64,000 bases of DNA from Anaerolineae bacterium (lineage in GTDB: Bacteria; Chloroflexota; Anaerolineae; Aggregatilineales; Phototrophicaceae): the NCBI GenBank assembly GCA_022824365.1, contig JAJEAA010000020.1, positions 62,001 to 126,000 of the forward strand, in the 5' to 3' direction. Under the pieces are notes generated by a model. That model worked only from the letters and a program-made list of their open reading frames with translations, did not search any database and was not told the DNA's origin. Positions within the stretch are counted from its first letter, which is position 1. The number at the start of each line of letters is the position of its first letter. Both the position numbers and the translations under genes were made by a program. Below, in pieces: positions 1 to 64,000 of this stretch.

Positions 1-323
1 TGCTGGCGGCGCGCTCGATCGGCGCCTCCGATACAGCCATCATGTTGCGGCATATCTTGCCCAACGCCATCGCCCCCATCATCGTGCAGGCGACGCTCAG
101 CGTCTCTTTTGCCATCCTCGCCGAAGCGGGTTTGTCCTTCCTCGGCTTAGGCGTCAAGGCATCTACGCCGACCTGGGGCTTGATCATCAGCGACGCGCGC
201 AGCTTCTTCACCCGCGCCTGGTGGCTGGGCATTTATCCCGGGTTGGCAATCATGATCACTGTGCTGAGCATCAATTTCTTCGGCGATGCCCTGCGCGATG
301 TGCTTGATGTGCGCGCGGAGTAG
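1..323 (+). CDS. Peptide ABC transporter permease, DppC type (5' truncated by window edge)
   Basis: This is the C-terminal ~106 residues of an inner-membrane permease of a dipeptide/oligopeptide ABC importer. The frame is open from base 3, so the real start lies outside the window. It contains the cytoplasmic EAA loop that docks on the ATPase (A-R-S-I-G-A-S-D ... H-I-L-P-N) and then the family-typical stretch E-A-G-L-S-F-L-G-L-G and W-G-L-I-I-S-D-A-R. A last hydrophobic helix and the usual G-D-A-L-R-D-V-L-D ending follow. DppC partners normally follow a DppB gene, so the rest of that operon should lie upstream. The next gene is convergent. Family is secure, substrate unknown. Confidence 0.9.
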   Translation, partial: LAARSIGASDTAIMLRHILPNAIAPIIVQATLSVSFAILAEAGLSFLGLGVKASTPTWGLIISDARSFFTRAWWLGIYPGLAIMITVLSINFFGDALRDVLDVRAE

Positions 324-345
324 GCGCAAGAGTTACCGCCGAGGG

Positions 346-1734
346 CTAGTATTCGCCATCGCCGAGTTCGAATAACAGGCGAATCGCCACCTCGGTCGCG
401 ATTTGAATATCGTCCGCGATAATGTACTCGTTCGGCGCATGCGAATTGCCGCCGGAGCCATAACCCAGCATGGTCACCGGTATGCCCAGCTCCCGCTGTA
501 AGATGCCGCCCACTGCCAGCGACCCGCCGTGTCGCATAAGCAGCGCCTCCTTGCCAAGCGTCCCTTTGAGCGCCCGCTGTATCGCCTGTATCTCGCGTCC
601 GTCCTCCGGCATCAGAAAGGGATGGGCAATGCCGATCAACTCGGCATCGATTTTGATGCCCGGCTCGGCGAAGGTCATGACATGCTCGACGAATCTCGCC
701 CACATTACCTCGGTGTCCTGCCCCGCCACTGCGCGAATGGTGACGGTGAAGCGCGCCTCCGCCGGGATGATCGCCCGTGTCCCCTCGCCCTGCCAGCCGC
801 CCGTGATGGCGCTGACATCAAGCGTCGGCTGTGAGGTACTGCGCTCGGCAAAGACGCCAAGATAATCGCCGAAGAAGGCATCGACGCCGGCCGCGCGCTG
901 CAAAGGCGGTCCGATTGATTTCCAAAGCCGGTTCATGTCGCGTATCTGCCGATCCGTCATCGGAATGGCATCATCGTAAAAGCGCTTGATCCGCACCCGA
1001 CCGCTTTCATCGTGGAAAGAGGCGATGATGCGCGCCAGATAATGCGCCGGGTTCTTCACCGCGCCGCCATAGCGCCCGGAATGCAGATCGTGCGGCGGTC
1101 CCTGCACACGGATCTGACCCGTGATCGCCCCGCGCAGAGCGTTGCCGATGACCGGCTGCCGCGGCGAAAAGGGACCATCGGAGATGATCAGCGCGTCCGC
1201 CGCCAATAAGTCGCGATTAGCGGCCAGGAAGGGAGCGACATTCTTCGAGCCGAGTTCTTCCTCGCCTTCGAAGAAGAGCTTGATATTGACGGGCAAGGCG
1301 CCATTTGCGGAGAGGATCGCGTCGATGGCTTTCAGATTTATCCAGATGCCGCATTTGTCATCGACCGCGCCGCGCGCCACCAGGCGGTCGTCAACGATAG
1401 TCGGCTCAAACGGGGGCGTCCGCCATAGCGATTCGTCGCCGACTGGCTGCACATCGTAGTGCGCGTAAATGACGATGGTCGGCTTGTCCGCGCCGGCCTT
1501 CAACCAATCGGCATAGAGGACCGGGTTGCCGGCGGTCGGCAGCTTCCGCGCGTTATCCAGCCCGATACGCCGCATTTCCGCCACGATCCAATCGGCGCAA
1601 GCCTGCAACTGCGGCTGGAAACTCGGCTCTTGGCTGACGGATGGAAATCGCAGCAATTCCATAAAGCCGCTTTGATAGGCTTCATAGTTCCGCCGCGCCT
1701 GCTCGAGTGCGGCGCCTGTTTCGTAGTCGGTCAT
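346..1734 (-). CDS. M20 family metallo-dipeptidase (carnosinase/CNDP-like)
   Basis: A predicted cytosolic zinc dipeptidase of 462 residues, the normal length for the CNDP/DapE-like M20 branch. The di-metal site is visible: Y-A-H-Y-D-V-Q-P with His92 and Asp94, G-A-V-D-D-K with the bridging Asp125, the E-G-E-E-E cluster at 156-160 (catalytic base and ligand), I-S-D at 184-186, and N-S-H-A-P-N-E with His432. The central lid/dimerisation domain lies between about 200 and 310, with the conserved L-H-S-G. No signal peptide is seen. It is convergent with the DppC remnant and divergent from the M28 peptidase gene, fitting hydrolysis of imported peptides. The exact dipeptide preference cannot be read from sequence. 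Confidence 0.93.
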   Translation of the reverse strand: MTDYETGAALEQARRNYEAYQSGFMELLRFPSVSQEPSFQPQLQACADWIVAEMRRIGLDNARKLPTAGNPVLYADWLKAGADKPTIVIYAHYDVQPVGDESLWRTPPFEPTIVDDRLVARGAVDDKCGIWINLKAIDAILSANGALPVNIKLFFEGEEELGSKNVAPFLAANRDLLAADALIISDGPFSPRQPVIGNALRGAITGQIRVQGPPHDLHSGRYGGAVKNPAHYLARIIASFHDESGRVRIKRFYDDAIPMTDRQIRDMNRLWKSIGPPLQRAAGVDAFFGDYLGVFAERSTSQPTLDVSAITGGWQGEGTRAIIPAEARFTVTIRAVAGQDTEVMWARFVEHVMTFAEPGIKIDAELIGIAHPFLMPEDGREIQAIQRALKGTLGKEALLMRHGGSLAVGGILQRELGIPVTMLGYGSGGNSHAPNEYIIADDIQIATEVAIRLLFELGDGEY

Positions 1735-1793
1735 CTTTCATCCAGTTTGTATCCAAAGGGATTGTTCCAGTTGTTCGCAACCCATCGTATTAT

Positions 1794-1821
1794 TTGACAT
1801 TCCCAAACCAATTGTTAGACT
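1794..1821 (+). promoter_or_regulatory. Candidate sigma70-type promoter for the M28 peptidase gene
   Basis: TTGACA at 1794-1799 is followed after 16 bases by TAGACT at 1816-1821, in the AT-richer gap between two divergent peptidase genes. The -35 is perfect and the -10 matches at four of six positions. A leader of roughly 140 bases would result. Confidence 0.4.
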
Positions 1822-1964
1822 CTTTCGGAATGCCAAAACTTGGGTAACATCGCTTTATACAGTATCTCATTGTATCTGGCAGGACCGAAGGCAAACTCCG
1901 CGTTTGCTCATTTGTCGCTCTAATGCCCACAAATCTATTCTAGCCACAGGAGGACAGGCTAAAT

Positions 1965-3737
1965 ATGCAAGCACTTTTCGAAACGAAGAACGCCAGCTTG
2001 GAAGACGCCCTGCTGGAATCGCTATCGCCGGATGAACCCTGGTCGATGATCGAGCGCTTCACCAGCCTCGTCCGCGAATCTTCATCCGATGATGAACGCG
2101 CCGCGTTTAACTACCTCGCCGAGCGCTTGAGCGCCCTGGGCATCCCGCATACCATGCACATGCCGGAGCTTTTCTTGAGCGTGCCGGTGCGGGCATCGCT
2201 GGTCGTGGGGGATCGCTCCTTCCGCGCCAAGACGCCCGCTTTCAGCATCAGCACGCCGGCCGAAGGCGTCAGCGGCGAATGCGTCCGCATAGAAGGTTTC
2301 GCCGCCGGGCGCAGCGCCGATTTCTTCGACTTCACGCCCCTGAGCGATGTCGATGTGACCGGCAAGATCGTCGTGGTGGATGGCTTTGGCGGTCCGCCGC
2401 CGGTCTGGTATTTCCAGAACAAAGGCGCGAAGGGCGCCATCTTCATCAACCCCGGCGTCGATATCCACTGGGGCATCTGCACTACCATCTGGGGCGCGCC
2501 CGATCTCGACAATTATCAGCGCCAGCCGACGATCCCGGTCGTCTCCATCAATCGGCCCGATGGCGAAGAATTAATGGCGCGGATGGCGCAGGGCACGGTC
2601 GAAGCCACCTTGCATAGCAAACTCAAGGAAGGCTGGTTCGAATGTCCTTGCCTGGTGGCGGAGATCGAAGGGACGATCGAGCCGGAGCGCTTCGTGCTGG
2701 TGCATGGGCATGTCGATTCCTGGGATGTCGGCATCGGCGATAACGCCGTCGGCAACGCCACCCTGCTGGAACTGGCGCGGATCTTCCACAACAATCGCGA
2801 TGGTTTGTCGCGGTCGCTGCGCGTCGCCTGGTGGTCCGGGCATTCGACCGGCCGCTACGGCGCCTCGACCTGGTACGCCGATCAATTCGGTTTGGACCTG
2901 GCACGTGATTGCATCGCCCAAATGAATATCGATTCGCCCGGTTGTCGCTGGGCCACCGAGTATCGCGGCGTCACCGTCATGTCGGAAGCCGAAGGTCTCG
3001 CCGCGCAATCCGTCAAAGATTCGACCGGCTTCGCTTTCAGCGGCGAACGGCCCCATCAAGCCGGCGATTATTCCTTCAACAACATCGGCATCTCCAGCTT
3101 GTTCATGCTCCTGTCCTCGATGCCCCTGGCCAAAGCCGAAGCCATGGGCTACTACAGCGTGGGCGGCTGCGGCGCCAATATCGCCTGGCATACCGAAAAC
3201 GATACGCTCGAAATCGCCGACAAAGACAATCTGATGCGCGACCTGCGCGTCTACGCCACCGCCTTGCAGCGCCTGCTGAACAACCCGCTGCACCCCTATG
3301 ACTTCCGCGCCTTGACTGCCGAGTTCAAAGGCACGCTCGATCGCTATTCAGCAGCGGCCGGGGCTGAGGCGAACTTCGCCCCCGCTTATGACGCGCTGGC
3401 GGATTTGGACGCGGCGCTGGCCGACCTGCAGGGCGCGGCGGCGGATCTGGCGGAAGGCGAGGTCGGCGATGCCGGCGTGCGCGCTTATAATGATGCCCTG
3501 CTGGCACTAGCCCGCGAATTGGTGCGCATCAACTTCACGCGGCAGGGGCGCTTCCGCACCGAGCCAGCTGTGCGCGTGCCGGAATTGCCCGATCTGGCGC
3601 CGGCGCTGGACTTGGCCGATGCCGATCACCACATGCGCCGGGTCACGCGGACGCATCTTCTGCGTGGCGTCAATCGCGTCGCCTGGGCTTTCGAAACCTC
3701 GGCCAACATCGTCCGCGCCGCGCTGGAAGAGATTTAA
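1965..3737 (+). CDS. M28-fold peptidase with PA-like insert, atypical active site
   Basis: A 590-residue protein of the M28 aminopeptidase/glutamate carboxypeptidase fold. Residues ~100-225 look like an inserted PA-type domain (K-I-V-V-V-D-G ... K-G-A-K-G-A-I-F). The metal-site frame follows: H-G-H-V-D-S-W with His249, G-D-N-A-V-G with Asp259, N-I-D-S with Asp323 and W-H-T-E-N-D-T with His409. At the position where M28 enzymes carry the catalytic/ligand Glu-Glu pair the sequence reads S-G-H-S-T-G-R-Y (His293-Ser294). I associate this variant with an Iap-type predicted-aminopeptidase subgroup. The C-terminal ~170 residues are helical and Ala-rich. No signal peptide. An AGGAGG-like site precedes the ATG. 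Peptidase activity is an inference because the Glu pair is absent. Confidence 0.85.
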   Translation: MQALFETKNASLEDALLESLSPDEPWSMIERFTSLVRESSSDDERAAFNYLAERLSALGIPHTMHMPELFLSVPVRASLVVGDRSFRAKTPAFSISTPAEGVSGECVRIEGFAAGRSADFFDFTPLSDVDVTGKIVVVDGFGGPPPVWYFQNKGAKGAIFINPGVDIHWGICTTIWGAPDLDNYQRQPTIPVVSINRPDGEELMARMAQGTVEATLHSKLKEGWFECPCLVAEIEGTIEPERFVLVHGHVDSWDVGIGDNAVGNATLLELARIFHNNRDGLSRSLRVAWWSGHSTGRYGASTWYADQFGLDLARDCIAQMNIDSPGCRWATEYRGVTVMSEAEGLAAQSVKDSTGFAFSGERPHQAGDYSFNNIGISSLFMLLSSMPLAKAEAMGYYSVGGCGANIAWHTENDTLEIADKDNLMRDLRVYATALQRLLNNPLHPYDFRALTAEFKGTLDRYSAAAGAEANFAPAYDALADLDAALADLQGAAADLAEGEVGDAGVRAYNDALLALARELVRINFTRQGRFRTEPAVRVPELPDLAPALDLADADHHMRRVTRTHLLRGVNRVAWAFETSANIVRAALEEI

Positions 3738-3751
3738 ACGGATAAGAAACT

Positions 3752-3857
3752 GTAGGGGCGACTCCCCCGCCGAACAACGAAAAATCCGTAGGGCGACTCG
3801 GTGAATCGCCCGCCGAATTGTACAAATCATGTAGGGGCGATCTATCCGATCGCCCGC
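3752..3857. repeat. Three copies of the GTAGGGGCGA palindromic repeat
   Basis: Three short units beginning GTAGG(G)GCGA and ending in CGCCCGC lie head to tail at 3752-3771, 3788-3814 and 3831-3857, between the M28 peptidase and the racemase. Each can form a small hairpin of the GGGCGA/TCGCCC type. The same family recurs at many intergenic sites in this window. Confidence 0.75.
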
Positions 3858-3872
3858 TAAAGGAAAAACCAC

Positions 3873-4640
3873 ATGAAACTCATCTACCTGGTCTCAGGAC
3901 CAATGGGGCGAACGCCCGAAGGAAAAGCCGAACTGGGACGCCGCCGCGAATACTTGCAGCGCTGCGCCGCGCCCGGCACCGAAGTCGATATCACCGATAT
4001 CCCGGCCGGCCCTGGCTCCATCGAGAGCATGTACGAAGAATATCTCTCCATCCCGGAGACGGTGAAGCGGGCGCACGAACTGCAAGCCGATGGCTGGGAC
4101 GGCATCTTGCTCGGCTGCTACGGCGATCCGGGCTTGGGCGCCCTGCGCGAGATCGTCGATATCCCGGTGGTCGGCGCCGGGCAAGCCACCGCGCTGATGG
4201 CTTCGGCCGTCGGGCGACGCTACTCGGTCATCACCGTCACCGACAGCGTCATCGGGCCGATGGAGGAACAGTTGCGCAGTACCGGCGGCGGCGAAAAGCT
4301 GGCCAGCGTGCGCGCGGTCAATATCCCCGTGCTGGAATTGCATCGCGATCGCGAGGCTGCCATCGAGATCACGCTGGAAGAGGGCAAGAAAGCCATCGAG
4401 GAAGACCGCGCCGATACCCTCATCGTCGGCTGCATGAGCATGGGTTTCCTCGAGATTCCGGAAGCCTGCCAAGCCGAGCTCGGCGTGCCCTTCTTGAACC
4501 CGGCGCGGGTGCAACTCAAATTCCTGGAAGCCATGCTCGGCTCCGGCCTCAGCCATTCGAAACTGGCTTACATGACGCCGCCCAAGATCGCCTCCGGCCA
4601 AGCCTCATCGCCGGCGGATTTGTATCACCGCCGGAATTGA
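3873..4640 (+). CDS. Aspartate/glutamate/hydantoin racemase family protein
   Basis: A 255-residue cytosolic protein of the cofactor-independent racemase superfamily. The two catalytic cysteines are present in the expected half-site contexts: G-C-Y-G-D-P-G-L (Cys82) and G-C-M-S-M-G-F-L (Cys187). The pattern G-C-x-x-D-P in the first half and loss of the N-terminal T-P-x-T signature resemble hydantoin racemases more than glutamate racemase. It lies 12 bases before a membrane-protein gene and downstream of a peptidase, so a role in epimerising amino acids or hydantoins from degraded material is plausible. Substrate is not determinable. Confidence 0.88.
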   Translation: MKLIYLVSGPMGRTPEGKAELGRRREYLQRCAAPGTEVDITDIPAGPGSIESMYEEYLSIPETVKRAHELQADGWDGILLGCYGDPGLGALREIVDIPVVGAGQATALMASAVGRRYSVITVTDSVIGPMEEQLRSTGGGEKLASVRAVNIPVLELHRDREAAIEITLEEGKKAIEEDRADTLIVGCMSMGFLEIPEACQAELGVPFLNPARVQLKFLEAMLGSGLSHSKLAYMTPPKIASGQASSPADLYHRRN

Positions 4641-4652
4641 GTTGACAAATAC

Positions 4653-6326
4653 ATGCAAAACGCTGCGCCTGCCGTCATTTCCAGCGGTCTCATTTACTTT
4701 TCCCTGTTCCTTGTCTATCTCACGGTCAGTCTGCTCGCCTTTCGATATTTGCTGCCGGGCTTGAGCGCGGTTGCCAACAGACTCGCCATGTTTATGCTGA
4801 TTGCGCAGATAGCGCTCGTTGGCTTGTCTCTGTTCCTCAGACCGGCTTCCGCATACGAGCAGTGGCTATGGGATATGGATCGCGAGCACAATCTCATTTC
4901 CGCTCTGGCCGCGTCGCAGTTCGCGCTCGTCGGCTGTTTTGCATTGCTTGCTGCCTGGTTCAGTCCACGCCCAGCCTGGCGACGCATTTACTTTGCGGGT
5001 ATCGGTATTTTGTTCCTGGCGCTTTCCTGGGACGAATATCACAGCTTCCGCTCGGTTCATGGGAACTGGCAGATATATTATGTCTCGCTTGGGTTGGTGG
5101 TGGCCTCCGCCACTGTGCTTGTCGCGCTCCGTTCCCCGCGGCGCGTATGGAAGTGGTTCTTCTGTTTTCTGTCAGGCTTGGCGATAAGCGCGCTTGGCGC
5201 ATTGATTCTGGATATCGTGCCTTGCAACGGCGAGATTATATACCTGGCGGGGACTTGGCGGGTCGACAAGGACGCATGCATATTACTCAAACATATTGAA
5301 GAAACCCTGGAATTAATCGGCATCTGGCTCGCCTTAGTTGCTGCCGGCGGTCTTGCGACCATTGCGCGCGCGGGAAAGGGGATTCCCCGAATCATGTATT
5401 TGGTCCCGCCGCTGTCAATTCTGGTGTTATTGCTGCACTTCCTGCCGCCTCTGCTTGAGCTCCGACTAATGACTCAAGAAGCTAGCATAGGTTTCGAGAC
5501 GGGGATAAACTTACAGGCATTCCGCGTGGACATGAGCCCAAGGCGGCTGGATACCACTTTATTTGTTTCGTCTACGAATTGGCATAAGTTTACTGGAAAG
5601 GGATATTCTATCCATTTAGTTGACCTTGTCAGCGGCGAATCGATAGCGCATACGGACGATAGCGCGTCCCGTCGCGAAGGGTGGCGCACTGCCCTGTATG
5701 TTCCAGGCGTTAATTACATACAGCGGATTTCAGTTGACATCCCGGCTGACGCGCCCGCCAACCGCGCCATGCAGGCGGTGCTCACAGTTTGGAGTGAGAA
5801 CAATGGCGCATTCATCCGCCAAAAGGTCACGTCAAGCGACCTGCCGCTCCTGAGCGACACACAGGTAATTTTGAAGGAATTCGTCTTGACAGAGCCAATC
5901 TCTTCGGATTCGACTCCGCTGGCTGCCTTTGAAAATGGCTTCGCGCTGGCTTCCGCTCGCTTGCCGGAAAGCGCCAAAGCCGGCGATACCATTGACATCA
6001 TGTTTTTCTGGTCCAGCGACAAAGAAGGGCTTGAGGACACAATACAGTTTCTTCACTTTAGTCACGAAGAAAGCGGCGAATGGTGGGGCTATGATCAGCG
6101 TCCTCTCGGACCCCGCCTGCCTACGCGGCTATGGTACAGCGGCTTGTCCGATAGCGAGCTCTGGCAGGCGCCGCAGCCGGACAATTTGCCAGCGGGCAGT
6201 TATGCGGTATTCACCGGTCTGTACGATCCGCGCGACGGCGAGCGTGTGCCTGTGCACGACGCGAACGGCGAGCCATTTCTTGATGCGCGTGTGCCGCTTG
6301 GCATCGTAGTTTTCCAAGCCGCCTGA
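4653..6326 (+). CDS. 8-TM membrane protein with C-terminal beta-sandwich-like module (paralogue A)
   Basis: A 557-residue integral membrane protein of unknown function, one of four paralogues here. About eight hydrophobic segments fill residues 1-270. Shared motifs are W-L-W-D-M-D-R-E-H-N after TM2, L-S-W-D-E-Y at the end of TM4, and E-E-T-L-E-L-I-G-I-W-L in TM7. The C-terminal ~280 residues form a soluble module with W-W-G-Y-D-Q, G-P-R-L-P-T-R-L-W-Y-S-G and a terminal G-L-Y-D-P-R-D-G-E-R-V-P-V. I have met such a C-terminal module in Chloroflexota membrane glycosyltransferase-like proteins (from memory), but no transferase motif is seen here. The gene lies 12 bases after the racemase and has no clear ribosome site. 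Copy A lacks the near-identical C-terminal DNA shared by copies C and D. Confidence 0.85.
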   Translation: MQNAAPAVISSGLIYFSLFLVYLTVSLLAFRYLLPGLSAVANRLAMFMLIAQIALVGLSLFLRPASAYEQWLWDMDREHNLISALAASQFALVGCFALLAAWFSPRPAWRRIYFAGIGILFLALSWDEYHSFRSVHGNWQIYYVSLGLVVASATVLVALRSPRRVWKWFFCFLSGLAISALGALILDIVPCNGEIIYLAGTWRVDKDACILLKHIEETLELIGIWLALVAAGGLATIARAGKGIPRIMYLVPPLSILVLLLHFLPPLLELRLMTQEASIGFETGINLQAFRVDMSPRRLDTTLFVSSTNWHKFTGKGYSIHLVDLVSGESIAHTDDSASRREGWRTALYVPGVNYIQRISVDIPADAPANRAMQAVLTVWSENNGAFIRQKVTSSDLPLLSDTQVILKEFVLTEPISSDSTPLAAFENGFALASARLPESAKAGDTIDIMFFWSSDKEGLEDTIQFLHFSHEESGEWWGYDQRPLGPRLPTRLWYSGLSDSELWQAPQPDNLPAGSYAVFTGLYDPRDGERVPVHDANGEPFLDARVPLGIVVFQAA

Positions 6327-6410
6327 GCGGCCTGAAGGCATATCCGTAGATCAACGGCGACGCGTCCCGTCGTCGGGAATTTACATCAGAATACGATAAA
6401 GGAGGAACAC

Positions 6411-7619
6411 ATGGGATACGTACTCACAGGAGCGACGTTGATCGATGGCAACGGCGGCGAGCCAGTTGCCAACTCAGCCGTATACGTTAAGGGCGAGCGC
6501 ATCGCCTGGGCTGGCGGCGCCGCTGATTTGCCGGCGGCGGCGGGTGACGCCAAGCAGATTGACGTCAGCGGCAAATGGCTGATGCCCGGCTTGATCGACG
6601 CCCACATCCACATCTGCTACAATGGCTCGGAGAGCGTCTTCGCCCTGCTGGAAAAGCATCGTGACGACCTGGTTCTGGAAGCGGTTGATATCTGCAAGCG
6701 CACGCTCTCGCACGGCGTCACTACGATCCGTGATGTCGGCGGCGAGAAGTACATCGAAATGTCGCTGCGGGACGCCATCAACCGCGGCTTCATCGACGGT
6801 CCGCGCATGAAACTCTCAGGCCGCGTCATTTCCATGACCGGCGGCCACGCTCACTTCATCGCCCGCGAAGCCGATGGTCCCGATGAGATGCGCAAGGCGG
6901 CTCGCGAGCAGATCAAAGCTGGCGCCGACTTGGTGAAGCTCATGGCCACCGGCGGCAGCGCCACGCCTGGCCAAGATATCCACGCCAGCCAACTGACGGT
7001 GGAAGAGATCGCGGCTGTCTGCGAGGTGGCGCACATGTTGGGGCGCGTAGTGGCGGCGCATTGCCATGGCACCGGCGGCATCCGCAATTGCATGCTCGGC
7101 GGCGTCGACACGATCGAACATGGCACCTATCTCGATGACGAGACCGCCGACATGATGGTGGAGAACGGCGCATCGCTGGTATTGACGCTTGGCGCCGGCA
7201 ATCCCGATTTGGAGAGCTATCCGCTCTCGCCGGTGCAGCAGGCCGATGCCGAGCGGCGCAAACCGATGATCGAGCAGGGCGTCAAGCAGATCCGCAAGAC
7301 GATTGCCCTGGCGCGCGCCAAAGGTATCTTCCTGGGCATCGGCACAGACGCTGGCGGCAATCCCTTGGCGCCGCACAACTTTAGCATGGCGCGGGAACTT
7401 GAATTGCTGGTCGAAAACGATCTGACGGCGCTGGAAGCGATCACTATCGGCACGCGCAATAATGCGAAGATTCTGCGCTGGGACGACGAGATCGGCACGG
7501 TCGAAGCGGACAAGTATGCCGATCTGCTGCTCCTGGACGCCGATCCCCTGGTCGATATTCGCAACCTGCGCCAAATCGCCGCGGTCTTCAAAGGCGGGGA
7601 AAAGGTTCATTCAGCCTAA
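6411..7619 (+). CDS. Metal-dependent amidohydrolase (Xaa-Pro dipeptidase/imidazolonepropionase-like)
   Basis: A 402-residue amidohydrolase-superfamily enzyme with the complete binuclear site: D-A-H-I-H (His65, His67), a carboxylated-lysine candidate in L-V-K-L-M (Lys176), A-A-H-C-H-G (His217), I-E-H-G-T (His237) and G-T-D-A-G-G (Asp313). The N- and C-terminal beta-sandwich of the superfamily is recognisable (G-A-T-L-I-D-G, and A-D-L-L-L-L-D-A-D-P near the end). This branch includes enzymes cleaving prolyl dipeptides and N-acyl amino acids. The start has a strong AAAGGAGG site 8 bases upstream. The stop abuts the next ATG (TAAATG), so the two are probably co-translated. Confidence 0.9.
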   Translation: MGYVLTGATLIDGNGGEPVANSAVYVKGERIAWAGGAADLPAAAGDAKQIDVSGKWLMPGLIDAHIHICYNGSESVFALLEKHRDDLVLEAVDICKRTLSHGVTTIRDVGGEKYIEMSLRDAINRGFIDGPRMKLSGRVISMTGGHAHFIAREADGPDEMRKAAREQIKAGADLVKLMATGGSATPGQDIHASQLTVEEIAAVCEVAHMLGRVVAAHCHGTGGIRNCMLGGVDTIEHGTYLDDETADMMVENGASLVLTLGAGNPDLESYPLSPVQQADAERRKPMIEQGVKQIRKTIALARAKGIFLGIGTDAGGNPLAPHNFSMARELELLVENDLTALEAITIGTRNNAKILRWDDEIGTVEADKYADLLLLDADPLVDIRNLRQIAAVFKGGEKVHSA

Positions 7620-8711
7620 ATGCCAACGATAGCGATGGTCGGGGACATCTTCCTGCAAGAGCCGCTGCCGCCGACGGCGGAATTGGCTGGCGTCCGCCAG
7701 GTCCTGCGCGGCGCTGATATCGCCTTCGGCAATCTGGAGACGCCGGTCTCCACGCGTGGCGCGCCTGTCGAAAAGTGGATCAACATGCGCATGAAGCCTG
7801 AATTGCTGGCTGATGTTCAAGACTTGGGATTTGACATCGTGACGCTGGCGAACAATCACATGATGGACTTCGGCGAGCTCGCCTTCTTTGATACGCTGGC
7901 GCACTTGCGGGAGCGGGAGTTGCCACACGTCGGCGCTGGCGCTGATCTTGACGCAGCCTGGCGCGCGGAAGTGCTCAGCCTGGGCGATACAAGCGTGGCT
8001 TTCCTGGGCGCAGCGTCAACTTTGGGCGTGCAATCCGCCGCGACCGCCGATCGCCCCGGCATCGCGCCGATACATGTATCGGAATCGTACAATATCGATT
8101 TCGCCGGCAGCATGGAGCAGCCGGGCAGCGCTCCTTACGTCTTCACCCGCGCCTGGCGCGAAGACCTCGACCGCGCCGTCGCCGCCATTGAAGCAGCGCG
8201 GGGGGCGGCTGATTTTGTCGTCTTGGCGCTGCATTGGGGCGTGCCGCCCTTCTGGCGCTCCCGTTTTCAAGACGGTTTGGCCGATTATCAGATCGAAGTC
8301 GGCCAGGCGCTGATCGACGCCGGCGCCGATGTCATCGTGGGCCATCATCCACATTCGCTGCAGGAAGTGGAAATCTATCGCGGTAAGCCGATATTCTACA
8401 GCTTGGGCAATTTTGTCTTTCATCACAATCAGGGACCGGTCAGCCATACGCCGATCAGCCGCAACGCGCCCTATGCCGTCAGTGTTGATCGGCGCAACCG
8501 CAATTGGTCGGAGACGGTCATCGTCTTCGCTGACATCAGCGCGGACGGCGCAGCGACATATTCGCTTCAGCCGGCCCTGCTGGACGCTGCCGGCAATCCG
8601 CAATTGCTGCATGGCGCTGAAGCGCAGGCGCTCATCAAACGGCTGGATGACTTGTCGCCAAATGCGCGTATTAGCTGCCGTGATGGGCTGGGTCATTTGC
8701 AATTGGACTAG
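7620..8711 (+). CDS. CapA family (poly-gamma-glutamate synthesis-type) calcineurin-like phosphoesterase fold protein
   Basis: A 363-residue member of the CapA/PgsA family of metallophosphoesterase-fold proteins. The characteristic motifs are V-G-D-I-F-L at the N terminus, G-N-L-E-T-P-V, L-A-N-N-H-M-M-D-F-G, L-H-W-G-V-P and V-G-H-H-P-H-S-L-Q, then the Y-S-L-G-N-F-V-F strand. No signal peptide or TM anchor is visible, unlike classical CapA, which suggests a cytosolic hydrolase. It starts at the base after the amidohydrolase stop. CapA relatives are often annotated for capsule export, but here the neighbourhood is amide and peptide catabolism. Confidence 0.88.
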   Translation: MPTIAMVGDIFLQEPLPPTAELAGVRQVLRGADIAFGNLETPVSTRGAPVEKWINMRMKPELLADVQDLGFDIVTLANNHMMDFGELAFFDTLAHLRERELPHVGAGADLDAAWRAEVLSLGDTSVAFLGAASTLGVQSAATADRPGIAPIHVSESYNIDFAGSMEQPGSAPYVFTRAWREDLDRAVAAIEAARGAADFVVLALHWGVPPFWRSRFQDGLADYQIEVGQALIDAGADVIVGHHPHSLQEVEIYRGKPIFYSLGNFVFHHNQGPVSHTPISRNAPYAVSVDRRNRNWSETVIVFADISADGAATYSLQPALLDAAGNPQLLHGAEAQALIKRLDDLSPNARISCRDGLGHLQLD

Positions 8712-8750
8712 CGAAACGGTCATACTTGTCAGGCCAAGGCAGATTCGTAA

Positions 8751-8778
8751 TTGTCGAATGAAGGAGGTGGGTTACAAT
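8751..8778 (+). promoter_or_regulatory. Candidate promoter of the first peptide-importer operon
   Basis: TTGTCG at 8751-8756, then 16 bases, then TACAAT at 8773-8778. It lies in the only gap before the binding-protein gene and would give a leader of about 65 bases. Confidence 0.4.
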
Positions 8779-8848
8779 CAGTCGGATTGCAGTTCGGTAA
8801 CTTTCAATAGCAATTGCTGCTTATTCAGGTAAAGGAGAATAACCAACC

Positions 8849-10552
8849 ATGAGCAGAAAACTTGTAAGTGTAGTTGTTCTGTTGCTGATGCTTCTGGTAT
8901 TTGCCATACCAGCCGCGTCGCAGACGGCGGGCGAAGCTGTGCCGGCGATTATCGTGCGCTCGGTCACACAGGCGGAACGCCCGATCGAGTTTGAAACCAC
9001 CCGCCTGGTCGTGGAAAATATGCGCCAACTGGGTTTGGAAGTGGAGCATCGCGCCGTCCCCTGGGCGCAGTTGATTGACGAAATTTGGTACACGCGCACC
9101 GGCGATGAAGCTTGGGAAATGACCTACTGGCGTATGGTGGGCCGGCCCGAACGTTCGGATCCGGATGAATTCACCTACAACCTTTTCCATTCCAGCGTTC
9201 GCGATGGCGGCTATAACTTCATCGGCTACAACAACCCCGATTATGACGCCCTGGCTGAAGCCCAGCGGGTGGAAGTGGCCGATAAGGAAGCGCGCCTGGA
9301 CATCATCTGCGAGGCGCAGCAGATCATCCGCAACGATATGGTCAACGCCTATTTCGTTCATCCGCTGACCCCGCAGGTCGTGAACACAGAAGTCTTTAAT
9401 GCCGACAGCGTCGTCACGCAAGCCGGCATCGGCGTACACAACTTCTGGACCTGGATCGGCATCGAGCCGACCGGCGACAATAAGGACTTGGTGACGTCGA
9501 CGACCTCCTTCCTGAATTCCTTCAACCCCTTGGAGATCGCCGGCGACGCGCCCAGCCGCGTGACGGAAATGACCTGGGACCGCCTGATGCGCATCAACCC
9601 CATCGGCGTGGCCGAGCCTTGGGCGGCTGAGAGCGTCGTCTGGGAAGACCCGTTAAACGTGGTCGTCACCCTGCGCGCCGGCATGACCTGGCATGATGGC
9701 GAACCGGTGCAATCCGATGATGCCGCCTACAGCTTTGAAGCGGCGCTGGCTGGCACAACGCAGACCGACGAAGACGGCAATGAATCCTTCCGCGCCGAAG
9801 CGCCGGATTATTACCCCTTCGCCCGCAATGTCGCCAATATCGAGATCATCGACGACCTGTCGCTGCGCTTCACCCTGCATACGCCGTCAGCCGCCTTCGA
9901 GACCAGTTCGCTGGCCAAGCTGAACCTGATTCCCAAGCACATCTGGGAGCCCATCATCAACGACCTGCTGACGAAGGATGACGCCGATGTCGATTCGATC
10001 CAGGAAGATATTCCTATCGGCTCCGGTCCCTTCAAGTACATCGCCTTTGATGTGAACGAGTTCGTCTTGCTCGCGGCATTCGACGATCACTGGGCTCGCC
10101 CCAAGATCGATACTTGGCTGATGAACGTTTTGCCCAACCAGGAAGCGACTCTGGGCCAGATTCAATCCGGCGAGATGAACTTCCTCTGGGAATGGCCCGG
10201 CGACCCCGGCGTGCTGCAGCAAATCGTGGACGACAACGAGCCTCTCGACTTGTTCTCGGCGATCAGCATCGGCTTCCAATACTTCGCCTTCAACGTGCGT
10301 TACGCGCCCTTTGATGACGTGACCTTCCGTCAGGCGATCGCGCATACCATCCCGCAGCAGTTCATCATCGACAACATCTACAACGGTTTCGCCGCGCCAG
10401 CCGACAGCTTCGTTTCGGCCGCGCTCGAATACTGGCGTCAATGTGATGACCTGCCGACCTATGACCAGGGCATTGATGGCGCGCGCGAGCTGCTGGCGGG
10501 CGCGGGCTACACCTGGGACGACGACGGCCGCCTGCACTACCCGGCGGAATAA
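8849..10552 (+). CDS. Peptide ABC transporter substrate-binding protein (SBP_bac_5), apparently circularly permuted
   Basis: A 567-residue exported solute-binding protein. Residues 1-24 are a signal peptide. Residues ~33-205 match what is normally the C-terminal segment of the family: R-L-V-V-E-N-M-R-Q-L-G-L-E-V-E, then D-P-D-E-F ... G-Y-N-N-P-D-Y-D-A-L, then E-A-Q-Q-I-I-R-N-D. Residues ~210-567 match the normal N-terminal and middle part (L-N-S-F-N-P, W-D-R-L-M, G-M-T-W-H-D-G-E-P, G-S-G-P-F-K-Y, F-R-Q-A-I-A-H). The protein ends at A-R-E-L-L-A-G-A-G-Y-T-W-D-D-D-G-R-L, exactly where a standard member would continue into the displaced segment. The other two family members here have normal order. 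An AAAGGAG site precedes the ATG. It heads an operon with two permeases and a fused ATPase. Confidence 0.92.
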   Translation: MSRKLVSVVVLLLMLLVFAIPAASQTAGEAVPAIIVRSVTQAERPIEFETTRLVVENMRQLGLEVEHRAVPWAQLIDEIWYTRTGDEAWEMTYWRMVGRPERSDPDEFTYNLFHSSVRDGGYNFIGYNNPDYDALAEAQRVEVADKEARLDIICEAQQIIRNDMVNAYFVHPLTPQVVNTEVFNADSVVTQAGIGVHNFWTWIGIEPTGDNKDLVTSTTSFLNSFNPLEIAGDAPSRVTEMTWDRLMRINPIGVAEPWAAESVVWEDPLNVVVTLRAGMTWHDGEPVQSDDAAYSFEAALAGTTQTDEDGNESFRAEAPDYYPFARNVANIEIIDDLSLRFTLHTPSAAFETSSLAKLNLIPKHIWEPIINDLLTKDDADVDSIQEDIPIGSGPFKYIAFDVNEFVLLAAFDDHWARPKIDTWLMNVLPNQEATLGQIQSGEMNFLWEWPGDPGVLQQIVDDNEPLDLFSAISIGFQYFAFNVRYAPFDDVTFRQAIAHTIPQQFIIDNIYNGFAAPADSFVSAALEYWRQCDDLPTYDQGIDGARELLAGAGYTWDDDGRLHYPAE

Positions 10553-10555
10553 GTT

Positions 10556-10640
10556 TATCCCCATCCCCCGCGAATCGTGACGGGGAAGCGCAGATGAAAG
10601 TCCCTCCCTCTTTATGGGGGAGGGATACAGGGTGGGGGAT
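10556..10640. repeat. CCCTCCC/GGGAGGG palindromic repeat between binding protein and permease
   Basis: Nested inverted repeats: an inner TCCCTCCC (10601-10608) facing GGGGGAGGGA (10616-10625), and an outer CCCCATCCCCC facing GGGTGGGGGAT. It fills the 100-base gap between the binding-protein stop and the DppB start and ends just before the AGGAG ribosome site of DppB. It could stabilise the upstream mRNA or attenuate downstream expression. Confidence 0.7.
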
Positions 10641-10655
10641 CAGGAGCAATAAAGT

Positions 10656-11666
10656 ATGAACCGCGGTATCGCCTATTATATTCTGGGGCGTTTCTTGCAG
10701 AGCGTGATGGTCCTCTGGATCATCGTCACACTGCTCTTCTTGCTCTTTCGCCTGGCGCCGAGCAACCCGCTGGCCAGCTATATCGACACCACTTTCACCA
10801 AAGAGCAGGAGGCGGCGCTGCTGGCTCGCTTCGGCCTCGATAAGCCCCTGGGCGAACAGTACATCATTTATCTTTTTAACCTGGCTCGCTTCGAGCTTGG
10901 CGATACCTTCAGTTATTCCGGCAAGAGCGTGCTGGATATTCTGAGCGCGGACTTGCCCAACACCATCTATTTGACGCTGAGTTCCCTGCTGGTGGCTTAT
11001 GCCGTTGGGGTGCTTGGCGGCATCGCGATGGCGGCGCTGCGCGGCAGCCTCTTCGAACGCGTCGGGACGACCTTCACCCTCATGACGCGGGCCGCGCCTA
11101 CCTTCTGGGTTGGCATGTTGCTGCTGTCCTTCTTTGCCTTTCAGTGGAAACTGTTGCCATCGGCCGGCATCGGACCGGCGGTGGTGCGCTATCGCTGGGA
11201 GACCGAATGGGATAAGCTGATGTCGCCCGTATTTTGGCGTCACATGATCTTGCCGACCTTCACGCTCGCGCTCTATCTGCATGGCTTGCCGCTGCTGCTG
11301 ATGCGCTCGAATATGCTCGAAGTGCTGGACCAGGATTATGTGACGATGAGCCGGCTGGCTGGTTACAGCGAGTGGCGCGTCATGATCCACACCGCCGCCC
11401 GCAACGCCATGCTGCCGGTCTTGACCGCGCTGACGCTGGGCATCGGCTATAGCATCGGCGGCAATGTGGTTATCGAAAATGTGTTTTCCTGGCCCGGGCT
11501 GGGGCGGACGCTGGTGCGGGCGGTCCAGCAAGCCGATTATCCGCTTGCCCAGGGCGCATTTTTTCTCATCGCCCTCATCATCGTATTTATGAATTTCATC
11601 GCTGATATCTTATACAGCCTGCTGGATCCGCGCGTCGGCGCGTCGGCGCAGGCGCAAGTCTCTTGA
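10656..11666 (+). CDS. Peptide ABC transporter permease, DppB type
   Basis: A 336-residue inner-membrane permease with six predicted helices. The first helix (V-L-W-I-I-V-T-L-L-F-L-L-F) is followed by the long periplasmic loop typical of DppB/OppB. The EAA loop appears as S-R-L-A-G-Y-S-E-W-R-V-M-I-H-T-A-A-R-N-A-M-L-P, and the end carries the family F-S-W-P-G-L-G-R and Y-S-L-L-D-P-R-V. An AGGAG site stands 9 bases before the ATG, directly after a palindromic repeat. It is the second gene of the operon that begins with the permuted binding protein. Confidence 0.94.
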   Translation: MNRGIAYYILGRFLQSVMVLWIIVTLLFLLFRLAPSNPLASYIDTTFTKEQEAALLARFGLDKPLGEQYIIYLFNLARFELGDTFSYSGKSVLDILSADLPNTIYLTLSSLLVAYAVGVLGGIAMAALRGSLFERVGTTFTLMTRAAPTFWVGMLLLSFFAFQWKLLPSAGIGPAVVRYRWETEWDKLMSPVFWRHMILPTFTLALYLHGLPLLLMRSNMLEVLDQDYVTMSRLAGYSEWRVMIHTAARNAMLPVLTALTLGIGYSIGGNVVIENVFSWPGLGRTLVRAVQQADYPLAQGAFFLIALIIVFMNFIADILYSLLDPRVGASAQAQVS

Positions 11667-11682
11667 CGCGGAGGTAAGGCCC

Positions 11683-12663
11683 ATGCAACAGGAAGCTATG
11701 GTCCGCGACGATCCCCCCGGCAAAACAACCGCGCAATTCCGCCAGGGCTCGGCTCTCCGTCAACTCTGGGAGACGAACCTCGAGGTATTCCAGCGCGACA
11801 AGATGGCTCTCTTCGGCTTGTGCATTTTCGCCGTCTTCGCCCTGGTTGCTCTCCTTGCGCCTATCCTCGCCCCCAATGACCCGCTGACCCCGCTCAAGAA
11901 CGCGAATGGCGACTGGATCAAGGACGCCTTGCCCTACTGGCTCGCGGAACCCGGCGAAGACGAGGCTGAGGGCTATACCAACGAATTCCTGCTGGGCACG
12001 ACCAATATCGGCCGCGATATCTTTTCCCAGTTGATCCACGGATCTCGCTCCGCGCTGCTGGTGGGTTTCTCGGCCGCCGCGGCCGTGGCTGTCATCGGCA
12101 CCGTCGTCGGCTTGCTGGCCGGTTACTACGGCGGTTGGGTCGATACCGTCTTGATGCGGGCCGCCGATGTCGCCTTCGGCATCCCCTTCATCCCCTTCAT
12201 CATCGTGATCGCCGCCTTTTTTGATCCCAGCATCTGGAATGTCGTGCTGGCGATGGCGGTGCTCCTTTGGCGCGATACCGGCCGCGTCATCCGCTCCCAA
12301 GTCCTGGTCATCAAAGAGCAAGCCTTTGTCAGCGCGGCTCGCGTCTCCGGCGCCAGCAACCTGCGCATCATCTTCGTGTACATCGCGCCCAGCATCCTGC
12401 CCCTGTCATTTCTTTACGGCTCCTTCGCCATCGCCTGGGCGATACTCACCGAAGCCAGCGTCAGCTTTCTCGGCTTCAGCGATCCCAATACCATCAGTTG
12501 GGGCTTCATGCTGCAAGACGCCTTCCTGTCGCTGGCGTTGACTCGCGGCGCCTTTTACTGGATCATCCCGCCGGGCTTGTGCATCATGCTGACCGTGATG
12601 GCGGGCTTCTTCATCGGACGCGGCTACGAAGAAGTGCTATTCCCTCGTTTGCGGCGGATGTAA
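11683..12663 (+). CDS. Peptide ABC transporter permease, DppC type
   Basis: A 326-residue DppC-type permease. It has the cytosolic N-terminal tail, a first helix (L-F-G-L-C-I-F-A-V-F-A-L-V-A-L), the periplasmic segment with L-G-T-T-N-I-G-R-D-I-F-S, and the EAA loop S-A-A-R-V-S-G-A-S-N-L-R. E-A-S-V-S-F-L-G-F and the final helix follow. The GGAGGT site lies 8 bases before the ATG and the gene starts 16 bases after DppB, so co-translation is likely. The loop around residues 65-95 (N-G-D-W-I-K-D-A-L-P-Y-W) is longer than in E. coli DppC. Confidence 0.94.
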   Translation: MQQEAMVRDDPPGKTTAQFRQGSALRQLWETNLEVFQRDKMALFGLCIFAVFALVALLAPILAPNDPLTPLKNANGDWIKDALPYWLAEPGEDEAEGYTNEFLLGTTNIGRDIFSQLIHGSRSALLVGFSAAAAVAVIGTVVGLLAGYYGGWVDTVLMRAADVAFGIPFIPFIIVIAAFFDPSIWNVVLAMAVLLWRDTGRVIRSQVLVIKEQAFVSAARVSGASNLRIIFVYIAPSILPLSFLYGSFAIAWAILTEASVSFLGFSDPNTISWGFMLQDAFLSLALTRGAFYWIIPPGLCIMLTVMAGFFIGRGYEEVLFPRLRRM

Positions 12664-12673
12664 GTGTAGTATC

Positions 12674-14857
12674 ATGTCCATACTTTCCATCCGCGATCTC
12701 AAAGTTGATTACGCCACTCAAGAGGGCACCGTGCAAGCGGTGGACGGCGTCTCGCTTGATGTCGACGAAGGGCAGCAGCTTGGCTTGATCGGCGAATCCG
12801 GCTGCGGCAAAACCACCTTGCTGAAAGCCATCGTTCAGGTGCTGCCGCGCAACGGCCGCATCACCGCCGGCAAGATCATGTTCAATGGCATCGACATGCT
12901 GCAACTGTCCAAAACGGAGATGCGTCAACTGCGCTGGCGTGAAATCGCCACCATTCCGCAAGCCTCGATGGATTCGCTGAATCCGGTGCAGCGCGTCGGC
13001 AGCCAACTGATGAAGCTGCTCCGCGTCCGCGGCGGCTATGACAAGCGAGCGGCTCGCCGCCGCGCGGCCGACCTCTTCGATCTGGTCGGCTTGGATACCG
13101 AGCGCCTGATGCACTACCCGCATGAATTCTCCGGCGGCATGAAGCAGCGCGCGGTCATCGCTATGGCATTGGCGCTGGAGCCTAGCCTGCTGATCGCCGA
13201 CGAGCCCGTCACCGCCCTCGATGTCATCGTGCAGCATCAGATTCTTGAAGTGCTGCGCGAGCTCGAGCAGGAACTCAACCTCACTGTCATGTTGATCACC
13301 CACGATATCTCGGTCGTGGCCCAAGTCTGTGATTCGGTGGCGGTGATGTACGCCGGCCGCATCGTCGAGCAAGCGGCCGCCGAGCCCTTTTTCCATGCCC
13401 CCGCCCATCCCTATAGCCTCGGCTTGCAGCAAGCTTTCCCGAATCTGGCTCGCCCGCGCGATGAACTCGTCTCGATCGAAGGCTACCCGCCCGATCTGCG
13501 CGAACCGCCCTCCGGTTGCCGCTTTGCCGAGCGCTGCCCCTTCGTGCAAGACAGTTGCCATGATATCGATCCCCGGCTCGAGCTCGTCGGCGATAATCGC
13601 CTGGCCGCCTGCCTGCGCTCCGGCGAAATGGAGACGCTGCGCTCCCAAGCGGAAGACCCCGCCCTCTGGCAGCAAGTCGAGGTGGCGCAAGAGCCTATTC
13701 TACCCCCCCCTAAATCCCCCTCCATTACGACGAGGGGGGACTTGGGCGCGCCGCCCCTAGCAACTGCTTCGGTAGAGACGCCCCCCTCTCCATCGCAATG
13801 GGGAGGAGTTGATGATGACATCCTCCTCGAAATGCGCGATGTCTCCAAGCGCTTCAAGATCGGCGGCGGCTTGGCCGGCCTCCTGCGCGGCGACCACGAG
13901 CAGACTGTCTACGCCGTCAACAATATCTCCTTCACGCTGCGGCGGGGCGAAAGCCTCGGCCTGGCCGGCGAAAGCGGTTGCGGTAAATCCACCACCGGCA
14001 AGCTGCTGGTGAAGCTCCTCGATGCCAGCGATGGCGAGATCCTCTTTGACGGCGCCGACCTGGCGCATCTGGAGCAAGACGATCTGCTTAACTTCCGCCG
14101 CCGCTCTCAACTGATGTTTCAGAATCCCTTCGAGGCGCTGAACCCCCGCTTTACCCTTTATCGTTCCTTGACCGAACCGCTGATCATCCACGGCTGGAAA
14201 GATGAGCAGCAGCGCCTGGGACGCGTGATCGAAACCCTCGACCGCGTCAACCTGCGCCCGGCCGAGGTCTTCCTCGATAAATACCCCCACCAACTCTCCG
14301 GCGGACAATTGCAACGCGTCGTGCTGGCGCGGGCTCTTGTGCTCCATCCCGATTTTCTGGTGGCGGACGAACCCGTCTCGATGCTTGATGTCTCCGTGCG
14401 CGCCGGCATCCTCAACACCACGCGCCGTCTCGCCCGCGAGTTGGGCTTGGCCACCGTTTATATCTCGCATGACCTCTCCCTGCTGCAATACACCTGTGAC
14501 CGCATCGCCATCATGTACCTCGGCGAAATTGTCGAAATCGGACCCAGCAGCGGGGTCATTAACAATCCGCAGCATCCCTACACCCAAGCGCTGATCGCCG
14601 CCGTGCCCGTGCCCGACCCGACAATCGAGAATCCGCCCCTGCGCATTCAGGAAGGCATCCCCCGCCCGACCGAGCAATTCATCGGCTGTCCCTTCGCCCA
14701 ACGCTGCCCCGATGTCATGGAAGCCTGCCTGGACATTCGCCCGCCCGCAATCACGGATGAATACAGCCACATGGCCCAATGCCATCTCTATGGCGACCAT
14801 CGTGATTCGCCGAAGCTCAAGCGTGGCGCGGAGGTGACGAGCGGGAATACGCGCTAG
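12674..14857 (+). CDS. Fused peptide ABC transporter ATPase (DppD-DppF in one chain)
   Basis: A 727-residue cytosolic double ATPase that would serve as both nucleotide-binding subunits of the importer. Domain 1 has Walker [10 protein letters not shown] (40-48), signature F-S-G-G-M-K-Q-R and Walker B L-I-A-D-E-P, then the oligo_HPY extension with C-R-F-A-E-R-C-P-F. Domain 2 (from ~380) has [23 protein letters not shown] and a second C-P-F-A-Q-R-C-P extension. The linker at about 341-380 is Pro/Ser-rich and is encoded by palindromic repeat DNA. The gene follows DppC by 10 bases, without a strong ribosome site. Its stop overlaps the next start (TAGTG). Confidence 0.95.
13697..13809. repeat. Palindromic repeat elements inside the ATPase linker
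   Basis: Within the fused ATPase gene, a stretch of C-runs and G-runs (CCCCCCTAAATCCCCCTCC and GAGGGGGGA, then CCCCCTCTCCATCG and CAATGGGGAGG) has the same make-up as the intergenic CCCTCCC/GGGAGGG family. It is translated in frame as a Pro-rich linker containing S-P-S-Q-W-G-G between the two ATPase domains. Confidence 0.7.
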
Positions 14858-16527
14858 TGGACGCCGACGCCTTTCTTCGGCTTGGCTTGCTCGCCCTCTA
14901 TGCGCCGATCGTCCTGTTCAGCTATTGGCGGCTGATCCCGCGCCTCGCCCCCAGCGCAAAACGCCTCGCCTCCGCCATGCTCGCCGCGCAAATCCTGATC
15001 ATCCTCCTGGCTCAATTCACGTCGCAGCCTACCGACTTTGATCGCTGGTTATGGGACTTCCACGAAGAATGGAATATCCCGGCTACCTTCGCCTGCATCC
15101 AACTCGGCCTGGTCGGCGGCGTCGCGCTCCTGACCTCATGGCTGGCGCGCGGCCGTGGGACCTGGCTGCGTCTCTACCTGGTCGGCACGGGCTTGATCTT
15201 CCTCTTTCTCGCTGTTGATGAATACCTCGCCTTGCACGAAGCCGTCCCGGATTGGGAGCTGCGCTATATCTTGCTCGGCGCCGCGCTGGTGCTGGCTACC
15301 GCGCTGGTCGCCCTGCGCTCGTCGCGAAGCTCATGGCTGTGGCATCTTCTTCTGCTTGCCGGTCTCGCGATCAGCGTGGCGGGCGCGATGCTGATCAACG
15401 CCCTGCCCTGCGGCAGCCTGGCTTTTTTGCGCCTTGACGACGGCTGCCTCGAGTTTTACGTGCTGGAAGAATCCTTCGAGTTTCTGGGCATCTGGCTGAC
15501 GCTGCTCGCCGCTCTGGGGCATTTCTCGCTAGAAGCGCCGGCGCCATCGCGACGCGCTCGCGGGCTGCTCTACGCCCTGCCTATCGTCTGCGCTCTTGCG
15601 CTCATCGCCAATGCCCTTGCCCCGCGTATCGAAGCGCGGCTGTTGGCTCAGCCCACAGACGTAGAGTTCAAGGCGGATATTGTGCTGCGCGGCTTCCATA
15701 TCGACCGCGATGCTGACGGCGCTGTTTTGCGCCTCTATGTTTCCGCTCCCCAAGCGGCTTACTTGGGCATCGGCTATTCCATCCATCTCGTCGATCAAGT
15801 CACCGGCGAATCGGTCGCCAGCCGCGATGAATGGGCTGACCGTCAGCACGGCATCTGGCTCCTTGGCGCCGACTTCTCCCCAATCCACCGCCAGTGGATG
15901 GACCTGAATATCCCGCCGGAAGCGCCCGTCAACCGCGCCTACTGGGTCGTCCTCACACTCTGGCGCCGCAAAGAAGGCGAAGAGTTCAAGCGCCAGAAGG
16001 TCTTGGCCAGCGACCTCCAACTGCTTGACGATAGGCAGGTTGTCTTGAGCGAACTGGTTCTGCCGGCTTTGGAGTCTGGCTGGTCTGCCTTTCCCTTGGC
16101 AACATTCGACAATGGATTCGCGCTCGAAGCCGTTGACTTGCCTGACCGGGCTCAACCGGGCGAGACGCTGGCGGTCGCCTTCTCCTGGCGCAGCGCTGCC
16201 GCAGGAACGGACGACTACAGCCAGTTCCTGCACTTCGTTTATGGTTCTCCCCCTGGAGAGGGGGCAGAGTCGGTTGAAACTGGCCACTGGTGGGGCTACG
16301 ATCAATCTCCGCTGGGTCCCCGCCTGCCGACCCGCCTCTGGTATGCCGGCCTCGCCGATAGCGAAACCTGGCGCGTGCCCCTCCCCGCTGATCTGCCGCC
16401 CGGGCCTTACAGCATCTTCACCGGCCTCTACCGCGTCAGCGACCTTGAGCGCGTCCCCGTGGCTGACGCTGACGGCATGCCCTGGCCCGATTATGCCTTG
16501 CCGCTAGGCATGCTTCAGGTAGACTGA
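14857..16527 (+). CDS. 8-TM membrane protein with C-terminal beta-sandwich-like module (paralogue B)
   Basis: A 556-residue member of the four-copy family. The GTG start overlaps the ATPase stop by one base, so translation is probably coupled to the peptide importer. About eight hydrophobic segments occupy residues 1-265, with R-W-L-W-D-F-H-E-E-W-N, L-A-V-D-E-Y-L-A-L-H-E and L-E-E-S-F-E-F-L-G-I-W-L-T-L. The C-terminal module keeps W-W-G-Y-D-Q-S-P-L-G-P-R-L-P-T. It is ten residues longer than the paralogues just before W-W-G-Y-D-Q, where S-P-P-G-E-G-A-E-S is encoded by a palindromic element (16245-16270). Function unknown. Linkage to the importer suggests an envelope role. Confidence 0.85.
   Translation: MDADAFLRLGLLALYAPIVLFSYWRLIPRLAPSAKRLASAMLAAQILIILLAQFTSQPTDFDRWLWDFHEEWNIPATFACIQLGLVGGVALLTSWLARGRGTWLRLYLVGTGLIFLFLAVDEYLALHEAVPDWELRYILLGAALVLATALVALRSSRSSWLWHLLLLAGLAISVAGAMLINALPCGSLAFLRLDDGCLEFYVLEESFEFLGIWLTLLAALGHFSLEAPAPSRRARGLLYALPIVCALALIANALAPRIEARLLAQPTDVEFKADIVLRGFHIDRDADGAVLRLYVSAPQAAYLGIGYSIHLVDQVTGESVASRDEWADRQHGIWLLGADFSPIHRQWMDLNIPPEAPVNRAYWVVLTLWRRKEGEEFKRQKVLASDLQLLDDRQVVLSELVLPALESGWSAFPLATFDNGFALEAVDLPDRAQPGETLAVAFSWRSAAAGTDDYSQFLHFVYGSPPGEGAESVETGHWWGYDQSPLGPRLPTRLWYAGLADSETWRVPLPADLPPGPYSIFTGLYRVSDLERVPVADADGMPWPDYALPLGMLQVD
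16245..16270. repeat. Small palindrome inserted in frame in paralogue B
   Basis: CTCCCCCT, spacer GGAG, AGGGGG: a compact member of the CCCTCCC/GGGAGGG family. The three paralogues lack it at the aligned position (between F-L-H-F/L and W-W-G-Y-D-Q), so it looks like a 30-base in-frame insertion. Confidence 0.75.
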
Positions 16528-16595
16528 AGCCGATTAATTACGCCGTCTTACAATGCTCTCGTCATGATTAACTGACCGGGTGATATTAAACGATA

Positions 16596-18278
16596 GTGCA
16601 AGACTTCGTACTGTTCATTCTCAAAGCTGCTTCAAATCAGTTGTTTCTGGCTCTGCTATTCGCCGCCGTGGGCTTGTGGGCATACCGGCGATGTCTGCCG
16701 CGGCTTTTGCCAGGCGCCAGGCTTCTGGCTGCCGTCATGTTTGTGGCTCAAGTCGCGGTTGTCGTGATTGCGATCCGGGTCCGGCCAATACTGAAAGACG
16801 ATTTCGGCGAGTGGCTCTGGAACATGGACCTGGAGTGGAATATCCCCTCTGCGTTTTCCTCGACTCAAATTGTCCTGGTAGGCTGTGTCGCCCTGATCAT
16901 TGCTTGGCGCGTAAGGAGGCATGCCAATTGGCGCCGATGGTATTTTGGCGCTGTCGGATTGATTTTCCTGCTCTTGGCGCTGGACGAGTTCTTCCACCTT
17001 GACGGCAGCCTGCAAAACGCCATCTATGTTCACAGGCGATTATTGTTCTCTCTGTCGGGCGCGGTAGTTCTGATTGCGACATGGGCTGTCGCCGCGCGCG
17101 CGCCGGCGCGAATGCGGCTCTGGCACGCCTGTTTCTTCATCGGCTTCGCCGCGTCTGGCTTCGCCGCCGTCGTCCTGGATTATGCCCGCCCCCTTAGACC
17201 TTGCTTGATGAACAGCGAGTTTCTGCGCTTGATCGGCTGTATATCGCCTTATCTGCTTGAAGAGGCGGTCGAATTCTTGGGCATCTGGCTGGCGCTTGTG
17301 GGCATGCTCGGCTATTTTTCCAGCCTGTCGCCTTCAGTCTCGGCTCAGCGCATTCTGTTTGTCGTCCCCCCCGTTTGGATTCTCTTCCTGTTTGTGAATG
17401 CTCCCTTTCAGCATGTGCCATTGCCAGACTGGGCAAAGCCAGCCTCCGTCCAGTTTGAAGACGGCGCTTATATGCACGGATATTCCCTGGAGGCCGGCGC
17501 GCTTGACGTATCAGCAATTTTGTACTTGCCGTATGGAGATGAGAATTCACGGCCCGGGCTTTCCATACACCTGATTGATCAGGTCAGCGCTGAATCCGTC
17601 GCCCATGCTAATGCTCATGTCAATCGCGACAACAAAGTTTCCCGGCAAAACTACGACTATAGGCCCCTCTACCGGCAGCGAATAAAACTAAAGTTCGAGC
17701 GCCCCGCGCCGGCCAACCGCGCCTTCAGCATCGCGCTAACGCTATGGCGCGAGCAAGATGGCGGATTCGCGCGCGAGCGGATCGTCTCCAGCGACCTTCA
17801 ATTGCTCAGCGACACGCAAGTCATCCTGGGCGAAATGGTCCTGCCCGCAATATCAGCGCCAGCGACCTCGCCGCCATTGGCAGCATTTGACACGGGCTTC
17901 GTCCTTGAGGCGGCGCGCCTGCCTGACCGCGTCATTGCCGGCGATCCGCTGCCGATCACCTTCGCTTGGCGCGCCAACCAGGCGGGTGATGAAGATCACA
18001 TCCAATTCTTGCACCTCGGCCACGGGGAAACGGGCGACTGGCGGGGCTACGATCAATCTCCGCTGGGTCCCCGCCTGCCGACCCGCCTCTGGTATGCCGG
18101 CCTTGCCGATAGCGAAACCTGGCACGTGCCCATCCCCGCTGATCTACCGCCCGGGCGCTACGAAGTCTACACCGGCCTCTATCGCGTCAGCGACCAGGAA
18201 CGTCTCCCGGTGACCGCCGCCGATGGGACGCCCTGGCTCGATAATCGTGTCTCGCTGGGCTTTCTTCATATAGAATAA
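16596..18278 (+). CDS. 8-TM membrane protein with C-terminal beta-sandwich-like module (paralogue C)
   Basis: A 560-residue paralogue with a GTG start, 68 bases after copy B. It has the same architecture: hydrophobic segments over residues 5-275, W-L-W-N-M-D-L-E-W-N after TM2, L-A-L-D-E-F-F-H-L-D-G after TM4 and L-E-E-A-V-E-F-L-G-I-W-L-A-L in TM7. The soluble C-terminal half ends G-L-Y-R-V-S-D-Q-E-R-L-P-V. Its C-terminal DNA (about 17859-18035) is almost identical to copy D (about 19573-19750), and 18048-18120 is almost identical to copy B, while the membrane halves have diverged strongly. The His of the D-E-x3-L-H-E motif is shifted in this copy. Function unknown. Confidence 0.83.
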   Translation: MQDFVLFILKAASNQLFLALLFAAVGLWAYRRCLPRLLPGARLLAAVMFVAQVAVVVIAIRVRPILKDDFGEWLWNMDLEWNIPSAFSSTQIVLVGCVALIIAWRVRRHANWRRWYFGAVGLIFLLLALDEFFHLDGSLQNAIYVHRRLLFSLSGAVVLIATWAVAARAPARMRLWHACFFIGFAASGFAAVVLDYARPLRPCLMNSEFLRLIGCISPYLLEEAVEFLGIWLALVGMLGYFSSLSPSVSAQRILFVVPPVWILFLFVNAPFQHVPLPDWAKPASVQFEDGAYMHGYSLEAGALDVSAILYLPYGDENSRPGLSIHLIDQVSAESVAHANAHVNRDNKVSRQNYDYRPLYRQRIKLKFERPAPANRAFSIALTLWREQDGGFARERIVSSDLQLLSDTQVILGEMVLPAISAPATSPPLAAFDTGFVLEAARLPDRVIAGDPLPITFAWRANQAGDEDHIQFLHLGHGETGDWRGYDQSPLGPRLPTRLWYAGLADSETWHVPIPADLPPGRYEVYTGLYRVSDQERLPVTAADGTPWLDNRVSLGFLHIE

Positions 18279-18326
18279 GCCTGTGCCATGCTACATGAAT
18301 TAACTCGCGGCGCTTGATTCGCCTCA

Positions 18327-19997
18327 GTGGAAATGGTCATGCCTGAGCTATTTCGCCCGGACGAAGCTCTCGTCCGCCTCGCGCTCATGTTTCCCTATAT
18401 CCCCGTTGGTTTGTTCGCTTTCCGCCGATTGCTGCCCCGCCTGCCGCTATCCAGCAAGCTCCTGGCGATCAGTTTCTTCCTGGCGCAGGCGCTGATGATT
18501 GGGCTGTCGCTGGTGATCCGCCCGGCCTCCCCCTTTGAAATCTGGTTCTGGGATCTTAACCTGGAATGGAACTTGCTCACCGGTATCGCTTCGGCGCAGT
18601 TGATCCTTGTTGCCGGCATCGCTCTATACGTATCCTGGATCAGCCCAAGCAGCCTGAATCTAAATCGACTTTATTTCCTCGGCGTAGCTTCGCTTTTCTT
18701 GTTCATTGCGCTGGATGAGACCTTCGCCATTCACGAAAATTACCGATTTCTTGAAGTGATCTATTCATTGCTCGCGCCGATATTGGTGGCGGCTTCAGTG
18801 CTTGTGCAGGCAAAGTCGCCAAGAAGATTTCGTATCTGGCGCGTTACGCTTGTGACCGGTCTTTTAATAGCCGGACTCGCTGAAATCGGGCTGGAGCAGT
18901 TACAGCACATACGCATTTGCGGCAGCGTGGGATCCATTACTCTAACCGAATGCCTGAAACCTTATTACCTGGAGGAACCGCTCGGATTCTTGGGAATTTG
19001 GCTGACGCTTGTCGCTGTCTTGGGTCATCTGTCCGAAGCGCAGGGCAGTTCATATTCTCGCGTTCTGCCCCTAGCGCTGGCTATACTGGCGCTCTGGTCC
19101 GCTATTCTCTACCAGACATCGCCAGTTCACGACGCGCATCCTCCTGAGTGGGCGACGCCGGCATCCGTCATCTCCGAATCGGGACCGGAAATTGTCGGCT
19201 ACCAACTCAATACGAATGAGCAGCATACTGCCTTCATAGTTTACTTTCCCGCCGGTCTTGCGCTATCCGAACAGGGCTATTCAGTTCACATGATCGACAT
19301 GGCAACCCAAAACTCCGTAGTAAGTCATAACGCGCATTTCAATAAGAGACACAAAGTCTCTCTGAAAAAGCACGATTTCAAACCTCTTTACCAACAGACC
19401 CCCGAAATCGCCATGCCATTGGACCTGCCCGCCAACCGCGCTTTCAGGATCGTGCTCACATTTTGGCGCGAGCGAGATGGCGAATTTCAGCGGGACAAGA
19501 TTCTCTCAAGCGACCTTCCCTTGCTGGACGAGTGGCAAATTATCCTGGGTGAATCGGTCCAGCCCGCGGTATCAACCCCTGCGACCTCGCCGCCATTGGC
19601 AGCATTTGACACGGGCTTTGCCCTCGAAGCGGCGAACCTGCCCGACCGCGCTATTGCCGGCGATCCGCTGCCGATCACTTTTGCCTGGCGCGCCAACGAG
19701 GCGGGTGATGAAGATCACATCCAATTCCTGCACCTCGGCCACGCGGAAACGGGCGAGTGGTGGGTCTATGATCAGCCGCCCCTCGGTTCGCGCCTGCCGA
19801 CCCGCCTCTGGTACACCGGCCTTGCCGATAGCGAAGCCTGGCAAGCGCCCATCCCCGCTGATCTCGCCCCCGGACGCTACGCCGTCTTCACCGGCCTGTA
19901 TCGCGCCAGCGACCGGGAACGCGTCCCGGTGAGCGATGCCGCCGGAAAGCCCTGGCTCGACAATCGCGTCGCGCTAGGCAGTATAATTATCGAGTGA
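18327..19997 (+). CDS. 8-TM membrane protein with C-terminal beta-sandwich-like module (paralogue D)
   Basis: The third tandem paralogue, 556 residues. Possible starts are the GTG given or in-frame ATGs at 18333 and 18339. Membrane half: hydrophobic segments at 15-270 with I-W-F-W-D-L-N-L-E-W-N, I-A-L-D-E-T-F-A-I-H-E and L-E-E-P-L-G-F-L-G-I-W-L-T-L. The C-terminal half has R-A-N-E-A-G-D-E-D-H-I-Q-F-L-H and W-W-V-Y-D-Q-P-P-L-G, ending G-L-Y-R-A-S-D-R-E-R-V-P-V. The acidic pair E-E before G-I-W-L is kept in all four copies, as is the D-E after TM4. No catalytic family could be assigned. Confidence 0.83.
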   Translation: MEMVMPELFRPDEALVRLALMFPYIPVGLFAFRRLLPRLPLSSKLLAISFFLAQALMIGLSLVIRPASPFEIWFWDLNLEWNLLTGIASAQLILVAGIALYVSWISPSSLNLNRLYFLGVASLFLFIALDETFAIHENYRFLEVIYSLLAPILVAASVLVQAKSPRRFRIWRVTLVTGLLIAGLAEIGLEQLQHIRICGSVGSITLTECLKPYYLEEPLGFLGIWLTLVAVLGHLSEAQGSSYSRVLPLALAILALWSAILYQTSPVHDAHPPEWATPASVISESGPEIVGYQLNTNEQHTAFIVYFPAGLALSEQGYSVHMIDMATQNSVVSHNAHFNKRHKVSLKKHDFKPLYQQTPEIAMPLDLPANRAFRIVLTFWRERDGEFQRDKILSSDLPLLDEWQIILGESVQPAVSTPATSPPLAAFDTGFALEAANLPDRAIAGDPLPITFAWRANEAGDEDHIQFLHLGHAETGEWWVYDQPPLGSRLPTRLWYTGLADSEAWQAPIPADLAPGRYAVFTGLYRASDRERVPVSDAAGKPWLDNRVALGSIIIE

Positions 19998-20022
19998 TAA
20001 CCGAGACAAAGGGTCCGCCAAA

Positions 20023-21063
20023 ATGTCCACGATGCTAGCCGCGCGCTTCCACCAACATGGCGAGCGCGATGTCATCCAACTTGAGCAAGTGCCCCTGCCC
20101 CAGCCCGCCCCCGGCGAGGTGCGCGTCAAAGTCCATGCCTGCGCCCTCAACTGGCTGGATGTTGGCATCCGCCGCGGACCGCAATTCGGCGCCGTCCCCC
20201 TGCCTCTCACCACCGGCGTCGATATTTCCGGCGTTGTTGACGCGGTCGGCGAGGGGGTCTCCGGCTGGAGCGCGGGCGCTGAAGTCACGCTCTACTCCCT
20301 GATTACCTGCGGCGAATGCGAGTTCTGCCGCGCCGGCGATGTCACCGTCTGTCCGCAGCATCAGATCATCGGCGAGCACAGCGATGGCGGCTTGGCGGAA
20401 TATATGCTGGCCCCGGCCCGCAATCTCATACCCAAGCCGGCCAACCTGAGCCATGTCGAAGTGGCGGCTCTGCCCGTCGTCGCCGGCACTGCCTGGCACA
20501 TGCTCATCACAATCGCGCGGCTGGGCGCGGGCGAAACCGTCTTCATCCCGGGCGCGGGCGGCGGCGTCGCCTCCCTCGGCATCCAGATCGCCAAGCTCGC
20601 TGGCGCCAGCGTGATCGCCAGCACATCCACTGCGGAAAAAATGACGAAAGCGCTTGAACTCGGCGCCGATCATGTCGTCAATTACCGCGAGCCTGATTGG
20701 GTCGAGCAGGTCATCGAGGTCACCGACGGCCGCGGCGTCGATGTGGCGCAAGATCTGGTCGGCGCGCGCACCTGGGCTGACTCGCTGCGGACGCTCGCCC
20801 GCAACGGCAGAATGGTCGTCTGCGGCTCGCACTCCGGCAAGCAGTTCGACCTGCGCATCCCCCAAATCTACCACCGCCAACTGAGCATCCTCGGCGCGAA
20901 CGGCGCTACCTATAATGAGCTTTGCCAAGCGCTTGAGCTGGCGAACCGGGGCCTCCTGCGCCCCGTCATCGACCGCGTCCTGCCGCTGAGCCAAATCCGC
21001 GAGGGGCATCGCATCCTCGAAGAACACGATCACTTTGGCAAGGTCGTCATGCAGATCGCCTGA
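20023..21063 (+). CDS. Zinc-containing medium-chain alcohol dehydrogenase / quinone oxidoreductase-like
   Basis: A 346-residue MDR-superfamily NAD(P)-dependent oxidoreductase. The structural zinc lobe is intact (C-G-E-C-E-F-C-R-A-G-D-V-T-V-C, Cys96/99/102/110). The position of the usual catalytic zinc Cys is Asn43 (A-L-N-W-L-D), as in quinone-oxidoreductase-like members, so a catalytic zinc is unlikely. The Rossmann glycine motif is G-A-G-G-G-V-A-S-L-G near residue 180. AAAGGG precedes the ATG. It follows the membrane-protein array by 25 bases and precedes a sulfatase. Substrate cannot be inferred. Confidence 0.9.
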   Translation: MSTMLAARFHQHGERDVIQLEQVPLPQPAPGEVRVKVHACALNWLDVGIRRGPQFGAVPLPLTTGVDISGVVDAVGEGVSGWSAGAEVTLYSLITCGECEFCRAGDVTVCPQHQIIGEHSDGGLAEYMLAPARNLIPKPANLSHVEVAALPVVAGTAWHMLITIARLGAGETVFIPGAGGGVASLGIQIAKLAGASVIASTSTAEKMTKALELGADHVVNYREPDWVEQVIEVTDGRGVDVAQDLVGARTWADSLRTLARNGRMVVCGSHSGKQFDLRIPQIYHRQLSILGANGATYNELCQALELANRGLLRPVIDRVLPLSQIREGHRILEEHDHFGKVVMQIA

Positions 21064-21084
21064 CTGCCTAAACCGACAAACCTC

Positions 21085-21126
21085 CTAGGAGCGAGTCATT
21101 GAGTCCCCCGCCTTGACTCGCCCGCC
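21085..21126. repeat. GGGCGA-type palindromic repeat (diverged)
   Basis: TAGGAGCGAGTCATTGAG followed by TTGACTCGCCCGCC: a degenerate member of the GTAGGGGCGA family in the gap between the alcohol dehydrogenase and sulfatase genes. Confidence 0.5.
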
Positions 21127-21177
21127 GTCAATATGTCGATCTGCTCGGGAAAATCGATCAAAACTGGATGAGGACCC

Positions 21178-22659
21178 ATGACCCAAAAACCAAATATCCT
21201 CTTCATCATGACCGACCAGCAGCGCAGCGATACCATCGCCGCCTTGGGCAACCCGCAGATCCGCACGCCGACGCTCGATTCCCTGGTCGAAAATGGCATT
21301 GCCTTCACCAACTGCTACACGCCCGCGCCGGTTTGCGTCGCTGCCCGCAGCGCTGCCATCACCGGCCTCCCGCCCCATCTCAATGGCTGCACCTCCAATA
21401 ACGCCTCGCCTCTGGGAATGCGCAGCATCATGCAAGTCCTGCAAGCGGCCGGCTATCGCAGTCACGGCATCGCCAAGATGCACTTCAACCCCCAAGCCGA
21501 CGCCCTCTGGGGCTTTGATAGCCGCGATCTCTCCGAAGAAGGCGCGCGGGACCCCCGCCGCCGCAATGACTTCCACGAGTATTTGAGCCGAAACGGCTTC
21601 GATCATGTGTTGGAGCCGCAGGGCTTGCGCAGCGAAATGTATTATATTCCCCAACCATCGCAGCTTCCGGCTCGTCATCATCACAGCGCCTGGGTCGCCG
21701 ACCGCGCCATCGACTTCCTGCGTGAACGGGACCGGCAACAGCCCTTCTTCCTCTGGGCCAGCTTTATCAAACCCCATCCGCCCTTCGAAGCGCCCGCGCC
21801 CTGGCACAAGCTCTACCGCGCCGCTGATATGCTGCCCCCGCGCCGTCCGCCAGGCTTCCAGTCCTTGCTGACCTACTGGAATCATTATCAAAACCGCTAC
21901 AAGTACCGCGACAAAGGCTATGATGACATGCTCTTCCGCGCCATGAAAGCGATGTACTACGCCTGCATTTCCTTCATCGACTTCAATATCGGGCGCATCC
22001 TGGCTGCCCTCGGTGATGACATCGACAATACCCTCATTGTCTACACCGCCGATCATGGCGAACTGCTTGGCGATTACGGCAGCGTCGGCAAGCGCTCCAT
22101 GCTCAACCCGGCCGTCAAAGTCCCGCTCATCGTCAAAGCGCCAACTGGCTCAATGATCGGTCAAGTCTCGGATGCCCCGGTCAGCTTGCTCGACATCTTC
22201 CCCACTTTCGCGGCCGCCGCCTCTGCCGATGTGCCGCCGCCGTCGCCGGAAGGCGCGGACCTGCTCGCCATCGCTGCCGGCCAGGTCGAGCGTGATGCCG
22301 TCTGCAGCCAGTACAGCGATGGCGCCACCGGGCTCTATATGATCGCCTCCTGTGATCTCAAGTACATCTATTCGGCCGCCGACCGCCAAGAATGGCTCTT
22401 TGATCTGCGGATTGACCCGGACGAGACGGTGAACTGGGCTGGCAATCCGCGCTACGCCGAGCGGCTCTCCGCACTGCGAAGCCGGCTCATCGCCCGCTTC
22501 GAGCATGATGGCTATGACAGCGCCGTGACTGACGGCGACTGGCGCGAATACGAGCCGCCGACCTTTCCCGATCCCGCCCGCGACGATGGCCTGCTCTTCC
22601 AGGACCCGCCAAACCTGCCCGAGCTTCTGCGCGCCCTCGGTCCTGGTTACGCTGATTAG
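21178..22659 (+). CDS. Sulfatase (formylglycine-type, arylsulfatase family)
   Basis: A 493-residue sulfatase. The N-terminal metal-binding strand is N-I-L-F-I-M-T-D-Q-Q-R (Asp13). The nucleophile motif is P-V-C-V-A-A-R with Cys53, to be converted to formylglycine by a generating enzyme not present in this window; it reads C-x-A-x-R instead of C-x-P-x-R. The second metal cluster is Y-T-A-D-H-G-E-L-L-G-D-Y-G. No signal peptide is visible, so a cytosolic role on imported sulfated sugars or a non-classical route is possible. GAGGA precedes the ATG. Neighbouring sugar isomerases support a carbohydrate context. Confidence 0.92.
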   Translation: MTQKPNILFIMTDQQRSDTIAALGNPQIRTPTLDSLVENGIAFTNCYTPAPVCVAARSAAITGLPPHLNGCTSNNASPLGMRSIMQVLQAAGYRSHGIAKMHFNPQADALWGFDSRDLSEEGARDPRRRNDFHEYLSRNGFDHVLEPQGLRSEMYYIPQPSQLPARHHHSAWVADRAIDFLRERDRQQPFFLWASFIKPHPPFEAPAPWHKLYRAADMLPPRRPPGFQSLLTYWNHYQNRYKYRDKGYDDMLFRAMKAMYYACISFIDFNIGRILAALGDDIDNTLIVYTADHGELLGDYGSVGKRSMLNPAVKVPLIVKAPTGSMIGQVSDAPVSLLDIFPTFAAAASADVPPPSPEGADLLAIAAGQVERDAVCSQYSDGATGLYMIASCDLKYIYSAADRQEWLFDLRIDPDETVNWAGNPRYAERLSALRSRLIARFEHDGYDSAVTDGDWREYEPPTFPDPARDDGLLFQDPPNLPELLRALGPGYAD

Positions 22660-22689
22660 CCGCCCGTAACGCGTTCGCTGCATGACGCT

Positions 22690-22722
22690 TTTCTCTGTGC
22701 TCTCTGTGTCCTCTGTGGTTAA
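22690..22722. repeat. CACAGAG-type repeat
   Basis: Complement of a run of CACAGAG units (TTCTCTGTGC, TCTCTGTGTC, CTCTGTGGTT) between the sulfatase and the first isomerase. The same unit occurs near 25.8, 27.1, 43.2 and 51.1 kb. Confidence 0.6.
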
Positions 22723-22760
22723 ATGAATCTGATCTATATACTGCAACCGAAAGCGACAAA

Positions 22761-23612
22761 ATGAACATGATGAAAATCAGCGCATTTGGCGACGAAATCG
22801 CCGTCGACTTTGAAGAACAACTGCAAGTCCTGAACGACCTCGCCATACCTCTGATTGATGTGCGCAACGCCTGGGGCGTCAACTGCGCGCAATTCAGCGC
22901 CGAGCGCACCGCGCGCGTCAAAGCGCTCTGTGACCAGTACAACATCGCCGTCGCCTGCATGGGCAGCCCCATCGGCAAATCGCCCATCGCCGATCCTATC
23001 GAGATCGAAAGCGAGCGCCTCAAGCGCATCGGCGCGACCGCCCACGCCCTCGGCACGCGCAACATCCGCCTCTTCAGCTTCTACCCCGAAGGCGAGCACG
23101 ATGCCGCCGCCATGCAGTTGTCGATAGACCGCCTGGGGACGCTGACCGACATCGCCGCCGAAAACGACCTGCAACTGCTCCTGGAAAACGAGAAAGGCGT
23201 CGTCGGCGACCTGCCCGAGCGCTGCCTGCAAATCATGCGCGCCATTGATTCGCCGTACTTCCGCTTCATCTGGGACCCGGCCAACTTCGTGCAATGCGGC
23301 GCGGCGAATCAGATTGACCAATGGTGGGACGCGCTCGGTCCCTACATCGGCTACATTCACATCAAGGATGCCCGGCTGCCCGAAGCCGGCGAAGACCGCT
23401 CCCAGGTGACGGTCGCCGGCGCTGGCGATGGTCAGGTCGGAGCCCTGCTGGAGCGCTTAAAAGCCAGCGGCTACGACGGCGTGCTTTCGCTGGAGCCGCA
23501 TCTGCTGGAAGCGCGGCATTCAAGCGGCTTCAGCGGCGCCGAGGGCATGGCGATGGCGGTCGCCGCCCTGCGGGAGTTGATGACCGCCGCCGGCATCGAA
23601 GAAGGCAACTAA
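22761..23612 (+). CDS. Sugar phosphate isomerase/epimerase (xylose isomerase-like TIM barrel)
   Basis: A 283-residue AP-endonuclease-2/xylose-isomerase-like TIM barrel. The divalent-metal ligands appear in order: L-L-L-E-N-E-K-G (Glu near 141), F-I-W-D-P-A-N-F (Asp), G-Y-I-H-I-K-D (His) and L-S-L-E-P-H-L (Glu). Such proteins isomerise or epimerise keto-sugars, inositols or hydroxypyruvate, and the sequence alone does not decide. It is followed 30 bases later by a second member of the same fold, probably in one transcript with the sulfatase. Confidence 0.88.
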   Translation: MNMMKISAFGDEIAVDFEEQLQVLNDLAIPLIDVRNAWGVNCAQFSAERTARVKALCDQYNIAVACMGSPIGKSPIADPIEIESERLKRIGATAHALGTRNIRLFSFYPEGEHDAAAMQLSIDRLGTLTDIAAENDLQLLLENEKGVVGDLPERCLQIMRAIDSPYFRFIWDPANFVQCGAANQIDQWWDALGPYIGYIHIKDARLPEAGEDRSQVTVAGAGDGQVGALLERLKASGYDGVLSLEPHLLEARHSSGFSGAEGMAMAVAALRELMTAAGIEEGN

Positions 23613-23642
23613 AGACGTCTGACCCCAAGGAGGCGAAACGCC

Positions 23643-24419
23643 ATGACCCAAATAGCCGCGCAACTCTACACCATCCGCGACCACATCAAGACGCGCGCCG
23701 ACTTCGAGGCGAGCATGAGCAAGATCCGCGCCATCGGCTACCAGGCGGTGCAGACCTCAGCCCTCGGCGATATCTCCGATGCCGATGTGGCGCGCATCAC
23801 CGCCGACAACGGCTTGACCATCTGCAATACCCACGTCTCTGTTGACGACTTGCTCACGGACATCGACGCCGTCATCGCCCAGCACAAGCTTTGGAACTGC
23901 CGCCACGTCGCCATCGGCAGCATGCCGCCGGAGTACCGCGCGGACGAGGCCGGCTTCCGTCGCTTCGCCGAGATCGCGGACCGCATCGGCGAACAGCTTG
24001 CCGCGGCCGACCTCACTTTCAGCTACCACAACCACAGCTTCGAGTTCGTCCAGTTCGGCGGACGGACCGGACTGGCGCTGCTGCTCGAGGAGACCGATCC
24101 CCGCCACGTGCAGATGGAACTGGACACTTACTGGATCCAGCACGGCGGCGGCGACCCGGTCGCCTGGATCAAGCGCGTGTCCGGGCGGATGCCAGTGGTC
24201 CACCTCAAGGACATGGTCATGCTGCCCAGCGAAGACGGACGCGGCCAACAAGCGATGGCGGAGGTCGGCGCCGGCAATATGAACTTCCCGGCCATCTTGG
24301 CGGCATGCGCCCGGGCCGGCGTCGAATGGTACGCGGTCGAGCAGGACTTCTGCGCCGGCGATCCCTTCGACAGCCTGGCCATCAGCTACCGCAATCTGCG
24401 CGCCCTCGGCTTAAACTGA
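23643..24419 (+). CDS. Sugar phosphate isomerase/epimerase (second, diverged)
   Basis: A 258-residue TIM-barrel isomerase/epimerase. Metal-site motifs are Y-H-N-H-S-F-E-F (His/Glu region), M-E-L-D-T-Y-W, V-V-H-L-K-D-M and V-E-Q-D-F-C. It is not a close duplicate of the preceding isomerase. The AAGGAGG site 10 bases upstream is strong. The gene is convergent with the LarA-like gene, 7 bases apart. Likely a step of carbohydrate or inositol catabolism. Confidence 0.88.
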   Translation: MTQIAAQLYTIRDHIKTRADFEASMSKIRAIGYQAVQTSALGDISDADVARITADNGLTICNTHVSVDDLLTDIDAVIAQHKLWNCRHVAIGSMPPEYRADEAGFRRFAEIADRIGEQLAAADLTFSYHNHSFEFVQFGGRTGLALLLEETDPRHVQMELDTYWIQHGGGDPVAWIKRVSGRMPVVHLKDMVMLPSEDGRGQQAMAEVGAGNMNFPAILAACARAGVEWYAVEQDFCAGDPFDSLAISYRNLRALGLN

Positions 24420-24426
24420 GCGGCGC

Positions 24427-25683
24427 TTAGACCAGCGTCCCGCCAGCGAAAGCCAGTTCGGCCGCCCGCTCGCCGACTTCGACGGCGCCGTTGCCATTCA
24501 GTTCCGCCGCGATATTGGCGCTGACCCAGACATTCTCCAGCGCCAGCGTGTTCTTGATGCGTACGACGCGCGCCTCCGCGCATTGCGACGGGTCGCTGCG
24601 GAAAGCGTCAAAGAGGGCTGCTTTGATCGTTTCTTCGTCGCTTTCGAAGACGAGCGGCATGCGGCAGCGCAGCAGGAAACCGCTGGTGAACATATTCTTG
24701 GTGGTGATGGGAAAGTCGATCTTGTCGAAGAGCTTGCGCGACATGAAATCAGCTAAGCCGTAAGTCGTCGCGTTGCCGTGGGATTCCGGCGTCAGGTCGA
24801 GGATGGCGATGCGCTTGATGCGCGGCGACTCCGGTTCCGGTTCGCCTTCGACCATCCAGCGGCCGATGATATTGGTATCCATGCCGGCGCCGCTGATATT
24901 CTTGCCCATCTCGTCGATGATGAGCACATCAATATCATCGACCGGCAGGCGCGGCATCAACTCGCGCGAGCGTTGCAAGAGTCGCTGGTCGCCTTCGACG
25001 ACCGTATCGGCGCAGAAGCCTTCCAACTGCGCCACCTCGTGATAGCCGTCTTCGACCACGCCAAAACCGGCGAGGAAGTTGCTGGGCGCGAACAGATGCT
25101 GAGCGATGATGGGCATGTAGTCGCGCAAGCCGACCACGCCCTGCTGATGAATCGTGCGGGCGCCGGTCTCTTTGCCCAAGCCAACCGCCAGCATCTTGAG
25201 CAAGCCGCTTTCATGCGGTCCGTGGAAATCGGTGTGGACTTTCGTTCGATTGCTGATGATCAGCCCGTCAGCCTCGTAGACATTTTTGTCCAGGTAGGCG
25301 GGCAAGCCAGTGCTGGTCATGCCGGTGTTCACGACTTCCATCGTGGCGCGGATGGGGCAACCCATGGTCGCCTCGCTGATGCCCAGCCCGTCCAGGACAT
25401 CAATCTGCCCCTCGGGTGTGCCGCCGCCGTGGCTGCCCATGGCCGGGACGATGAAGGGCGCGCCGCCAGCCGCTTTGACCAGGGCGACCAGCTTTCCGGC
25501 GATGCGGTCGATCTGGGCGATGCCGCGGCTGCCGAAGCCGAGGGCGATGCGCTTGCCCTTGACCTGCGCCGCCAGGTCCAGCCGCGCCCACTCGTCTTCG
25601 AGCGCCCGCTCAATGTCAACCGGATCGCCTTTGGGCAGGGATTGCTTGATCGGATAGAGGGTCGGGATAGTCACATCGTCCAT
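24427..25683 (-). CDS. LarA-like nickel-pincer-type isomerase family protein
   Basis: A 418-residue protein that I place in the lactate racemase (LarA) superfamily. Evidence is the P-A-M-G-S-H-G-G-G-T-P-E-G-Q loop (80-93), R-T-K-V-H-T-D-F-H-G (146-155) and H-E-S-G-L-L-K-M-L-A-V-G-L-G-K (157-171), which gives His and Lys residues comparable to the nickel-pincer cofactor site. LarA homologues epimerise or isomerise 2-hydroxyacids and sugar acids. No larB, larC or larE genes lie in the window, so cofactor supply would come from elsewhere. Located next to sugar isomerases, which suits a hydroxy-acid or sugar-acid substrate. Moderate confidence in the cofactor claim. Confidence 0.75.
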   Translation of the reverse strand: MDDVTIPTLYPIKQSLPKGDPVDIERALEDEWARLDLAAQVKGKRIALGFGSRGIAQIDRIAGKLVALVKAAGGAPFIVPAMGSHGGGTPEGQIDVLDGLGISEATMGCPIRATMEVVNTGMTSTGLPAYLDKNVYEADGLIISNRTKVHTDFHGPHESGLLKMLAVGLGKETGARTIHQQGVVGLRDYMPIIAQHLFAPSNFLAGFGVVEDGYHEVAQLEGFCADTVVEGDQRLLQRSRELMPRLPVDDIDVLIIDEMGKNISGAGMDTNIIGRWMVEGEPEPESPRIKRIAILDLTPESHGNATTYGLADFMSRKLFDKIDFPITTKNMFTSGFLLRCRMPLVFESDEETIKAALFDAFRSDPSQCAEARVVRIKNTLALENVWVSANIAAELNGNGAVEVGERAAELAFAGGTLV

Positions 25684-25721
25684 GACAGGCTCATTTCACT
25701 TGCTGATTCTGTTGGGTGGAT

Positions 25722-25749
25722 ATTGTAACGATTTCACGGCTCATGGCAA
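25722..25749 (-). promoter_or_regulatory. Candidate promoter of the LarA-like gene
   Basis: On the minus strand TTGCCA (25744-25749), 16-base spacer, TACAAT (25722-25727). It lies about 40 bases before the start codon. Confidence 0.45.
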
Positions 25750-26136
25750 AGGGAGCAACGAGCCCGGAATGGTGAACATCGCGGATATAATCCTCTTAGC
25801 GAACACGACACAGGTTTTTTCACCACAGAGAACACAGAGGGCACAGAGTTTTCTTGTTTGCTTGGCGCAGTTTTCATATCCGCGGGAGTAGCCACTCCCA
25901 ACGAGCCCTTGGCGCGCTGGACGGGAGTACGCTGGTCGGTTTGATAAATTATTGATAATCGACAATCGATAGAGGCTAAACTTTTTTCTATCATAAAACT
26001 GGAGTTTTTGATAATTTCCGGCTGGGGCGGACGGAGTTTGTCGGGCCGAGCGCGACTTTGGCCGCGGAAAAGTTTTTTTTGGCAATCTGGCAATCTGGCC
26101 ATTTGGCGAAATTCGATTGGATTTGTCAATCTTGTG
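25750..26136. other. Intergenic stretch without a convincing gene
   Basis: About 390 bases between the LarA-like and methyltransferase genes. It is AT-richer than its neighbours and holds a CACAGAG repeat (25820-25855) and a run of eight T near 26070. Open frames here are low in coding character, and I see nothing else recognisable. Confidence 0.5.
25820..25855. repeat. CACAGAG-type repeat
   Basis: CACCACAGAGAACACAG then AGGGCACAGAG: three CACAGAG units in an intergenic region, matching the copies near 22.7, 27.1, 43.2 and 51.1 kb. Confidence 0.65.
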
Positions 26137-26967
26137 TCAGCTTTCATTTTCGATCGCTGCTGACAAGCCGCAGTCGGCAAAACGCTGCCGGGCGATATTG
26201 ATGTATTCGGTCGAGATGTCGATGCCGATGAAGCGGCGGTCGTTGAGCAGAGCCATCTTGCCGGTCGTGCCTGAGCCGCACATGGGATCGAGCACGAGAT
26301 CGCCCGGGTTGCTCCAGGACAGGATATGGTCTTGCGCCAGTTTCTCCGGGAAAACAGCCGGATGCTGGAAGGCGATTTTGTCTCTGGTGGTGCCGCCCAG
26401 ACCAACGGCGTAGGACCAGATATTCGTCCGCGTTTTCTCCTTTTTGAGTTCGCCGAGTTTCTTTTTGTTGACGCCATCGGGCAATTTGTTGTGAGTCAGC
26501 ATCTCCATTCCGTGGCGTTGCGTCGGCGCTTTGAGCGGGTTAAAGGTGGCGGGCTTGCCTTTGGACAGCACAAACATCATCTCGTAGGCGTTGGTGTAGG
26601 CGTTGCTGCGCATGAAGGGCGTATTCTTCTTTTGGTAGATCATCACGTCATGGGCGGTGAAGCCGATCTCCTGGAACGCGAGCGCTTGGCGGAAGGAGGT
26701 CAGGCTGCGGCCGCCCTGGATTCGGTCGCCGACTACCCAGACGACGACGCCGCCTTTTGCGGTCACGCGGTAGAGTTCGGCGGCGATGTCTCCAAAAGGA
26801 AAGTCGTAGCCTTTGTAGTCCCGCAGGCTGTCATAGGGAGGCGAGGTGACGGTAAGCTGGACGATGTCGTCGGGCCAAGAACGCATCACATTGACGCAAT
26901 TGCCGATGATGAGCCTGGCGGTATCGGTCGCTGGTTGCCATGTTGCGGTGGTATCAAGCTGCCGCAT
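26137..26967 (-). CDS. DNA methyltransferase, beta class (N4-cytosine or N6-adenine), orphan
   Basis: A 276-residue site-specific DNA methyltransferase. Motif IV (T-S-P-P-Y-D-S-L, near residue 43) comes first and the AdoMet-binding motif I (D-P-M-C-G-S-G-T-T-G) lies near the C terminus, the beta-class order. The S-P-P-Y form favours N4-cytosine but does not exclude N6-adenine. Between them is a variable target-recognition region (60-190). No restriction endonuclease gene adjoins it, so it may be a regulatory orphan. GGGAGAAC precedes the ATG and a very good promoter lies upstream. Confidence 0.92.
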   Translation of the reverse strand: MRQLDTTATWQPATDTARLIIGNCVNVMRSWPDDIVQLTVTSPPYDSLRDYKGYDFPFGDIAAELYRVTAKGGVVVWVVGDRIQGGRSLTSFRQALAFQEIGFTAHDVMIYQKKNTPFMRSNAYTNAYEMMFVLSKGKPATFNPLKAPTQRHGMEMLTHNKLPDGVNKKKLGELKKEKTRTNIWSYAVGLGGTTRDKIAFQHPAVFPEKLAQDHILSWSNPGDLVLDPMCGSGTTGKMALLNDRRFIGIDISTEYINIARQRFADCGLSAAIENES

Positions 26968-26993
26968 AATGTTCTCCCGGCTTGTCTGTGACT

Positions 26994-27022
26994 ATTTTAG
27001 CAGATTAGAACAAGTGTGTCAA
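26994..27022 (-). promoter_or_regulatory. Strong sigma70-like promoter of the orphan methyltransferase
   Basis: Minus strand: TTGACA (27017-27022), 17-base spacer, TAAAAT (26994-26999). Expected leader is about 20 bases, ending in a GGGAGA ribosome site. Confidence 0.65.
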
Positions 27023-27343
27023 TATCGGAGATGGGAAGAGAGTGGTAAATTTCAAAGACGTAATTCTACCGGCGCACCCCACACAGGATAATTCATCACA
27101 GAGGCACAGAAGTAATTCCAAGTAAGTCGTGCGACACTTGTGAAGGTATTATTGTACCGAATCCAACTTCCGAGTGCGCCCTGGCGTTGAGAATGTGATA
27201 GTGGGCCTTGCTGACGCCGGAGTTGTCTTTGGGCATATCCGAACCGGAGTAGACAACGATGCGATGTGGTGGCCTCAGGTGAAGTTGCCTAATGACTGGG
27301 GGTGGATACGACACGATTTGGCTGTACTGGGGTGGCGAAAGGT
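27023..27343. other. Intergenic stretch, no assignable gene
   Basis: About 320 bases with a CACAGAG repeat at 27092-27112. A 50-residue plus-strand frame (about 27170-27345) and a 104-residue minus-strand frame overlap each other. Neither has a ribosome site or recognisable family, so neither is called. Confidence 0.4.
27092..27112. repeat. CACAGAG-type repeat (short)
   Basis: TTCATCACAGAGGCACAGAA: two CACAGA units in an intergenic region. Confidence 0.5.
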
Positions 27344-27550
27344 TTAGATGATTTGAAACAGCCTCCCTAACGTAAAGAGTTGCCCAACCACGAGAAGGCC
27401 AAGAATCCACTTTTGATAGCTCAGTGCAGTATCGAGTTCTCCGATCTTCCCTTCCACGCGCGCAAGGGTTGCTGATATGTCGCTTTTTTTGACAAACTCT
27501 TCAGCGCGAGTTTCCATTTGTGTCAATCGCGTTTCAATGCTAGCAGCCAC
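27344..27550 (-). CDS. Small coiled-coil protein with C-terminal membrane helix
   Basis: A 68-residue hypothetical protein. Residues 5-42 are heptad-like and charged (R-L-T-Q-M-E-T-R-A-E-E-F, V-E-G-K-I-G-E-L-D-T), and residues 46-68 form one hydrophobic helix (W-I-L-G-L-L-V-V-G-Q-L-F-T-L-G). The start is GTG, preceded by AAGGTGG at good spacing, which supports a real gene. Tail-anchored coiled-coil miniproteins of this kind are common and functionally undefined. It lies alone between a methyltransferase and a homocysteine methyltransferase. Confidence 0.6.
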   Translation of the reverse strand: MAASIETRLTQMETRAEEFVKKSDISATLARVEGKIGELDTALSYQKWILGLLVVGQLFTLGRLFQII

Positions 27551-27710
27551 GTCCCACCTTAACCCCTTTGATATTTCGCCATTGTAACGCCGTGTTATGC
27601 CAATGTCAATTAAGCCCCTATCTACTTATTCCGGGTTTTTCTATGCCAGTGAAGCTGACATTTCGGCGAAGTTTACCACCTGTTAGTTGGCATGTCATAT
27701 TGGCTCCACA

Positions 27711-27739
27711 TTATCAGCAGGTGGCCAATATGCTAGAAT
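27711..27739 (+). promoter_or_regulatory. Promoter of the homocysteine methyltransferase gene
   Basis: TTATCA (27711-27716), 17-base spacer, TAGAAT (27734-27739) preceded by TGC, an extended -10. The predicted leader is about 25 bases and carries GGGGAGA as ribosome site. Confidence 0.55.
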
Positions 27740-27770
27740 CGCGGGGCGAAACTGACGGGGAGAATCGCGC

Positions 27771-28667
27771 ATGACAACTGATTCCAAGCCCACCCTGCTC
27801 GATGGCGGCATGGGCCAAGAGATCGTCAATCGCGGCGGCAAGGGCGCTTATGGCGAGTGGGCGGTGGCCGCCCTGTACGAGAATCCCGAGCTGGTCTATG
27901 AGATTCATCGAGATTACATCCAGGCCGGCGCCGATGTCATCACCACCGATACCTACGGCAGCACACGCCTGCGCCTGCGCCACGCCGGCATCGAAGACCG
28001 CTTCGAGGAACTTGCGAGGGTCGCCGGTGAACTTGCCAGCCGCGCGCGGGATGATTTTGGCGCGAGCGATACGCGCATCGCGGCCAGCCTGCCGCCGCTG
28101 GAAGCCAGTTATGTCAATGAGTTTGCCCTGTCTTTTGACGAGACCGCCGCTCAATTCGGCGAGTTGATGGACCTGCTCGATCCTTATGTCGATATCTACC
28201 TGGGCGAGACGCTCTCGACCGGCTTTGAGGCGCGGGCTTTTCTGCAGGCGGCGCATGGGCGGGACAAGACCATCTGGCTGGCGCTGACGCTGGACGACCA
28301 CGGCGCGACCGATTTGCGCGGCGGCGAAAGCCTGGCGGCTGTGATCGAGAGCCTGGGCGCCAGCGCTCCCGCTGCGCTGCTGATTAATTGCTGCACGCCC
28401 GATAGCATCGCCAGCGCGCTGCCGATTTTGCGGGCCAGCGGTTTGCCCTACGGCGCTTATGCCAACGGCTTCGTCGAGATTCCCGATGACTGGGAGGAAG
28501 AAGGCGGCGTCGTGCAACTATCGAGCCGGGCGGACCTGCCGCCGGAGACATACGCCGGCCATGTCGCAGGTTGGATCGAGGCGGGGGCGTCCATCGTTGG
28601 CGGCTGCTGCGAGATCGGTCCGGCGCATATCAAGCGCTTGCGTACTTTGATAGACAGCGGCGTCTGA
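27771..28667 (+). CDS. Homocysteine S-methyltransferase family protein
   Basis: A 298-residue zinc-dependent methyltransferase barrel. Family marks are L-L-D-G-G-M-G-Q-E near the N terminus, the first zinc Cys in L-I-N-C-C (207-208) and the V-G-G-C-C pair (279-280). It lacks the cobalamin domains of MetH, so it resembles MmuM/BHMT-type enzymes using S-methylmethionine, betaine or related donors. The donor is undetermined. It precedes an SDR gene by 24 bases, with a shared transcript likely. Confidence 0.92.
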   Translation: MTTDSKPTLLDGGMGQEIVNRGGKGAYGEWAVAALYENPELVYEIHRDYIQAGADVITTDTYGSTRLRLRHAGIEDRFEELARVAGELASRARDDFGASDTRIAASLPPLEASYVNEFALSFDETAAQFGELMDLLDPYVDIYLGETLSTGFEARAFLQAAHGRDKTIWLALTLDDHGATDLRGGESLAAVIESLGASAPAALLINCCTPDSIASALPILRASGLPYGAYANGFVEIPDDWEEEGGVVQLSSRADLPPETYAGHVAGWIEAGASIVGGCCEIGPAHIKRLRTLIDSGV

Positions 28668-28691
28668 GCAAGCTGACGAGCAGGAGAAACT

Positions 28692-29402
28692 ATGACAAAG
28701 CGACAAGCAGTCATCACCGGCGCCGGGCAGGGCACAGGCCGGGCGATCGCCCTGAGGTTCGCGGCTGACGGCATTAAGACCGTACTCGTCGGCAGAACCG
28801 AAAGCAAGCTCCGCGCGGTGGCGGACGAGATTGCGGCTTCCGGCGGCGAGGCCAGCGTCCACGCCCTGGATGTCACCGATGACGCGGCCGCCGCGGGGCT
28901 GGGCGGGGCGCTTGAAGGCGAGACGGTCGACATCCTCGTCAACTGCGCCGGCGATTGGCTGATCGCGCTCATGGAGGACACGTCGAACGAGCAGCTTGAT
29001 CACATCTTGCGCGTGAACTTGCGCGCGCCCTATATCCTGTCGCGGACCTTGCTGCCCAATCTGCGGCGCAGCGATAACGCCAGCATCCTCAATATCGGCT
29101 CGATCGTCACGTCAATATCCGTGCCGACTGTCACCGCCTACACAGCGGCCAAGGTTGGCTTGAAGGGCTTGACCGGCTCCTTGGCGGCCGAGCTGCGCTC
29201 CGAGCGGATCCGCGTCTTGATGATCTCGCCGGGACCGGCCGACACGCCCATGCGCGACGCGGCCTCGCCGGGCATCGACAAGGCGGTGCTGGTGCAGCCG
29301 GAGACGATTGCTGAGATGGCGCTGACGGTGGCGAGCTTGCCGCGCGGCATCACTACTAGCGATTTCACGCTGCATTCCCTGATGTTTGAAGCGCCGGATT
29401 AG
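28692..29402 (+). CDS. Short-chain dehydrogenase/reductase (SDR)
   Basis: A 236-residue classical SDR. Cofactor loop T-G-A-G-Q-G-T-G (9-16), N-C-A-G (84-87), catalytic Ser137, Tyr150 and Lys154 (Y-T-A-A-K). R-T-E-S after the second strand suggests NADP preference. AGGAG stands before the ATG. The gene is convergent with the DppC gene of the next importer. The substrate alcohol or ketone is unknown. Confidence 0.92.
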   Translation: MTKRQAVITGAGQGTGRAIALRFAADGIKTVLVGRTESKLRAVADEIAASGGEASVHALDVTDDAAAAGLGGALEGETVDILVNCAGDWLIALMEDTSNEQLDHILRVNLRAPYILSRTLLPNLRRSDNASILNIGSIVTSISVPTVTAYTAAKVGLKGLTGSLAAELRSERIRVLMISPGPADTPMRDAASPGIDKAVLVQPETIAEMALTVASLPRGITTSDFTLHSLMFEAPD

Positions 29403-29418
29403 ACGTCCAGCGCGGATC

Positions 29419-30303
29419 TTAGAGCTTGAGGCGCGGGTCGAGGATATCGCGCAAGCCATCGCCGAGCAAGTTGATCGCCAGCACCGTCAGCATGATCGCC
29501 AAGCCGGGATAAGTTGTGACCCAGGCGGCGACGCGGATGAACTCGCGGCCTTCGTTGAGCATCAAGCCCCATTCCGGATCGGGCGGTTGCTGACCCAGCC
29601 CGAGGAAGCTGAGCGCCGCGCCCGCGATGATGGCGCCGGCGACGCCATTGGTGGCGACCACGATGATGGGCGCCAGGACATTGGGCAGGATATGGCGCGC
29701 CATGATGCGCGCGGATGACCCGCCGAGGGCTTGGGCCGCGGCGATGAAATCGACCTGTTTGAGCGCCAGCGTGCTGCCGCGCACGACGCGCGTGTAGACC
29801 GGGATGGAGGATAAGCCGACGGCGATCATGACATTTTGCAGGTTGCGTCCCAGCACAGCGATGATGACCAGCGCCAGCAGGATGCCGGGGAAAGCCAGCA
29901 TCATATCGATGAAGCGCATGATGAGGGTATCAGCCCAGCCGCCTACGTAGCCGGCGACCAAGCCCAGCAGGGTGCCCAGAGTCGCGCCAATGGCGACCGA
30001 GACGATGCCGACTTGCAGCGAGACCTGCCCGCCGTAGAGGATGCGCGTGAGGATATCGCGCCCGAGGTTGTCGGTGCCGAGCAGGAATTCGGCGTCCGGC
30101 GGTTGCAGGCGGTGGCGGCGGAATTGCTGGGTCGGCTCGTAGGGGCTGATCAGCGGCGCCAGCGCCACCAGGCTGATCACCGCGAGCAGGACGATGGAGC
30201 CGGCCATGACATTGCGCGAGCGCAGGAAGCGCTTGACGAAGCGCAGCCATTGCGACCGGCGGCCAGTTCCAAGCGCGACGGGTGCGGCGGCGCCGTCAGA
30301 CAT
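29419..30303 (-). CDS. Peptide ABC transporter permease, DppC type
   Basis: A 294-residue inner-membrane permease. It has a short cytosolic N terminus, a first helix (S-I-V-L-L-A-V-I-S-L-V-A-L), the L-G-T-D-N-L-G-R-D-I-L-T periplasmic motif, the EAA loop (A-A-Q-A-L-G-G-S-S-A-R-I ... H-I-L-P-N), then A-A-L-S-F-L-G-L-G and a G-L-R-D-I-L-D-P-R-L ending. It overlaps DppB by 8 bases, so the two are translationally coupled. Its binding protein is probably the one at 32.4-33.9 kb. Confidence 0.94.
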   Translation of the reverse strand: MSDGAAAPVALGTGRRSQWLRFVKRFLRSRNVMAGSIVLLAVISLVALAPLISPYEPTQQFRRHRLQPPDAEFLLGTDNLGRDILTRILYGGQVSLQVGIVSVAIGATLGTLLGLVAGYVGGWADTLIMRFIDMMLAFPGILLALVIIAVLGRNLQNVMIAVGLSSIPVYTRVVRGSTLALKQVDFIAAAQALGGSSARIMARHILPNVLAPIIVVATNGVAGAIIAGAALSFLGLGQQPPDPEWGLMLNEGREFIRVAAWVTTYPGLAIMLTVLAINLLGDGLRDILDPRLKL

Positions 30304-31231
30304 AACGAATGCGCGGGTCTATGAAGGCGTAGATGATATCGACGACGATATTAACGAAGACATACATCAAGGCGATGAAGAGGGTCGTGCCTTGCACCAT
30401 TGTGAAGTCTTTTTGCAGGACCGCTTCGACATATTTCTGGCCGATGCCGAGGCGGGCGAAGATGGTCTCGGTGATGACGGCGCCGCTGAGCATATTGCCG
30501 AGCATCAGCCCGAGGATGGTCACGACCGGGATGAGGGCGTTGCGCAGGACGTGGCGGATGACGACCAGCCGCTCGCTGATGCCTTTGGCGCGGGCGGTCA
30601 AGACGAAGTCCTGGTTGAGCACTTCGAGCATGCTGGAACGCGCGATGCGCGCCAGCGAGCCGGCCGAGACCAATGCCAGCGCGGTAGCGGGCAGGATCAG
30701 CCGTTCCAAGCCGCCTTGTCCGATGGCGGGCAAGACGCGCAAGTTGACGGCGAAAAGCAGGATCAACAGCAGCGATGACCAGTAGACGGGCATGGAGATG
30801 CCGACCAATGCCAACGCCATCGCCAGCGTATCGATGATGGTATTGTGGTAGACGGCGGCGATGATGCCGATGGCGATGCCGACGCAGGCGGCGATGAGCA
30901 GGGCGGCCGTCGCCAGTTCGATGGTCCAGGGCAGGCGTGTGAGGATCTGATCCATGACGGGCACGTTGGTTTGCAGGGAGCGCCCGAGGTCGCCGCGCAG
31001 CGCCGCGCTCATATAGCTGAGGTACTGGATATGCAGCGGGCGGTTCAAGCCCATGTCTTCGCGGACTTTTTCCAGCAGTTCCGGGCTGCTGCGTTTATCG
31101 CCGAGGAAGACTTCGGCTGGGTCGCCGGGGGTGAGGTGCAGCATGAGGAAGACGGCGACGGTCACGAGGAAGACGGTCGGGATGGTTTGGAGGAGGCGGC
31201 TGGCGAGGTATTTGCTCATGCGACTTGACAA
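30296..31231 (-). CDS. Peptide ABC transporter permease, DppB type
   Basis: A 311-residue DppB-type permease with six helices. Its first helix is I-P-T-V-F-L-V-T-V-A-V-F-L-M-L, then the periplasmic loop with P-G-D-P-A-E-V-F. The EAA loop is T-A-R-A-K-G-I-S-E-R-L-V-V-I-R-H-V-L-R-N-A, and it ends D-I-I-Y-A-F-I-D-P-R-I. It starts 36 bases downstream of the HNH gene, so it may be read from the same message as the HNH cassette or from the binding-protein promoter. Confidence 0.94.
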   Translation of the reverse strand: MSSRMSKYLASRLLQTIPTVFLVTVAVFLMLHLTPGDPAEVFLGDKRSSPELLEKVREDMGLNRPLHIQYLSYMSAALRGDLGRSLQTNVPVMDQILTRLPWTIELATAALLIAACVGIAIGIIAAVYHNTIIDTLAMALALVGISMPVYWSSLLLILLFAVNLRVLPAIGQGGLERLILPATALALVSAGSLARIARSSMLEVLNQDFVLTARAKGISERLVVIRHVLRNALIPVVTILGLMLGNMLSGAVITETIFARLGIGQKYVEAVLQKDFTMVQGTTLFIALMYVFVNIVVDIIYAFIDPRIRYV

Positions 31232-31267
31232 TCGCTTTGGCGCCGAGACCCACGGAAGTGAGTCGAA

Positions 31268-31687
31268 CTATGGGATCTCACAGGGATACTCGCTGCGCAT
31301 CCAGGCTTCGTAGCGTTCAATGACGCGCCGCGGCAAGTTCATGCGCAATACTTCAGTCGTGGCGCGGCCTTTTGGCGTGAGACCGGCGATGGACATATCG
31401 ACATTGAGTTCAAAGTGTTCGTCCCAATTCTGTTCGCGCGGGTTGTAGAGTCGAGTGGGTTCATTGGTGAGCGGATCAAGCGCGGCGACTTCGGATCCCT
31501 TATATTGGTTGCAACTTCTGCAAGCCAAACAGAGATTGTCGAGTGTATCTTCGCCACCATGTTTTTTCGAAATGACATGATCAACATGAAGTTGAATTGT
31601 TCGATTGTCAGGGGCAACAAGACAGTATTCGCAGCATCCACCGGCACGCCACCGAATCTCGCGATGTTGATCTGCGGTGATGGTCAC
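31268..31687 (-). CDS. HNH endonuclease family protein
   Basis: A 139-residue HNH nuclease. The motif is C-C-E-Y-C (18-22), H-V-D-H (34-37) with the catalytic His, D-N-L-C-L-A-C-R-S-C-N (50-60) and Q-Y-K-G, with two Cys pairs for a structural zinc. The start is GTG, overlapping the upstream stop as GTGA. It is the last gene of a three-gene cassette with two related small proteins and lies just before the DppB gene. I recall similar helical small protein plus HNH pairs in cyanobacteria and Chloroflexota genomes. Their role (mobile, defence or toxin-like) is not established. Confidence 0.88.
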   Translation of the reverse strand: MTITADQHREIRWRAGGCCEYCLVAPDNRTIQLHVDHVISKKHGGEDTLDNLCLACRSCNQYKGSEVAALDPLTNEPTRLYNPREQNWDEHFELNVDMSIAGLTPKGRATTEVLRMNLPRRVIERYEAWMRSEYPCEIP

Positions 31688-31941
31688 GATACGCTGAGCC
31701 GCTGGCGCCGTTTGATCTTTGCTTTCAGGAGCGAAACAAAATCGTCGGCGCGAGCCAATTCGTCCAGCTCTTCTTCTTCACTTGATGTCAGTTCGTCTTC
31801 GCCATTCAGATCCAAGAGGAAGCGCACGCGTTTCTGAATAGCCGGCGGCATAAAGTAACCGAGCACTTCCTTGTCTGAAGGTTTGCAAGCCAGGAAATCG
31901 GCGATGACATCGTTTATTGTGCGAACCGGCGAGTCAATCAT
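31684..31941 (-). CDS. Small helical protein, HNH-cassette partner 2
   Basis: An 85-residue acidic protein of unknown function. I place the start at the ATG at 31941, forming ATGA with the upstream stop. The sequence has D-F-L-A-C-K-P-S-D-K-E-V-L, then M-P-P-A-I-Q-K-R, then L-T-S-S-E-E-E-E-L-D-E-L and a basic helix L-L-K-A-K-I-K-R-R. It is clearly homologous to the preceding small protein (same order of motifs). Its stop overlaps the HNH start. Coupled translation suggests a complex with, or control of, the nuclease. Confidence 0.75.
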   Translation of the reverse strand: MIDSPVRTINDVIADFLACKPSDKEVLGYFMPPAIQKRVRFLLDLNGEDELTSSEEEELDELARADDFVSLLKAKIKRRQRLSVS

Positions 31942-32231
31942 GAGTTGTCTCCCTCCGTATCGGCGTCGACTTCGCTGCAATTGTCACGCTGCTCCAGCCT
32001 TTGCTTGATCTTGACCTTGACCCGCGCCATGACATCTTCGACAAAGCGAAAGTCGCCCAATTCTTCGCGTTGCGCGGCGGAAAGGCGGCTCGTGCTGTCG
32101 ATCTCGATCAGTTCGTCGAGGCGCGTCTGCTGGTCAGGCGGGAGTTCGTAAGCCAGCAATTCCTCGTCCGATGGCTGGTTGGCGAGGAAATCGGTGACGA
32201 CATCAAAGACGGAACGTTCTGGCGCGTCCAA
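31938..32231 (-). CDS. Small helical protein, HNH-cassette partner 1
   Basis: A 97-residue protein, TTG start, no strong ribosome site. It shares the block D-F-L-A-N-Q-P-S-D-E-E-L-L-A-Y, L-P-P-D-Q-Q-T-R-L and L-S-A-A-Q-R-E-E-L with partner 2, then a basic helix (V-K-I-K-Q-R-L). The pair looks like an old tandem duplication. The start is uncertain because no other Met precedes the conserved block. Function unknown. Confidence 0.68.
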   Translation of the reverse strand: MDAPERSVFDVVTDFLANQPSDEELLAYELPPDQQTRLDELIEIDSTSRLSAAQREELGDFRFVEDVMARVKVKIKQRLEQRDNCSEVDADTEGDNS

Positions 32232-32296
32232 GCTGATTCTGGCTCCACTAGATTGGCAGGTATACCCGATTTGGAACTCCGTCTCGCAGCGGTTGG

Positions 32297-32327
32297 AAAA
32301 GCCCCCTCCCTGACCTTCGGGAGGGGG
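32297..32327 (-). terminator. Palindromic repeat acting as likely terminator/attenuator after the binding-protein gene
   Basis: Read on the minus strand, CCCCCTCCC and GGGAGGGGG form a 9-base-pair stem with an 8-base loop, followed by CTTTT. It belongs to the CCCTCCC/GGGAGGG repeat family (element about 32300-32342). It lies just downstream of the binding-protein stop and before the HNH cassette and permeases. Confidence 0.55.
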
Positions 32328-32350
32328 TTTGGGGCTGGGGTAGAACCCAG

Positions 32351-33952
32351 CTACATGCCGACAGTCGCGGAGTAGAAGTTGGGCACGAAACCGCCGCCCA
32401 GAATGGTGACGTTATGCACATCGGGCGTGCTGGCGTAGAGCACGACTGGATCGTTGAAGTAGACCATGACGACTTCTTCAGCCAGCTTCTGCTGAATCTC
32501 GGCATAGGCGGCAGCGCGCGCGTCCAGGTCGCCGATGCCGACCGCGGCGTCAATCATCGCATCCATGTCGGCGTTCTGATAGTTGTTGCGGTTGGTGCCG
32601 CCGCCGGCGTTGGAGGAATGGTAGAGCGTGCGGAAGACGCCATCGGGATCGGTCTGCGTATCCCACCACTGCTGCGTATTGTGCTCGCCGGCGCGGACGA
32701 CGGTCAGGTAAGCGGCGATATCCGCCAGGTTGATCTGGAAGTCGACGCCGAGGGCAGCCATGTCTTCAGCCAGGAATTGGGCGGTGGCGGCGCTCAGCGG
32801 ACGGTCGGGCGACCAGTGTTCGATAGTCAAGGGGACGCCGTCGCGCTCGCGGCTGCCGGTGTCGTCGTTCATGACCCAGCCAGCTTCATCGAGAATGGCG
32901 CCGGCCGCTTCGGGATCGTAGGGATTGGCTTGGCAGAAGGCGTCGGTCCAGCCGAACATCGATTGGGTCAAGGCGCTGCAGGCGCGGCTGCCCAAGCCGT
33001 CATAGACGATATCCTGCATGATCTCGATGTCGATCGCCTGGGCGATGGCTTTGCGGACGGCGAGTTCATCGGTCGGCGATTTGATCTGGTTGAACATGAA
33101 GGAATAGCCGTGGCCCGCTTGGTCGTACTGGGTGACGATGAAGTCCTCGCTTTCGTCCAGGCGCGCGACATCCAAGCCCGGGACGCCGTTGATCATATCC
33201 ACTTCGCCGCTCTCCAGCGCGGCTAGCCGGGTGCCCGGATCGGTGAGGATCTTGAAGACGAGACGGTCGACATCGGGCGGACCGCTGCGCCCGAAGACGG
33301 CTTCGTTGCCCCAGTTGTAGTCAGCGTTCTTGACCATGACGACTTCGGAATCGGGCACGTAGGATTCGAAGACGAAGGGACCCGTGCCGACAATGCCGGA
33401 GAAGCCCCAGTCGGCGCCCAGCGCCTCAACCGCTGCCGGAGAAACGGGTCCCAACTGCGGATGCGAGACGCCATCGAGGAAGGCGGCGTTCGGCGAGGAG
33501 AAGCGCACGGCGATGCTGTGCTCGCTCAAGACCTCGGATTCGGCGTAAGGACCGATGAAGCTGAAAGCCATCTGCGATTTGGTATCAGGATCGACGATGC
33601 GGTCGAAGGTGTACTTGACGGCCTCGGCATTGAAGGCTGTGCCATCGTGGAAGGCGACATCATCGCGCAGGTTAAAGATGTATTCGGTGGCATCCTCGCT
33701 GACGGTCCAATCGGTCGCGAGGGCGGGATGATAAACGCCGAGGGGCTGCTGCTTGACCAACGTGTCGAAGACGTGGCCGACGATGATCTCGACGCTGGAG
33801 AAGGTGGTGGCGGTGTTATCGAGGGTATCGACGCCGCTGCTGATGCCGAAGGTGAGCGTGACTTCGTCTTGCGCTGTGAGCGGCGCGGCCAGCAGCATGA
33901 GGACAAGCAGCGCGGCGATGAACAATGAGAGAATGCGGGTAAAACGGTTCAT
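32351..33952 (-). CDS. Peptide ABC transporter substrate-binding protein (SBP_bac_5, normal order)
   Basis: A 533-residue exported binding protein. The start is the ATG at 33952, preceded by AAGGAG at 7-base spacing; the longer frame has no ribosome site. Residues 1-27 are a signal peptide ending L-T-A-Q. Domains are in the usual order: T-L-D-N-T-A-T, G-V-Y-H-P-A-L-A-T-D-W, V-A-F-H-D-G-T-A-F, G-T-G-P-F-V-F, A-V-R-K-A-I-A-Q-A-I-D, then F-L-A-E-D-M-A-A-L-G-V-D-F-Q-I and the Y-A-E-I-Q-Q-K-L segment at the C terminus. It is separated from its likely permeases by a palindrome and the HNH cassette. Confidence 0.93.
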   Translation of the reverse strand: MNRFTRILSLFIAALLVLMLLAAPLTAQDEVTLTFGISSGVDTLDNTATTFSSVEIIVGHVFDTLVKQQPLGVYHPALATDWTVSEDATEYIFNLRDDVAFHDGTAFNAEAVKYTFDRIVDPDTKSQMAFSFIGPYAESEVLSEHSIAVRFSSPNAAFLDGVSHPQLGPVSPAAVEALGADWGFSGIVGTGPFVFESYVPDSEVVMVKNADYNWGNEAVFGRSGPPDVDRLVFKILTDPGTRLAALESGEVDMINGVPGLDVARLDESEDFIVTQYDQAGHGYSFMFNQIKSPTDELAVRKAIAQAIDIEIMQDIVYDGLGSRACSALTQSMFGWTDAFCQANPYDPEAAGAILDEAGWVMNDDTGSRERDGVPLTIEHWSPDRPLSAATAQFLAEDMAALGVDFQINLADIAAYLTVVRAGEHNTQQWWDTQTDPDGVFRTLYHSSNAGGGTNRNNYQNADMDAMIDAAVGIGDLDARAAAYAEIQQKLAEEVVMVYFNDPVVLYASTPDVHNVTILGGGFVPNFYSATVGM

Positions 33953-33984
33953 AACGGACTCCTTAAGAGTATTACTTTTTGCGT

Positions 33985-34013
33985 GTTGACCGTCCATCGG
34001 GTAGCCGGTCAAC
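33985..34013. promoter_or_regulatory. Inverted repeat in the binding-protein leader
   Basis: GTTGACCG, 13-base spacer, CGGTCAAC: a perfect 8-base inverted repeat about 33 bases upstream of the start codon and downstream of the promoter. It could be an operator or an mRNA hairpin. Confidence 0.45.
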
Positions 34014-34098
34014 AATCGGCAAAAGTTGACAGCGCCCCGCGCAAATATTAGAATCTGCGCGAATCTGAGGGGCTGTCGACAATCTATACGGTAGAGTG

Positions 34099-34127
34099 AG
34101 TATAGAAATTCTGCCGACGGCTGTCAA
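34099..34127 (-). promoter_or_regulatory. Consensus-like promoter for the second peptide importer
   Basis: Minus strand TTGACA (34122-34127), 17-base spacer, TATACT (34099-34104). The flanking bases (GGCTGTCAAGCAA on the plus strand) are nearly the same as at the promoter near 52.26 kb. Confidence 0.65.
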
Positions 34128-34152
34128 GCAAAGCGGAGATTAAGGGGGCGCC

Positions 34153-35091
34153 ATGGCGACGCTAGCGGAGAGTTTGACTTGGCGCGGCATCCCCATCGGC
34201 GTCACTTCAGCCTGGGGCGAGGCGGAGTTGCTGCTGGGCGAGGTCGGCGCGGGCAGTCCGGGCGTTTTGATCACGGCTGGCATCCACGGCGATGAAGGAC
34301 CCTGGGGCGGCTGGGCGGTCAAGAAGCTGCTGGAGCGCCTCGACCTCAACGATATTCGAGGGTTCATCCGCGTCGCGCCAATGACGAATCCGCTGGCGAT
34401 GCAAGCCGATACGCGCAACGCGCCGGTTGACCAGCTTGATCTCAATCGCGCTTTCCCCGGCGACGCAAACGGCTCGTACACTGAGCGCCTGGCGCATATT
34501 CTGGCGGAGGCGGCGCTGGAGAATATCGATTATGTCATCGATTTGCATGGCGGCGGCAGTTGGTGCGTCAACGCCTTTGTCTTTGAGATGGAGGGCGGGC
34601 GCGAGCTGTCGCTTTGTTTTCCGGCGCCCTTCATCATAAAAGCGCCGGCGCGGGATGTCAGCTTGACCGGCTACGCGCGCTCGCTTGGCAAGACTGTCGC
34701 GGCGGTTGAGATGGGCGGGCGGAGCGAAAACGAGGCGCTGTGGGCGGAGCGGATCGCCGATGGTTTGCTGCGCGCCTTGCGCCAGGTCGGCGTCGTCGGG
34801 GCGGAGCTGACGCCGCCCTCTGTGGAGCCGCCGCGGGCAGTGTCGGACAGCATCGTCTTGCGCCCGAAGCGGGGCGGTATCTTCGTCCCTTCCGTCAGCG
34901 CGGAGCGAATCGGGACTCTCGTCGAGAAGGATCGGCTGCTCGGTCAGATGCTGCATCCGGCGACCTACGCTGTGCTGGAAGAGTTTCGCGCGCCCTTTGA
35001 CGAAACGGCTTTATTGCTGCTGCGTCCCTTCATGGCTCAGTTGGAAGCCGGCGCGATGACCTACGTCGTCGGCCGCCTCGCCCGTGAATAG
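34153..35091 (+). CDS. Succinylglutamate desuccinylase/aspartoacylase family deacylase
   Basis: A 312-residue zinc deacylase of the M14-like AspA/AstE family. The ligands are G-I-H-G-D-E-G (His45, Glu48) and D-L-H-G-G-G (His132). The substrate-binding L-D-L-N-R-A-F-P-G (95-103) is conserved. These enzymes remove acyl groups from amino acids or act on related amides, consistent with the amino-acid catabolic theme. It is divergent from the binding-protein gene, with only a G-rich stretch before the ATG as ribosome site, and lies 19 bases before the oxidoreductase. Confidence 0.9.
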   Translation: MATLAESLTWRGIPIGVTSAWGEAELLLGEVGAGSPGVLITAGIHGDEGPWGGWAVKKLLERLDLNDIRGFIRVAPMTNPLAMQADTRNAPVDQLDLNRAFPGDANGSYTERLAHILAEAALENIDYVIDLHGGGSWCVNAFVFEMEGGRELSLCFPAPFIIKAPARDVSLTGYARSLGKTVAAVEMGGRSENEALWAERIADGLLRALRQVGVVGAELTPPSVEPPRAVSDSIVLRPKRGGIFVPSVSAERIGTLVEKDRLLGQMLHPATYAVLEEFRAPFDETALLLLRPFMAQLEAGAMTYVVGRLARE

Positions 35092-35110
35092 GCTGTAAAG
35101 GAGGGTTGTC

Positions 35111-36262
35111 ATGCCCGATAAGTTAAGAGTCGGCGTCATCGGCGCGGGACGCTGGTCGAAGAGCGCTCACCTGCCGGGTTTTGCGCGGTCGCCGCATTGC
35201 GATGTGGTGGCGATCTGCGACTTGAATGAAGCGATGGCGAAGGATGCGGCCGTTCGCTTTGATATCGAGGCGGTCTACACCGATTATGAGAAGATGCTGG
35301 CGCGCGCGGATATTGATGTGATCGATGTCTGTACGCGCGGGGGCATCGGCGACAAGAACAATCACGAACCGCTGGCCTTCGCGGCGGTGGAGGCGGGCAA
35401 GCATTGCCTCTGCGAGAAACCGGTGGCGCATGATTATCGGGATACCTGGCGCGCGCATGAGATCGCGCGGAGCAAGGGGCTGAAGACCAAAGTCGGCTTG
35501 ACCTTCCGCTATGCCCCGTCCATGCAGTATATGTGCGACCTGATCGCCGAGGGCTTCGTCGGCGAGCCTTTCATCTTCAACGGCTACGAGCAGAACTCGC
35601 AGTTCATCAGCCCGACGGAGCCGGTCACCAAGGTCGACCTCATCCCGGAGACGGAGCGGGAGGAGATCAAGGTCTCGTCCATCGAGGGCTACGGCGCTCC
35701 CATTATCGACATCAGCTTGTGGTTCATGGATAGTCCGCTGAGGAGCCTGGTCGGGCTGCTTTACAACTTCGTGCCCTATCGCACCGTGCCGGGCGGGGGG
35801 CGCATCCGCACCAATATCGATGACGGCGATGTCTATATCGGCGAATACAGCCGCGGCGGCTTCTGCACGATCCAGTCGAGTTATGTCACGGTCAACAGCT
35901 ACCCGGGGCTGGAAGCGCGGATCTATGGTTCGCAGGGGGCGCTGCTTTGCCGTCTGGGGGCGGAACTGCCGACGCAGGAGCGGCTGCGCCAATCGACCAG
36001 CCCGGAGGCGCACGAGGTCGAATATGTCGATGTGACGATTCCGGATGAGTATTATCCGCCGCTCTATACGCCGGGCGAGCCTTGGCCCGCGATGTTCTAC
36101 GCCAATCTGGCGCATAACTTCATGGAAGAGATTGTCAAGGACAGCGGCGAAAATCAAGGCAATTTCGCCCAGAGCGCGCGGGTGCAGGAGATCATCAACG
36201 CGGTGGAGATTTCGCATCGGGAGCGGCGCTGGGTGGATTTGCCGCTGGGGTTGGAATTGTAA
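35111..36262 (+). CDS. Gfo/Idh/MocA family NAD(P)-dependent oxidoreductase
   Basis: A 383-residue sugar-type dehydrogenase. The Rossmann motif is V-G-V-I-G-A-G-R-W (7-15) and the catalytic lysine lies in C-E-K-P-V-A (Glu102-Lys103-Pro104). The C-terminal alpha/beta substrate domain includes a G-Y-G-A-P-I-I-D segment. Relatives oxidise inositols, amino-sugars or glycosides. AAAGGAGG precedes the ATG at good spacing. It is followed by a hairpin with a T-run, the likely end of the transcript. Confidence 0.92.
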   Translation: MPDKLRVGVIGAGRWSKSAHLPGFARSPHCDVVAICDLNEAMAKDAAVRFDIEAVYTDYEKMLARADIDVIDVCTRGGIGDKNNHEPLAFAAVEAGKHCLCEKPVAHDYRDTWRAHEIARSKGLKTKVGLTFRYAPSMQYMCDLIAEGFVGEPFIFNGYEQNSQFISPTEPVTKVDLIPETEREEIKVSSIEGYGAPIIDISLWFMDSPLRSLVGLLYNFVPYRTVPGGGRIRTNIDDGDVYIGEYSRGGFCTIQSSYVTVNSYPGLEARIYGSQGALLCRLGAELPTQERLRQSTSPEAHEVEYVDVTIPDEYYPPLYTPGEPWPAMFYANLAHNFMEEIVKDSGENQGNFAQSARVQEIINAVEISHRERRWVDLPLGLEL

Positions 36263-36268
36263 TAAAAA

Positions 36269-36287
36269 CGGGCGACCATGCCCCTAG
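36269..36287. repeat. Truncated GGGCGAC-type repeat
   Basis: CGGGCGACCATGCCCCTAG, a short degenerate member of the GTAGGGGCGA family just after the oxidoreductase stop. Confidence 0.4.
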
Positions 36288-36307
36288 AAGCGTCGATTAT
36301 GCGGGAA

Positions 36308-36335
36308 GGGCGACTGGATAAGCCGCCCCTTTTTT
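36308..36335 (+). terminator. Rho-independent-like terminator after the Gfo/Idh gene
   Basis: GGGCG, 11-base loop, CGCCC, then CTTTTTT. The stem belongs to the GGGCGA repeat family, so a repeat may have been co-opted as terminator. Confidence 0.5.
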
Positions 36336-36345
36336 GATGGGTCGA

Positions 36346-37293
36346 CTACATGTCGTCGTCTTCGTCCATCTCGTCATCCATCATGTCGTCATCCATCATG
36401 TCATCGCCCATCATGTCGTCGTCCATCATCATCATCATATCGCCCATCATCATGTCGTCCATCATGACGCCGTGGTGGGCGGCGAGGGCTGAAGGATCGC
36501 CATCTTCCGCCAAGGCTTCCAAGCCGTGGCCGTAATCGGGCTGACCGGAGGTGAAGAGGATGCCATGCTTCATCATCATCATGTCGTCCTTCATCATCTC
36601 GTCATCCATCATCATGTCGTCGTCTTCGGCCATCTCGTCGTCATCCATCATCTCGTCATCTTCAGCCATCTCATCGTCCATCATCATGTCATCATCCATC
36701 ATCATCATGTCGCTCGCATGGACGATCCAGAAGACGGGCGTGATTGGCGAGGCATACATGGACATATCGGAGACGTTCTCGATGCGCACGGTGAATTCGC
36801 CCATATCACCGGCGGTCAGCGTCACGACGACGAGGTCAGCGGCGGTGGGATAGCTGTAGTTGTCGTCGAGGTCGCTGGCGAGACGGACCATGCCATCGCC
36901 GGCGGGACCGCTATTGGGCGCGGCTTGACGCGGGGCTTGGTACATGCCTTCGCCAATCGGCTCATTGCGTTCAGTGCCGAGATCCCAATAGTAGACCTGG
37001 TCGGTGACATCGCCGCTGACCGGCGCGCCCATGTCGTAGAGGGCGATGCCGTATTCATTGGGGGCGAGGAAGCCATCGTTGGATTGGGCGAGCATGGTGG
37101 CGAAGCTCAGGGCGTCGCCTTCGTGGGCGTGGATGACAAATTCGTAAGCGCCGCCGCCGGGCAGGGCGATTCCTGGTCCGTCCCCGCCAACCGGCACAGC
37201 CGCCACACCGGCGTTTGTCTCGTGACTGTCGGCGAAGACGGCGCCGCTACACATCAGCAGCAGCAAGGTGATAATACATAGTGATTTACGCAT
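36346..37293 (-). CDS. Secreted spondin-domain protein with Met/Asp/Glu-only tail
   Basis: A 315-residue exported protein. The start is at 37293, with AGGAG 7 bases upstream. Residues 1-22 are a signal peptide; ~30-200 resemble a spondin_N domain (A-L-S-F-A-T-M-L-A-Q-S-N-D-G-F and G-I-A-L-Y-D-M-G). Two stretches (about 200-245 and 280-315) consist almost solely of Met, Asp and Glu, separated by a normal segment (F-T-S-G-Q-P-D-Y-G-H-G). Such composition suggests binding of metal ions (Met for copper or silver, Asp for calcium or others), but this is inference. The DNA is a CAT/GTC trinucleotide-like repeat, prone to slippage. Confidence 0.82.
   Translation of the reverse strand: MRKSLCIITLLLLMCSGAVFADSHETNAGVAAVPVGGDGPGIALPGGGAYEFVIHAHEGDALSFATMLAQSNDGFLAPNEYGIALYDMGAPVSGDVTDQVYYWDLGTERNEPIGEGMYQAPRQAAPNSGPAGDGMVRLASDLDDNYSYPTAADLVVVTLTAGDMGEFTVRIENVSDMSMYASPITPVFWIVHASDMMMMDDDMMMDDEMAEDDEMMDDDEMAEDDDMMMDDEMMKDDMMMMKHGILFTSGQPDYGHGLEALAEDGDPSALAAHHGVMMDDMMMGDMMMMMDDDMMGDDMMDDDMMDDEMDEDDDM
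36350..36720. repeat. Low-complexity trinucleotide-like repeat (Met/Asp codons)
   Basis: On the plus strand the region is dominated by CATCAT, GTCGTC and ATCCAT triplets, interrupted near 36470-36570. It encodes the Met/Asp/Glu tail of the spondin-domain protein and is not an interspersed repeat or CRISPR. Confidence 0.85.
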
Positions 37294-37329
37294 GAGAATT
37301 CTCCTATTGTTTGTGTAATACAAGGTTTC

Positions 37330-37379
37330 CTACGTCTACAGGCTACGACGTAGATGTTACAAGTATAGTATAGTAACAT
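37330..37379. promoter_or_regulatory. Two adjacent inverted repeats upstream of the spondin-domain gene
   Basis: CTACGTC, 10-base spacer, GACGTAG (37330-37353), then ATGTTAC, 12-base spacer, GTAACAT (37354-37379). Both are perfect 7-base repeats. The second overlaps a candidate -10 (TATACT, 37367-37372) with TTGTTA as -35 at 37390-37395 on the minus strand. Operator sites for a regulator are a reasonable guess. Confidence 0.45.
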
Positions 37380-38281
37380 TACAGAGGCATAACAAATACG
37401 TCGCGGGCAAGCCCCTCCGCCTCCAGCCGCTTGACCAGCATCTCATAAGCGCCGTCCCAGATGTCCATCACGATCCACCGCCTGCCCAAGCGCTCGGCCG
37501 CCAGCGCGGTTGTGCCGCTGCCGCAGAAGGGATCGAGCACGAGATCGCCTGGATTGCTCGAAGCGCGGATGATGCGCTCGTATAGAGCCAGCGGCTTTTG
37601 CGTGGGGTAGCCGGTCGCCTCCGGTTGATTGCCGCGCAGAGCGGGTATATCCCAGACATCGCGCATCGCCGCCAGCCGGTAATAGCCGCCGGCGTCTTGT
37701 TGGATGTCGATATTGCCGAAGCCGTATTTGTGCTTGAGATAGGACTTTTCCCGTTGCGGATGAAAGGTGTAGCGTTCGGACTTGCTGTAGAAGAGGATGG
37801 TATCGTGCTTGCGGCTGAACCAGCGCTTGCTGACGCCGCCGGTTTTATAGAGCCAGATGATCTGGTTGCGGCAGTTGCTAGCGCCGAAGAGGGCGTCCAG
37901 CAGCAGCTTGACATAAGCTTGCGCGCTGCCGTCGATATGCAGGTAGAGGCTGCCGTCGGCGCGGAGGACGCGGCGCATTTCCAGCAGGCGAATCCCGAGC
38001 CAGCAGAGATAGGCGCTCATGCTCTCGCTGTGGCTGAGGCGGGCGGCTTCAATCACCGCCGATAGCGCGGGCTCTTCGGCGCGGATGCGGTCAAGCCAGG
38101 CGGGTTGGACATCGGCGTCCCATGACCACTTGTCGCGGAAACCGGCGCCGTTATCCGCGCGGTAGAAATCGCGGTTCTTGTTGAAGGGCGGGTCGGCCGC
38201 GATGAGGTGGATGGATTCAGCCGGCAGGGCGCGCAGGAAGGGCAAGTTGTCGCCGTGGTAGAGTGCCCTGTTTTGGAGCAT
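37379..38281 (-). CDS. DNA methyltransferase, beta class, probable N6-adenine
   Basis: A 300-residue DNA methyltransferase. Start chosen at 38281 because the ATG forms ATGA with the sialidase stop; the longer frame reads antisense to the sialidase and has no family similarity. Motif IV A-D-P-P-F-N-K-N (near 31) precedes motif I D-P-F-C-G-S-G-T-T (near 268), the beta-class order; D-P-P-F favours N6-adenine. The recognition region spans about 90-240, with Y-P-T-Q-K-P just before motif I. No endonuclease is adjacent. Coupling to a sialidase-like gene is odd. Confidence 0.9.
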   Translation of the reverse strand: MLQNRALYHGDNLPFLRALPAESIHLIAADPPFNKNRDFYRADNGAGFRDKWSWDADVQPAWLDRIRAEEPALSAVIEAARLSHSESMSAYLCWLGIRLLEMRRVLRADGSLYLHIDGSAQAYVKLLLDALFGASNCRNQIIWLYKTGGVSKRWFSRKHDTILFYSKSERYTFHPQREKSYLKHKYGFGNIDIQQDAGGYYRLAAMRDVWDIPALRGNQPEATGYPTQKPLALYERIIRASSNPGDLVLDPFCGSGTTALAAERLGRRWIVMDIWDGAYEMLVKRLEAEGLARDVFVMPL

Positions 38282-39375
38282 CACGGCTGCCATATAGTCG
38301 CCTCGATGAAGCGCTCGCCATCGCCATCGGGCCGGTCGTTGAAGTAATAAACCGCCACTACGTTGCCGTTTGGCAGCGCACAAGCGCGCGCGTAGCCGAT
38401 ATCGCCATTGGCGCCGCCGTCGCGCAAGATGATCTCCTCGCTCCAACTCTCGCCCTGGTCCGCGCTGAGCCGGGCGCAGATCTTGTAACCATCGCGATTG
38501 CCATAGACCAGCGCCAGCCGCCCGTCGCGTAGTTCAAGCAAGCTGGGCGGGTTGCCGCTATGACCGGGCGTATCAAACATCGCCGGACGATTGAGGTAGC
38601 GCCAGGAGCGCCCGCCATCATCCGAGGCGTAGAGGTCGATCCAGCTCAGTCGCGTGGCGCCAGCGCGGCAGCGGCGCGCGCAGAGAATGCGGCCCGAAGA
38701 CAATTGCAAGCTAGCGGGCATGATGGCGAAATCGCCGCGTTCGGCCGGTTCGCCGCCGACCTCGGAAAGCAACTCGAAGGACTGGCCGCCATCGTCACTG
38801 CGAACGCAGATGACCTTGCCTTCGTCGCCATCGGCTTTGTTGGCGGTCAAGAAGAGCAGGGCGGAGCGCGCGTCTTGAATCAGATAATCGCTGCGCGCGG
38901 CGATGCCTGTCTGCCCGAACATGGGCAAACGGTAGGGACCGCGCCAGCTGCGGCAACGATCGGTTGACACATAGAAGAAGGAGACGACCCCGCGCCCAAT
39001 GCCCGTCCGGGCCGCCATCAGGGCGAAATCATCCCCAGCGAAGTTGAGCGGCTGCGCTGGGATCTCGGCGGAGTTCTCGTCCACAAGCTCGGAAAGGCGC
39101 AAACCCTCCCCCATGTGCTCGTCAGCCGAAAGACCGCGACCGCCCGGACGCTTCCCGTTGAAGTCTTCGATGCGCCAGGTTAAGCCGCCATCGAGGCTGC
39201 GCGCCTGCATATTAACGAAAGGCTGACGTTTGTCGATGGCATGGCCGCGCTCGACTGTTCTGTGCGCCCCAACCGTGAAGCCGACGACAATCTCAGCCTC
39301 CCAAGACCAGATGCCATAATTGGCGGGCCAGCCGGCGAAGCGTCCTGGCTCGCGGTATACGGTGACTTGGCGCAT
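38281..39375 (-). CDS. Sialidase/BNR-repeat family protein
   Basis: A 364-residue six-bladed propeller candidate. Several Asp-box motifs are visible (S-L-D-G-G-L-T-W, S-T-D-R-C-R-S-W, S-D-D-G-G-Q-S-F, S-D-D-G-G-R-S-W, S-A-D-Q-G-E-S-W). There is no signal peptide, so it may act on intracellular glycans or be a non-enzymatic propeller. A full arginine triad could not be confirmed by eye. The start lies a few bases after the DinB stop, and its stop overlaps the methyltransferase start. Confidence 0.85.
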   Translation of the reverse strand: MRQVTVYREPGRFAGWPANYGIWSWEAEIVVGFTVGAHRTVERGHAIDKRQPFVNMQARSLDGGLTWRIEDFNGKRPGGRGLSADEHMGEGLRLSELVDENSAEIPAQPLNFAGDDFALMAARTGIGRGVVSFFYVSTDRCRSWRGPYRLPMFGQTGIAARSDYLIQDARSALLFLTANKADGDEGKVICVRSDDGGQSFELLSEVGGEPAERGDFAIMPASLQLSSGRILCARRCRAGATRLSWIDLYASDDGGRSWRYLNRPAMFDTPGHSGNPPSLLELRDGRLALVYGNRDGYKICARLSADQGESWSEEIILRDGGANGDIGYARACALPNGNVVAVYYFNDRPDGDGERFIEATIWQP

Positions 39376-39378
39376 GAA

Positions 39379-39852
39379 TCAGCGCTCCAGGTGGCACATC
39401 ATCTGGCGGATTTCGCCCAGGTGATAGGCGCTGTGCGCGATGATGCCGAGCAGGCAGGAGAGTTCATGGCTGCCCTCCCATTCCGCCGCGTTATCGAGAT
39501 GGCTCATGATGCGCTCGTAGGTCGCTTTCAGGTCGGCGATCATCCGCTTCCATTCGTCTTGGTCGACGCTGCTGACTTCATCCCAGATCTGCTCCCAGTC
39601 CACATAGCTGAGGTCGCGGCGGAACATGCGGTCTTCCAGCACAGTCAGGTAGTAGGTCGTATGCGCGACGTGAGCGGCGATAGTGGCGCAGTTTCCCATA
39701 GGCTGGGAGGCGTCGGCGGCTGAGATTTGGGCGAGGGTCTCGAAGAGGGATGCGCCTTTGTCGAGGTAAGCGCCCTGCACGCTCTCGAAGGTTTCGGTCA
39801 GCAGGAAGCGGAAGCCGATAGCGACTTCGGCGATGGCGATTTGATTGGACAT
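39379..39852 (-). CDS. DinB family protein (four-helix bundle)
   Basis: A 157-residue DinB/YfiT-like four-helix bundle. The metal-site histidines fit A-A-H-V-A-H (around residue 60) and I-A-H-S-A-Y-H-L-G-E-I-R-Q near the C terminus. DinB-like proteins include thiol transferases (bacillithiol, mycothiol) and many of unknown role. It sits between the large methylase gene and the sialidase-like gene on the same strand, with GGAG before the ATG. Confidence 0.88.
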   Translation of the reverse strand: MSNQIAIAEVAIGFRFLLTETFESVQGAYLDKGASLFETLAQISAADASQPMGNCATIAAHVAHTTYYLTVLEDRMFRRDLSYVDWEQIWDEVSSVDQDEWKRMIADLKATYERIMSHLDNAAEWEGSHELSCLLGIIAHSAYHLGEIRQMMCHLER

Positions 39853-39863
39853 GGCGGTCTCCT

Positions 39864-42830
39864 TTATTTCTTGCTGCCTCGGATAGACGGCTCGCGGCAG
39901 AGCTTCCGGCGCAGAATGTCCAGCGGACCGCCGTCAACGAGGATGGACTCGGGCAAGCCGAGGACTTCGCCGTAGAAGCGGCGGTCGAGGGTTTTGCGGT
40001 TTTCGTCAATGTCGAGCTCGTGCAATGGTTTGAGCGGCAGTTGGCAGGTCTCGTCGAATATTTGCGCGGCTCGGGCGAGTTGGGCGTCAGAGAGGGCGGT
40101 GACGTCGAGGATGGGGAGGGTGTGCAAAGCGACTTTGGGTATGCTGCCGCGACCAGCTTGTTGTTTTGACGCATGCCACCAATACATCAACAGACCGAGG
40201 GTTGTGTTCGCCCATAGCACCATAGATTTTTCCTGTTCGGCCGTCGGCAGTTGAATAGAGATCCAAGCGCGGCCACCGATGGTTTCGCGCTTAGTGAATT
40301 GCATAGAAATAGCTTGGCTATTAAATTGAAAGTCGCGATTTGAGTGAGAATGCGAAGCCGACGCGAAAACGGCTCTAATTTTATTGTCGATAACTTCTTG
40401 CTCCTGTTCGGAAGACGAGGAAATGGGTATCCCTTCACGGTCAGCCTCAAACTGAAGTGTGATCTCTCGCTTAGAATTGTGTGCCCACAGGACAGGGTAA
40501 GTTGGTATGCTGTTCGGGCGCAGCGTCCTCAGTTGAAATGGTCCGCGCATCGTTCCGTCTGGGTTTTTCCCGTTTACATCGCGGTCTATGGGTCCTATAA
40601 CGCCTATGTGCTGTATCTGAACTATTGGCAAAGGAATGGAATCGTCCCTGAGTTGTGTGGGTAGCCACACGCGTTTTTCGCTAGCCAGTTGATAGGCGCA
40701 CTGAGCAAGGGAAAGGTCTGCTACTCGCGCCAGCTTCCAACTGCCTGACTTGGATAAAGGGGCACTCATCACCTGCCCGACGTGCTCATGTCCTATAATG
40801 ATTTCGTTGCCGCCGGCTGGACCTTCCTCTAGCTTTCGTAGTGTTTTAGCTGCAATCAGTTCTCGTAGCTGTCGAGCTATAAACACACCGTACATGGCAG
40901 CTTGCGGTCGTCTATTCAGCATGACAAATGTGGCGCGTGATTGTCTTCTGCCGTTTCGCTTTCCAATAACCAGACACTCCGCCATGCCCGTATCAGCCGA
41001 AAATGACATGGACTTGCTATCGCTGCCCGCAATCGATATCAAGATAATATCTTCATAGGATTCGGCTAAGCGAGTGCGGCACTTCTGCCAAGATGAGCCA
41101 GTTAGCAGTGCCAAAGGCATAACCATAGCCAGCATGCCATCTTCTGCCAGTTTCCTATCTGCAAGCGCCAGGAAGATTGAAGCCTCTCCAGCATTGCCGT
41201 GGGCTATTGTGCCGGTTGTCAGCTTTTTCGCTGCGTTCGACATCGCCTTCTGTTCTTCGGCGCTTGAGCCAAAAGCGGCGAACATTGGGTTTGGGACATT
41301 TTCGTGCTCGCCTTCGTGATTGGTGGCGCGGGTAAAAGGCGGGTTCATGATCACCAAGTCAAAAGAGACGTGCGGCGCGTTTCGCCAGGCATCCATTTCC
41401 GCTTCACCGGCGCCTTCAATCGCTTTCGCCGTAATCTCTAAGCCTTGCAAAAGCGCCATGTCGCGCAGCAGATCAATTGAGCCTAGCGCAATTGTCCCAT
41501 CCTCTTGCAGACCGTAGGACAGTGTGAAGACGCGGCTGCCTTCATATTTTACAGTTGGGTGCGCGCTCGAAAGCATCGACGCGGTCAGGTGCGCCGCGGC
41601 CGGCAGGATGTCACAGCCCAATAATACGCTGGCCATCATATCTGGATGAAGCGATGCGGAATCGCCGCCATGCAACTCATGCAATTGGCTGATGCGCTGG
41701 TAGGCAGTAGATAATAATGTCCCGGTGCCGCAAGAGAAATCGGCGACCCGCAGTGACCTGACCCGCTTTGGATCTGACCAGTCGCCATCGCTGAGCAAAC
41801 TATGGCTGTTGACCGCCAGCCCGACCAGAAGCGCTGCTGACGCGGGCCTCGTATAATAGGCGGCCAAAAACTTTCTGTCTGAAATCAGCCTTTGAAAGAC
41901 AGTGCCGGTCAAATCGTGCGAGCGCATGAGGTTGTTTTCCAGCAGCGCTTCCGCTGTGAGAGACAGGCGGCTAATTAGTTCCTTGCTTGATTGAACTGGT
42001 ATTATGGACAGAAGTCGCGTGGCGATATCGAAAATCGACCAATAATTGACTTTTAATATCTTTCTCCATTCGGCGGTAATCTCGGATTTTCGTAATCCGT
42101 ACAGTCCACTCCTTAATTCCTCCAGCGAGCGAATATGTGCCAATTCACCAGGTCCCCCCGCCAGCGCTTCGTGAAACATGAAAGCGTTGGCCATGACAGC
42201 CGCTGCCATCCTCCTGGTTTGCGGACTGTCTTCTTGATGCAGCGCTTCCGCAATTCTTTGGATGATTCCGGGACGGCCTTTAGCTATGTCGTCGAGCAAG
42301 CCAGCCGCCTCGCTAACCCCGATCTCCAAGATACTCGCAGCTTGGTCAATGAGGAGCGGCGGCAATGTCGCGGACTGAACGAGTAGCGAAAGTTCTTGAA
42401 TACCTCCCGTTAGCCAGCCGCTTTCCGGATGACGGGTATGATTCTCAGATCTTCTGCCTGTATAGAATGCGAAGTTAAGGTCATTTGCTGATTCTAATGT
42501 CTTCTTTAGAGCGTACCCTTGCACGTCGCGGAATCGCTGCGGAAGGCGAACAGCAAGTGACGAGAGGATCGGACGTCCGCTTCCCCTGAGTTTTTCATCT
42601 AACCGCGCAATCGCTTCTGCTTCCACGTTCGCCGCCGGCAGCACTTCCGTTTCAATAACCACCGGCGCGGTGTATGGCTCAAGTATCAAAATGTCAGGGC
42701 GCAGACCTTTAGACTCAGCCAACAGCCCCGTCGTTTCAGAACGGACGACATCATCGCCCCGCCACGCCCAGCGCGTCCCGCGCAGCAGTTCCGCAATCGC
42801 GTCATTGATGGTATGTTCCGTCGTTGCCAT
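39864..42830 (-). CDS. Large N-6 DNA methylase with N-terminal nuclease-like domain (type IIG-like candidate)
   Basis: A 988-residue protein. I prefer the ATG at 42830 (GGTGAG just upstream) over the GTG at 42839. Residues ~1-110 hold R-P-D-I-L-I-L-E-P-Y and V-V-I-E-T-E-V, which fits a PD-(D/E)xK-like core with E-x-E in place of E-x-K. An all-helical segment follows. The gamma-type methylase core has D-F-S-C-G-T-G-T-L-L (~361-370, motif I) and I-M-N-P-P-F-T (~495, motif IV). The C-terminal ~350 residues are a likely target-recognition region. No separate restriction or specificity gene is adjacent, so a single-chain restriction-modification enzyme is possible. Confidence 0.85.
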   Translation of the reverse strand: MATTEHTINDAIAELLRGTRWAWRGDDVVRSETTGLLAESKGLRPDILILEPYTAPVVIETEVLPAANVEAEAIARLDEKLRGSGRPILSSLAVRLPQRFRDVQGYALKKTLESANDLNFAFYTGRRSENHTRHPESGWLTGGIQELSLLVQSATLPPLLIDQAASILEIGVSEAAGLLDDIAKGRPGIIQRIAEALHQEDSPQTRRMAAAVMANAFMFHEALAGGPGELAHIRSLEELRSGLYGLRKSEITAEWRKILKVNYWSIFDIATRLLSIIPVQSSKELISRLSLTAEALLENNLMRSHDLTGTVFQRLISDRKFLAAYYTRPASAALLVGLAVNSHSLLSDGDWSDPKRVRSLRVADFSCGTGTLLSTAYQRISQLHELHGGDSASLHPDMMASVLLGCDILPAAAHLTASMLSSAHPTVKYEGSRVFTLSYGLQEDGTIALGSIDLLRDMALLQGLEITAKAIEGAGEAEMDAWRNAPHVSFDLVIMNPPFTRATNHEGEHENVPNPMFAAFGSSAEEQKAMSNAAKKLTTGTIAHGNAGEASIFLALADRKLAEDGMLAMVMPLALLTGSSWQKCRTRLAESYEDIILISIAGSDSKSMSFSADTGMAECLVIGKRNGRRQSRATFVMLNRRPQAAMYGVFIARQLRELIAAKTLRKLEEGPAGGNEIIIGHEHVGQVMSAPLSKSGSWKLARVADLSLAQCAYQLASEKRVWLPTQLRDDSIPLPIVQIQHIGVIGPIDRDVNGKNPDGTMRGPFQLRTLRPNSIPTYPVLWAHNSKREITLQFEADREGIPISSSSEQEQEVIDNKIRAVFASASHSHSNRDFQFNSQAISMQFTKRETIGGRAWISIQLPTAEQEKSMVLWANTTLGLLMYWWHASKQQAGRGSIPKVALHTLPILDVTALSDAQLARAAQIFDETCQLPLKPLHELDIDENRKTLDRRFYGEVLGLPESILVDGGPLDILRRKLCREPSIRGSKK

Positions 42831-42863
42831 GCTTCTCACCTGCTCGTGGACGGTCGCCCCGCA

Positions 42864-42872
42864 ATCTTAACA
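42864..42872 (-). promoter_or_regulatory. Candidate extended -10 promoter for the large methylase
   Basis: Minus strand TGTTAAGAT: an extended -10 (TGn plus TAAGAT) about 35 bases before the start. No good -35 is seen. Confidence 0.3.
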
Positions 42873-43421
42873 TGGAGCGCCGCCGCCAGAAAGCGAGGAT
42901 GCTTTGAGGGAGTGGTGAATTGTGTGCAGTCCCCCCCCGCGCCTCAAAATCGCCGCGCTCAATCCTTGCATTTCAGAACATCTGTGCTATAATAGCTCCA
43001 ATCCCAAGCAACTGAGGACCGCCATGCCCAATGCCAGAAACTTCTCAGACCGTGAAAAACGCCAGGCCATGGACCGGCTTCATGTCACGCCGACTTCAAC
43101 CCCGCCCGCCCGCTTGCAGGCGCGCCCGTCGCTGCCGGGAAAACGCGACTTTGTCCGAAAAGGGTATTCCCGTGTCCGACAAACGGACAATGTCAGATAT
43201 ATTCCTAATAATTATCAACAATCTGATGCCCTCTGTCTCTCTGTGGCGAATCCCCTCAGCATGGAATTCGGGATATGTCCTGCATCCACCACTCCCTGCT
43301 TGGGCGCGTCATCCCCTTCTATTATAATATTGACGCCGCCGCAAGACTCCCTTCACATTTGCCGGATACGCTAAAATCGAAACCAATGGCGAAAGGGTGA
43401 AAGCGCATGATGGAGAAAGTT
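42873..43421. other. Intergenic stretch without a convincing gene
   Basis: About 550 bases. It holds a C-run (42929-42938), a CTCTGT repeat (43230-43250) and TAAAAT at 43372-43377, a possible -10 for msrB. A 150-residue open frame covers much of it but has no family, no ribosome site and non-protein-like composition. A start at 43023 gives a charged opening (N-F-S-D-R-E-K-R-Q-A-M-D-R) that could be a decayed gene. Confidence 0.45.
43230..43250. repeat. CACAGAG-type repeat (complement, short)
   Basis: CTCTGTCTCTCTGTGGCGAA: complement of CACAGAG units. Confidence 0.45.
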
Positions 43422-43811
43422 ATGAAAACAGAGGCCGAGTGGCGCCGGCAGCTCAGCCCGGAGCAATACGCCGTCTTGCGTCAGCAAGCGACCGAACGTC
43501 CCTTCACCGGCAAGTACGTCAATTCCAAAGCCAGCGGCGTCTATGCCTGCGCCGCCTGCGGGAACGAACTCTTCTCCTCGACAACCAAGTACAATTCCTT
43601 CAGCGGCTGGCCCAGCTTTTGGGATGTGGTGGACGAGGGCAATGTCGGTTTGCTGGAGGACAACAGCCACGGCATGCGCCGGGTCGAGGTGGTCTGCAAG
43701 CGCTGCGATTCCCACCTCGGCCACGTCTTCGATGACGGTCCGCGGGATAAAACCGGCTTGCGCTACTGCATCAATTCCTGCGCGCTTGATCTGAAAGAGG
43801 ATGCCTCATAA
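43422..43811 (+). CDS. msrB: Peptide-methionine (R)-S-oxide reductase MsrB
   Basis: A 129-residue MsrB. It reduces R-methionine sulfoxide in proteins. The zinc site is C-A-A-C (Cys43, Cys46) and C-K-R-C (Cys92, Cys95). The catalytic Cys116 lies in R-Y-C-I-N-S, and the active-site W-P-S-F-W is at 63-67. The start at 43422 is chosen because GGAG lies 6 bases upstream; an in-frame ATG at 43407 has no such site. Complete, with no fused MsrA. It is followed by a palindromic repeat. Confidence 0.96.
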   Translation: MKTEAEWRRQLSPEQYAVLRQQATERPFTGKYVNSKASGVYACAACGNELFSSTTKYNSFSGWPSFWDVVDEGNVGLLEDNSHGMRRVEVVCKRCDSHLGHVFDDGPRDKTGLRYCINSCALDLKEDAS

Positions 43812-43815
43812 GTTT

Positions 43816-43840
43816 GTAGGGGCGACCCTTGGGTCGCCCG
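43816..43840. repeat. GTAGGGGCGACCC palindromic repeat (near-perfect)
   Basis: GGGCGACCC, two-base loop, GGGTCGCCC: a 9-base perfect inverted repeat preceded by GTAG, immediately after msrB. It is the cleanest copy of the family in the window. Confidence 0.85.
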
Positions 43841-43874
43841 AAACTGTATCGACGGCAGGCAAGGCGGGAACAGC

Positions 43875-44306
43875 GTGAACCCTCAAGACGAACGCCGCGA
43901 GCATTACAAAGTCTCGCGGCGCATCCCCACCCGCTGGCGCGACAACGATGTCTACCATCACATCAACAACGTTATCTACTATGAGTTCTTCGACACCGTC
44001 ATCAACGGCTATTTGATGGAAGCCGGCGGGCTGGATTTTAGCAGCGGCGAGTCAGTCGGTTTCGCGGTCGAGACGCATTGCCAGTTTCTCAAGCCGATTA
44101 GCTTTCCCGAAGAGGCGGACGCTTGCCTGCGCGTGGGGCGGTTGGGCAATTCCAGCGTGCGTTATGAGATCGGCATTTTCAAGGTTGGTGATGAGGCGCC
44201 GGCGGCGGTGGGTTACTTCGTGCATGTCTTCGTCGATCGCTTGACGCGGCAGCCGGTCCGGATAAGCGGGCGTCTGCGCGAGGCGATGGAGGATTTGCTC
44301 GTCTAG
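43875..44306 (+). CDS. Hotdog-fold acyl-CoA thioesterase (4HBT family)
   Basis: A 143-residue thioesterase of the 4-hydroxybenzoyl-CoA/YbgC type. The active-site stretch is [13 protein letters not shown] (20-32), with the catalytic Asp and the H-x-N-N motif, followed by the long helix Y-Y-E-F-F-D. The start is GTG. The stop shares a CTAG tetranucleotide with the stop of the convergent livF gene. Substrate acyl-CoA unknown. Confidence 0.9.
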
Positions 44307-45007
44307 TGCACCCCCAGGTAGCCCTTGATCGTCTCCTCGTCGCGCAGGCACTCCTCGGCACTGCCTTGGAAAGCCAGTTGCCCCTCGCGCAAGACGAAGG
44401 CTTGATCGCAGTATTGCAGGATGCGCCGCGCGTTCTGCTCGACCACGATCAGCGTGATGCCCTGCGCGACAAGCGCCTGCAAGACGGCGAAGACCTCAAC
44501 CGCCACGGCCGGCGCCAAGCCCGCGCTCGGCTCGTCAAGCAGCATGAGGGTCGGGCGGCTCAGCCAGGCGATGGCGATCGCCAGCATTTGATGCTCGCCG
44601 CCGCTCAGCAATCCCGCCCGCTGCCCGGGCCGCTTGCCCAATACCGGGAAGAGCTCCAACAATTCGGCCAGGGCGGCCTCTCGTTCTGCGCTGGCTAGGC
44701 TGCGCGCGCCGAGTTGCAGGTTTTCGAGCACGGTCAGTTCGTCGAAGATGTTCTCGCGTTGGGGCACATAAGCGATGCCGAGGCGGGAGATGGCTTCGGT
44801 TGGCATGCCGACCAGCTCTTGCCGCGCCAGCCGCACGGAGCCGCCGAAGATGGTGTTGATGCCCATGATGGCTTTCATCAGGGTGCTCTTGCCGGAGCCG
44901 TTGGGACCGAGCACGGCGCTGAATTGCCCGGTGGCGAAGCTCAGGCTCAGGTTCTGCAAGATTTCCAGCTTGCCGTAGCCGGCGGTGAGGCGGTCGACGG
45001 TGATCAT
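44303..45007 (-). CDS. livF: Branched-chain amino acid ABC transporter ATPase LivF
   Basis: A 234-residue cytosolic ATPase. Walker [10 protein letters not shown] (33-41), the Q-loop in Y-V-P-Q-R-E-N, signature L-S-G-G-E-H-Q-M, Walker [14 protein letters not shown]. The short length, the missing C-terminal extension and the end G-Y-L-G-V-H are LivF-like. It is the last gene of the Liv operon, 9 bases after livG. Confidence 0.94.
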
Positions 45008-45016
45008 TCTGCGTAC

Positions 45017-45772
45017 TCAGTCCCCAAAATACACCTCGCGGACGGTGGCATGGGCGCTGATCTCGGCGGCGCTGCCACTCGCCAGCAGGTTGCCCAGGTG
45101 CATCACATAGACATAATCAACGAAGTCAAAGAGGATTTCGAGCCGGTGCTCGACGATGAGCAGGGTGATGCCATGATCATCGCGCAAGCGGGCGATCTGT
45201 TGGAAGATGTCGTAAGCCAGTTTTGGCGCGACGCCGGCGGTCGGCTCGTCCAGCAGCAGCAGCTTCGGCTTGCCCATGAGCGCGCGGGCGATCTCGAGCA
45301 GTTTCATCTGCCCGCCGGAAAGATCTGACGCGAGCGTGTCGTAATGGGGCAGGAGCTGCACCTGGCGCAGCACTTCCAGCGCGGCTTCGGCATGCGTCTG
45401 TTCTTCCTGCTGCCAACTGCGCCAGCGGGGCGCGTGCCAGGGATGTTCGCCGCGTTGGTCTTTGACCGGCAGGAGCAGATTATCGAGCACGGTCATCTTG
45501 AAATAGAGCGTCGGTTCCTGATAGCCGCGGGCGATACCCTTGTGGAACACCGCATTCGCCGGCAGGTCGCTAATGTCTTCGCCATCGAACTTGACTTTGC
45601 CTGCGGTCAGGTCAGTGCTGCCGGCGATCAGATCGATCAGGGTGCTTTTGCCGGAGCCGTTGGGACCGATCAAGCCGATGATAGCGCCTTCGGGCACGGT
45701 CAGCGAGACATCGTCGACGGCGCGCAGGCCGCCGAAATCTTTGCGCAGGTTGGCTAGTTCCAGCAGGGGCAT
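45017..45772 (-). CDS. livG: Branched-chain amino acid ABC transporter ATPase LivG
   Basis: A 251-residue ATPase from the ATG at 45772, which has AGGGAG close upstream and a family-typical start (P-L-L-E-L-A-N-L); an ATG at 45790 is possible. Walker A is G-P-N-G-S-G-K-S-T, signature L-S-G-G-Q-M-K-L-L-E-I-A-R, Walker B L-L-L-L-D-E-P-T-A-G. The C-terminal V-M-H-L-G-N-L-L-A-S-G with A-T-V-R-E-V-Y-F-G-D is typical of LivG. It is paired with LivF to power the LivH/LivM permeases. Confidence 0.94.
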   Translation of the reverse strand: MPLLELANLRKDFGGLRAVDDVSLTVPEGAIIGLIGPNGSGKSTLIDLIAGSTDLTAGKVKFDGEDISDLPANAVFHKGIARGYQEPTLYFKMTVLDNLLLPVKDQRGEHPWHAPRWRSWQQEEQTHAEAALEVLRQVQLLPHYDTLASDLSGGQMKLLEIARALMGKPKLLLLDEPTAGVAPKLAYDIFQQIARLRDDHGITLLIVEHRLEILFDFVDYVYVMHLGNLLASGSAAEISAHATVREVYFGD

Positions 45773-45818
45773 CAGCTCCCTTTCTGTCATGCGGGCTGTT
45801 CGCGCATTATTGTCGAAG

Positions 45819-46355
45819 TCACCAGGGAGGACCGCATAAATCCAGAACCTGGCAGGATGGCAGCGCCTTCCCGGCGGGGATCACCATGACTTCGTTCCAA
45901 GTGAATATCGTCTTTAGGCCGTTCTGCCGCACCAGGGTATCCCCGGCAAAGGCGCTCCAGCCAAGGCGCTGATAATAGGTCATCAGGTCGGCGCGGCAGA
46001 CCAGCAGCGAGAAATCAACGCCCGTCTCGCGGCGCAAAAAATCGGTCGCCCGCTGGATCCCGGCTTTGGCGTAACCTTTGCCGCGCTGCGCCGGGTGTGT
46101 TTTTACTCCGCCGATTCCGCCAATCAGGATTTCTTGATTGTCGCATAAGCCAAGTCGAGTCAAGGCGCCGACATAAGAAACGAGCTGTGAATTCGTATCC
46201 CGCAGCATAATGCTCCACTGGGGGCGCGCCCATTTTATCGGCGAGGGATTCTTAGCCGCGCCTGGTTTCGGCGGATAAACGGCAGCGCTTAATGCCTTCA
46301 GCGCTCCCGCCTCATCATCGTTCAACTCCGCTGTCGCTTTGATTTCCAATTGCAT
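45819..46355 (-). CDS. GNAT family N-acetyltransferase
   Basis: A 178-residue GNAT. The start is placed at the ATG at 46355 (Q-L-E-I-K-A-T); the longer frame overlaps livM and lacks similarity. The acetyl-CoA motif A is visible as V-K-T-H-P-A-Q-R-G-K-G-Y-A-K-A. Its position inside the Liv operon, 4 bases after livM and before livG, is unusual and suggests co-expression with the importer. The acetylated substrate is unknown; an amine or amino acid would fit. Confidence 0.85.
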   Translation of the reverse strand: MQLEIKATAELNDDEAGALKALSAAVYPPKPGAAKNPSPIKWARPQWSIMLRDTNSQLVSYVGALTRLGLCDNQEILIGGIGGVKTHPAQRGKGYAKAGIQRATDFLRRETGVDFSLLVCRADLMTYYQRLGWSAFAGDTLVRQNGLKTIFTWNEVMVIPAGKALPSCQVLDLCGPPW

Positions 46356-46359
46356 GGCG

Positions 46360-47436
46360 CTATGCTCGCCTGGACAAGGGCTCGGCTCCCCTTGCCCTCC
46401 GCAATACCTCATGGGCATTGGTCGTCAGGGGCGATTCCGGCAGCAATCCGCCGGGCCGATAGCGCAGCATGAGCAGGAGGATGATGCCGAAGGCGATGAA
46501 GCGGACGTAGTTGAACTCGATTTCGGAGCCGCTCATATTGAGCGTGATGGCAGCCACCTGGGTAAAGCGGTCGAGGATGGCGATCAGCGCCGCGCCGAGC
46601 AGGGCGCCGCGATTGTTGCCGATGCCGCCCAGCACGACCATAACCCAGATATCGAGCGTCAGGTTGACAACAAAGTCGTTGGTGTTGACGAAGCCGGTAT
46701 TGAGGGCGAAGAGGACCCCGCCGACAGCGGCGATGGCGGAGCCGATCAGCATAATTTGGGCGCGCGCCAGCGATATGCCTTTGCCCAGGCCGCGGGTCAC
46801 ATCTTCATTTTCGCGCAAGGCTTTTAACATGCGTCCAAAAGGGGAACGCGTCAGGCGCTGACTGTAGGCGTAGGCGATCAGGGCGAGGGCGACGCAGAGA
46901 ATCATGAACATCAAGGAACTGCTGCGGGCATCGCCCAGGAAATAGAAGGGCTGCGCCACGCCCGATATGCCGTTGTGGGAGCAGATCAGGTTGTCTGCGC
47001 CGCGGACGACGATCCGCACGGTCTCGCCGCCAACCAGCAGCACCAGCGCCAGAAACCATTCTTCTTTCAGGCGCAAGGTGACGTAGGACACGGTGAAGCC
47101 AACCGCGCCGGAAACGATGGCGGCGACCAGGAGCGTGAGCGCGAGGTTGATGAAGCCGGCGGCCGGCTGCGCCGCCATGATTTCCGAACGCAGTTGCAGC
47201 GCCTGCCCCATCGTGGGACCGCAGGGGTGGACGCTATCCAAGCCCGCCAGCAGCGGCAAGACGCGGGTGTAGGTGATGCCGGCGGTATATGCGCCGATGG
47301 AGACGAAAAGCGCCTGCCCGAAGTTGGGCACGCCGGCGATGCCGTATTCCAGATTGAGGCTGATAGCCATCAAGCTGTAAATGCCGAAGAGGGTCAGGAT
47401 GGCGATGGCGGTGGCGCCGATGTCGATATTGATCAT
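46360..47436 (-). CDS. livM: Branched-chain amino acid ABC transporter permease LivM
   Basis: A 358-residue inner-membrane permease with about ten helices. LivM features are S-L-N-L-E-Y-G-I-A-G-V-P-N-F-G-Q-A near the N terminus, the cytosolic coupling segment S-P-F-G-R-M-L-K-A-L-R-E-N-E, and the V-V-L-G-G-I-G-N-N-R-G-A-L-L-G-A stretch. A periplasmic insert around 70-95 (S-V-H-P-C-G-P-T-M-G) is longer than in E. coli. The start overlaps the livH stop (ATGA). Confidence 0.93.
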   Translation of the reverse strand: MINIDIGATAIAILTLFGIYSLMAISLNLEYGIAGVPNFGQALFVSIGAYTAGITYTRVLPLLAGLDSVHPCGPTMGQALQLRSEIMAAQPAAGFINLALTLLVAAIVSGAVGFTVSYVTLRLKEEWFLALVLLVGGETVRIVVRGADNLICSHNGISGVAQPFYFLGDARSSSLMFMILCVALALIAYAYSQRLTRSPFGRMLKALRENEDVTRGLGKGISLARAQIMLIGSAIAAVGGVLFALNTGFVNTNDFVVNLTLDIWVMVVLGGIGNNRGALLGAALIAILDRFTQVAAITLNMSGSEIEFNYVRFIAFGIILLLMLRYRPGGLLPESPLTTNAHEVLRRARGAEPLSRRA

Positions 47437-48353
47437 CGCTGCAGTTCTCCGCCGCGTTTGATCAACTGCGTGAGGCCCCTCGGACGTATGAGCAATACGG
47501 CGATGATGATGATAAAGGGTATCGCCGGCTTGTATGCCAGGTCGACGCCGAAGTTGAAATTGAGGAAAAGCATGACGGTGTGTTCGGAAAAGGCGACCAC
47601 ATAAGCGCCCAGGATGGTGCCGGTGAAGCTCGACAGGCCGCCCAGGATAGCGGCGGCAAATACCGAAAGCACGGCCGCCCAGCCCATCAAGGGACTGACG
47701 GCGGTTTGCATGCCCCAGAGGGCGCCGGCCACCCCGGCCAAGCCGCCGACCAGCAGCCAGGCGTGGTTCTTGACCCGCTCGACCGGGATGCCGATCACGC
47801 GGGCCAGGCTGGTGTTATTCGCGAGAGCGCGCATCTCCCGGCCGAGCGGCGTTCGGTTGAGCAAGAGCGTCAGCGCGATGACCAGTACGATGCTGGTCGG
47901 GACGACCCAGGCGAAGAGATTGGAGAGAATAAGCGAGCCTTCGCGAAAAAGTATTCTCAGCGGAATGGCGATGCGCAGATCAAAGAGGTTGAAGTAGTCG
48001 GCCATCAAAAAGAGGATGTAGCGGATGATCAAGCCGACCGCGAATGAGGACAGGATCAGCGTGTAAAGAGATACATCCCGGCCTTCCAATGGCTTAAAGA
48101 CAAAGAGATGACTGATGAGAGCGGCCAGCGCGCCGACGATGAAGGCGGCGGCCATAATGACAAACGGGTTGAGCACACCGGACAGGGAGACGATGAGAGC
48201 GGCGTAAGCGCCGGCGGAGACATAATCGGCATGGGCGAAATTCGGTAGCTTCATGACGCTGAAGGTCAGGGTGATGCCGAGAGCCATCAACGCGTAAAGA
48301 CTGCCGATCTGAATTGTATTGACGAGCGATGTGGTGAGCAGCGCAGGTGGCAT
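47433..48353 (-). CDS. livH: Branched-chain amino acid ABC transporter permease LivH
   Basis: A 306-residue permease with about eight helices. LivH marks are Y-A-L-M-A-L-G-I-T-L-T-F, M-K-L-P-N-F-A-H-A-D, the coupling region T-P-L-G-R-E-M-R-A-L-A-N-N, and I-L-G-G-L-S-S-F-T-G-T-I-L-G-A. The ribosome site is weak. A palindromic-repeat region separates it from the binding-protein gene upstream. Confidence 0.93.
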   Translation of the reverse strand: MPPALLTTSLVNTIQIGSLYALMALGITLTFSVMKLPNFAHADYVSAGAYAALIVSLSGVLNPFVIMAAAFIVGALAALISHLFVFKPLEGRDVSLYTLILSSFAVGLIIRYILFLMADYFNLFDLRIAIPLRILFREGSLILSNLFAWVVPTSIVLVIALTLLLNRTPLGREMRALANNTSLARVIGIPVERVKNHAWLLVGGLAGVAGALWGMQTAVSPLMGWAAVLSVFAAAILGGLSSFTGTILGAYVVAFSEHTVMLFLNFNFGVDLAYKPAIPFIIIIAVLLIRPRGLTQLIKRGGELQR

Positions 48354-48373
48354 GGCAGCGCCTAGATGCTAAT

Positions 48374-48447
48374 GGGCGACCCAGTGGGCCGCCCCTACAT
48401 TTTCCAACTTAAAGATGCTGTAGGGGTCAGCCACTGGCTGACCCGAT
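48374..48447. repeat. Two GGGCGAC/GGGTCAG palindromic repeats between binding protein and LivH
   Basis: Copy 1 (48374-48398) is GGGCGACCCAGTGGGCCGCC ending in CCTAC. Copy 2 (48420-48447) has GGGTCAGCC, ACT, GGCTGACCC, a perfect 9-base inverted repeat. Both sit in the 175-base gap between the Liv binding-protein stop and livH. Confidence 0.75.
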
Positions 48448-48528
48448 CCTAATGTACCGTCGCGTCCCAAACATGTCTGCTCCTCAGCCCTTTGCGACAG
48501 CGGGGCTAGGGGTGGGACTACTCGCGCG

Positions 48529-49731
48529 CTACTTGTAGGTGATGGTGTCGCTGTTGCCGTCGTATGTGCCGATCACATCGAAGCCGGAGCCATCTTCCCG
48601 CACCTGGCGGATGCCGTAACTTGCGATTGCCTGGTCGCCATTTTCGTCGAGAAAGGCTTGTACCGCAGTGCCAATGTAGTGGTTGCTGATGAAGGGCAGC
48701 ATCGACTTGACGGCGGCGCCATCATTGCCGGCGGCCAGCATGGTCAGCATGGCGATATTGGCGGCGTCAAAGGCGTAGTTGGTGAAGATGCCCGGGTCTT
48801 TATCGAACATGGCGACGAAGTCAGCATTGAAGATCGGCGTGAGCGGCGTGACCTCGGCCGATTGGGACACGGTGACGAAATCGGCATTTGCCAGCGTTTG
48901 GGCATGACCAGGATCTTCGAGCATCTCGTCCGAAGTCATCGCTTCATTGCCCAGCCACTGAACGGAGGTCAGGATGGGATCAATTTGCGCGACTTGCACG
49001 AAAGCCTCGGCCGCGCCCGGGAAGCAGACGCAGAAGAAACCGGCTGTATCGCCGAAGCCAGCGAGGGCGGCGCTGACCGCGGCCGCTTCAGTCGAGAGTT
49101 CGGTGGATTGCGGCGCATAAGCAAAGGCAGCCACCTCGCTGCCGCCGTTCGCCTGGAAGTTGGTGATGAACTGTTCTTTCATGCCATTGCCAAAGGCATC
49201 GTCGACATGCAGCAGGACCATATTTTGGTGACCGCGTTCCAGCGCGATGGTGGCGAAAGCCTTCGATGAAAAGGTATCCGGCGGATAGATGACGCGGAAG
49301 ATATTGTCGCCGGGGATTGATGCCGCCGGACCGCTCGAAGCCATCGCGACTATGACGACGCCGTTTTCATCGGCGAATTGCTTGGCGCCGAGGACTTCGG
49401 CGGTCGTCAAGGGACCGACGACGACTTGGGCGCCGGTGGTCTGGACGATGGTCTGTAGGGCGCGGGAGGCGCCTTCGGGCGTCTGCTCGGTATCGGCGCT
49501 GGCGGTCTCGAAGCGAATCGAGGAGCCGGCCGCTTCCAGTTCGGCGTTCATCTGCGCCACCGCGAGATCAATGCCGCGTTCGAAGTCTTGGCCGAAGGTG
49601 CCGAATGAGCCGGTGAAAGGCAGGGCGACGCCGAGGACGTAGGTCTCCATGTCGTCTTGGGCGATCGCAGTTGCGCCGAGCGCAGTCGTCACTGCGATGA
49701 GAAGACAAATGAGAAGCAGTTTTCTGATCAT
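48529..49731 (-). CDS. Branched-chain amino acid-type ABC transporter substrate-binding protein
   Basis: A 400-residue exported LivJ/LivK-type (Peripla_BP_6) protein. The start at 49731 follows AAGGGAAA; the longer frame upstream has no ribosome site. Signal peptide 1-26 (L-L-L-I-C-L-L-I-A-V ... A-I-A-Q). It opens G-V-A-L-P-F-T-G-S-F-G-T-F-G-Q-D and carries V-V-V-G-P-L-T-T-A and S-S-G-P-A-A-S-I-P in the ligand cleft. It heads the Liv operon. The ligand may be an amino acid, amide or urea. Confidence 0.92.
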   Translation of the reverse strand: MIRKLLLICLLIAVTTALGATAIAQDDMETYVLGVALPFTGSFGTFGQDFERGIDLAVAQMNAELEAAGSSIRFETASADTEQTPEGASRALQTIVQTTGAQVVVGPLTTAEVLGAKQFADENGVVIVAMASSGPAASIPGDNIFRVIYPPDTFSSKAFATIALERGHQNMVLLHVDDAFGNGMKEQFITNFQANGGSEVAAFAYAPQSTELSTEAAAVSAALAGFGDTAGFFCVCFPGAAEAFVQVAQIDPILTSVQWLGNEAMTSDEMLEDPGHAQTLANADFVTVSQSAEVTPLTPIFNADFVAMFDKDPGIFTNYAFDAANIAMLTMLAAGNDGAAVKSMLPFISNHYIGTAVQAFLDENGDQAIASYGIRQVREDGSGFDVIGTYDGNSDTITYK

Positions 49732-49780
49732 TGCAAGTTTCCCTTCGTTCAAGGTGAGTTTCTTCAGGCACAGCATCGTT

Positions 49781-49809
49781 AGTATAACCATTGCGCAGGT
49801 CTTGGGCAA
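49781..49809 (-). promoter_or_regulatory. Promoter of the Liv operon
   Basis: Minus strand TTGCCC (49804-49809), 17-base spacer, TATACT (49781-49786). Leader about 45 bases. Confidence 0.5.
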
Positions 49810-49855
49810 TGAGCAGCCAGGCGGAGAGTGGTGAATTCTGTGGATATTGCCTTTT

Positions 49856-49918
49856 CTAACCCCGCCCCGGCCCTCTCGCCATCTCTATGGCGAGCGCCCA
49901 AAGCTTTGGGGAGGGGAG
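49856..49918. repeat. CCCTCCC/GGGAGGG-type compound palindrome
   Basis: Contains CTCGCCAT facing ATGGCGAG, then CCCAAAGCTTTGGG and GGAGGGG. It lies between the Liv promoter and the end of the luciferase-like gene. Confidence 0.6.
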
Positions 49919-49945
49919 TTCAGCTGCGGAAGCGCGGGAAAGGTC

Positions 49946-50965
49946 CTAGTCATTGAGATAAGCTCGCAGCGCGGGGATGACCTGTTTGCCGATGAGGTTT
50001 ATACCGGTCGCGGCTTGGTTGACGCCGTGGGGAGTGCCGAGTTCGATGCGCTGGGCGCCAGCATCGTAGAGGCGCTCGCATTGCGCGATGACATCGGCGG
50101 GCGCGCCAGCAAAGAGAAAGCGGTCGAGGATGTCATCGGGGATGAGGCGGGCGGCCTCTTCGTCTTCGCCGGCGTTGACATGGGTACCCACGCGCGTCAT
50201 CAAGTCGGGGTCGATCGACAGGGTCGTATCGAGTTTGGACACGATCGGCATATATAAGGCGACGGACTTTCGCGCCATCCAGCGGGCCGCTTCGCGATCT
50301 TCATCGACGACGGAGACAGCGCCGATGACGATATTGACCGCGCCCCGCGGGCGTCCGGCGCGCGCCTCGCCGGTGGCGATGTAGTCGGCGATCACGGGGA
50401 TAATATCGGGATTGGCTGAGCCGCCGATCTTGAGTTCATCCGCGGTTTCCCCCGCCAGCGCCGCCATTTGCGGACCCCAAGTACCGATTTGCAGCGGGAT
50501 TTTGGTCTCCGGCAAGGGATAGGGCGCGCGCACATGCTCGGCGATCTGAAAGACTTTTCCGGTGTAGGCGGCCGATTCGCCCGCCAGCAGACTGCGGATG
50601 ATGTCGATGGATTCCCGCATGGCGCGGATCGGCGGCGTCAGTTCGCGAATGCCATGCTCGGCCAGCCAGCCGCCGCGCACCAGGCCGAGGTATACGCGCT
50701 CCGGCGCCAGGTCCGCTAGCAGCGCCGTGCCCGCGGCGATATCCAGCGGATGCAGGCGTGAGGGGGAAAGGCCGGCGGGACCGATGCGCGCCTTTGAGAT
50801 ATGCGGCGCCATGAGCAGGAGCGGACCAAAGCTGGGATGATAGGGCGCGTCGCAATATACCGTGACGGCGTCGAAGTCGTATTGGTCAGCCAGCTTCGCC
50901 AAATTGATGTAATCGCGGGCGCGCTTGTCTGTTTGAAAGGCGATGCTCAATTCGCGCTGGGTCAT
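49946..50965 (-). CDS. LLM class flavin-dependent (or F420-dependent) oxidoreductase
   Basis: A 339-residue luciferase-like TIM barrel. Typical features are the N-terminal strand with A-F-Q-T-D, the L-A-D-Q-Y-D-F-D-A-V-T helix-strand, R-V-Y-L-G-L-V-R-G, V-R-A-P-Y-P-L-P-E-T-K-I-P-L-Q-I-G (close to methylene-tetrahydromethanopterin reductase-like members) and the late L-F-A-G-A-P-A-D-V-I-A-Q. Cofactor FMN or F420 cannot be decided. Single gene with an extended -10 promoter upstream. Confidence 0.88.
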   Translation of the reverse strand: MTQRELSIAFQTDKRARDYINLAKLADQYDFDAVTVYCDAPYHPSFGPLLLMAPHISKARIGPAGLSPSRLHPLDIAAGTALLADLAPERVYLGLVRGGWLAEHGIRELTPPIRAMRESIDIIRSLLAGESAAYTGKVFQIAEHVRAPYPLPETKIPLQIGTWGPQMAALAGETADELKIGGSANPDIIPVIADYIATGEARAGRPRGAVNIVIGAVSVVDEDREAARWMARKSVALYMPIVSKLDTTLSIDPDLMTRVGTHVNAGEDEEAARLIPDDILDRFLFAGAPADVIAQCERLYDAGAQRIELGTPHGVNQAATGINLIGKQVIPALRAYLND

Positions 50966-51004
50966 AAGCTCTCAACTTTGATTATGTTTGATCTGCCGGC
51001 GCTC

Positions 51005-51013
51005 ATTATACCA
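51005..51013 (-). promoter_or_regulatory. Extended -10 promoter of the LLM oxidoreductase gene
   Basis: Minus strand TGGTATAAT: perfect TATAAT with the TG extension, about 40 bases before the start codon. No -35 match. Confidence 0.5.
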
Positions 51014-51053
51014 GCGGCGGACCTTTGCGATGATGTTGGTTGCGGCGAGGCGC

Positions 51054-51074
51054 GCGTAGACACAGCCCTTCTAC
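51054..51074. repeat. GCGTAGACAC element (diverged)
   Basis: GCGTAGACACAGCCCTTCTA: one of four copies of a GCGTAGACAC(A/T)G unit (others near 54.47, 59.96 and 60.04 kb). Confidence 0.5.
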
Positions 51075-51078
51075 ACCG

Positions 51079-51102
51079 AGAGAAAAGAGAACACAGAGCA
51101 AA
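51079..51102. repeat. CACAGAG-type repeat (partial)
   Basis: GAGAAAAGAGAACACAGAGC directly after a GCGTAGACAC unit. Confidence 0.4.
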
Positions 51103-51159
51103 GCTGTTTAGATAGCTGGGTTCTGTTGTTGTCATTGCGAGCGCGATGCTGCCCGCCAG

Positions 51160-52149
51160 CTAAGTCGCCAGGAGCCGGTTCATCTCCGCCAGCGCCGCGC
51201 CGAGTTCAATCGTCCGGTTGGTGCCGCTGCCGCCGCCGATATGCGGGCAGAGAATCACATTGTCCAAGCTGCAGAGCGGGCTATCAGCCGGCAGGGGTTC
51301 GTAGACGAAGACATCCAGGCCGGCGCCGGCGATGCGATCTTCTTGCAATGCCGCGATCATCGCCTCTTCATCAATGACGCCGCCGCGGGCGATATTGACA
51401 ATGTAGGCGCTTTCCTTCATCAGGGCGATTTGGGCCGCGCCGAGCAGGCCCTCGGTCTCCGGCGTTTGTGGCGTCGCCACGCAGACGTAGTCGCTCTGGC
51501 GCAGCAGATCGTCCAACTCGGCATAGGTCGCGTCAAAGACACCTTCCAGTTCAGCCGAGAGCGGCGTTCGCTTGTAGTAAATATTCTTCATGCCCAGCAC
51601 ACTGGCGCGCCGCGCCAATTCGCAGCCGATCTCGCCCATGCCGATAATGCCGAGCGTCTTGCCGACAACCTCGTGGACGCGGGTATTCTGCATCCAGCGA
51701 AAGGCGATTTTGCGCTCACCGGTCTTTTCCGGCTTCAGCCCGCGATAGCGATAAGCGCCGAGAGACACGGCCTCGTTGCCGACCACCAGGTCTTTGCTCA
51801 AGGCGAGAATCAACGTCAGCGCCAATTCGGCGACGCAATTCGGTCCTTTGCGGGGCACAGAGCCAAAGGCGATACCGCGCGCGCGGAGGGCATCAACATC
51901 GATATTGAAGTAGCTGCGCCCGAGCTTGAGGGCGGCCTTCAGATTTGGCAGCTTGTCTAACAGGGCCGCTTCTACGGCGGCCGTTTGGGCGATCAAACCG
52001 ACGACGGCTTCCGAGGCCAGCGTCAGGGCGTCGGCTGATTCGCTGGCGCAGAGGATATTCAAGTTCGGGTAATCCGCCGCCAGGTCTTCCGCCGCCGCGT
52101 CATAGCCGGCATCGGCAAATAGTATCGTCCGCTTTTCTGATTCAGTCAT
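51160..52149 (-). CDS. D-2-hydroxyacid dehydrogenase family protein
   Basis: A 329-residue NAD-dependent enzyme of the D-isomer 2-hydroxyacid dehydrogenase family. The nucleotide motif is G-M-G-E-I-G (170-175) and the catalytic residues are Arg255 (N-I-A-R-G-G), Glu284 (V-Y-E-P-L-P) and His303 (C-P-H-I-G-G). G-P-N-C-V-A-E at 102-108 replaces the more common N-S-x-S-V-A-E. An insert at 133-160 before the Rossmann fold is somewhat unusual. Substrate 2-keto acid unknown. Single gene behind a near-consensus promoter. Confidence 0.92.
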   Translation of the reverse strand: MTESEKRTILFADAGYDAAAEDLAADYPNLNILCASESADALTLASEAVVGLIAQTAAVEAALLDKLPNLKAALKLGRSYFNIDVDALRARGIAFGSVPRKGPNCVAELALTLILALSKDLVVGNEAVSLGAYRYRGLKPEKTGERKIAFRWMQNTRVHEVVGKTLGIIGMGEIGCELARRASVLGMKNIYYKRTPLSAELEGVFDATYAELDDLLRQSDYVCVATPQTPETEGLLGAAQIALMKESAYIVNIARGGVIDEEAMIAALQEDRIAGAGLDVFVYEPLPADSPLCSLDNVILCPHIGGGSGTNRTIELGAALAEMNRLLAT

Positions 52150-52249
52150 CTTTTTTCCTTTACTTGCGTCTTGTCCGCTTCAATATTTTCCCCGGACAGG
52201 CGTTGGGCATTCGCGAAGCATAATCGTTTCGCGGGAGAGAAGCGCGCTG

Positions 52250-52278
52250 ATTATAGAAATCCGCCCTTTGGCTGTCAA
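52250..52278 (-). promoter_or_regulatory. Perfect-consensus sigma70 promoter for the 2-hydroxyacid dehydrogenase gene
   Basis: Minus strand TTGACA (52273-52278), exactly 17 bases, TATAAT (52250-52255). Predicted leader about 95 bases. Confidence 0.7.
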
Positions 52279-52584
52279 GCAAGCGGCGGCTGGGGAGGGG
52301 GCGATCGGTTCAGAATTTTTTGACCGCCGAGTACATTGGGCGCGCTTTCGGGCGACCTGGCAGCTCGCCCCTACGGATGACTAAAGTGGATGAATTCAAT
52401 CTGATTGCGCGACAATGCCAGGGCAATGCGCCGGTCTGAACGCGGCGGCGGTATTTGCTTTTTCCCCAGCGGTAGGTTAAATTCGCCACGTTGGATACTG
52501 TCGACAAGGGTGGCGGCAAATTGCGATTCGCTCCGCGAGCCGCAATGGGGACGCCTGCTAGAAGTTGTTCGGAGGAGAGAGCTT
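52279..52584. other. Intergenic stretch before the DUF4438 pair
   Basis: About 300 bases holding one GGGCGACC-type repeat (52349-52377). An open frame extends the DUF4438 gene upstream to 52405 but has no family similarity, so I read it as leader DNA. No promoter stood out. Confidence 0.45.
52349..52377. repeat. GGGCGACC-type palindromic repeat
   Basis: CGGGCGACCTGGCAGC then TCGCCCCTACGGA, the reverse orientation of the GTAGGGGCGA family. Confidence 0.6.
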
Positions 52585-53445
52585 ATGGGATTAGGGACCA
52601 ACGCCGACCAATTGGTGGAGATGGCGGTTATTGGCTACGTCAGCCAGCCGACCGTCCGCGGCTATATTCCCCACGCCTCGGGCGAGTCCATGATCTTGCC
52701 CGGCATGTCCGGCTTCATCTACAATGCGCGGGTGGGGGACGCCGCTTTTGGCTGGGCGGCGGATCATCTTGAACCCGGCGCGTCAATCGCCCACCCCGAC
52801 CTGGATGCCGATTATGCTATGCACTATTTGACCTGTATGGGCAACCAGGCTTTTCTGATGAGCGGTTTGGCGGCCGGCACGGAAGGCATCGTCACCGGCG
52901 AGCACGCGCGGCTGCTGGTGGATTTTCCGCCGGAGGTGGCTGATGAGATCGCGGTCGGCGACGCGGTGCAAATCCGAACCATCGGCCAAGGTTTGCAGTT
53001 CAGCGACTACCCGCATATCACGTTGAAGAAATGCAGCCCCAAGCTGATCGAGAGTATCCCGATTGAAGCGGTAGACGAGCGCAAAATCCGCGTGCCGGTG
53101 ACGATGGAACTGCCGGTGCGCATCATGGGCTCGGGCGCCGAGCTGAACCCGGATTTCGTCGACCAGGATTTGATGTCCGGCGATCGGGAATTGATGGCGG
53201 AGCTCGGCATTGACCAGATGCGGCTCGGCGATTTGGTGGTGATTGACCATGCCGATCATCGTCACGGCCGCGGTTACAAACCGGGGGCGGTGACTATCGG
53301 TTTGTGCATCCATGGCGACTCGATTATGACCGGGCATGGTCCTGGCATCCTGACGCTGATGACCTGCGCCGAGCCTTGCATCGAGTGGGTGATCGACCCG
53401 GGCGCCAATATTGACAATTATCTGAATATACGGAAGGCATCATGA
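52585..53445 (+). CDS. DUF4438-like protein, first of a tandem pair
   Basis: A 286-residue protein that I place in the DUF4438 family by its core: L-P-G-M-S-G-F-I-Y-N-A-R-V-G-D-A-A-F-G-W and D-H-L-E-P-G-A-S, then K-K-C-S-P-K-L. The start at 52585 has GGAGGAG 8 bases upstream, so the longer frame is rejected. It lacks a signal peptide or membrane helix. Function of the family is unknown to me, with one structural-genomics-type representative remembered. The stop overlaps the second member (ATGA), implying co-translation and perhaps a hetero-oligomer. Confidence 0.8.
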   Translation: MGLGTNADQLVEMAVIGYVSQPTVRGYIPHASGESMILPGMSGFIYNARVGDAAFGWAADHLEPGASIAHPDLDADYAMHYLTCMGNQAFLMSGLAAGTEGIVTGEHARLLVDFPPEVADEIAVGDAVQIRTIGQGLQFSDYPHITLKKCSPKLIESIPIEAVDERKIRVPVTMELPVRIMGSGAELNPDFVDQDLMSGDRELMAELGIDQMRLGDLVVIDHADHRHGRGYKPGAVTIGLCIHGDSIMTGHGPGILTLMTCAEPCIEWVIDPGANIDNYLNIRKAS

Positions 53446-54314
53446 GCGCAAAGAACAACGCCAGTCAAGTCATCAGCGTATCGGTCCAGGGCGTCGTCAC
53501 GCCGCCGCGTATGCCGCCGTTGCCGGCGATGCCTTACTCGCTCGCGGCGGATGGCAGTCCCTTCTTGCTGCCGGCTTATGGCAGCATCGTTTACAACGTT
53601 TCGGTTGGCGATTCAGCTTATGGCTGGCTGGCGGATTGCGTGCATCCCAGCGTCAGCGTCAAGATGGAAGACGCCAGCGGCAACCGCGGCTTGAATGTGC
53701 TGTCCTGCGTCGGCAATACGGCGATTGTCATGACGGGCAATGCCAAGCGGGCGCGGGGGATAGTCACCGGCAAGACGGGCCGCTTCTCCGAACATGTCAT
53801 CATCCACTTCGAGCTGGAGACGCGCGAGCAGTTGGCGATCGGCGACAAGATCGTCGTCAAGGCGAAGGGCACCGGCTTGAAGTTCGACGACCATCCCGAT
53901 GTCATGCTGAAGGGCTGCTCGCCCGAATTGGTCGACGCGCTGGAGACGACGACCAATAGCGAAGGCAAGTTGTCGGTGCCAGTCGCGGCGACTGTGCCGC
54001 CGCATCTCCTGGGGGCGGGCGCGGGCTTGTTCAGCGATGGGGGCTCCATCCACATCCAGACAGCGGACAGCGACGCCGTCAAGGAAGCGGGCTTGGATCA
54101 ATTGCGTTTGGGCGATGTGGTCGCGCTGACCGATTACGACAGCAGTTGGAACCACGGTTATTTGCGGAATGCGGTCGGCATCGGCGTCATCGCTCAGGGC
54201 GATAGTCCTCGCGCCGGCTACGGTCCCGGCATCTCATTGATCATGACTTCGCAGAGCGGCGATATCGCGCCGATGGTCACGCCGGGCGTGAATTTGAAGG
54301 ATCTGCTGCTTTGA
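53442..54314 (+). CDS. DUF4438-like protein, second of a tandem pair
   Basis: A 290-residue diverged paralogue of the preceding protein. It shares L-L-P-A-Y-G-S-I-V-Y-N-V-S-V-G-D-S-A-Y-G-W, the L-S-C-V-G-N-T-A strand, K-G-T-G-L-K-F-D-D-H-P-D, the K-G-C-S-P-E-L motif, L-D-Q-L-R-L-G-D-V-V and the G-H/Y-G-P-G-I near the C terminus. The moderate divergence argues for an old duplication with distinct roles. No catalytic family is recognised. A long palindromic-repeat region follows. Confidence 0.78.
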   Translation: MSAKNNASQVISVSVQGVVTPPRMPPLPAMPYSLAADGSPFLLPAYGSIVYNVSVGDSAYGWLADCVHPSVSVKMEDASGNRGLNVLSCVGNTAIVMTGNAKRARGIVTGKTGRFSEHVIIHFELETREQLAIGDKIVVKAKGTGLKFDDHPDVMLKGCSPELVDALETTTNSEGKLSVPVAATVPPHLLGAGAGLFSDGGSIHIQTADSDAVKEAGLDQLRLGDVVALTDYDSSWNHGYLRNAVGIGVIAQGDSPRAGYGPGISLIMTSQSGDIAPMVTPGVNLKDLLL

Positions 54315-54505
54315 GCCCCCACCCCCCAGCCTCCTCCCCCATGAAGAGGGAGGGGGAGCAAATATGGACGACCTAATTCAAGTCGCCGGGATTCGGCGCA
54401 AAACAGGAGTGCAAAAGGAGAAGGTGTCACATCATACGCAGGCAAAGTTCCTCCCTCCTTGTGGGTCGCGTAGACACTGACCTACGGGGAGGGATTTAGG
54501 GGGAA
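54312..54505. repeat. Compound CCCTCCC/GGGAGGG repeat with nested GCGTAGACAC unit
   Basis: It begins with CCCCCACCCCCCAGCCTCC and GAGGGAGGGGGAG, and closes with CTCCCTCC, then GGTCGCGTAGACACTGACC and GGGGAGGGATTTAGGGGGA. The GCGTAGACACTGACC insert sits inside the right palindrome. The terminal AGGGGGA serves as the ribosome site of the next gene. Confidence 0.7.
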
Positions 54506-54509
54506 GAAA

Positions 54510-54968
54510 ATGTCATACATAAAACACATGGCTTTTGCCGTCAACAGCGTGGACGAGACGCTGAATCGGTATCAGAAGCTGCTGGGGGTCGGTTTGGAGG
54601 CCAAAGTCGTGGTCGCTGAAAAGGCGCGAATCAAGGTCGCTATCTTTAATGTCGGCGATATCGAATACCAGCTTAACGAATCGCTTGACGGCGAGGGGCG
54701 TTTCAGTAAATGGATCGCCGAGCGCGGCGGCGAAGGCTTGCATCATATCTGTTACGCCGTGCCGGATATCGACGCGGCGCTGACCGAAGCGCAGGCCCAA
54801 GGCTCGACCCTGCGCGAATGCAGTTCTTGCAAGGTCAGCGGCAGCCACCCGCACCCGGAGGGATATGTCGCCTTTCTGGAGCAAGAAACCGGCGGCATTG
54901 AAATCGAGATCATGCAGGTATATACGCCGGACGAGCTCGAGCAATACAAGTCGATCCGGGGCATTTGA
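54510..54968 (+). CDS. VOC superfamily protein (methylmalonyl-CoA epimerase/glyoxalase-like)
   Basis: A 152-residue vicinal-oxygen-chelate protein with two beta-alpha-beta repeats. Candidate metal ligands are His6 (I-K-H-M-A-F), Gln54 (E-Y-Q-L-N-E), His78 (G-L-H-H-I-C-Y) and a Glu in I-E-I-E-I-M near residue 130. The G-L-H-H-I pattern resembles methylmalonyl-CoA epimerase, but lactoylglutathione-lyase-like roles are possible. The ribosome site AGGGGGAAG comes from the palindromic repeat just upstream. Confidence 0.85.
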   Translation: MSYIKHMAFAVNSVDETLNRYQKLLGVGLEAKVVVAEKARIKVAIFNVGDIEYQLNESLDGEGRFSKWIAERGGEGLHHICYAVPDIDAALTEAQAQGSTLRECSSCKVSGSHPHPEGYVAFLEQETGGIEIEIMQVYTPDELEQYKSIRGI

Positions 54969-54973
54969 CCAAC

Positions 54974-55115
54974 CCCGTCCCCTCCGTTCCCCTCCCCGAA
55001 GCATCAGGGAGGAGGAGAAAGATAGCGCAGTATGTATTTGCATATGAACGTCTCGCCACATAGGAGTAAGGAAAGTCTCCCTCCGTTGCGATGAGGGAGA
55101 TTTAGAGGGGGTTGA
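54974..55115. repeat. CCCTCCC/GGGAGGG compound repeat
   Basis: CCCCTCCCCGAAGC with CAGGGAGGAGGAG, followed by CTCCCTCCGTTGCG and ATGAGGGAGATTTAGAGGGG. It separates the VOC gene from the dehydrogenase gene and ends in GAGGGGG, 5 bases before the TTG start. Confidence 0.65.
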
Positions 55116-55116
55116 A

Positions 55117-56172
55117 TTGCCTATCGAAATGGTTCGCGTCGATGTCGCCGCGTTGGAAGCTTTTGTCTGGCGGGCTTTTATCGCGATGGGCCTTTCCCGG
55201 GCGGAAGCTGAGCATTGTACCGCTGGCTTGATGAACAGCGAATTGCGCTGCCTGCCGGGTCAGGGACAGGGCGTGGGACGGCTGACCGGTTATTATGACC
55301 GCATCGCCAAGGGTTTGTACAAACCGGGCGCGCAAATCGAGATTATCAAGGAATCGCCCGCCCTCGCGCTGATTGACGCCAATATGGTCATGGGCTCGGT
55401 AGTCGGGCAGGAAGCGATGGCGATCGCGGTCGATAAAGCCAAGGCTTGCGGCATCGGCGCGGCCTTCGTCTACAACAGCACTCATTTCGGTTCTTCCGGT
55501 TTCCATGCGCGGCGGGCACTGGCGGATGATTGCATCGGCATCGCCATGACCAACGCCGGCGCGGAGATGGCGCCCTGGGGCGGCCGCGAGCCACGGGTCG
55601 GCACCAACCCCTGGGGCTTGGCGGCGCCCACCGGCGGCGACTTCCCGGTCGTGCTGGATATCGCGCTGACGACGGCGGGCAAAGGCATGATGCGCTGGCA
55701 TGAGCGGGAAGGCAAGAAGATGCCGCTGGATTGGGCGCTGACGCCGGAGGGACATGAAACCGACGAGCCGACCGCGGCGATGGCGGGCGCACTGCTCGGC
55801 ATCGGGCAGTACAAGGGTTACGGCTTGTCCTTATTCACCGATGTCCTGACCGGGGTGATCACGGGCGGCGGTTACGGTTTGGCGCCATTTGCCGACCGCA
55901 ACAGAGCCAAGCTGGATGTCGCCCATACTTTCATCGCGATCGATATCGCCTGGTTCCTGCCGCTGGCGGATTTCAAAGCGCGGATGGACGCTTTCATCGC
56001 CGAGATCAAGAGCAGCGCCCTTCGCCCTGGTTTTGACGCGATATACGCGCCGGGCGAGATCGACTACCTGCGCGAGACCAACTACCGGAAGCGCGGCGCC
56101 CAACTTGATGCTAAAGTCTATGAGCGCCTGCGGGACTTGGCGCAAAGGCTCGGCGTCGAATTTGATATCTGA
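55117..56172 (+). CDS. Malate/L-lactate dehydrogenase-type (Ldh2 family) oxidoreductase
   Basis: A 351-residue NAD(P)-dependent enzyme of the Ldh2/YbiC/ureidoglycolate dehydrogenase family, unrelated to Rossmann LDHs. Signatures are the N-terminal three-helix region with G-Q-G-x-G-R, A-x-x-H-F-G type V-Y-N-S-T-H-F-G-S-S, and T-N-P-W-G-L-A-A-P, with Y-K-G-Y-G-L-S-L. The start is TTG, supported by GAGGGGG 5 bases upstream; an ATG at 55129 lacks a site. Keto-acid substrate unknown. Confidence 0.9.
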   Translation: MPIEMVRVDVAALEAFVWRAFIAMGLSRAEAEHCTAGLMNSELRCLPGQGQGVGRLTGYYDRIAKGLYKPGAQIEIIKESPALALIDANMVMGSVVGQEAMAIAVDKAKACGIGAAFVYNSTHFGSSGFHARRALADDCIGIAMTNAGAEMAPWGGREPRVGTNPWGLAAPTGGDFPVVLDIALTTAGKGMMRWHEREGKKMPLDWALTPEGHETDEPTAAMAGALLGIGQYKGYGLSLFTDVLTGVITGGGYGLAPFADRNRAKLDVAHTFIAIDIAWFLPLADFKARMDAFIAEIKSSALRPGFDAIYAPGEIDYLRETNYRKRGAQLDAKVYERLRDLAQRLGVEFDI

Positions 56173-56238
56173 TTCTTTGCCCGTCGAAATCGACAGGGGC
56201 GGCCTGACAGGCCTCCCGAGAAGGAGGAGCATTAAGCT

Positions 56239-56958
56239 GTGAACCCGCCAACATCACTTGCCCGTCCGCTGGCGGACCGCGTCGCCGCGCTGCCGGAACT
56301 TGCCGCGCCAACGATAGAAAATCCGCCGCTGCCGCCTGATGTGATCGCGGCGGCGGAGGAGGCGCTGGCCCGCGGCGAAACGCATTACACCGATCGGCCC
56401 GGCATCCCCGAGTTCCGTGCCTGGGTCGCGGCTCATCTGCTTGATCGCTGGGGAGTGGGGGTCGACCCCAGCGAGGTGACGATCACCTGCGGCTCGACCG
56501 AAGCGCGTTACGTCGCGATGACTCTGCTGGCGGAGCCGGGCAGCGCCGTGCTTTGCCCAGGCGACAGCAGTCGGATAGAAGGCGCGCTGCGGCTACTTGG
56601 CGCGCGGGTCGTCGATTCGATACAAGCTGATGTCAGGCTGCTGTATATCACGCCGGCTGTCTATCGCGAAACGGCGCTCGAACTGCTCAAACAGGCGGAG
56701 GATAGGGGTTGGTGGATCGTCTGGGACCTCAGCTTCGCGGCGCTGGACGACTTCCATCCGGCGCAGAACGAGGCGCTGGCGAAGCGGGTGGTCACGATCA
56801 ATTCGCTGTCGGAAAGGATGCCGGGCTGGCGGCTGGGCTGGATGGCGGGGTCGGAGGCGGCGCTGCGCCTGCGCGCGGGCAAGCAGGCCATCACAATCTG
56901 CACGACGGCCGTCTCGCAGTGGGCGGGCTTGGAGCTGGTGAGGGCGGGCGACGCATGA
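56239..56958 (+). CDS. Truncated class I/II aminotransferase-like protein lacking the catalytic lysine
   Basis: A 239-residue PLP-fold protein that stops after the large domain. It keeps the N-terminal substrate-arm region, T-I-T-C-G-S-T-E-A-R (81-90) and the phosphate-site Arg198 (P-G-W-R-L-G-W). But the Schiff-base lysine position is Glu192 (N-S-L-S-E-R), and the D-E-x-Y motif reads D-L-S-F (Asp163, Phe166). The small C-terminal domain is missing; it ends right after S-Q-W-A-G-L. GTG start with AAGGAGGAG upstream. Coupled by ATGA to an intact aminotransferase, so a non-catalytic partner or a decaying duplicate are both possible. Confidence 0.82.
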   Translation: MNPPTSLARPLADRVAALPELAAPTIENPPLPPDVIAAAEEALARGETHYTDRPGIPEFRAWVAAHLLDRWGVGVDPSEVTITCGSTEARYVAMTLLAEPGSAVLCPGDSSRIEGALRLLGARVVDSIQADVRLLYITPAVYRETALELLKQAEDRGWWIVWDLSFAALDDFHPAQNEALAKRVVTINSLSERMPGWRLGWMAGSEAALRLRAGKQAITICTTAVSQWAGLELVRAGDA

Positions 56959-58133
56959 TTGAGAATCCGAATATTCCGGAAGCAGTTCGCGCTGTCGCCG
57001 CTGATGGCACGCAGTTGCGCTACGCTCTGATGGAAATGGCGCGGGAAATGGAAGATATCATCACGCTGGGGCGGGGCGACCCCGACCTGCCGACGCCGCC
57101 GCATATCGTTGAGGCGGCCAACCGGGCGATGCGGGACGGCTTGACTGGCGCGACTGATGTCAAGGGCATGCTGCCGCTGCGGGAAGCCATCGCCGAGCAC
57201 ATGCGCGCGGTCAACAGTTTGGCGCTGGGCGCCGACAATGTGATGGTCACGACCGGCGGGCAAGAAGGGCTGTTCCTGGCGGTGCAAGCTGTCATCAACC
57301 CGGGCGATGAAATCCTCGTGCCGGACCCGCGCTACAGTTCTTATGATGACGCGATTAAACGGGCCGGCGGACGCATGGTCATGGTACCGACCACGCGCGC
57401 GGACGCCTTTAATCTGGAGGCGGAAGCGGTGGAAGCGGCGATAAGCCCGGCGAGCAAAGCGCTGCTCATCGTCACGCCGAGCAATCCCACGGCTGGCATC
57501 GTCACTGAAGATCGCCTGCGCGCTATCGCGGAGGTCGCCAAGCGCCACAACCTCATCGTCATCGTTGACGAAATTTACGGCAAGGTCGTCTACCCGCCCT
57601 GGCGGCATTTCAGCATTGGCTCGCTGCCGGGCATGGCTGAGCGCACCATTACGCTTGACGCTTTCTCGAAAGCTTACGCCATGACCGGCTGGCGCTGCGG
57701 CTACGCGGCCGGGCCGGCGGATGTCATTGACGCGATGGCGCGGATCAAGCAGGTGACTACGGGACCGGTGGCCACCGTCTCGCAGTGGGCGGGCTTGGCG
57801 GCGCTGACGGGACCGCAAGATTGCGTCGGCGAATATCTCGATATTTACATCCAGCGGCGCAAGGTTTTGCTGGCGGGTTTGGACCGCATGGGCTTCGCTT
57901 ATGGCGAGCCGCGCGGCGGTTTGTTTGTCTGGGCGGACAGCTCATCGACCGGCATTCACGCCGCCGAGCTTTCCTACCTGTTGTTGCAGGAGGGGCGGGT
58001 TTTGATCTTCCCGGGCACGGCATTCGGCGAGAAATGGCGCGATTATGTGCGTATCACCATGCTGGAACCGATCGAGACCTTAAGTGCCGCTGTCGAAAGG
58101 ATGCTGCCCGTTTTGGAACGTTATCGCATGTGA
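56955..58133 (+). CDS. PLP-dependent class I/II aminotransferase (aspartate aminotransferase-like)
   Basis: A 392-residue fold-type I aminotransferase of normal length. The start is the ATG in ATGA with the preceding stop. Motifs are G-D-P-D-L-P-T-P (41-48), V-T-T-G-G-Q-E-G (98-105), S-N-P-T-A-G (176-181), V-D-E-I-Y (204-208; Asp205 and Tyr208) and the PLP-lysine in D-A-F-S-K-A-Y (Lys239), with G-W-R-C-G-Y after it. Substrate is not determinable. The GTCTCGCAGTGGGCGGGCTT stretch is repeated in the truncated neighbour. Confidence 0.93.
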   Translation: MIENPNIPEAVRAVAADGTQLRYALMEMAREMEDIITLGRGDPDLPTPPHIVEAANRAMRDGLTGATDVKGMLPLREAIAEHMRAVNSLALGADNVMVTTGGQEGLFLAVQAVINPGDEILVPDPRYSSYDDAIKRAGGRMVMVPTTRADAFNLEAEAVEAAISPASKALLIVTPSNPTAGIVTEDRLRAIAEVAKRHNLIVIVDEIYGKVVYPPWRHFSIGSLPGMAERTITLDAFSKAYAMTGWRCGYAAGPADVIDAMARIKQVTTGPVATVSQWAGLAALTGPQDCVGEYLDIYIQRRKVLLAGLDRMGFAYGEPRGGLFVWADSSSTGIHAAELSYLLLQEGRVLIFPGTAFGEKWRDYVRITMLEPIETLSAAVERMLPVLERYRM

Positions 58134-58277
58134 GGCTCGTATCGGCGGCGGATTAATGCAATGCCGGCATGAATGCGTTATATTCTGCGAAATGGCTCCT
58201 TGAGCCGGAAAGGGGAGGCTATCGAAAGCAAGCTCGTTTTTTCCGAAGAGAAGAATCTCACAGTCAGGAGCAACAAA

Positions 58278-59915
58278 ATGAAACTGAAAACAACCTTTAT
58301 CCTTTCGCTGCTGTTGATCTTGGTCCTTGGGCTTTCGCCGATGATGAGCGCGGCGCAAACTGTGCCGACGCCCGACGATGACACGCTCGTAGTAGTCCAA
58401 AATGCCGAACCAGGCGCCCTGGATCCTTCAGAATTTGGCGGGACCGGTGGCTTAAACTTCCGCATTCTGATGCACATGTTCGCCACGCTCTTCGAGTTGG
58501 GTCAAGCCGATGGCGCGATTGACCCCTATCTCGCCCACAGCTTCAGCATCTCCGAAGACGGCACGGAATGGACCTTCCACATGCACGAAGGTTTGACCTG
58601 CCACGATGGCGAGCCGCTCACCGCCGAAGATGCCGCTTACAGCTTCAACCGCATGGCGGATCCCGAACTTGGGTTCACCGGCAACTCGGCCGGCTTCGTG
58701 AACGCTTCGATCGGTTTCGTCGAAGCCCGCGCCGATAGCGAGCTCGATGTCACCATCGTCACAAACAAGCCGCAGAATCGCTCAATGCGCCTGGGCTTAA
58801 TCTCAGAAGTCTTGATCCACTGCAAGGATTCCTACGAAGCCATGACCTTGGAAGAAGCGGCGCGGAACGTTGTCGGCAGCGGACCCTACTCCATGGGCGA
58901 GTGGTTGCCGGGCGAGTACATCAGCATGCACCGCGTCGAAGACTTTGGACTGCGCGACACCTATTTCGACCGAATCGTCTGGCGCTTCATCCCCGAACCC
59001 TCGACGGCGGTGGCGGAAGTGATCACCGGCAACGTTGATATTCTTAAGGATTTCCCGCCAACGCAATTTAACGCCGTTGCCAATTCCGGCGTCGCCGAAG
59101 CGCGCAGCTATCCCGGCACGACGCGCATCTATGTCGGCTTCCAGTTGAATCCGGAAGCGAACTTCCGCATGGATATGCCGAGCCTGGGCGCGGACGCCAT
59201 CATGGAGACTGATGTGCGCGTGGCTTTGCAATACGCCGTTGACGTCGACGCCATCTGCGAGAACTTGCTGCTTACTACATGCACGCGCGCGACGAGTCTG
59301 GTAAATTCGCCCAACAACCATCCGACGCTGGAGCCTTATCCCTACGACCCGATGAAGGCGGAGGAATTGCTCGATGCGGCCGGTTATCCGCGCGGCGATG
59401 ACGGCGTGCGCTTTTCGCTTGAGATGAAAGCGCGGCGCACGACGGGCGCGGGCGGCTCCGATGTCGCCTTGGCGATCGCGCAGATGCTGACCGATATCGG
59501 CGTGCAAACCGAAGTCGCTTTCCTGGAATCGGCCGATTTCCGCGAGCAACTGATTTACCACCACCTTGGTCCTTTGTACATGGGCGGCACCGGCGGCAGC
59601 ACCTGGAGCGCGCAGTATGACATGGCGGATATCCCGGGGCATATAGCTGGCTGCGGCGCGGCGGAGACCAACTACACCAACTGGAACAACGATTTCTGGT
59701 GCGAAAGCTGGGATACCCTGCCCGATTTGTCTCTGGATCCCGAAGCGGAGCGGGAACTGGAAATCGCCATGCTGGAAGAGTTCTACAACGACCCGCCCTG
59801 GCTGATGCTCTACGCCGGACCGCGCGTCGAGGCCGTCAGTCTTCGGCTTGACTACAAGTCGCGGGCTGACCTTTTCCTCATCGTCTACGGCGCCAAGCTG
59901 AAGGACGACATGTAA
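58278..59915 (+). CDS. Peptide ABC transporter substrate-binding protein (SBP_bac_5, normal order)
   Basis: A 545-residue exported binding protein. The start at 58278 has AGGAG 7 bases upstream; the longer frame is leader. Signal peptide 1-27. Usual order: L-V-V-V-Q-N-A-E-P-G-A-L-D-P, then Y-L-A-H-S-F-S-I, G-L-T-C-H-D-G-E-P, V-G-S-G-P-Y-S-M, D-V-R-V-A-L-Q-Y-A-V-D, Y-D-P-M-K-A-E-E-L-L-D-A-A-G-Y, and the C-terminal A-Q-M-L-T-D-I-G-V-Q-T. Compared with the permuted protein at 8.8 kb it shows the standard topology. Heads the third importer. Confidence 0.93.
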   Translation: MKLKTTFILSLLLILVLGLSPMMSAAQTVPTPDDDTLVVVQNAEPGALDPSEFGGTGGLNFRILMHMFATLFELGQADGAIDPYLAHSFSISEDGTEWTFHMHEGLTCHDGEPLTAEDAAYSFNRMADPELGFTGNSAGFVNASIGFVEARADSELDVTIVTNKPQNRSMRLGLISEVLIHCKDSYEAMTLEEAARNVVGSGPYSMGEWLPGEYISMHRVEDFGLRDTYFDRIVWRFIPEPSTAVAEVITGNVDILKDFPPTQFNAVANSGVAEARSYPGTTRIYVGFQLNPEANFRMDMPSLGADAIMETDVRVALQYAVDVDAICENLLLTTCTRATSLVNSPNNHPTLEPYPYDPMKAEELLDAAGYPRGDDGVRFSLEMKARRTTGAGGSDVALAIAQMLTDIGVQTEVAFLESADFREQLIYHHLGPLYMGGTGGSTWSAQYDMADIPGHIAGCGAAETNYTNWNNDFWCESWDTLPDLSLDPEAERELEIAMLEEFYNDPPWLMLYAGPRVEAVSLRLDYKSRADLFLIVYGAKLKDDM

Positions 59916-59937
59916 GCCGCTTCTTCGGCAATAGTTA

Positions 59938-60076
59938 GGGGTCAGTCCGCGTAGGTCGCGTAGACACAGACCGTCGACGCTGCACTACGCCATTGGCTGA
60001 CCCTCAATTTCCATATGAGAAACGCGGGCGACCCGATGGGGCGCGTAGACACTGCCCTACGGTCGCCCCTACAGAT
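59938..60076. repeat. Compound repeats between binding protein and permease, with two GCGTAGACAC units
   Basis: First unit: GGGGTCAGTCCGCGTAG with GCGTAGACACAGACCG, closing with GGCTGACCC. Second: GCGGGCGACCCGATGG and GCGTAGACACTGCCC, closing with GGTCGCCCCTAC. Both are GGGCGAC/GGGTCAG palindromes interrupted by a GCGTAGACAC insert. Confidence 0.7.
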
Positions 60077-60118
60077 ACATTCACCGAGCGACAATCACGT
60101 TGAGGCTGGAGTCCTCAA

Positions 60119-61096
60119 ATGCACAAATACATCATCCGCCGCCTGCTTCTAACGATTATCGTCATCATCGGCGTCACTTTCTTGACCTTCATCTCCATTC
60201 ATCTCTCCGGCGATCCGACGATCTTCTATATCAGCGAGCGGGCAAGCAAAGAAGAACGGCTCGAAGCGCAGCGACGCCTCGGCTTCGATCGCCCGCTGCC
60301 TGAACAATACATCAGTTTTCTCGTCAACCTGGCGCGCGGCGATACCGGCAACTCCCTGCTGCACCGCGTGCCGGCCTTTGGCGTCGTCATGGAGCGCATG
60401 CCCGCCACCCTTGAATTGACGATATGCGGCTTCATTTTTTCGACCCTGGTCGCCTTCCCGATCGGCTTCGCGGCCGCGACCAAACGCGGCACCATGACCG
60501 ATGGCACCCTCATGCTCGCCGCCATGTTTGGTCAATCCATGCCCAGTTTCTGGCTCGGTCTCATGTTCATCTTATTTTTCGGCGTCACCCTGCGCTGGAT
60601 GCCGGTCTCGGGCCATGTGCCATTTATCAAGCCCTTGCTCGAAGGCAACACCGCCGAAGCCTTCGCCAACCTGCCCAATGCTCTCCGCTATCTCGCCATG
60701 CCGGTCGTTACCGTTTCGGTCTTTTCCATCGCCCGCAACTCGCGGCTGATCCGCTCCGCTGTGCTCGAAGTCCTGCGTCAGGACTACGTCGTCACCGCCC
60801 GCAGCAAAGGCTTGACCGAGCGCACAGTTCTCGTTCGTCATGCCTTTCGCAACGCGCTCATCCCCATCGTCACTGTCATCGGCCTGCAATTCGCCTTCCT
60901 GCTAAGCGGCGTCATCGTCACTGAAACCGTCTTCTCCTGGCCCGGCGTCGGCCGCCTGGTCTTCGACGCCATCAACAACCGCGATCTGCCGCTGGTGCAG
61001 ACCGCCGTCGTTTTGCTCGCCATCCTTTTCGTATTCACCAACTTGATCATCGATCTCCTCTACGGCGTCCTTGATCCGCGCATTCGACTCGAGTAA
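60119..61096 (+). CDS. Peptide ABC transporter permease, DppB type
   Basis: A 325-residue DppB-type permease. Six helices, first at 10-30 (L-L-L-T-I-I-V-I-I-G-V-T-F). The periplasmic loop has S-G-D-P-T-I-F-Y and F-D-R-P-L-P-E-Q-Y. The EAA loop is T-A-R-S-K-G-L-T-E-R-T-V-L-V-R-H-A-F-R-N-A, and the end F-S-W-P-G-V-G-R and L-L-Y-G-V-L-D-P-R-I. GGAG lies before the ATG. Second gene of the third importer, which has no ATPase gene in the window. Confidence 0.94.
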   Translation: MHKYIIRRLLLTIIVIIGVTFLTFISIHLSGDPTIFYISERASKEERLEAQRRLGFDRPLPEQYISFLVNLARGDTGNSLLHRVPAFGVVMERMPATLELTICGFIFSTLVAFPIGFAAATKRGTMTDGTLMLAAMFGQSMPSFWLGLMFILFFGVTLRWMPVSGHVPFIKPLLEGNTAEAFANLPNALRYLAMPVVTVSVFSIARNSRLIRSAVLEVLRQDYVVTARSKGLTERTVLVRHAFRNALIPIVTVIGLQFAFLLSGVIVTETVFSWPGVGRLVFDAINNRDLPLVQTAVVLLAILFVFTNLIIDLLYGVLDPRIRLE

Positions 61097-61107
61097 AGGG
61101 AGTGACT

Positions 61108-62037
61108 GTGAGCCGCAGCCCGATCAACACGCTCGAAATCGACCAACTTTACGAGACGCCCTCGACCGCGCGCCGCGCCGTCAAAAGCATGATCCAGGCG
61201 CGTTATCCTCTGGTCGCCGTCTTCTTCCTCGCTCTGATCGCGCTCTGCGCCATCTTCGCGCTCCAGATCGCGCCCAAAGATCCCAACCGCGTCGAGATCT
61301 TCTCCGTGCTTAAACCACCGCTGAGTTACGACCGAAATGGTCAGCTGCAACACCTGCTCGGCAGCGACTCGACCGGGCGCGATGTCTTTTCCCGCGTCGT
61401 GTTTGGGGCGCGCGTCTCCGTTACTGTTGGCTTGGTCGCGGTCGGCATCGGCGGCGGCTCCGGCGCCATTCTTGGTCTGCTCGCCGGTTATTTTGGCGGG
61501 CGCGTCGACGATATCATCATGCGCCTGGCCGATATTCAGCTCGCCTTCCCCTTCATTCTCTTCGCCATCATGGTCTTGTCAGTGCTCGGCGAGGGCTTGT
61601 TCAATCTTGTCTTCGTGCTCGGTGTGGGACAGTGGGTCGTCTATGCCCGTATCGCCCGTGGCGAAACCCTTGCCCAACGCGAGAAAGAATACGTCGAAGC
61701 GGTAAAAGCGCTGGGCGCCACCGAATGGCGTATCCTCTTTCGCACCATCTTGCCCAACATCTTGACGCCCCTGATCGTTATCGCCTCCTTTAACGTCGCC
61801 GGTGTCATCCTCTCCGAGGCATCGCTCTCTTTCCTCGGTCTCGGCGTGCCGGAGAACGTGCCGACCTGGGGCGCCATGCTCGCTGACAGCCGCAATCAAT
61901 TGCTCAGCGGCTCCTGGTGGCTGGCGGTATTCCCCGGTATCGCTATCATGCTTACTGTCGTCTCGATCAATGTGCTGGGCGATTGGCTGCGCGACTTTCT
62001 CGATCCGCGGCTGCGCGGCTCTGGGCAAGGCCTATAG
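61108..62037 (+). CDS. Peptide ABC transporter permease, DppC type
   Basis: A DppC-type permease of about 309 residues. GTG starts at 61102 and 61108 are in frame; GGGAG at 61098-61102 supports the second. The periplasmic segment has L-G-S-D-S-T-G-R-D-V-F-S, the EAA loop A-V-K-A-L-G-A-T-E-W-R-I-L, and then E-A-S-L-S-F-L-G-L-G and the final G-D-W-L-R-D-F-L-D-P-R-L. It starts about 12 bases after DppB. The ATPases of this importer must be encoded elsewhere, possibly shared with the fused ATPase at 12.7 kb. Confidence 0.94.
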   Translation: MSRSPINTLEIDQLYETPSTARRAVKSMIQARYPLVAVFFLALIALCAIFALQIAPKDPNRVEIFSVLKPPLSYDRNGQLQHLLGSDSTGRDVFSRVVFGARVSVTVGLVAVGIGGGSGAILGLLAGYFGGRVDDIIMRLADIQLAFPFILFAIMVLSVLGEGLFNLVFVLGVGQWVVYARIARGETLAQREKEYVEAVKALGATEWRILFRTILPNILTPLIVIASFNVAGVILSEASLSFLGLGVPENVPTWGAMLADSRNQLLSGSWWLAVFPGIAIMLTVVSINVLGDWLRDFLDPRLRGSGQGL

Positions 62038-62046
62038 GAGGGGCTT

Positions 62047-62781
62047 ATGTTGCAGGGACAAGCGGCGATTGTCACGGGCGCGGCGCAGGGGCTGGGTTAC
62101 GCCATCGCCAAAGCTTATGGGGCTGAGGGCATGCGAGTGGCGCTGCTGGATATCCGCGGCGATCTGCTGGCGGATGTCGCGGCTGAAATCAAGCAAATCG
62201 GCGGCGATGCCTTGCCGATCACGGTGGACCTTTCCGATGCCGGCGAAACAGAGCGCGCGGTTGACGCGGCGTTGGCTCGTTTCGGGGCGCCACGCGTCTT
62301 GGTGCATAACGCGGCGCTGTTGATCACACGCTCCATGCGCGAGATCACGCTGGCGGATTGGCAGAAAGAAATCAATATCATCTTGCAGGCGGCTTTCATC
62401 TTGAGCAAGGCGGTCTGGGAGCCGATGATCGACGGCGGCGGCGGTAGCATCGTTTACCTCTCCTCCGGCTCCGGTTATCGTGGCTTCATCGAAGAGGTGG
62501 CCTACAACCCCGGCAAGCATGGCATTGAAGGCTTGATGAAATGCCTGGCGCTGGAAGGCAAAGAATTCAATATCGCTGTCAACGCCGCCACGCCCGGCGC
62601 GCCGATCAATACGCCGATGTCGGCGCAGAATTACACTGAGGCGCTGAAGCAGCGGTGGGTGGACCCGGCTTTGCTGGCGCCGGCATTTGTGTTTCTGGCG
62701 CGGCAAGATGCCGGCGGGCTGACGGGGCATCGCGTCGCCGCCCGCAGCGATGGCAACTGGGATGCGATCAATCTGCTCTAG
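62047..62781 (+). CDS. Short-chain dehydrogenase/reductase (SDR)
   Basis: A 244-residue classical SDR. T-G-A-A-Q-G-L-G (10-17), Asp35 after strand 2 (L-L-D-I-R), which suggests NAD, N-A-A at 88-90, catalytic Ser in S-S-G-S-G, Tyr153 and Lys157 (Y-N-P-G-K). TAGGAGGGG precedes the ATG, 9 bases after the DppC stop, so it is probably the fourth gene of the importer operon. Confidence 0.92.
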   Translation: MLQGQAAIVTGAAQGLGYAIAKAYGAEGMRVALLDIRGDLLADVAAEIKQIGGDALPITVDLSDAGETERAVDAALARFGAPRVLVHNAALLITRSMREITLADWQKEINIILQAAFILSKAVWEPMIDGGGGSIVYLSSGSGYRGFIEEVAYNPGKHGIEGLMKCLALEGKEFNIAVNAATPGAPINTPMSAQNYTEALKQRWVDPALLAPAFVFLARQDAGGLTGHRVAARSDGNWDAINLL

Positions 62782-62812
62782 GCATAAGACGCAAACGAAA
62801 GGACGAACAACG

Positions 62813-63736
62813 ATGGCTGAACATTATCTTGACGACAGTGTGACCCAACCCTTCTGGGATAACTCAGTCACACCGCGTCTCTACATTGATCCCGGTGACA
62901 CAGTCGTCATCGAATGCGCCGAACCGGTCGGGCAACTCAGGCCTGATTCCAACGCCACTGACCTGGCGAATATCGACTTCAGCCTGGTCCACGCCTTGAC
63001 CGGCTCCATCTTTATCAACGACGCTGCCGTCGGCGATGCGCTGGAGGTGGAAATCCTCGATATGCGACACAAAGGTTGGGGCTGGACCGGGCATATCCCC
63101 AATTTCGGCTTGCTGGCTGAAGACTTTGATTATAGCTATATCCATCACTGGGCGCTGGAAGGCGATACCTGCCGCTTTGGGCTCAACGGCATCACGCTGC
63201 CCTTCGAGCCTTTTCCCGGCTGTGTCGGCGTCGCGCCAGCGGAAGCCGGCCGCTTGAACACGATCCCACCCCGCATCAACGGCGGTAATGTCGATGTTCG
63301 CGACCTGGTCGTCGGCTGCACATTCTGGCTGCCCGTGCTGGCGCCGGGCGCGCTCTTCTCCACCGGCGATTGCCACAGCGCCCAAGGCCAGGGCGAGGTC
63401 AGCGGCATCGCCCTCGAATCGCCGATGACCGTGACCATGCGCTTCAACCTGCGCAAAGACCTCGCGATCAAGGAATTGCAGATTCAGCGTCCCAGCCCGA
63501 TGACCGTAACCGACAGCGCCGGTTACTACATCACTACCGCCCACGGACCCGATCTGATGGAGAACGCCAAGAACGCTGTCCGCTACATGATCGACTGGCT
63601 TATGCAAAATCACAATTTGGACGCCAGCCAGGCTTACTGCCTTTGCAGCACCGCCGGCGACCTGAAGATCGCTGAAATTGTGGACGCGCCGAATTGGGTG
63701 GTCGCTTTCCACATGCCGCTGAGCATATTTGCCTAG
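62813..63736 (+). CDS. Acetamidase/formamidase family protein
   Basis: A 307-residue FmdA/AmdA-type amidase, which hydrolyses formamide or short amides to ammonia and acid. Features are the L-Y-I-D-P-G-D-T-V opening, G-S-I-F-I-N-D-A-A-V-G-D-A-L, the G-D-C-H-S-A-Q-G-Q-G-E-V metal/active-site loop, G-N-V-D-V-R-D-L, and the Y-C-L-C-S-T-A-G-D-L-K-I near the C terminus. The start at 62813 has AAAGGA upstream; the longer frame is rejected. It follows the SDR and permeases, fitting an importer for amide-bearing solutes. Confidence 0.92.
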   Translation: MAEHYLDDSVTQPFWDNSVTPRLYIDPGDTVVIECAEPVGQLRPDSNATDLANIDFSLVHALTGSIFINDAAVGDALEVEILDMRHKGWGWTGHIPNFGLLAEDFDYSYIHHWALEGDTCRFGLNGITLPFEPFPGCVGVAPAEAGRLNTIPPRINGGNVDVRDLVVGCTFWLPVLAPGALFSTGDCHSAQGQGEVSGIALESPMTVTMRFNLRKDLAIKELQIQRPSPMTVTDSAGYYITTAHGPDLMENAKNAVRYMIDWLMQNHNLDASQAYCLCSTAGDLKIAEIVDAPNWVVAFHMPLSIFA

Positions 63737-63987
63737 CGCCTGAATCATTGCCGCATCGATCTACCGCCGATAGCGCGATCTCCTCTATACTTAATCAGGC
63801 TATCGCCCGGCGCTAGCGGAGTCCTTGTTCGTCCAGCGCTGAGAGCGAGTTCATCGTTAATACGCCGGCGCCTGAATTAGGCGCCACTGCTCTGGCCGGT
63901 AAAAGGTCAAGACTTGTGCCGGGCAGAATATTATGATAGTGTTAAGATAGTTAAAGTATGTTTAATTATATGAGGAACGCAGCGATC
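63737..63987. other. Intergenic stretch upstream of the next gene
   Basis: About 250 bases, AT-rich at its end. TATACT occurs at 63786-63791 without a good -35. GTTAAGATAGTTAAAG repeats GTTAA near 63941-63956. No repeat-family member or RNA gene was recognised. Confidence 0.35.
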
Positions 63988-64000
63988 ATGGCAGGGAAGG
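63988..64000 (+). CDS. Possible start of a gene cut by the window edge
   Basis: An ATG (reading M-A-G-K) with AGGA about 10 bases upstream after a promoter-like AT-rich leader. Only four codons are visible, so no product can be named. Confidence 0.3.

What the first reader, a model, noticed from the sequence alone, without database searches (positions are those of the whole stretch)
8849..10552. Circularly permuted peptide-binding protein
Seen: after a signal peptide, residues ~33-205 align in motif order with the C-terminal segment of SBP_bac_5 proteins (iteration V-V-E-N-M-R-Q-L-G-L-E-V, D-P-D-E-F, G-Y-N-N-P-D-Y-D, E-A-Q-Q-I-I). Residues ~210-567 align with the usual N-terminal and middle parts and stop at the exact point (E-L-L-A-G-A-G-Y-T-W-D-D-D) where that segment normally follows. 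The two other SBP_bac_5 proteins in the window (32.4 and 58.3 kb) have normal order. Known: in this fold both termini lie in the same lobe, so permutation is structurally possible. Inference: it arose by tandem duplication and loss of outer halves, and is functional because it heads an intact importer operon.
Basis: partly seen in the sequence, partly recalled or inferred. Interest (0 to 1): 0.88.

Follow-up and report, generated by a model that had tools for sequence, protein, structure and literature searches.

The report
Circularly permuted peptide-type import binding protein
This bacterial nutrient-capture protein is built from the same parts as its common relatives but with the two ends of the chain moved to a new place, and related sequences indicate that nature made such a rearrangement at least three separate times in this one protein family, once in a transporter whose sister species still carry the ordinary version.

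Summary
Window 8849-10552 encodes a 567-aa SBP_bac_5 (family-5, "cluster C") protein. Residues ~42-189 match the normal C-terminal part of the fold and ~213-560 the normal N-terminal and middle parts, leaving no large gap or overlap. It is not an assembly artefact: 61 retrieved ORFs (some duplicate retrievals) share the order, from Chloroflexota, Bacillota and Alphaproteobacteria, and it also occurs on complete plasmids of cultured bacteria and haloarchaea. Importer genes stay linked and both segments are under purifying selection. A third permutation, in one genus, has normal-order relatives (~53-64% identical in both halves) at the same operon position in sister genomes. A tree from the segment contiguous in all forms supports three independent origins. 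Most likely a working importer binding protein; cargo inferred as peptides or other amides. Permuted binding proteins of other clusters are known; I found none reported for family 5. Binding is untested, and the 3D check covers only residues 204-567.

The parts
8849..10552 (+). circularly permuted SBP_bac_5 substrate-binding protein, 567 aa (type A)
8849..8923 (+). signal-peptide-like N-terminus (residues 1-25, boundary by eye)
   Evidence: hydrophobic stretch; variable in homologues
8942..9463 (+). residues 32-205: segment that is C-terminal in normal family members
   Evidence: residues 42-189 = HMM 362-500; PF00496 294-364
9464..10549 (+). residues 206-567: segment that is N-terminal and middle in normal family members
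   Evidence: residues 213-560 = HMM 33-352; PF00496 3-284; 1xoc Z 23.7
10656..11666 (+). DppB/OppB-type permease
   Evidence: PF00528, PF19300
11683..12663 (+). DppC/OppC-type permease
   Evidence: PF00528, PF12911
12674..14857 (+). fused two-domain ABC ATPase (DppD-DppF type)
   Evidence: two PF00005 and two oligo_HPY stretches; NCBIfam
3873..4640 (+). Asp/Glu/hydantoin racemase family protein, linked to the importer across phyla
   Evidence: PF01177; linkage
6411..7619 (+). amidohydrolase (closest NCBIfam: Xaa-Pro dipeptidase, below its cut-off)
   Evidence: PF01979; NF051886 287.9 bits against 500
7620..8711 (+). PGA_cap / MslH-like metallophosphoesterase-type protein
   Evidence: PF09587, NF038314 below cut-off

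Best explanation
The gene encodes a functional, naturally circularly permuted substrate-binding protein of the family-5 (Opp/Dpp/Nik) type. In an ancestor the original C-terminus was joined to the mature N-terminus, and new termini opened in the surface loop after the AGY-x(n)-GRLxYP motif (AppA residues ~345-372). The chain most likely folds into the usual two-lobed clamp, captures a small amide-type solute (peptide, N-acyl amino acid or hydantoin-like cyclic amide) and delivers it to the adjacent permeases and ATPase. The family (type A) arose once and spread widely. The same fold was permuted independently at least twice more: type B, with termini early in the fold (DppA residues ~95-125), common in Chloroflexota; and type C, at nearly the same loop as A, in one genus. 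Shown: segment order, its conservation, one clade per type, purifying selection (type A), operon linkage. Inferred: the fold of the N-terminal segment, binding, transport, substrate class, and the duplication route.
For: Complementary HMM segments and the rotation test. Same order at 45-97% identity in Anaerolineae, Halanaerobiales, Limnochordia and a Rhodobacteraceae MAG; ~29% in Limnochordia paralogues; further genomes; complete plasmids of Nitratireductor, Ketogulonicigenium, Roseomonas, Maritalea and haloarchaea. Operon with permeases and ATPases, often with a racemase or epimerase and amide-bond hydrolases. dN/dS 0.02-0.22 in both segments. Type B. Type C against normal-order relatives in the same syntenic slot. 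Tree from the segment contiguous in all forms: A, B and C each one clade at SH-aLRT 99; A+C as one clade rejected, AU p 0.0024.
Against: No experiment. The AF2 model is weak at residues 97-123 and 510-514, and sequence-ordered structural alignment reports only residues 204-567. The trees are quick searches on 221-227 columns with many weak deep forks. Substrate class rests on gene neighbourhood only, and one operon (Maritalea) lacks the enzyme set.
Confidence: 0.9

Rival explanations
1. The swapped order is an assembly artefact or a chance fusion of fragments of two neighbouring SBP genes, without function.
For: The window comes from a multi-contig genome (37 contigs); SBP_bac_5 genes are abundant there (38 genes) and could recombine or misassemble.
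Against: The same order and break occur in independent MAGs and complete plasmids of cultured strains from several phyla; one intact ORF with its own signal peptide; dN/dS well below 1 in both segments.
Confidence: 0.01
2. The first ~175 residues are not the missing lobe segment but a separate added domain, and the protein is a family-5 SBP that lost its C-terminal third.
For: Pfam alone gives the N-terminal segment only E 0.0066; no order-independent 3D comparison was possible.
Against: The own-genome HMM matches the segment at 9e-23 to exactly the missing positions 362-500; independent genes give PF00496 287-365 at down to 6.9e-10; AppA 372-495 aligns at 1.1e-10; type C shows ~60% identity of the corresponding segment to normal-order relatives.
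Confidence: 0.03
3. It is permuted and folded but is no longer an importer subunit: it acts as a sensor or chaperone-like receptor (as some SBPs do).
For: No transport or binding data; type B in the own genome is convergent with, not upstream of, its nearest permease pair.
Against: Type A is followed by or linked to both permeases and ATPases in nearly every locus read, across Bacteria and Archaea; type C replaces the normal SBP at the head of the same operon.
Confidence: 0.06

Closest known systems
AppA / OppA / DppA (SBP_bac_5, PF00496; cluster C SBPs)
   Same: Same family by sequence over both segments, signal-peptide-like N-terminus, same type of permease and ATPase partners.
   Different: Chain order is permuted: the normal C-terminal third comes first.
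TpMglB-2 (Tp0684), 'cluster Bc' glucose-binding protein (PMC4990184)
   Same: A naturally circularly permuted ABC binding protein, conserved across several taxa and shown to bind its ligand.
   Different: Cluster B fold with another breakpoint; not a family-5 protein.
Glycine betaine- and molybdate-binding proteins and CysB (CPSARST, PMC2395249)
   Same: Circular permutation relations among solute-binding folds.
   Different: Other SBP classes, under 24% identity to each other, found by structure comparison.

Membership tests
SBP_bac_5 (PF00496) extracellular solute-binding proteins | Score over the Pfam gathering cut-off | tested here: met
   189.1 bits against 32.4
SBP_bac_5 (PF00496) extracellular solute-binding proteins | All segments of the family present | tested here: met
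   HMM 33-352 plus 362-500 of 516
SBP_bac_5 (PF00496) extracellular solute-binding proteins | Canonical linear order of segments | tested here: not met
   Order swapped; hence filed as a permuted variant, not a canonical member
SBP_bac_5 (PF00496) extracellular solute-binding proteins | Exported protein | tested here: inconclusive
   Hydrophobic N-terminus read by eye; some homologues look like lipoproteins; no predictor run
SBP_bac_5 (PF00496) extracellular solute-binding proteins | Encoded with Opp/Dpp-type permeases and ATPases | tested here: met
SBP_bac_5 (PF00496) extracellular solute-binding proteins | Two-lobed, three-domain fold | tested here: inconclusive
   AF2 pLDDT 76, pTM 0.72; residues 204-567 match 1xoc at Z 23.7, rmsd 5.5 over 327 residues; N-terminal segment not comparable with these tools
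SBP_bac_5 (PF00496) extracellular solute-binding proteins | Ligand binding | not testable with these tools
   needs experiment
Cluster Bc (TpMglB-2-like) permuted SBPs | Cluster B sugar-binding family | tested here: not met
   The only Pfam family matched at E up to 10 is SBP_bac_5

The most novel reading that the evidence does not exclude
Family-5 binding proteins are permuted repeatedly because moving the termini is adaptive: it shifts the membrane tether or a fused partner to another lobe and so changes how the clamp opens, docks on the permease or takes on a second binding domain. Consistent facts: two independent events at nearly the same loop, lipoprotein-like N-termini (by eye) among all three types, and two type B proteins fused behind a second, unrelated binding domain.
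Probability: 0.15. Interest if true: 0.85.

Novelty: new variant of a known kind. Interest (0 to 1): 0.72.

Why it matters
Natural circular permutations with close unpermuted counterparts are useful test cases for how permutation arises and what it changes. Here one protein family shows evidence of at least three independent cases, two at nearly the same loop. Type C offers a natural experiment: related genomes, one of them in the same genus group, carry the same importer operon with either a permuted or an ordinary binding protein, ~53-64% identical in each half. The type A proteins with annotation seen here are named simply 'ABC transporter substrate-binding protein', and no matched PDB chain followed the permuted order among the hits shown, so the rearrangement is easy to overlook.

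Tried and rejected
AlphaFold2 of the type B protein gave pLDDT 33 from an 11-sequence alignment and says nothing. Sequence-ordered fold searches report only residues 204-567; an order-independent 3D comparison was not possible without coordinates. The artefact idea was dropped after isolate plasmids appeared. A single origin for A and C was rejected by the AU test. Literature searches found no permuted family-5 binding protein; only open-licence PMC papers were searched. A Pseudomonadota sample showed type A only in the centre genome at E <= 1e-100, although plasmids show more. The type B protein had no match in plasmids at E <= 1e-40. Type B breakpoints were compared with normal relatives without settling whether a duplicated overlap remains. 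A PF00496 survey of 41 genomes was cut off in the listing, so it is no full census; it nevertheless led to type C.

Full report
Observation. Window 8849-10552 (+) is one ORF of 567 aa with a hydrophobic N-terminus. PF00496 covers residues 256-560 as model 3-284, and the first 210 residues alone match model 294-364. With an HMM made from 20 normal-order family members of the same genome, residues 42-189 match positions 362-500 and residues 213-560 match positions 33-352; rotating the chain at ~206 restores one continuous match of 255 bits. A profile of the family shows the same swap against AppA 1xoc. Chance and artefact readings fail: 57 normal ORFs matched in normal order, and 61 ORFs, some of them duplicate retrievals of one gene, share the permuted order with the same break.

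Distribution of type A. Relatives of 45-97% identity occur in Chloroflexota, Halanaerobiales, Limnochordia and a Rhodobacteraceae MAG; ~29% paralogues in Limnochordia keep the same ends. Of 299 genomes sampled from the Limnochordia genome's phylum 7 carry it, two of them already known; of 400 Chloroflexota only 2 at E <= 1e-70; in a Pseudomonadota sample only the centre genome at E <= 1e-100. Plasmids of Nitratireductor, Microvirga, Neorhizobium, Ketogulonicigenium, Roseomonas, Maritalea and several haloarchaea match across the junction; the permuted order was checked directly for Ketogulonicigenium, Nitratireductor, Neorhizobium, Roseomonas, Maritalea and three haloarchaea. Where annotated, the gene is named only 'ABC transporter substrate-binding protein'.

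Context. In the window the SBP is followed by two permeases and a fused ATPase and preceded by a racemase-family protein, an amidohydrolase and a PGA_cap-family protein. Racemase, permeases and ATPases stay linked in Halanaerobiales and Rhodobacteraceae. Alphaproteobacterial plasmids add hydantoinase/oxoprolinase genes; haloarchaea have creatininase, M20, M81, D-aminoacylase or dipeptide epimerase genes nearby. Maritalea has the importer without a comparable hydrolase/racemase set; a gamma-glutamylcyclotransferase-family gene follows it. From this I infer cargo with amide bonds, possibly D-configured or cyclic; no substrate is known.

Selection and structure. dN/dS against four relatives is 0.02-0.22 in both segments; synonymous changes are near saturation in several comparisons, so the values are rough. 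AlphaFold2 on 25 sequences gives pLDDT 76, pTM 0.72, weakest at 97-123; ordered structural alignment places residues 204-567 on AppA 18-358 at Z 23.7, rmsd 5.5 over 327 residues. The N-terminal segment remains untested in 3D.

A second permutant, type B. The same genome encodes a 556-aa family member (C18:184456-186126, minus; L059:1957-3627) with HMM positions 133-490 first and 33-126 last. It is kept in ten further genomes of the genus, and 37 of 301 sampled Chloroflexota have a match to the permuted profile; the eleven newly fetched ones are all permuted. Two of them are followed by DppBC-type permeases; the own-genome copy is convergent with a permease pair.

A third permutant, type C. A Chloroflexota genome (G059) has a gene with HMM positions 359-494 first and 32-349 last, with full-length relatives in two further genomes and a frameshifted one in a fourth, all in one genus group. 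Its nearest normal-order relatives, ~53-64% identical in those read in full, match both halves in swapped order; in the three genomes whose surroundings were read, one of them (G110) in the same genus group, they sit at the same operon position before permeases 73-82% identical. Each permuted genome shows a single match at E <= 1e-60, so no close normal-order copy was seen alongside. The old C-terminus runs into the mature N-terminus with almost no linker (...IMGDRFFRQVSMPNNILRVN... against ...IMGDTSFVNVSIVK-end and ...TPQVFRVN... in the normal form).

Origins. A tree from the middle segment, contiguous in all forms, gives A, B and C each as one clade at SH-aLRT 99, with three changes of order in all. 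Holding A and C together is rejected, AU p 0.0024, with the caveat that the pair was chosen after seeing a tree. Independently of the tree, type C is far closer to normal-order proteins than to type A. These are quick trees on 221-227 columns; deep forks are weak, so the normal-order sister of type A is not settled.

Known and new. Circularly permuted binding proteins are known in cluster B (TpMglB-2, PMC4990184), and permutation relations among betaine- and molybdate-binding proteins and CysB (PMC2395249). No report for family 5 turned up in the open-licence library, and no matched PDB chain followed the permuted order among the hits shown. Hence: a new variant of a known kind. The mechanism of origin (tandem duplication and trimming) remains an inference from general knowledge of circular permutation.

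Noticed in passing
G000:C18:184456-186126 (L059:1957-3627, minus): Second permuted SBP_bac_5 (type B) in the same genome, with another breakpoint; 37 of 301 sampled Chloroflexota have a match.
   Followed up: yes
L193:4989-6719; L172; L173: Type C permuted SBP in a syntenic operon whose sister genomes carry the normal order.
   Followed up: yes
L166:2089-4542 (-) and L161:2655-4988 (-): Type B proteins fused behind an SBP_bac_3 domain (L166) or a Peripla_BP_6 domain (L161; its ORF reaches the contig end), both followed by permease genes.
   Followed up: partly
L171:1238-2943: Type C copy that changes reading frame near residue 75 although 98% identical to its relative: pseudogene or sequencing error.
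   Followed up: no
window 4653-6326, 14857-16527, 16596-18278, 18327-19997: Four ~556-aa membrane-like proteins with similar C-terminal parts around the importer; the first has no Pfam match.
   Followed up: no
G000 (whole genome): About 38 SBP_bac_5 genes in 4.2 Mb.
   Followed up: no
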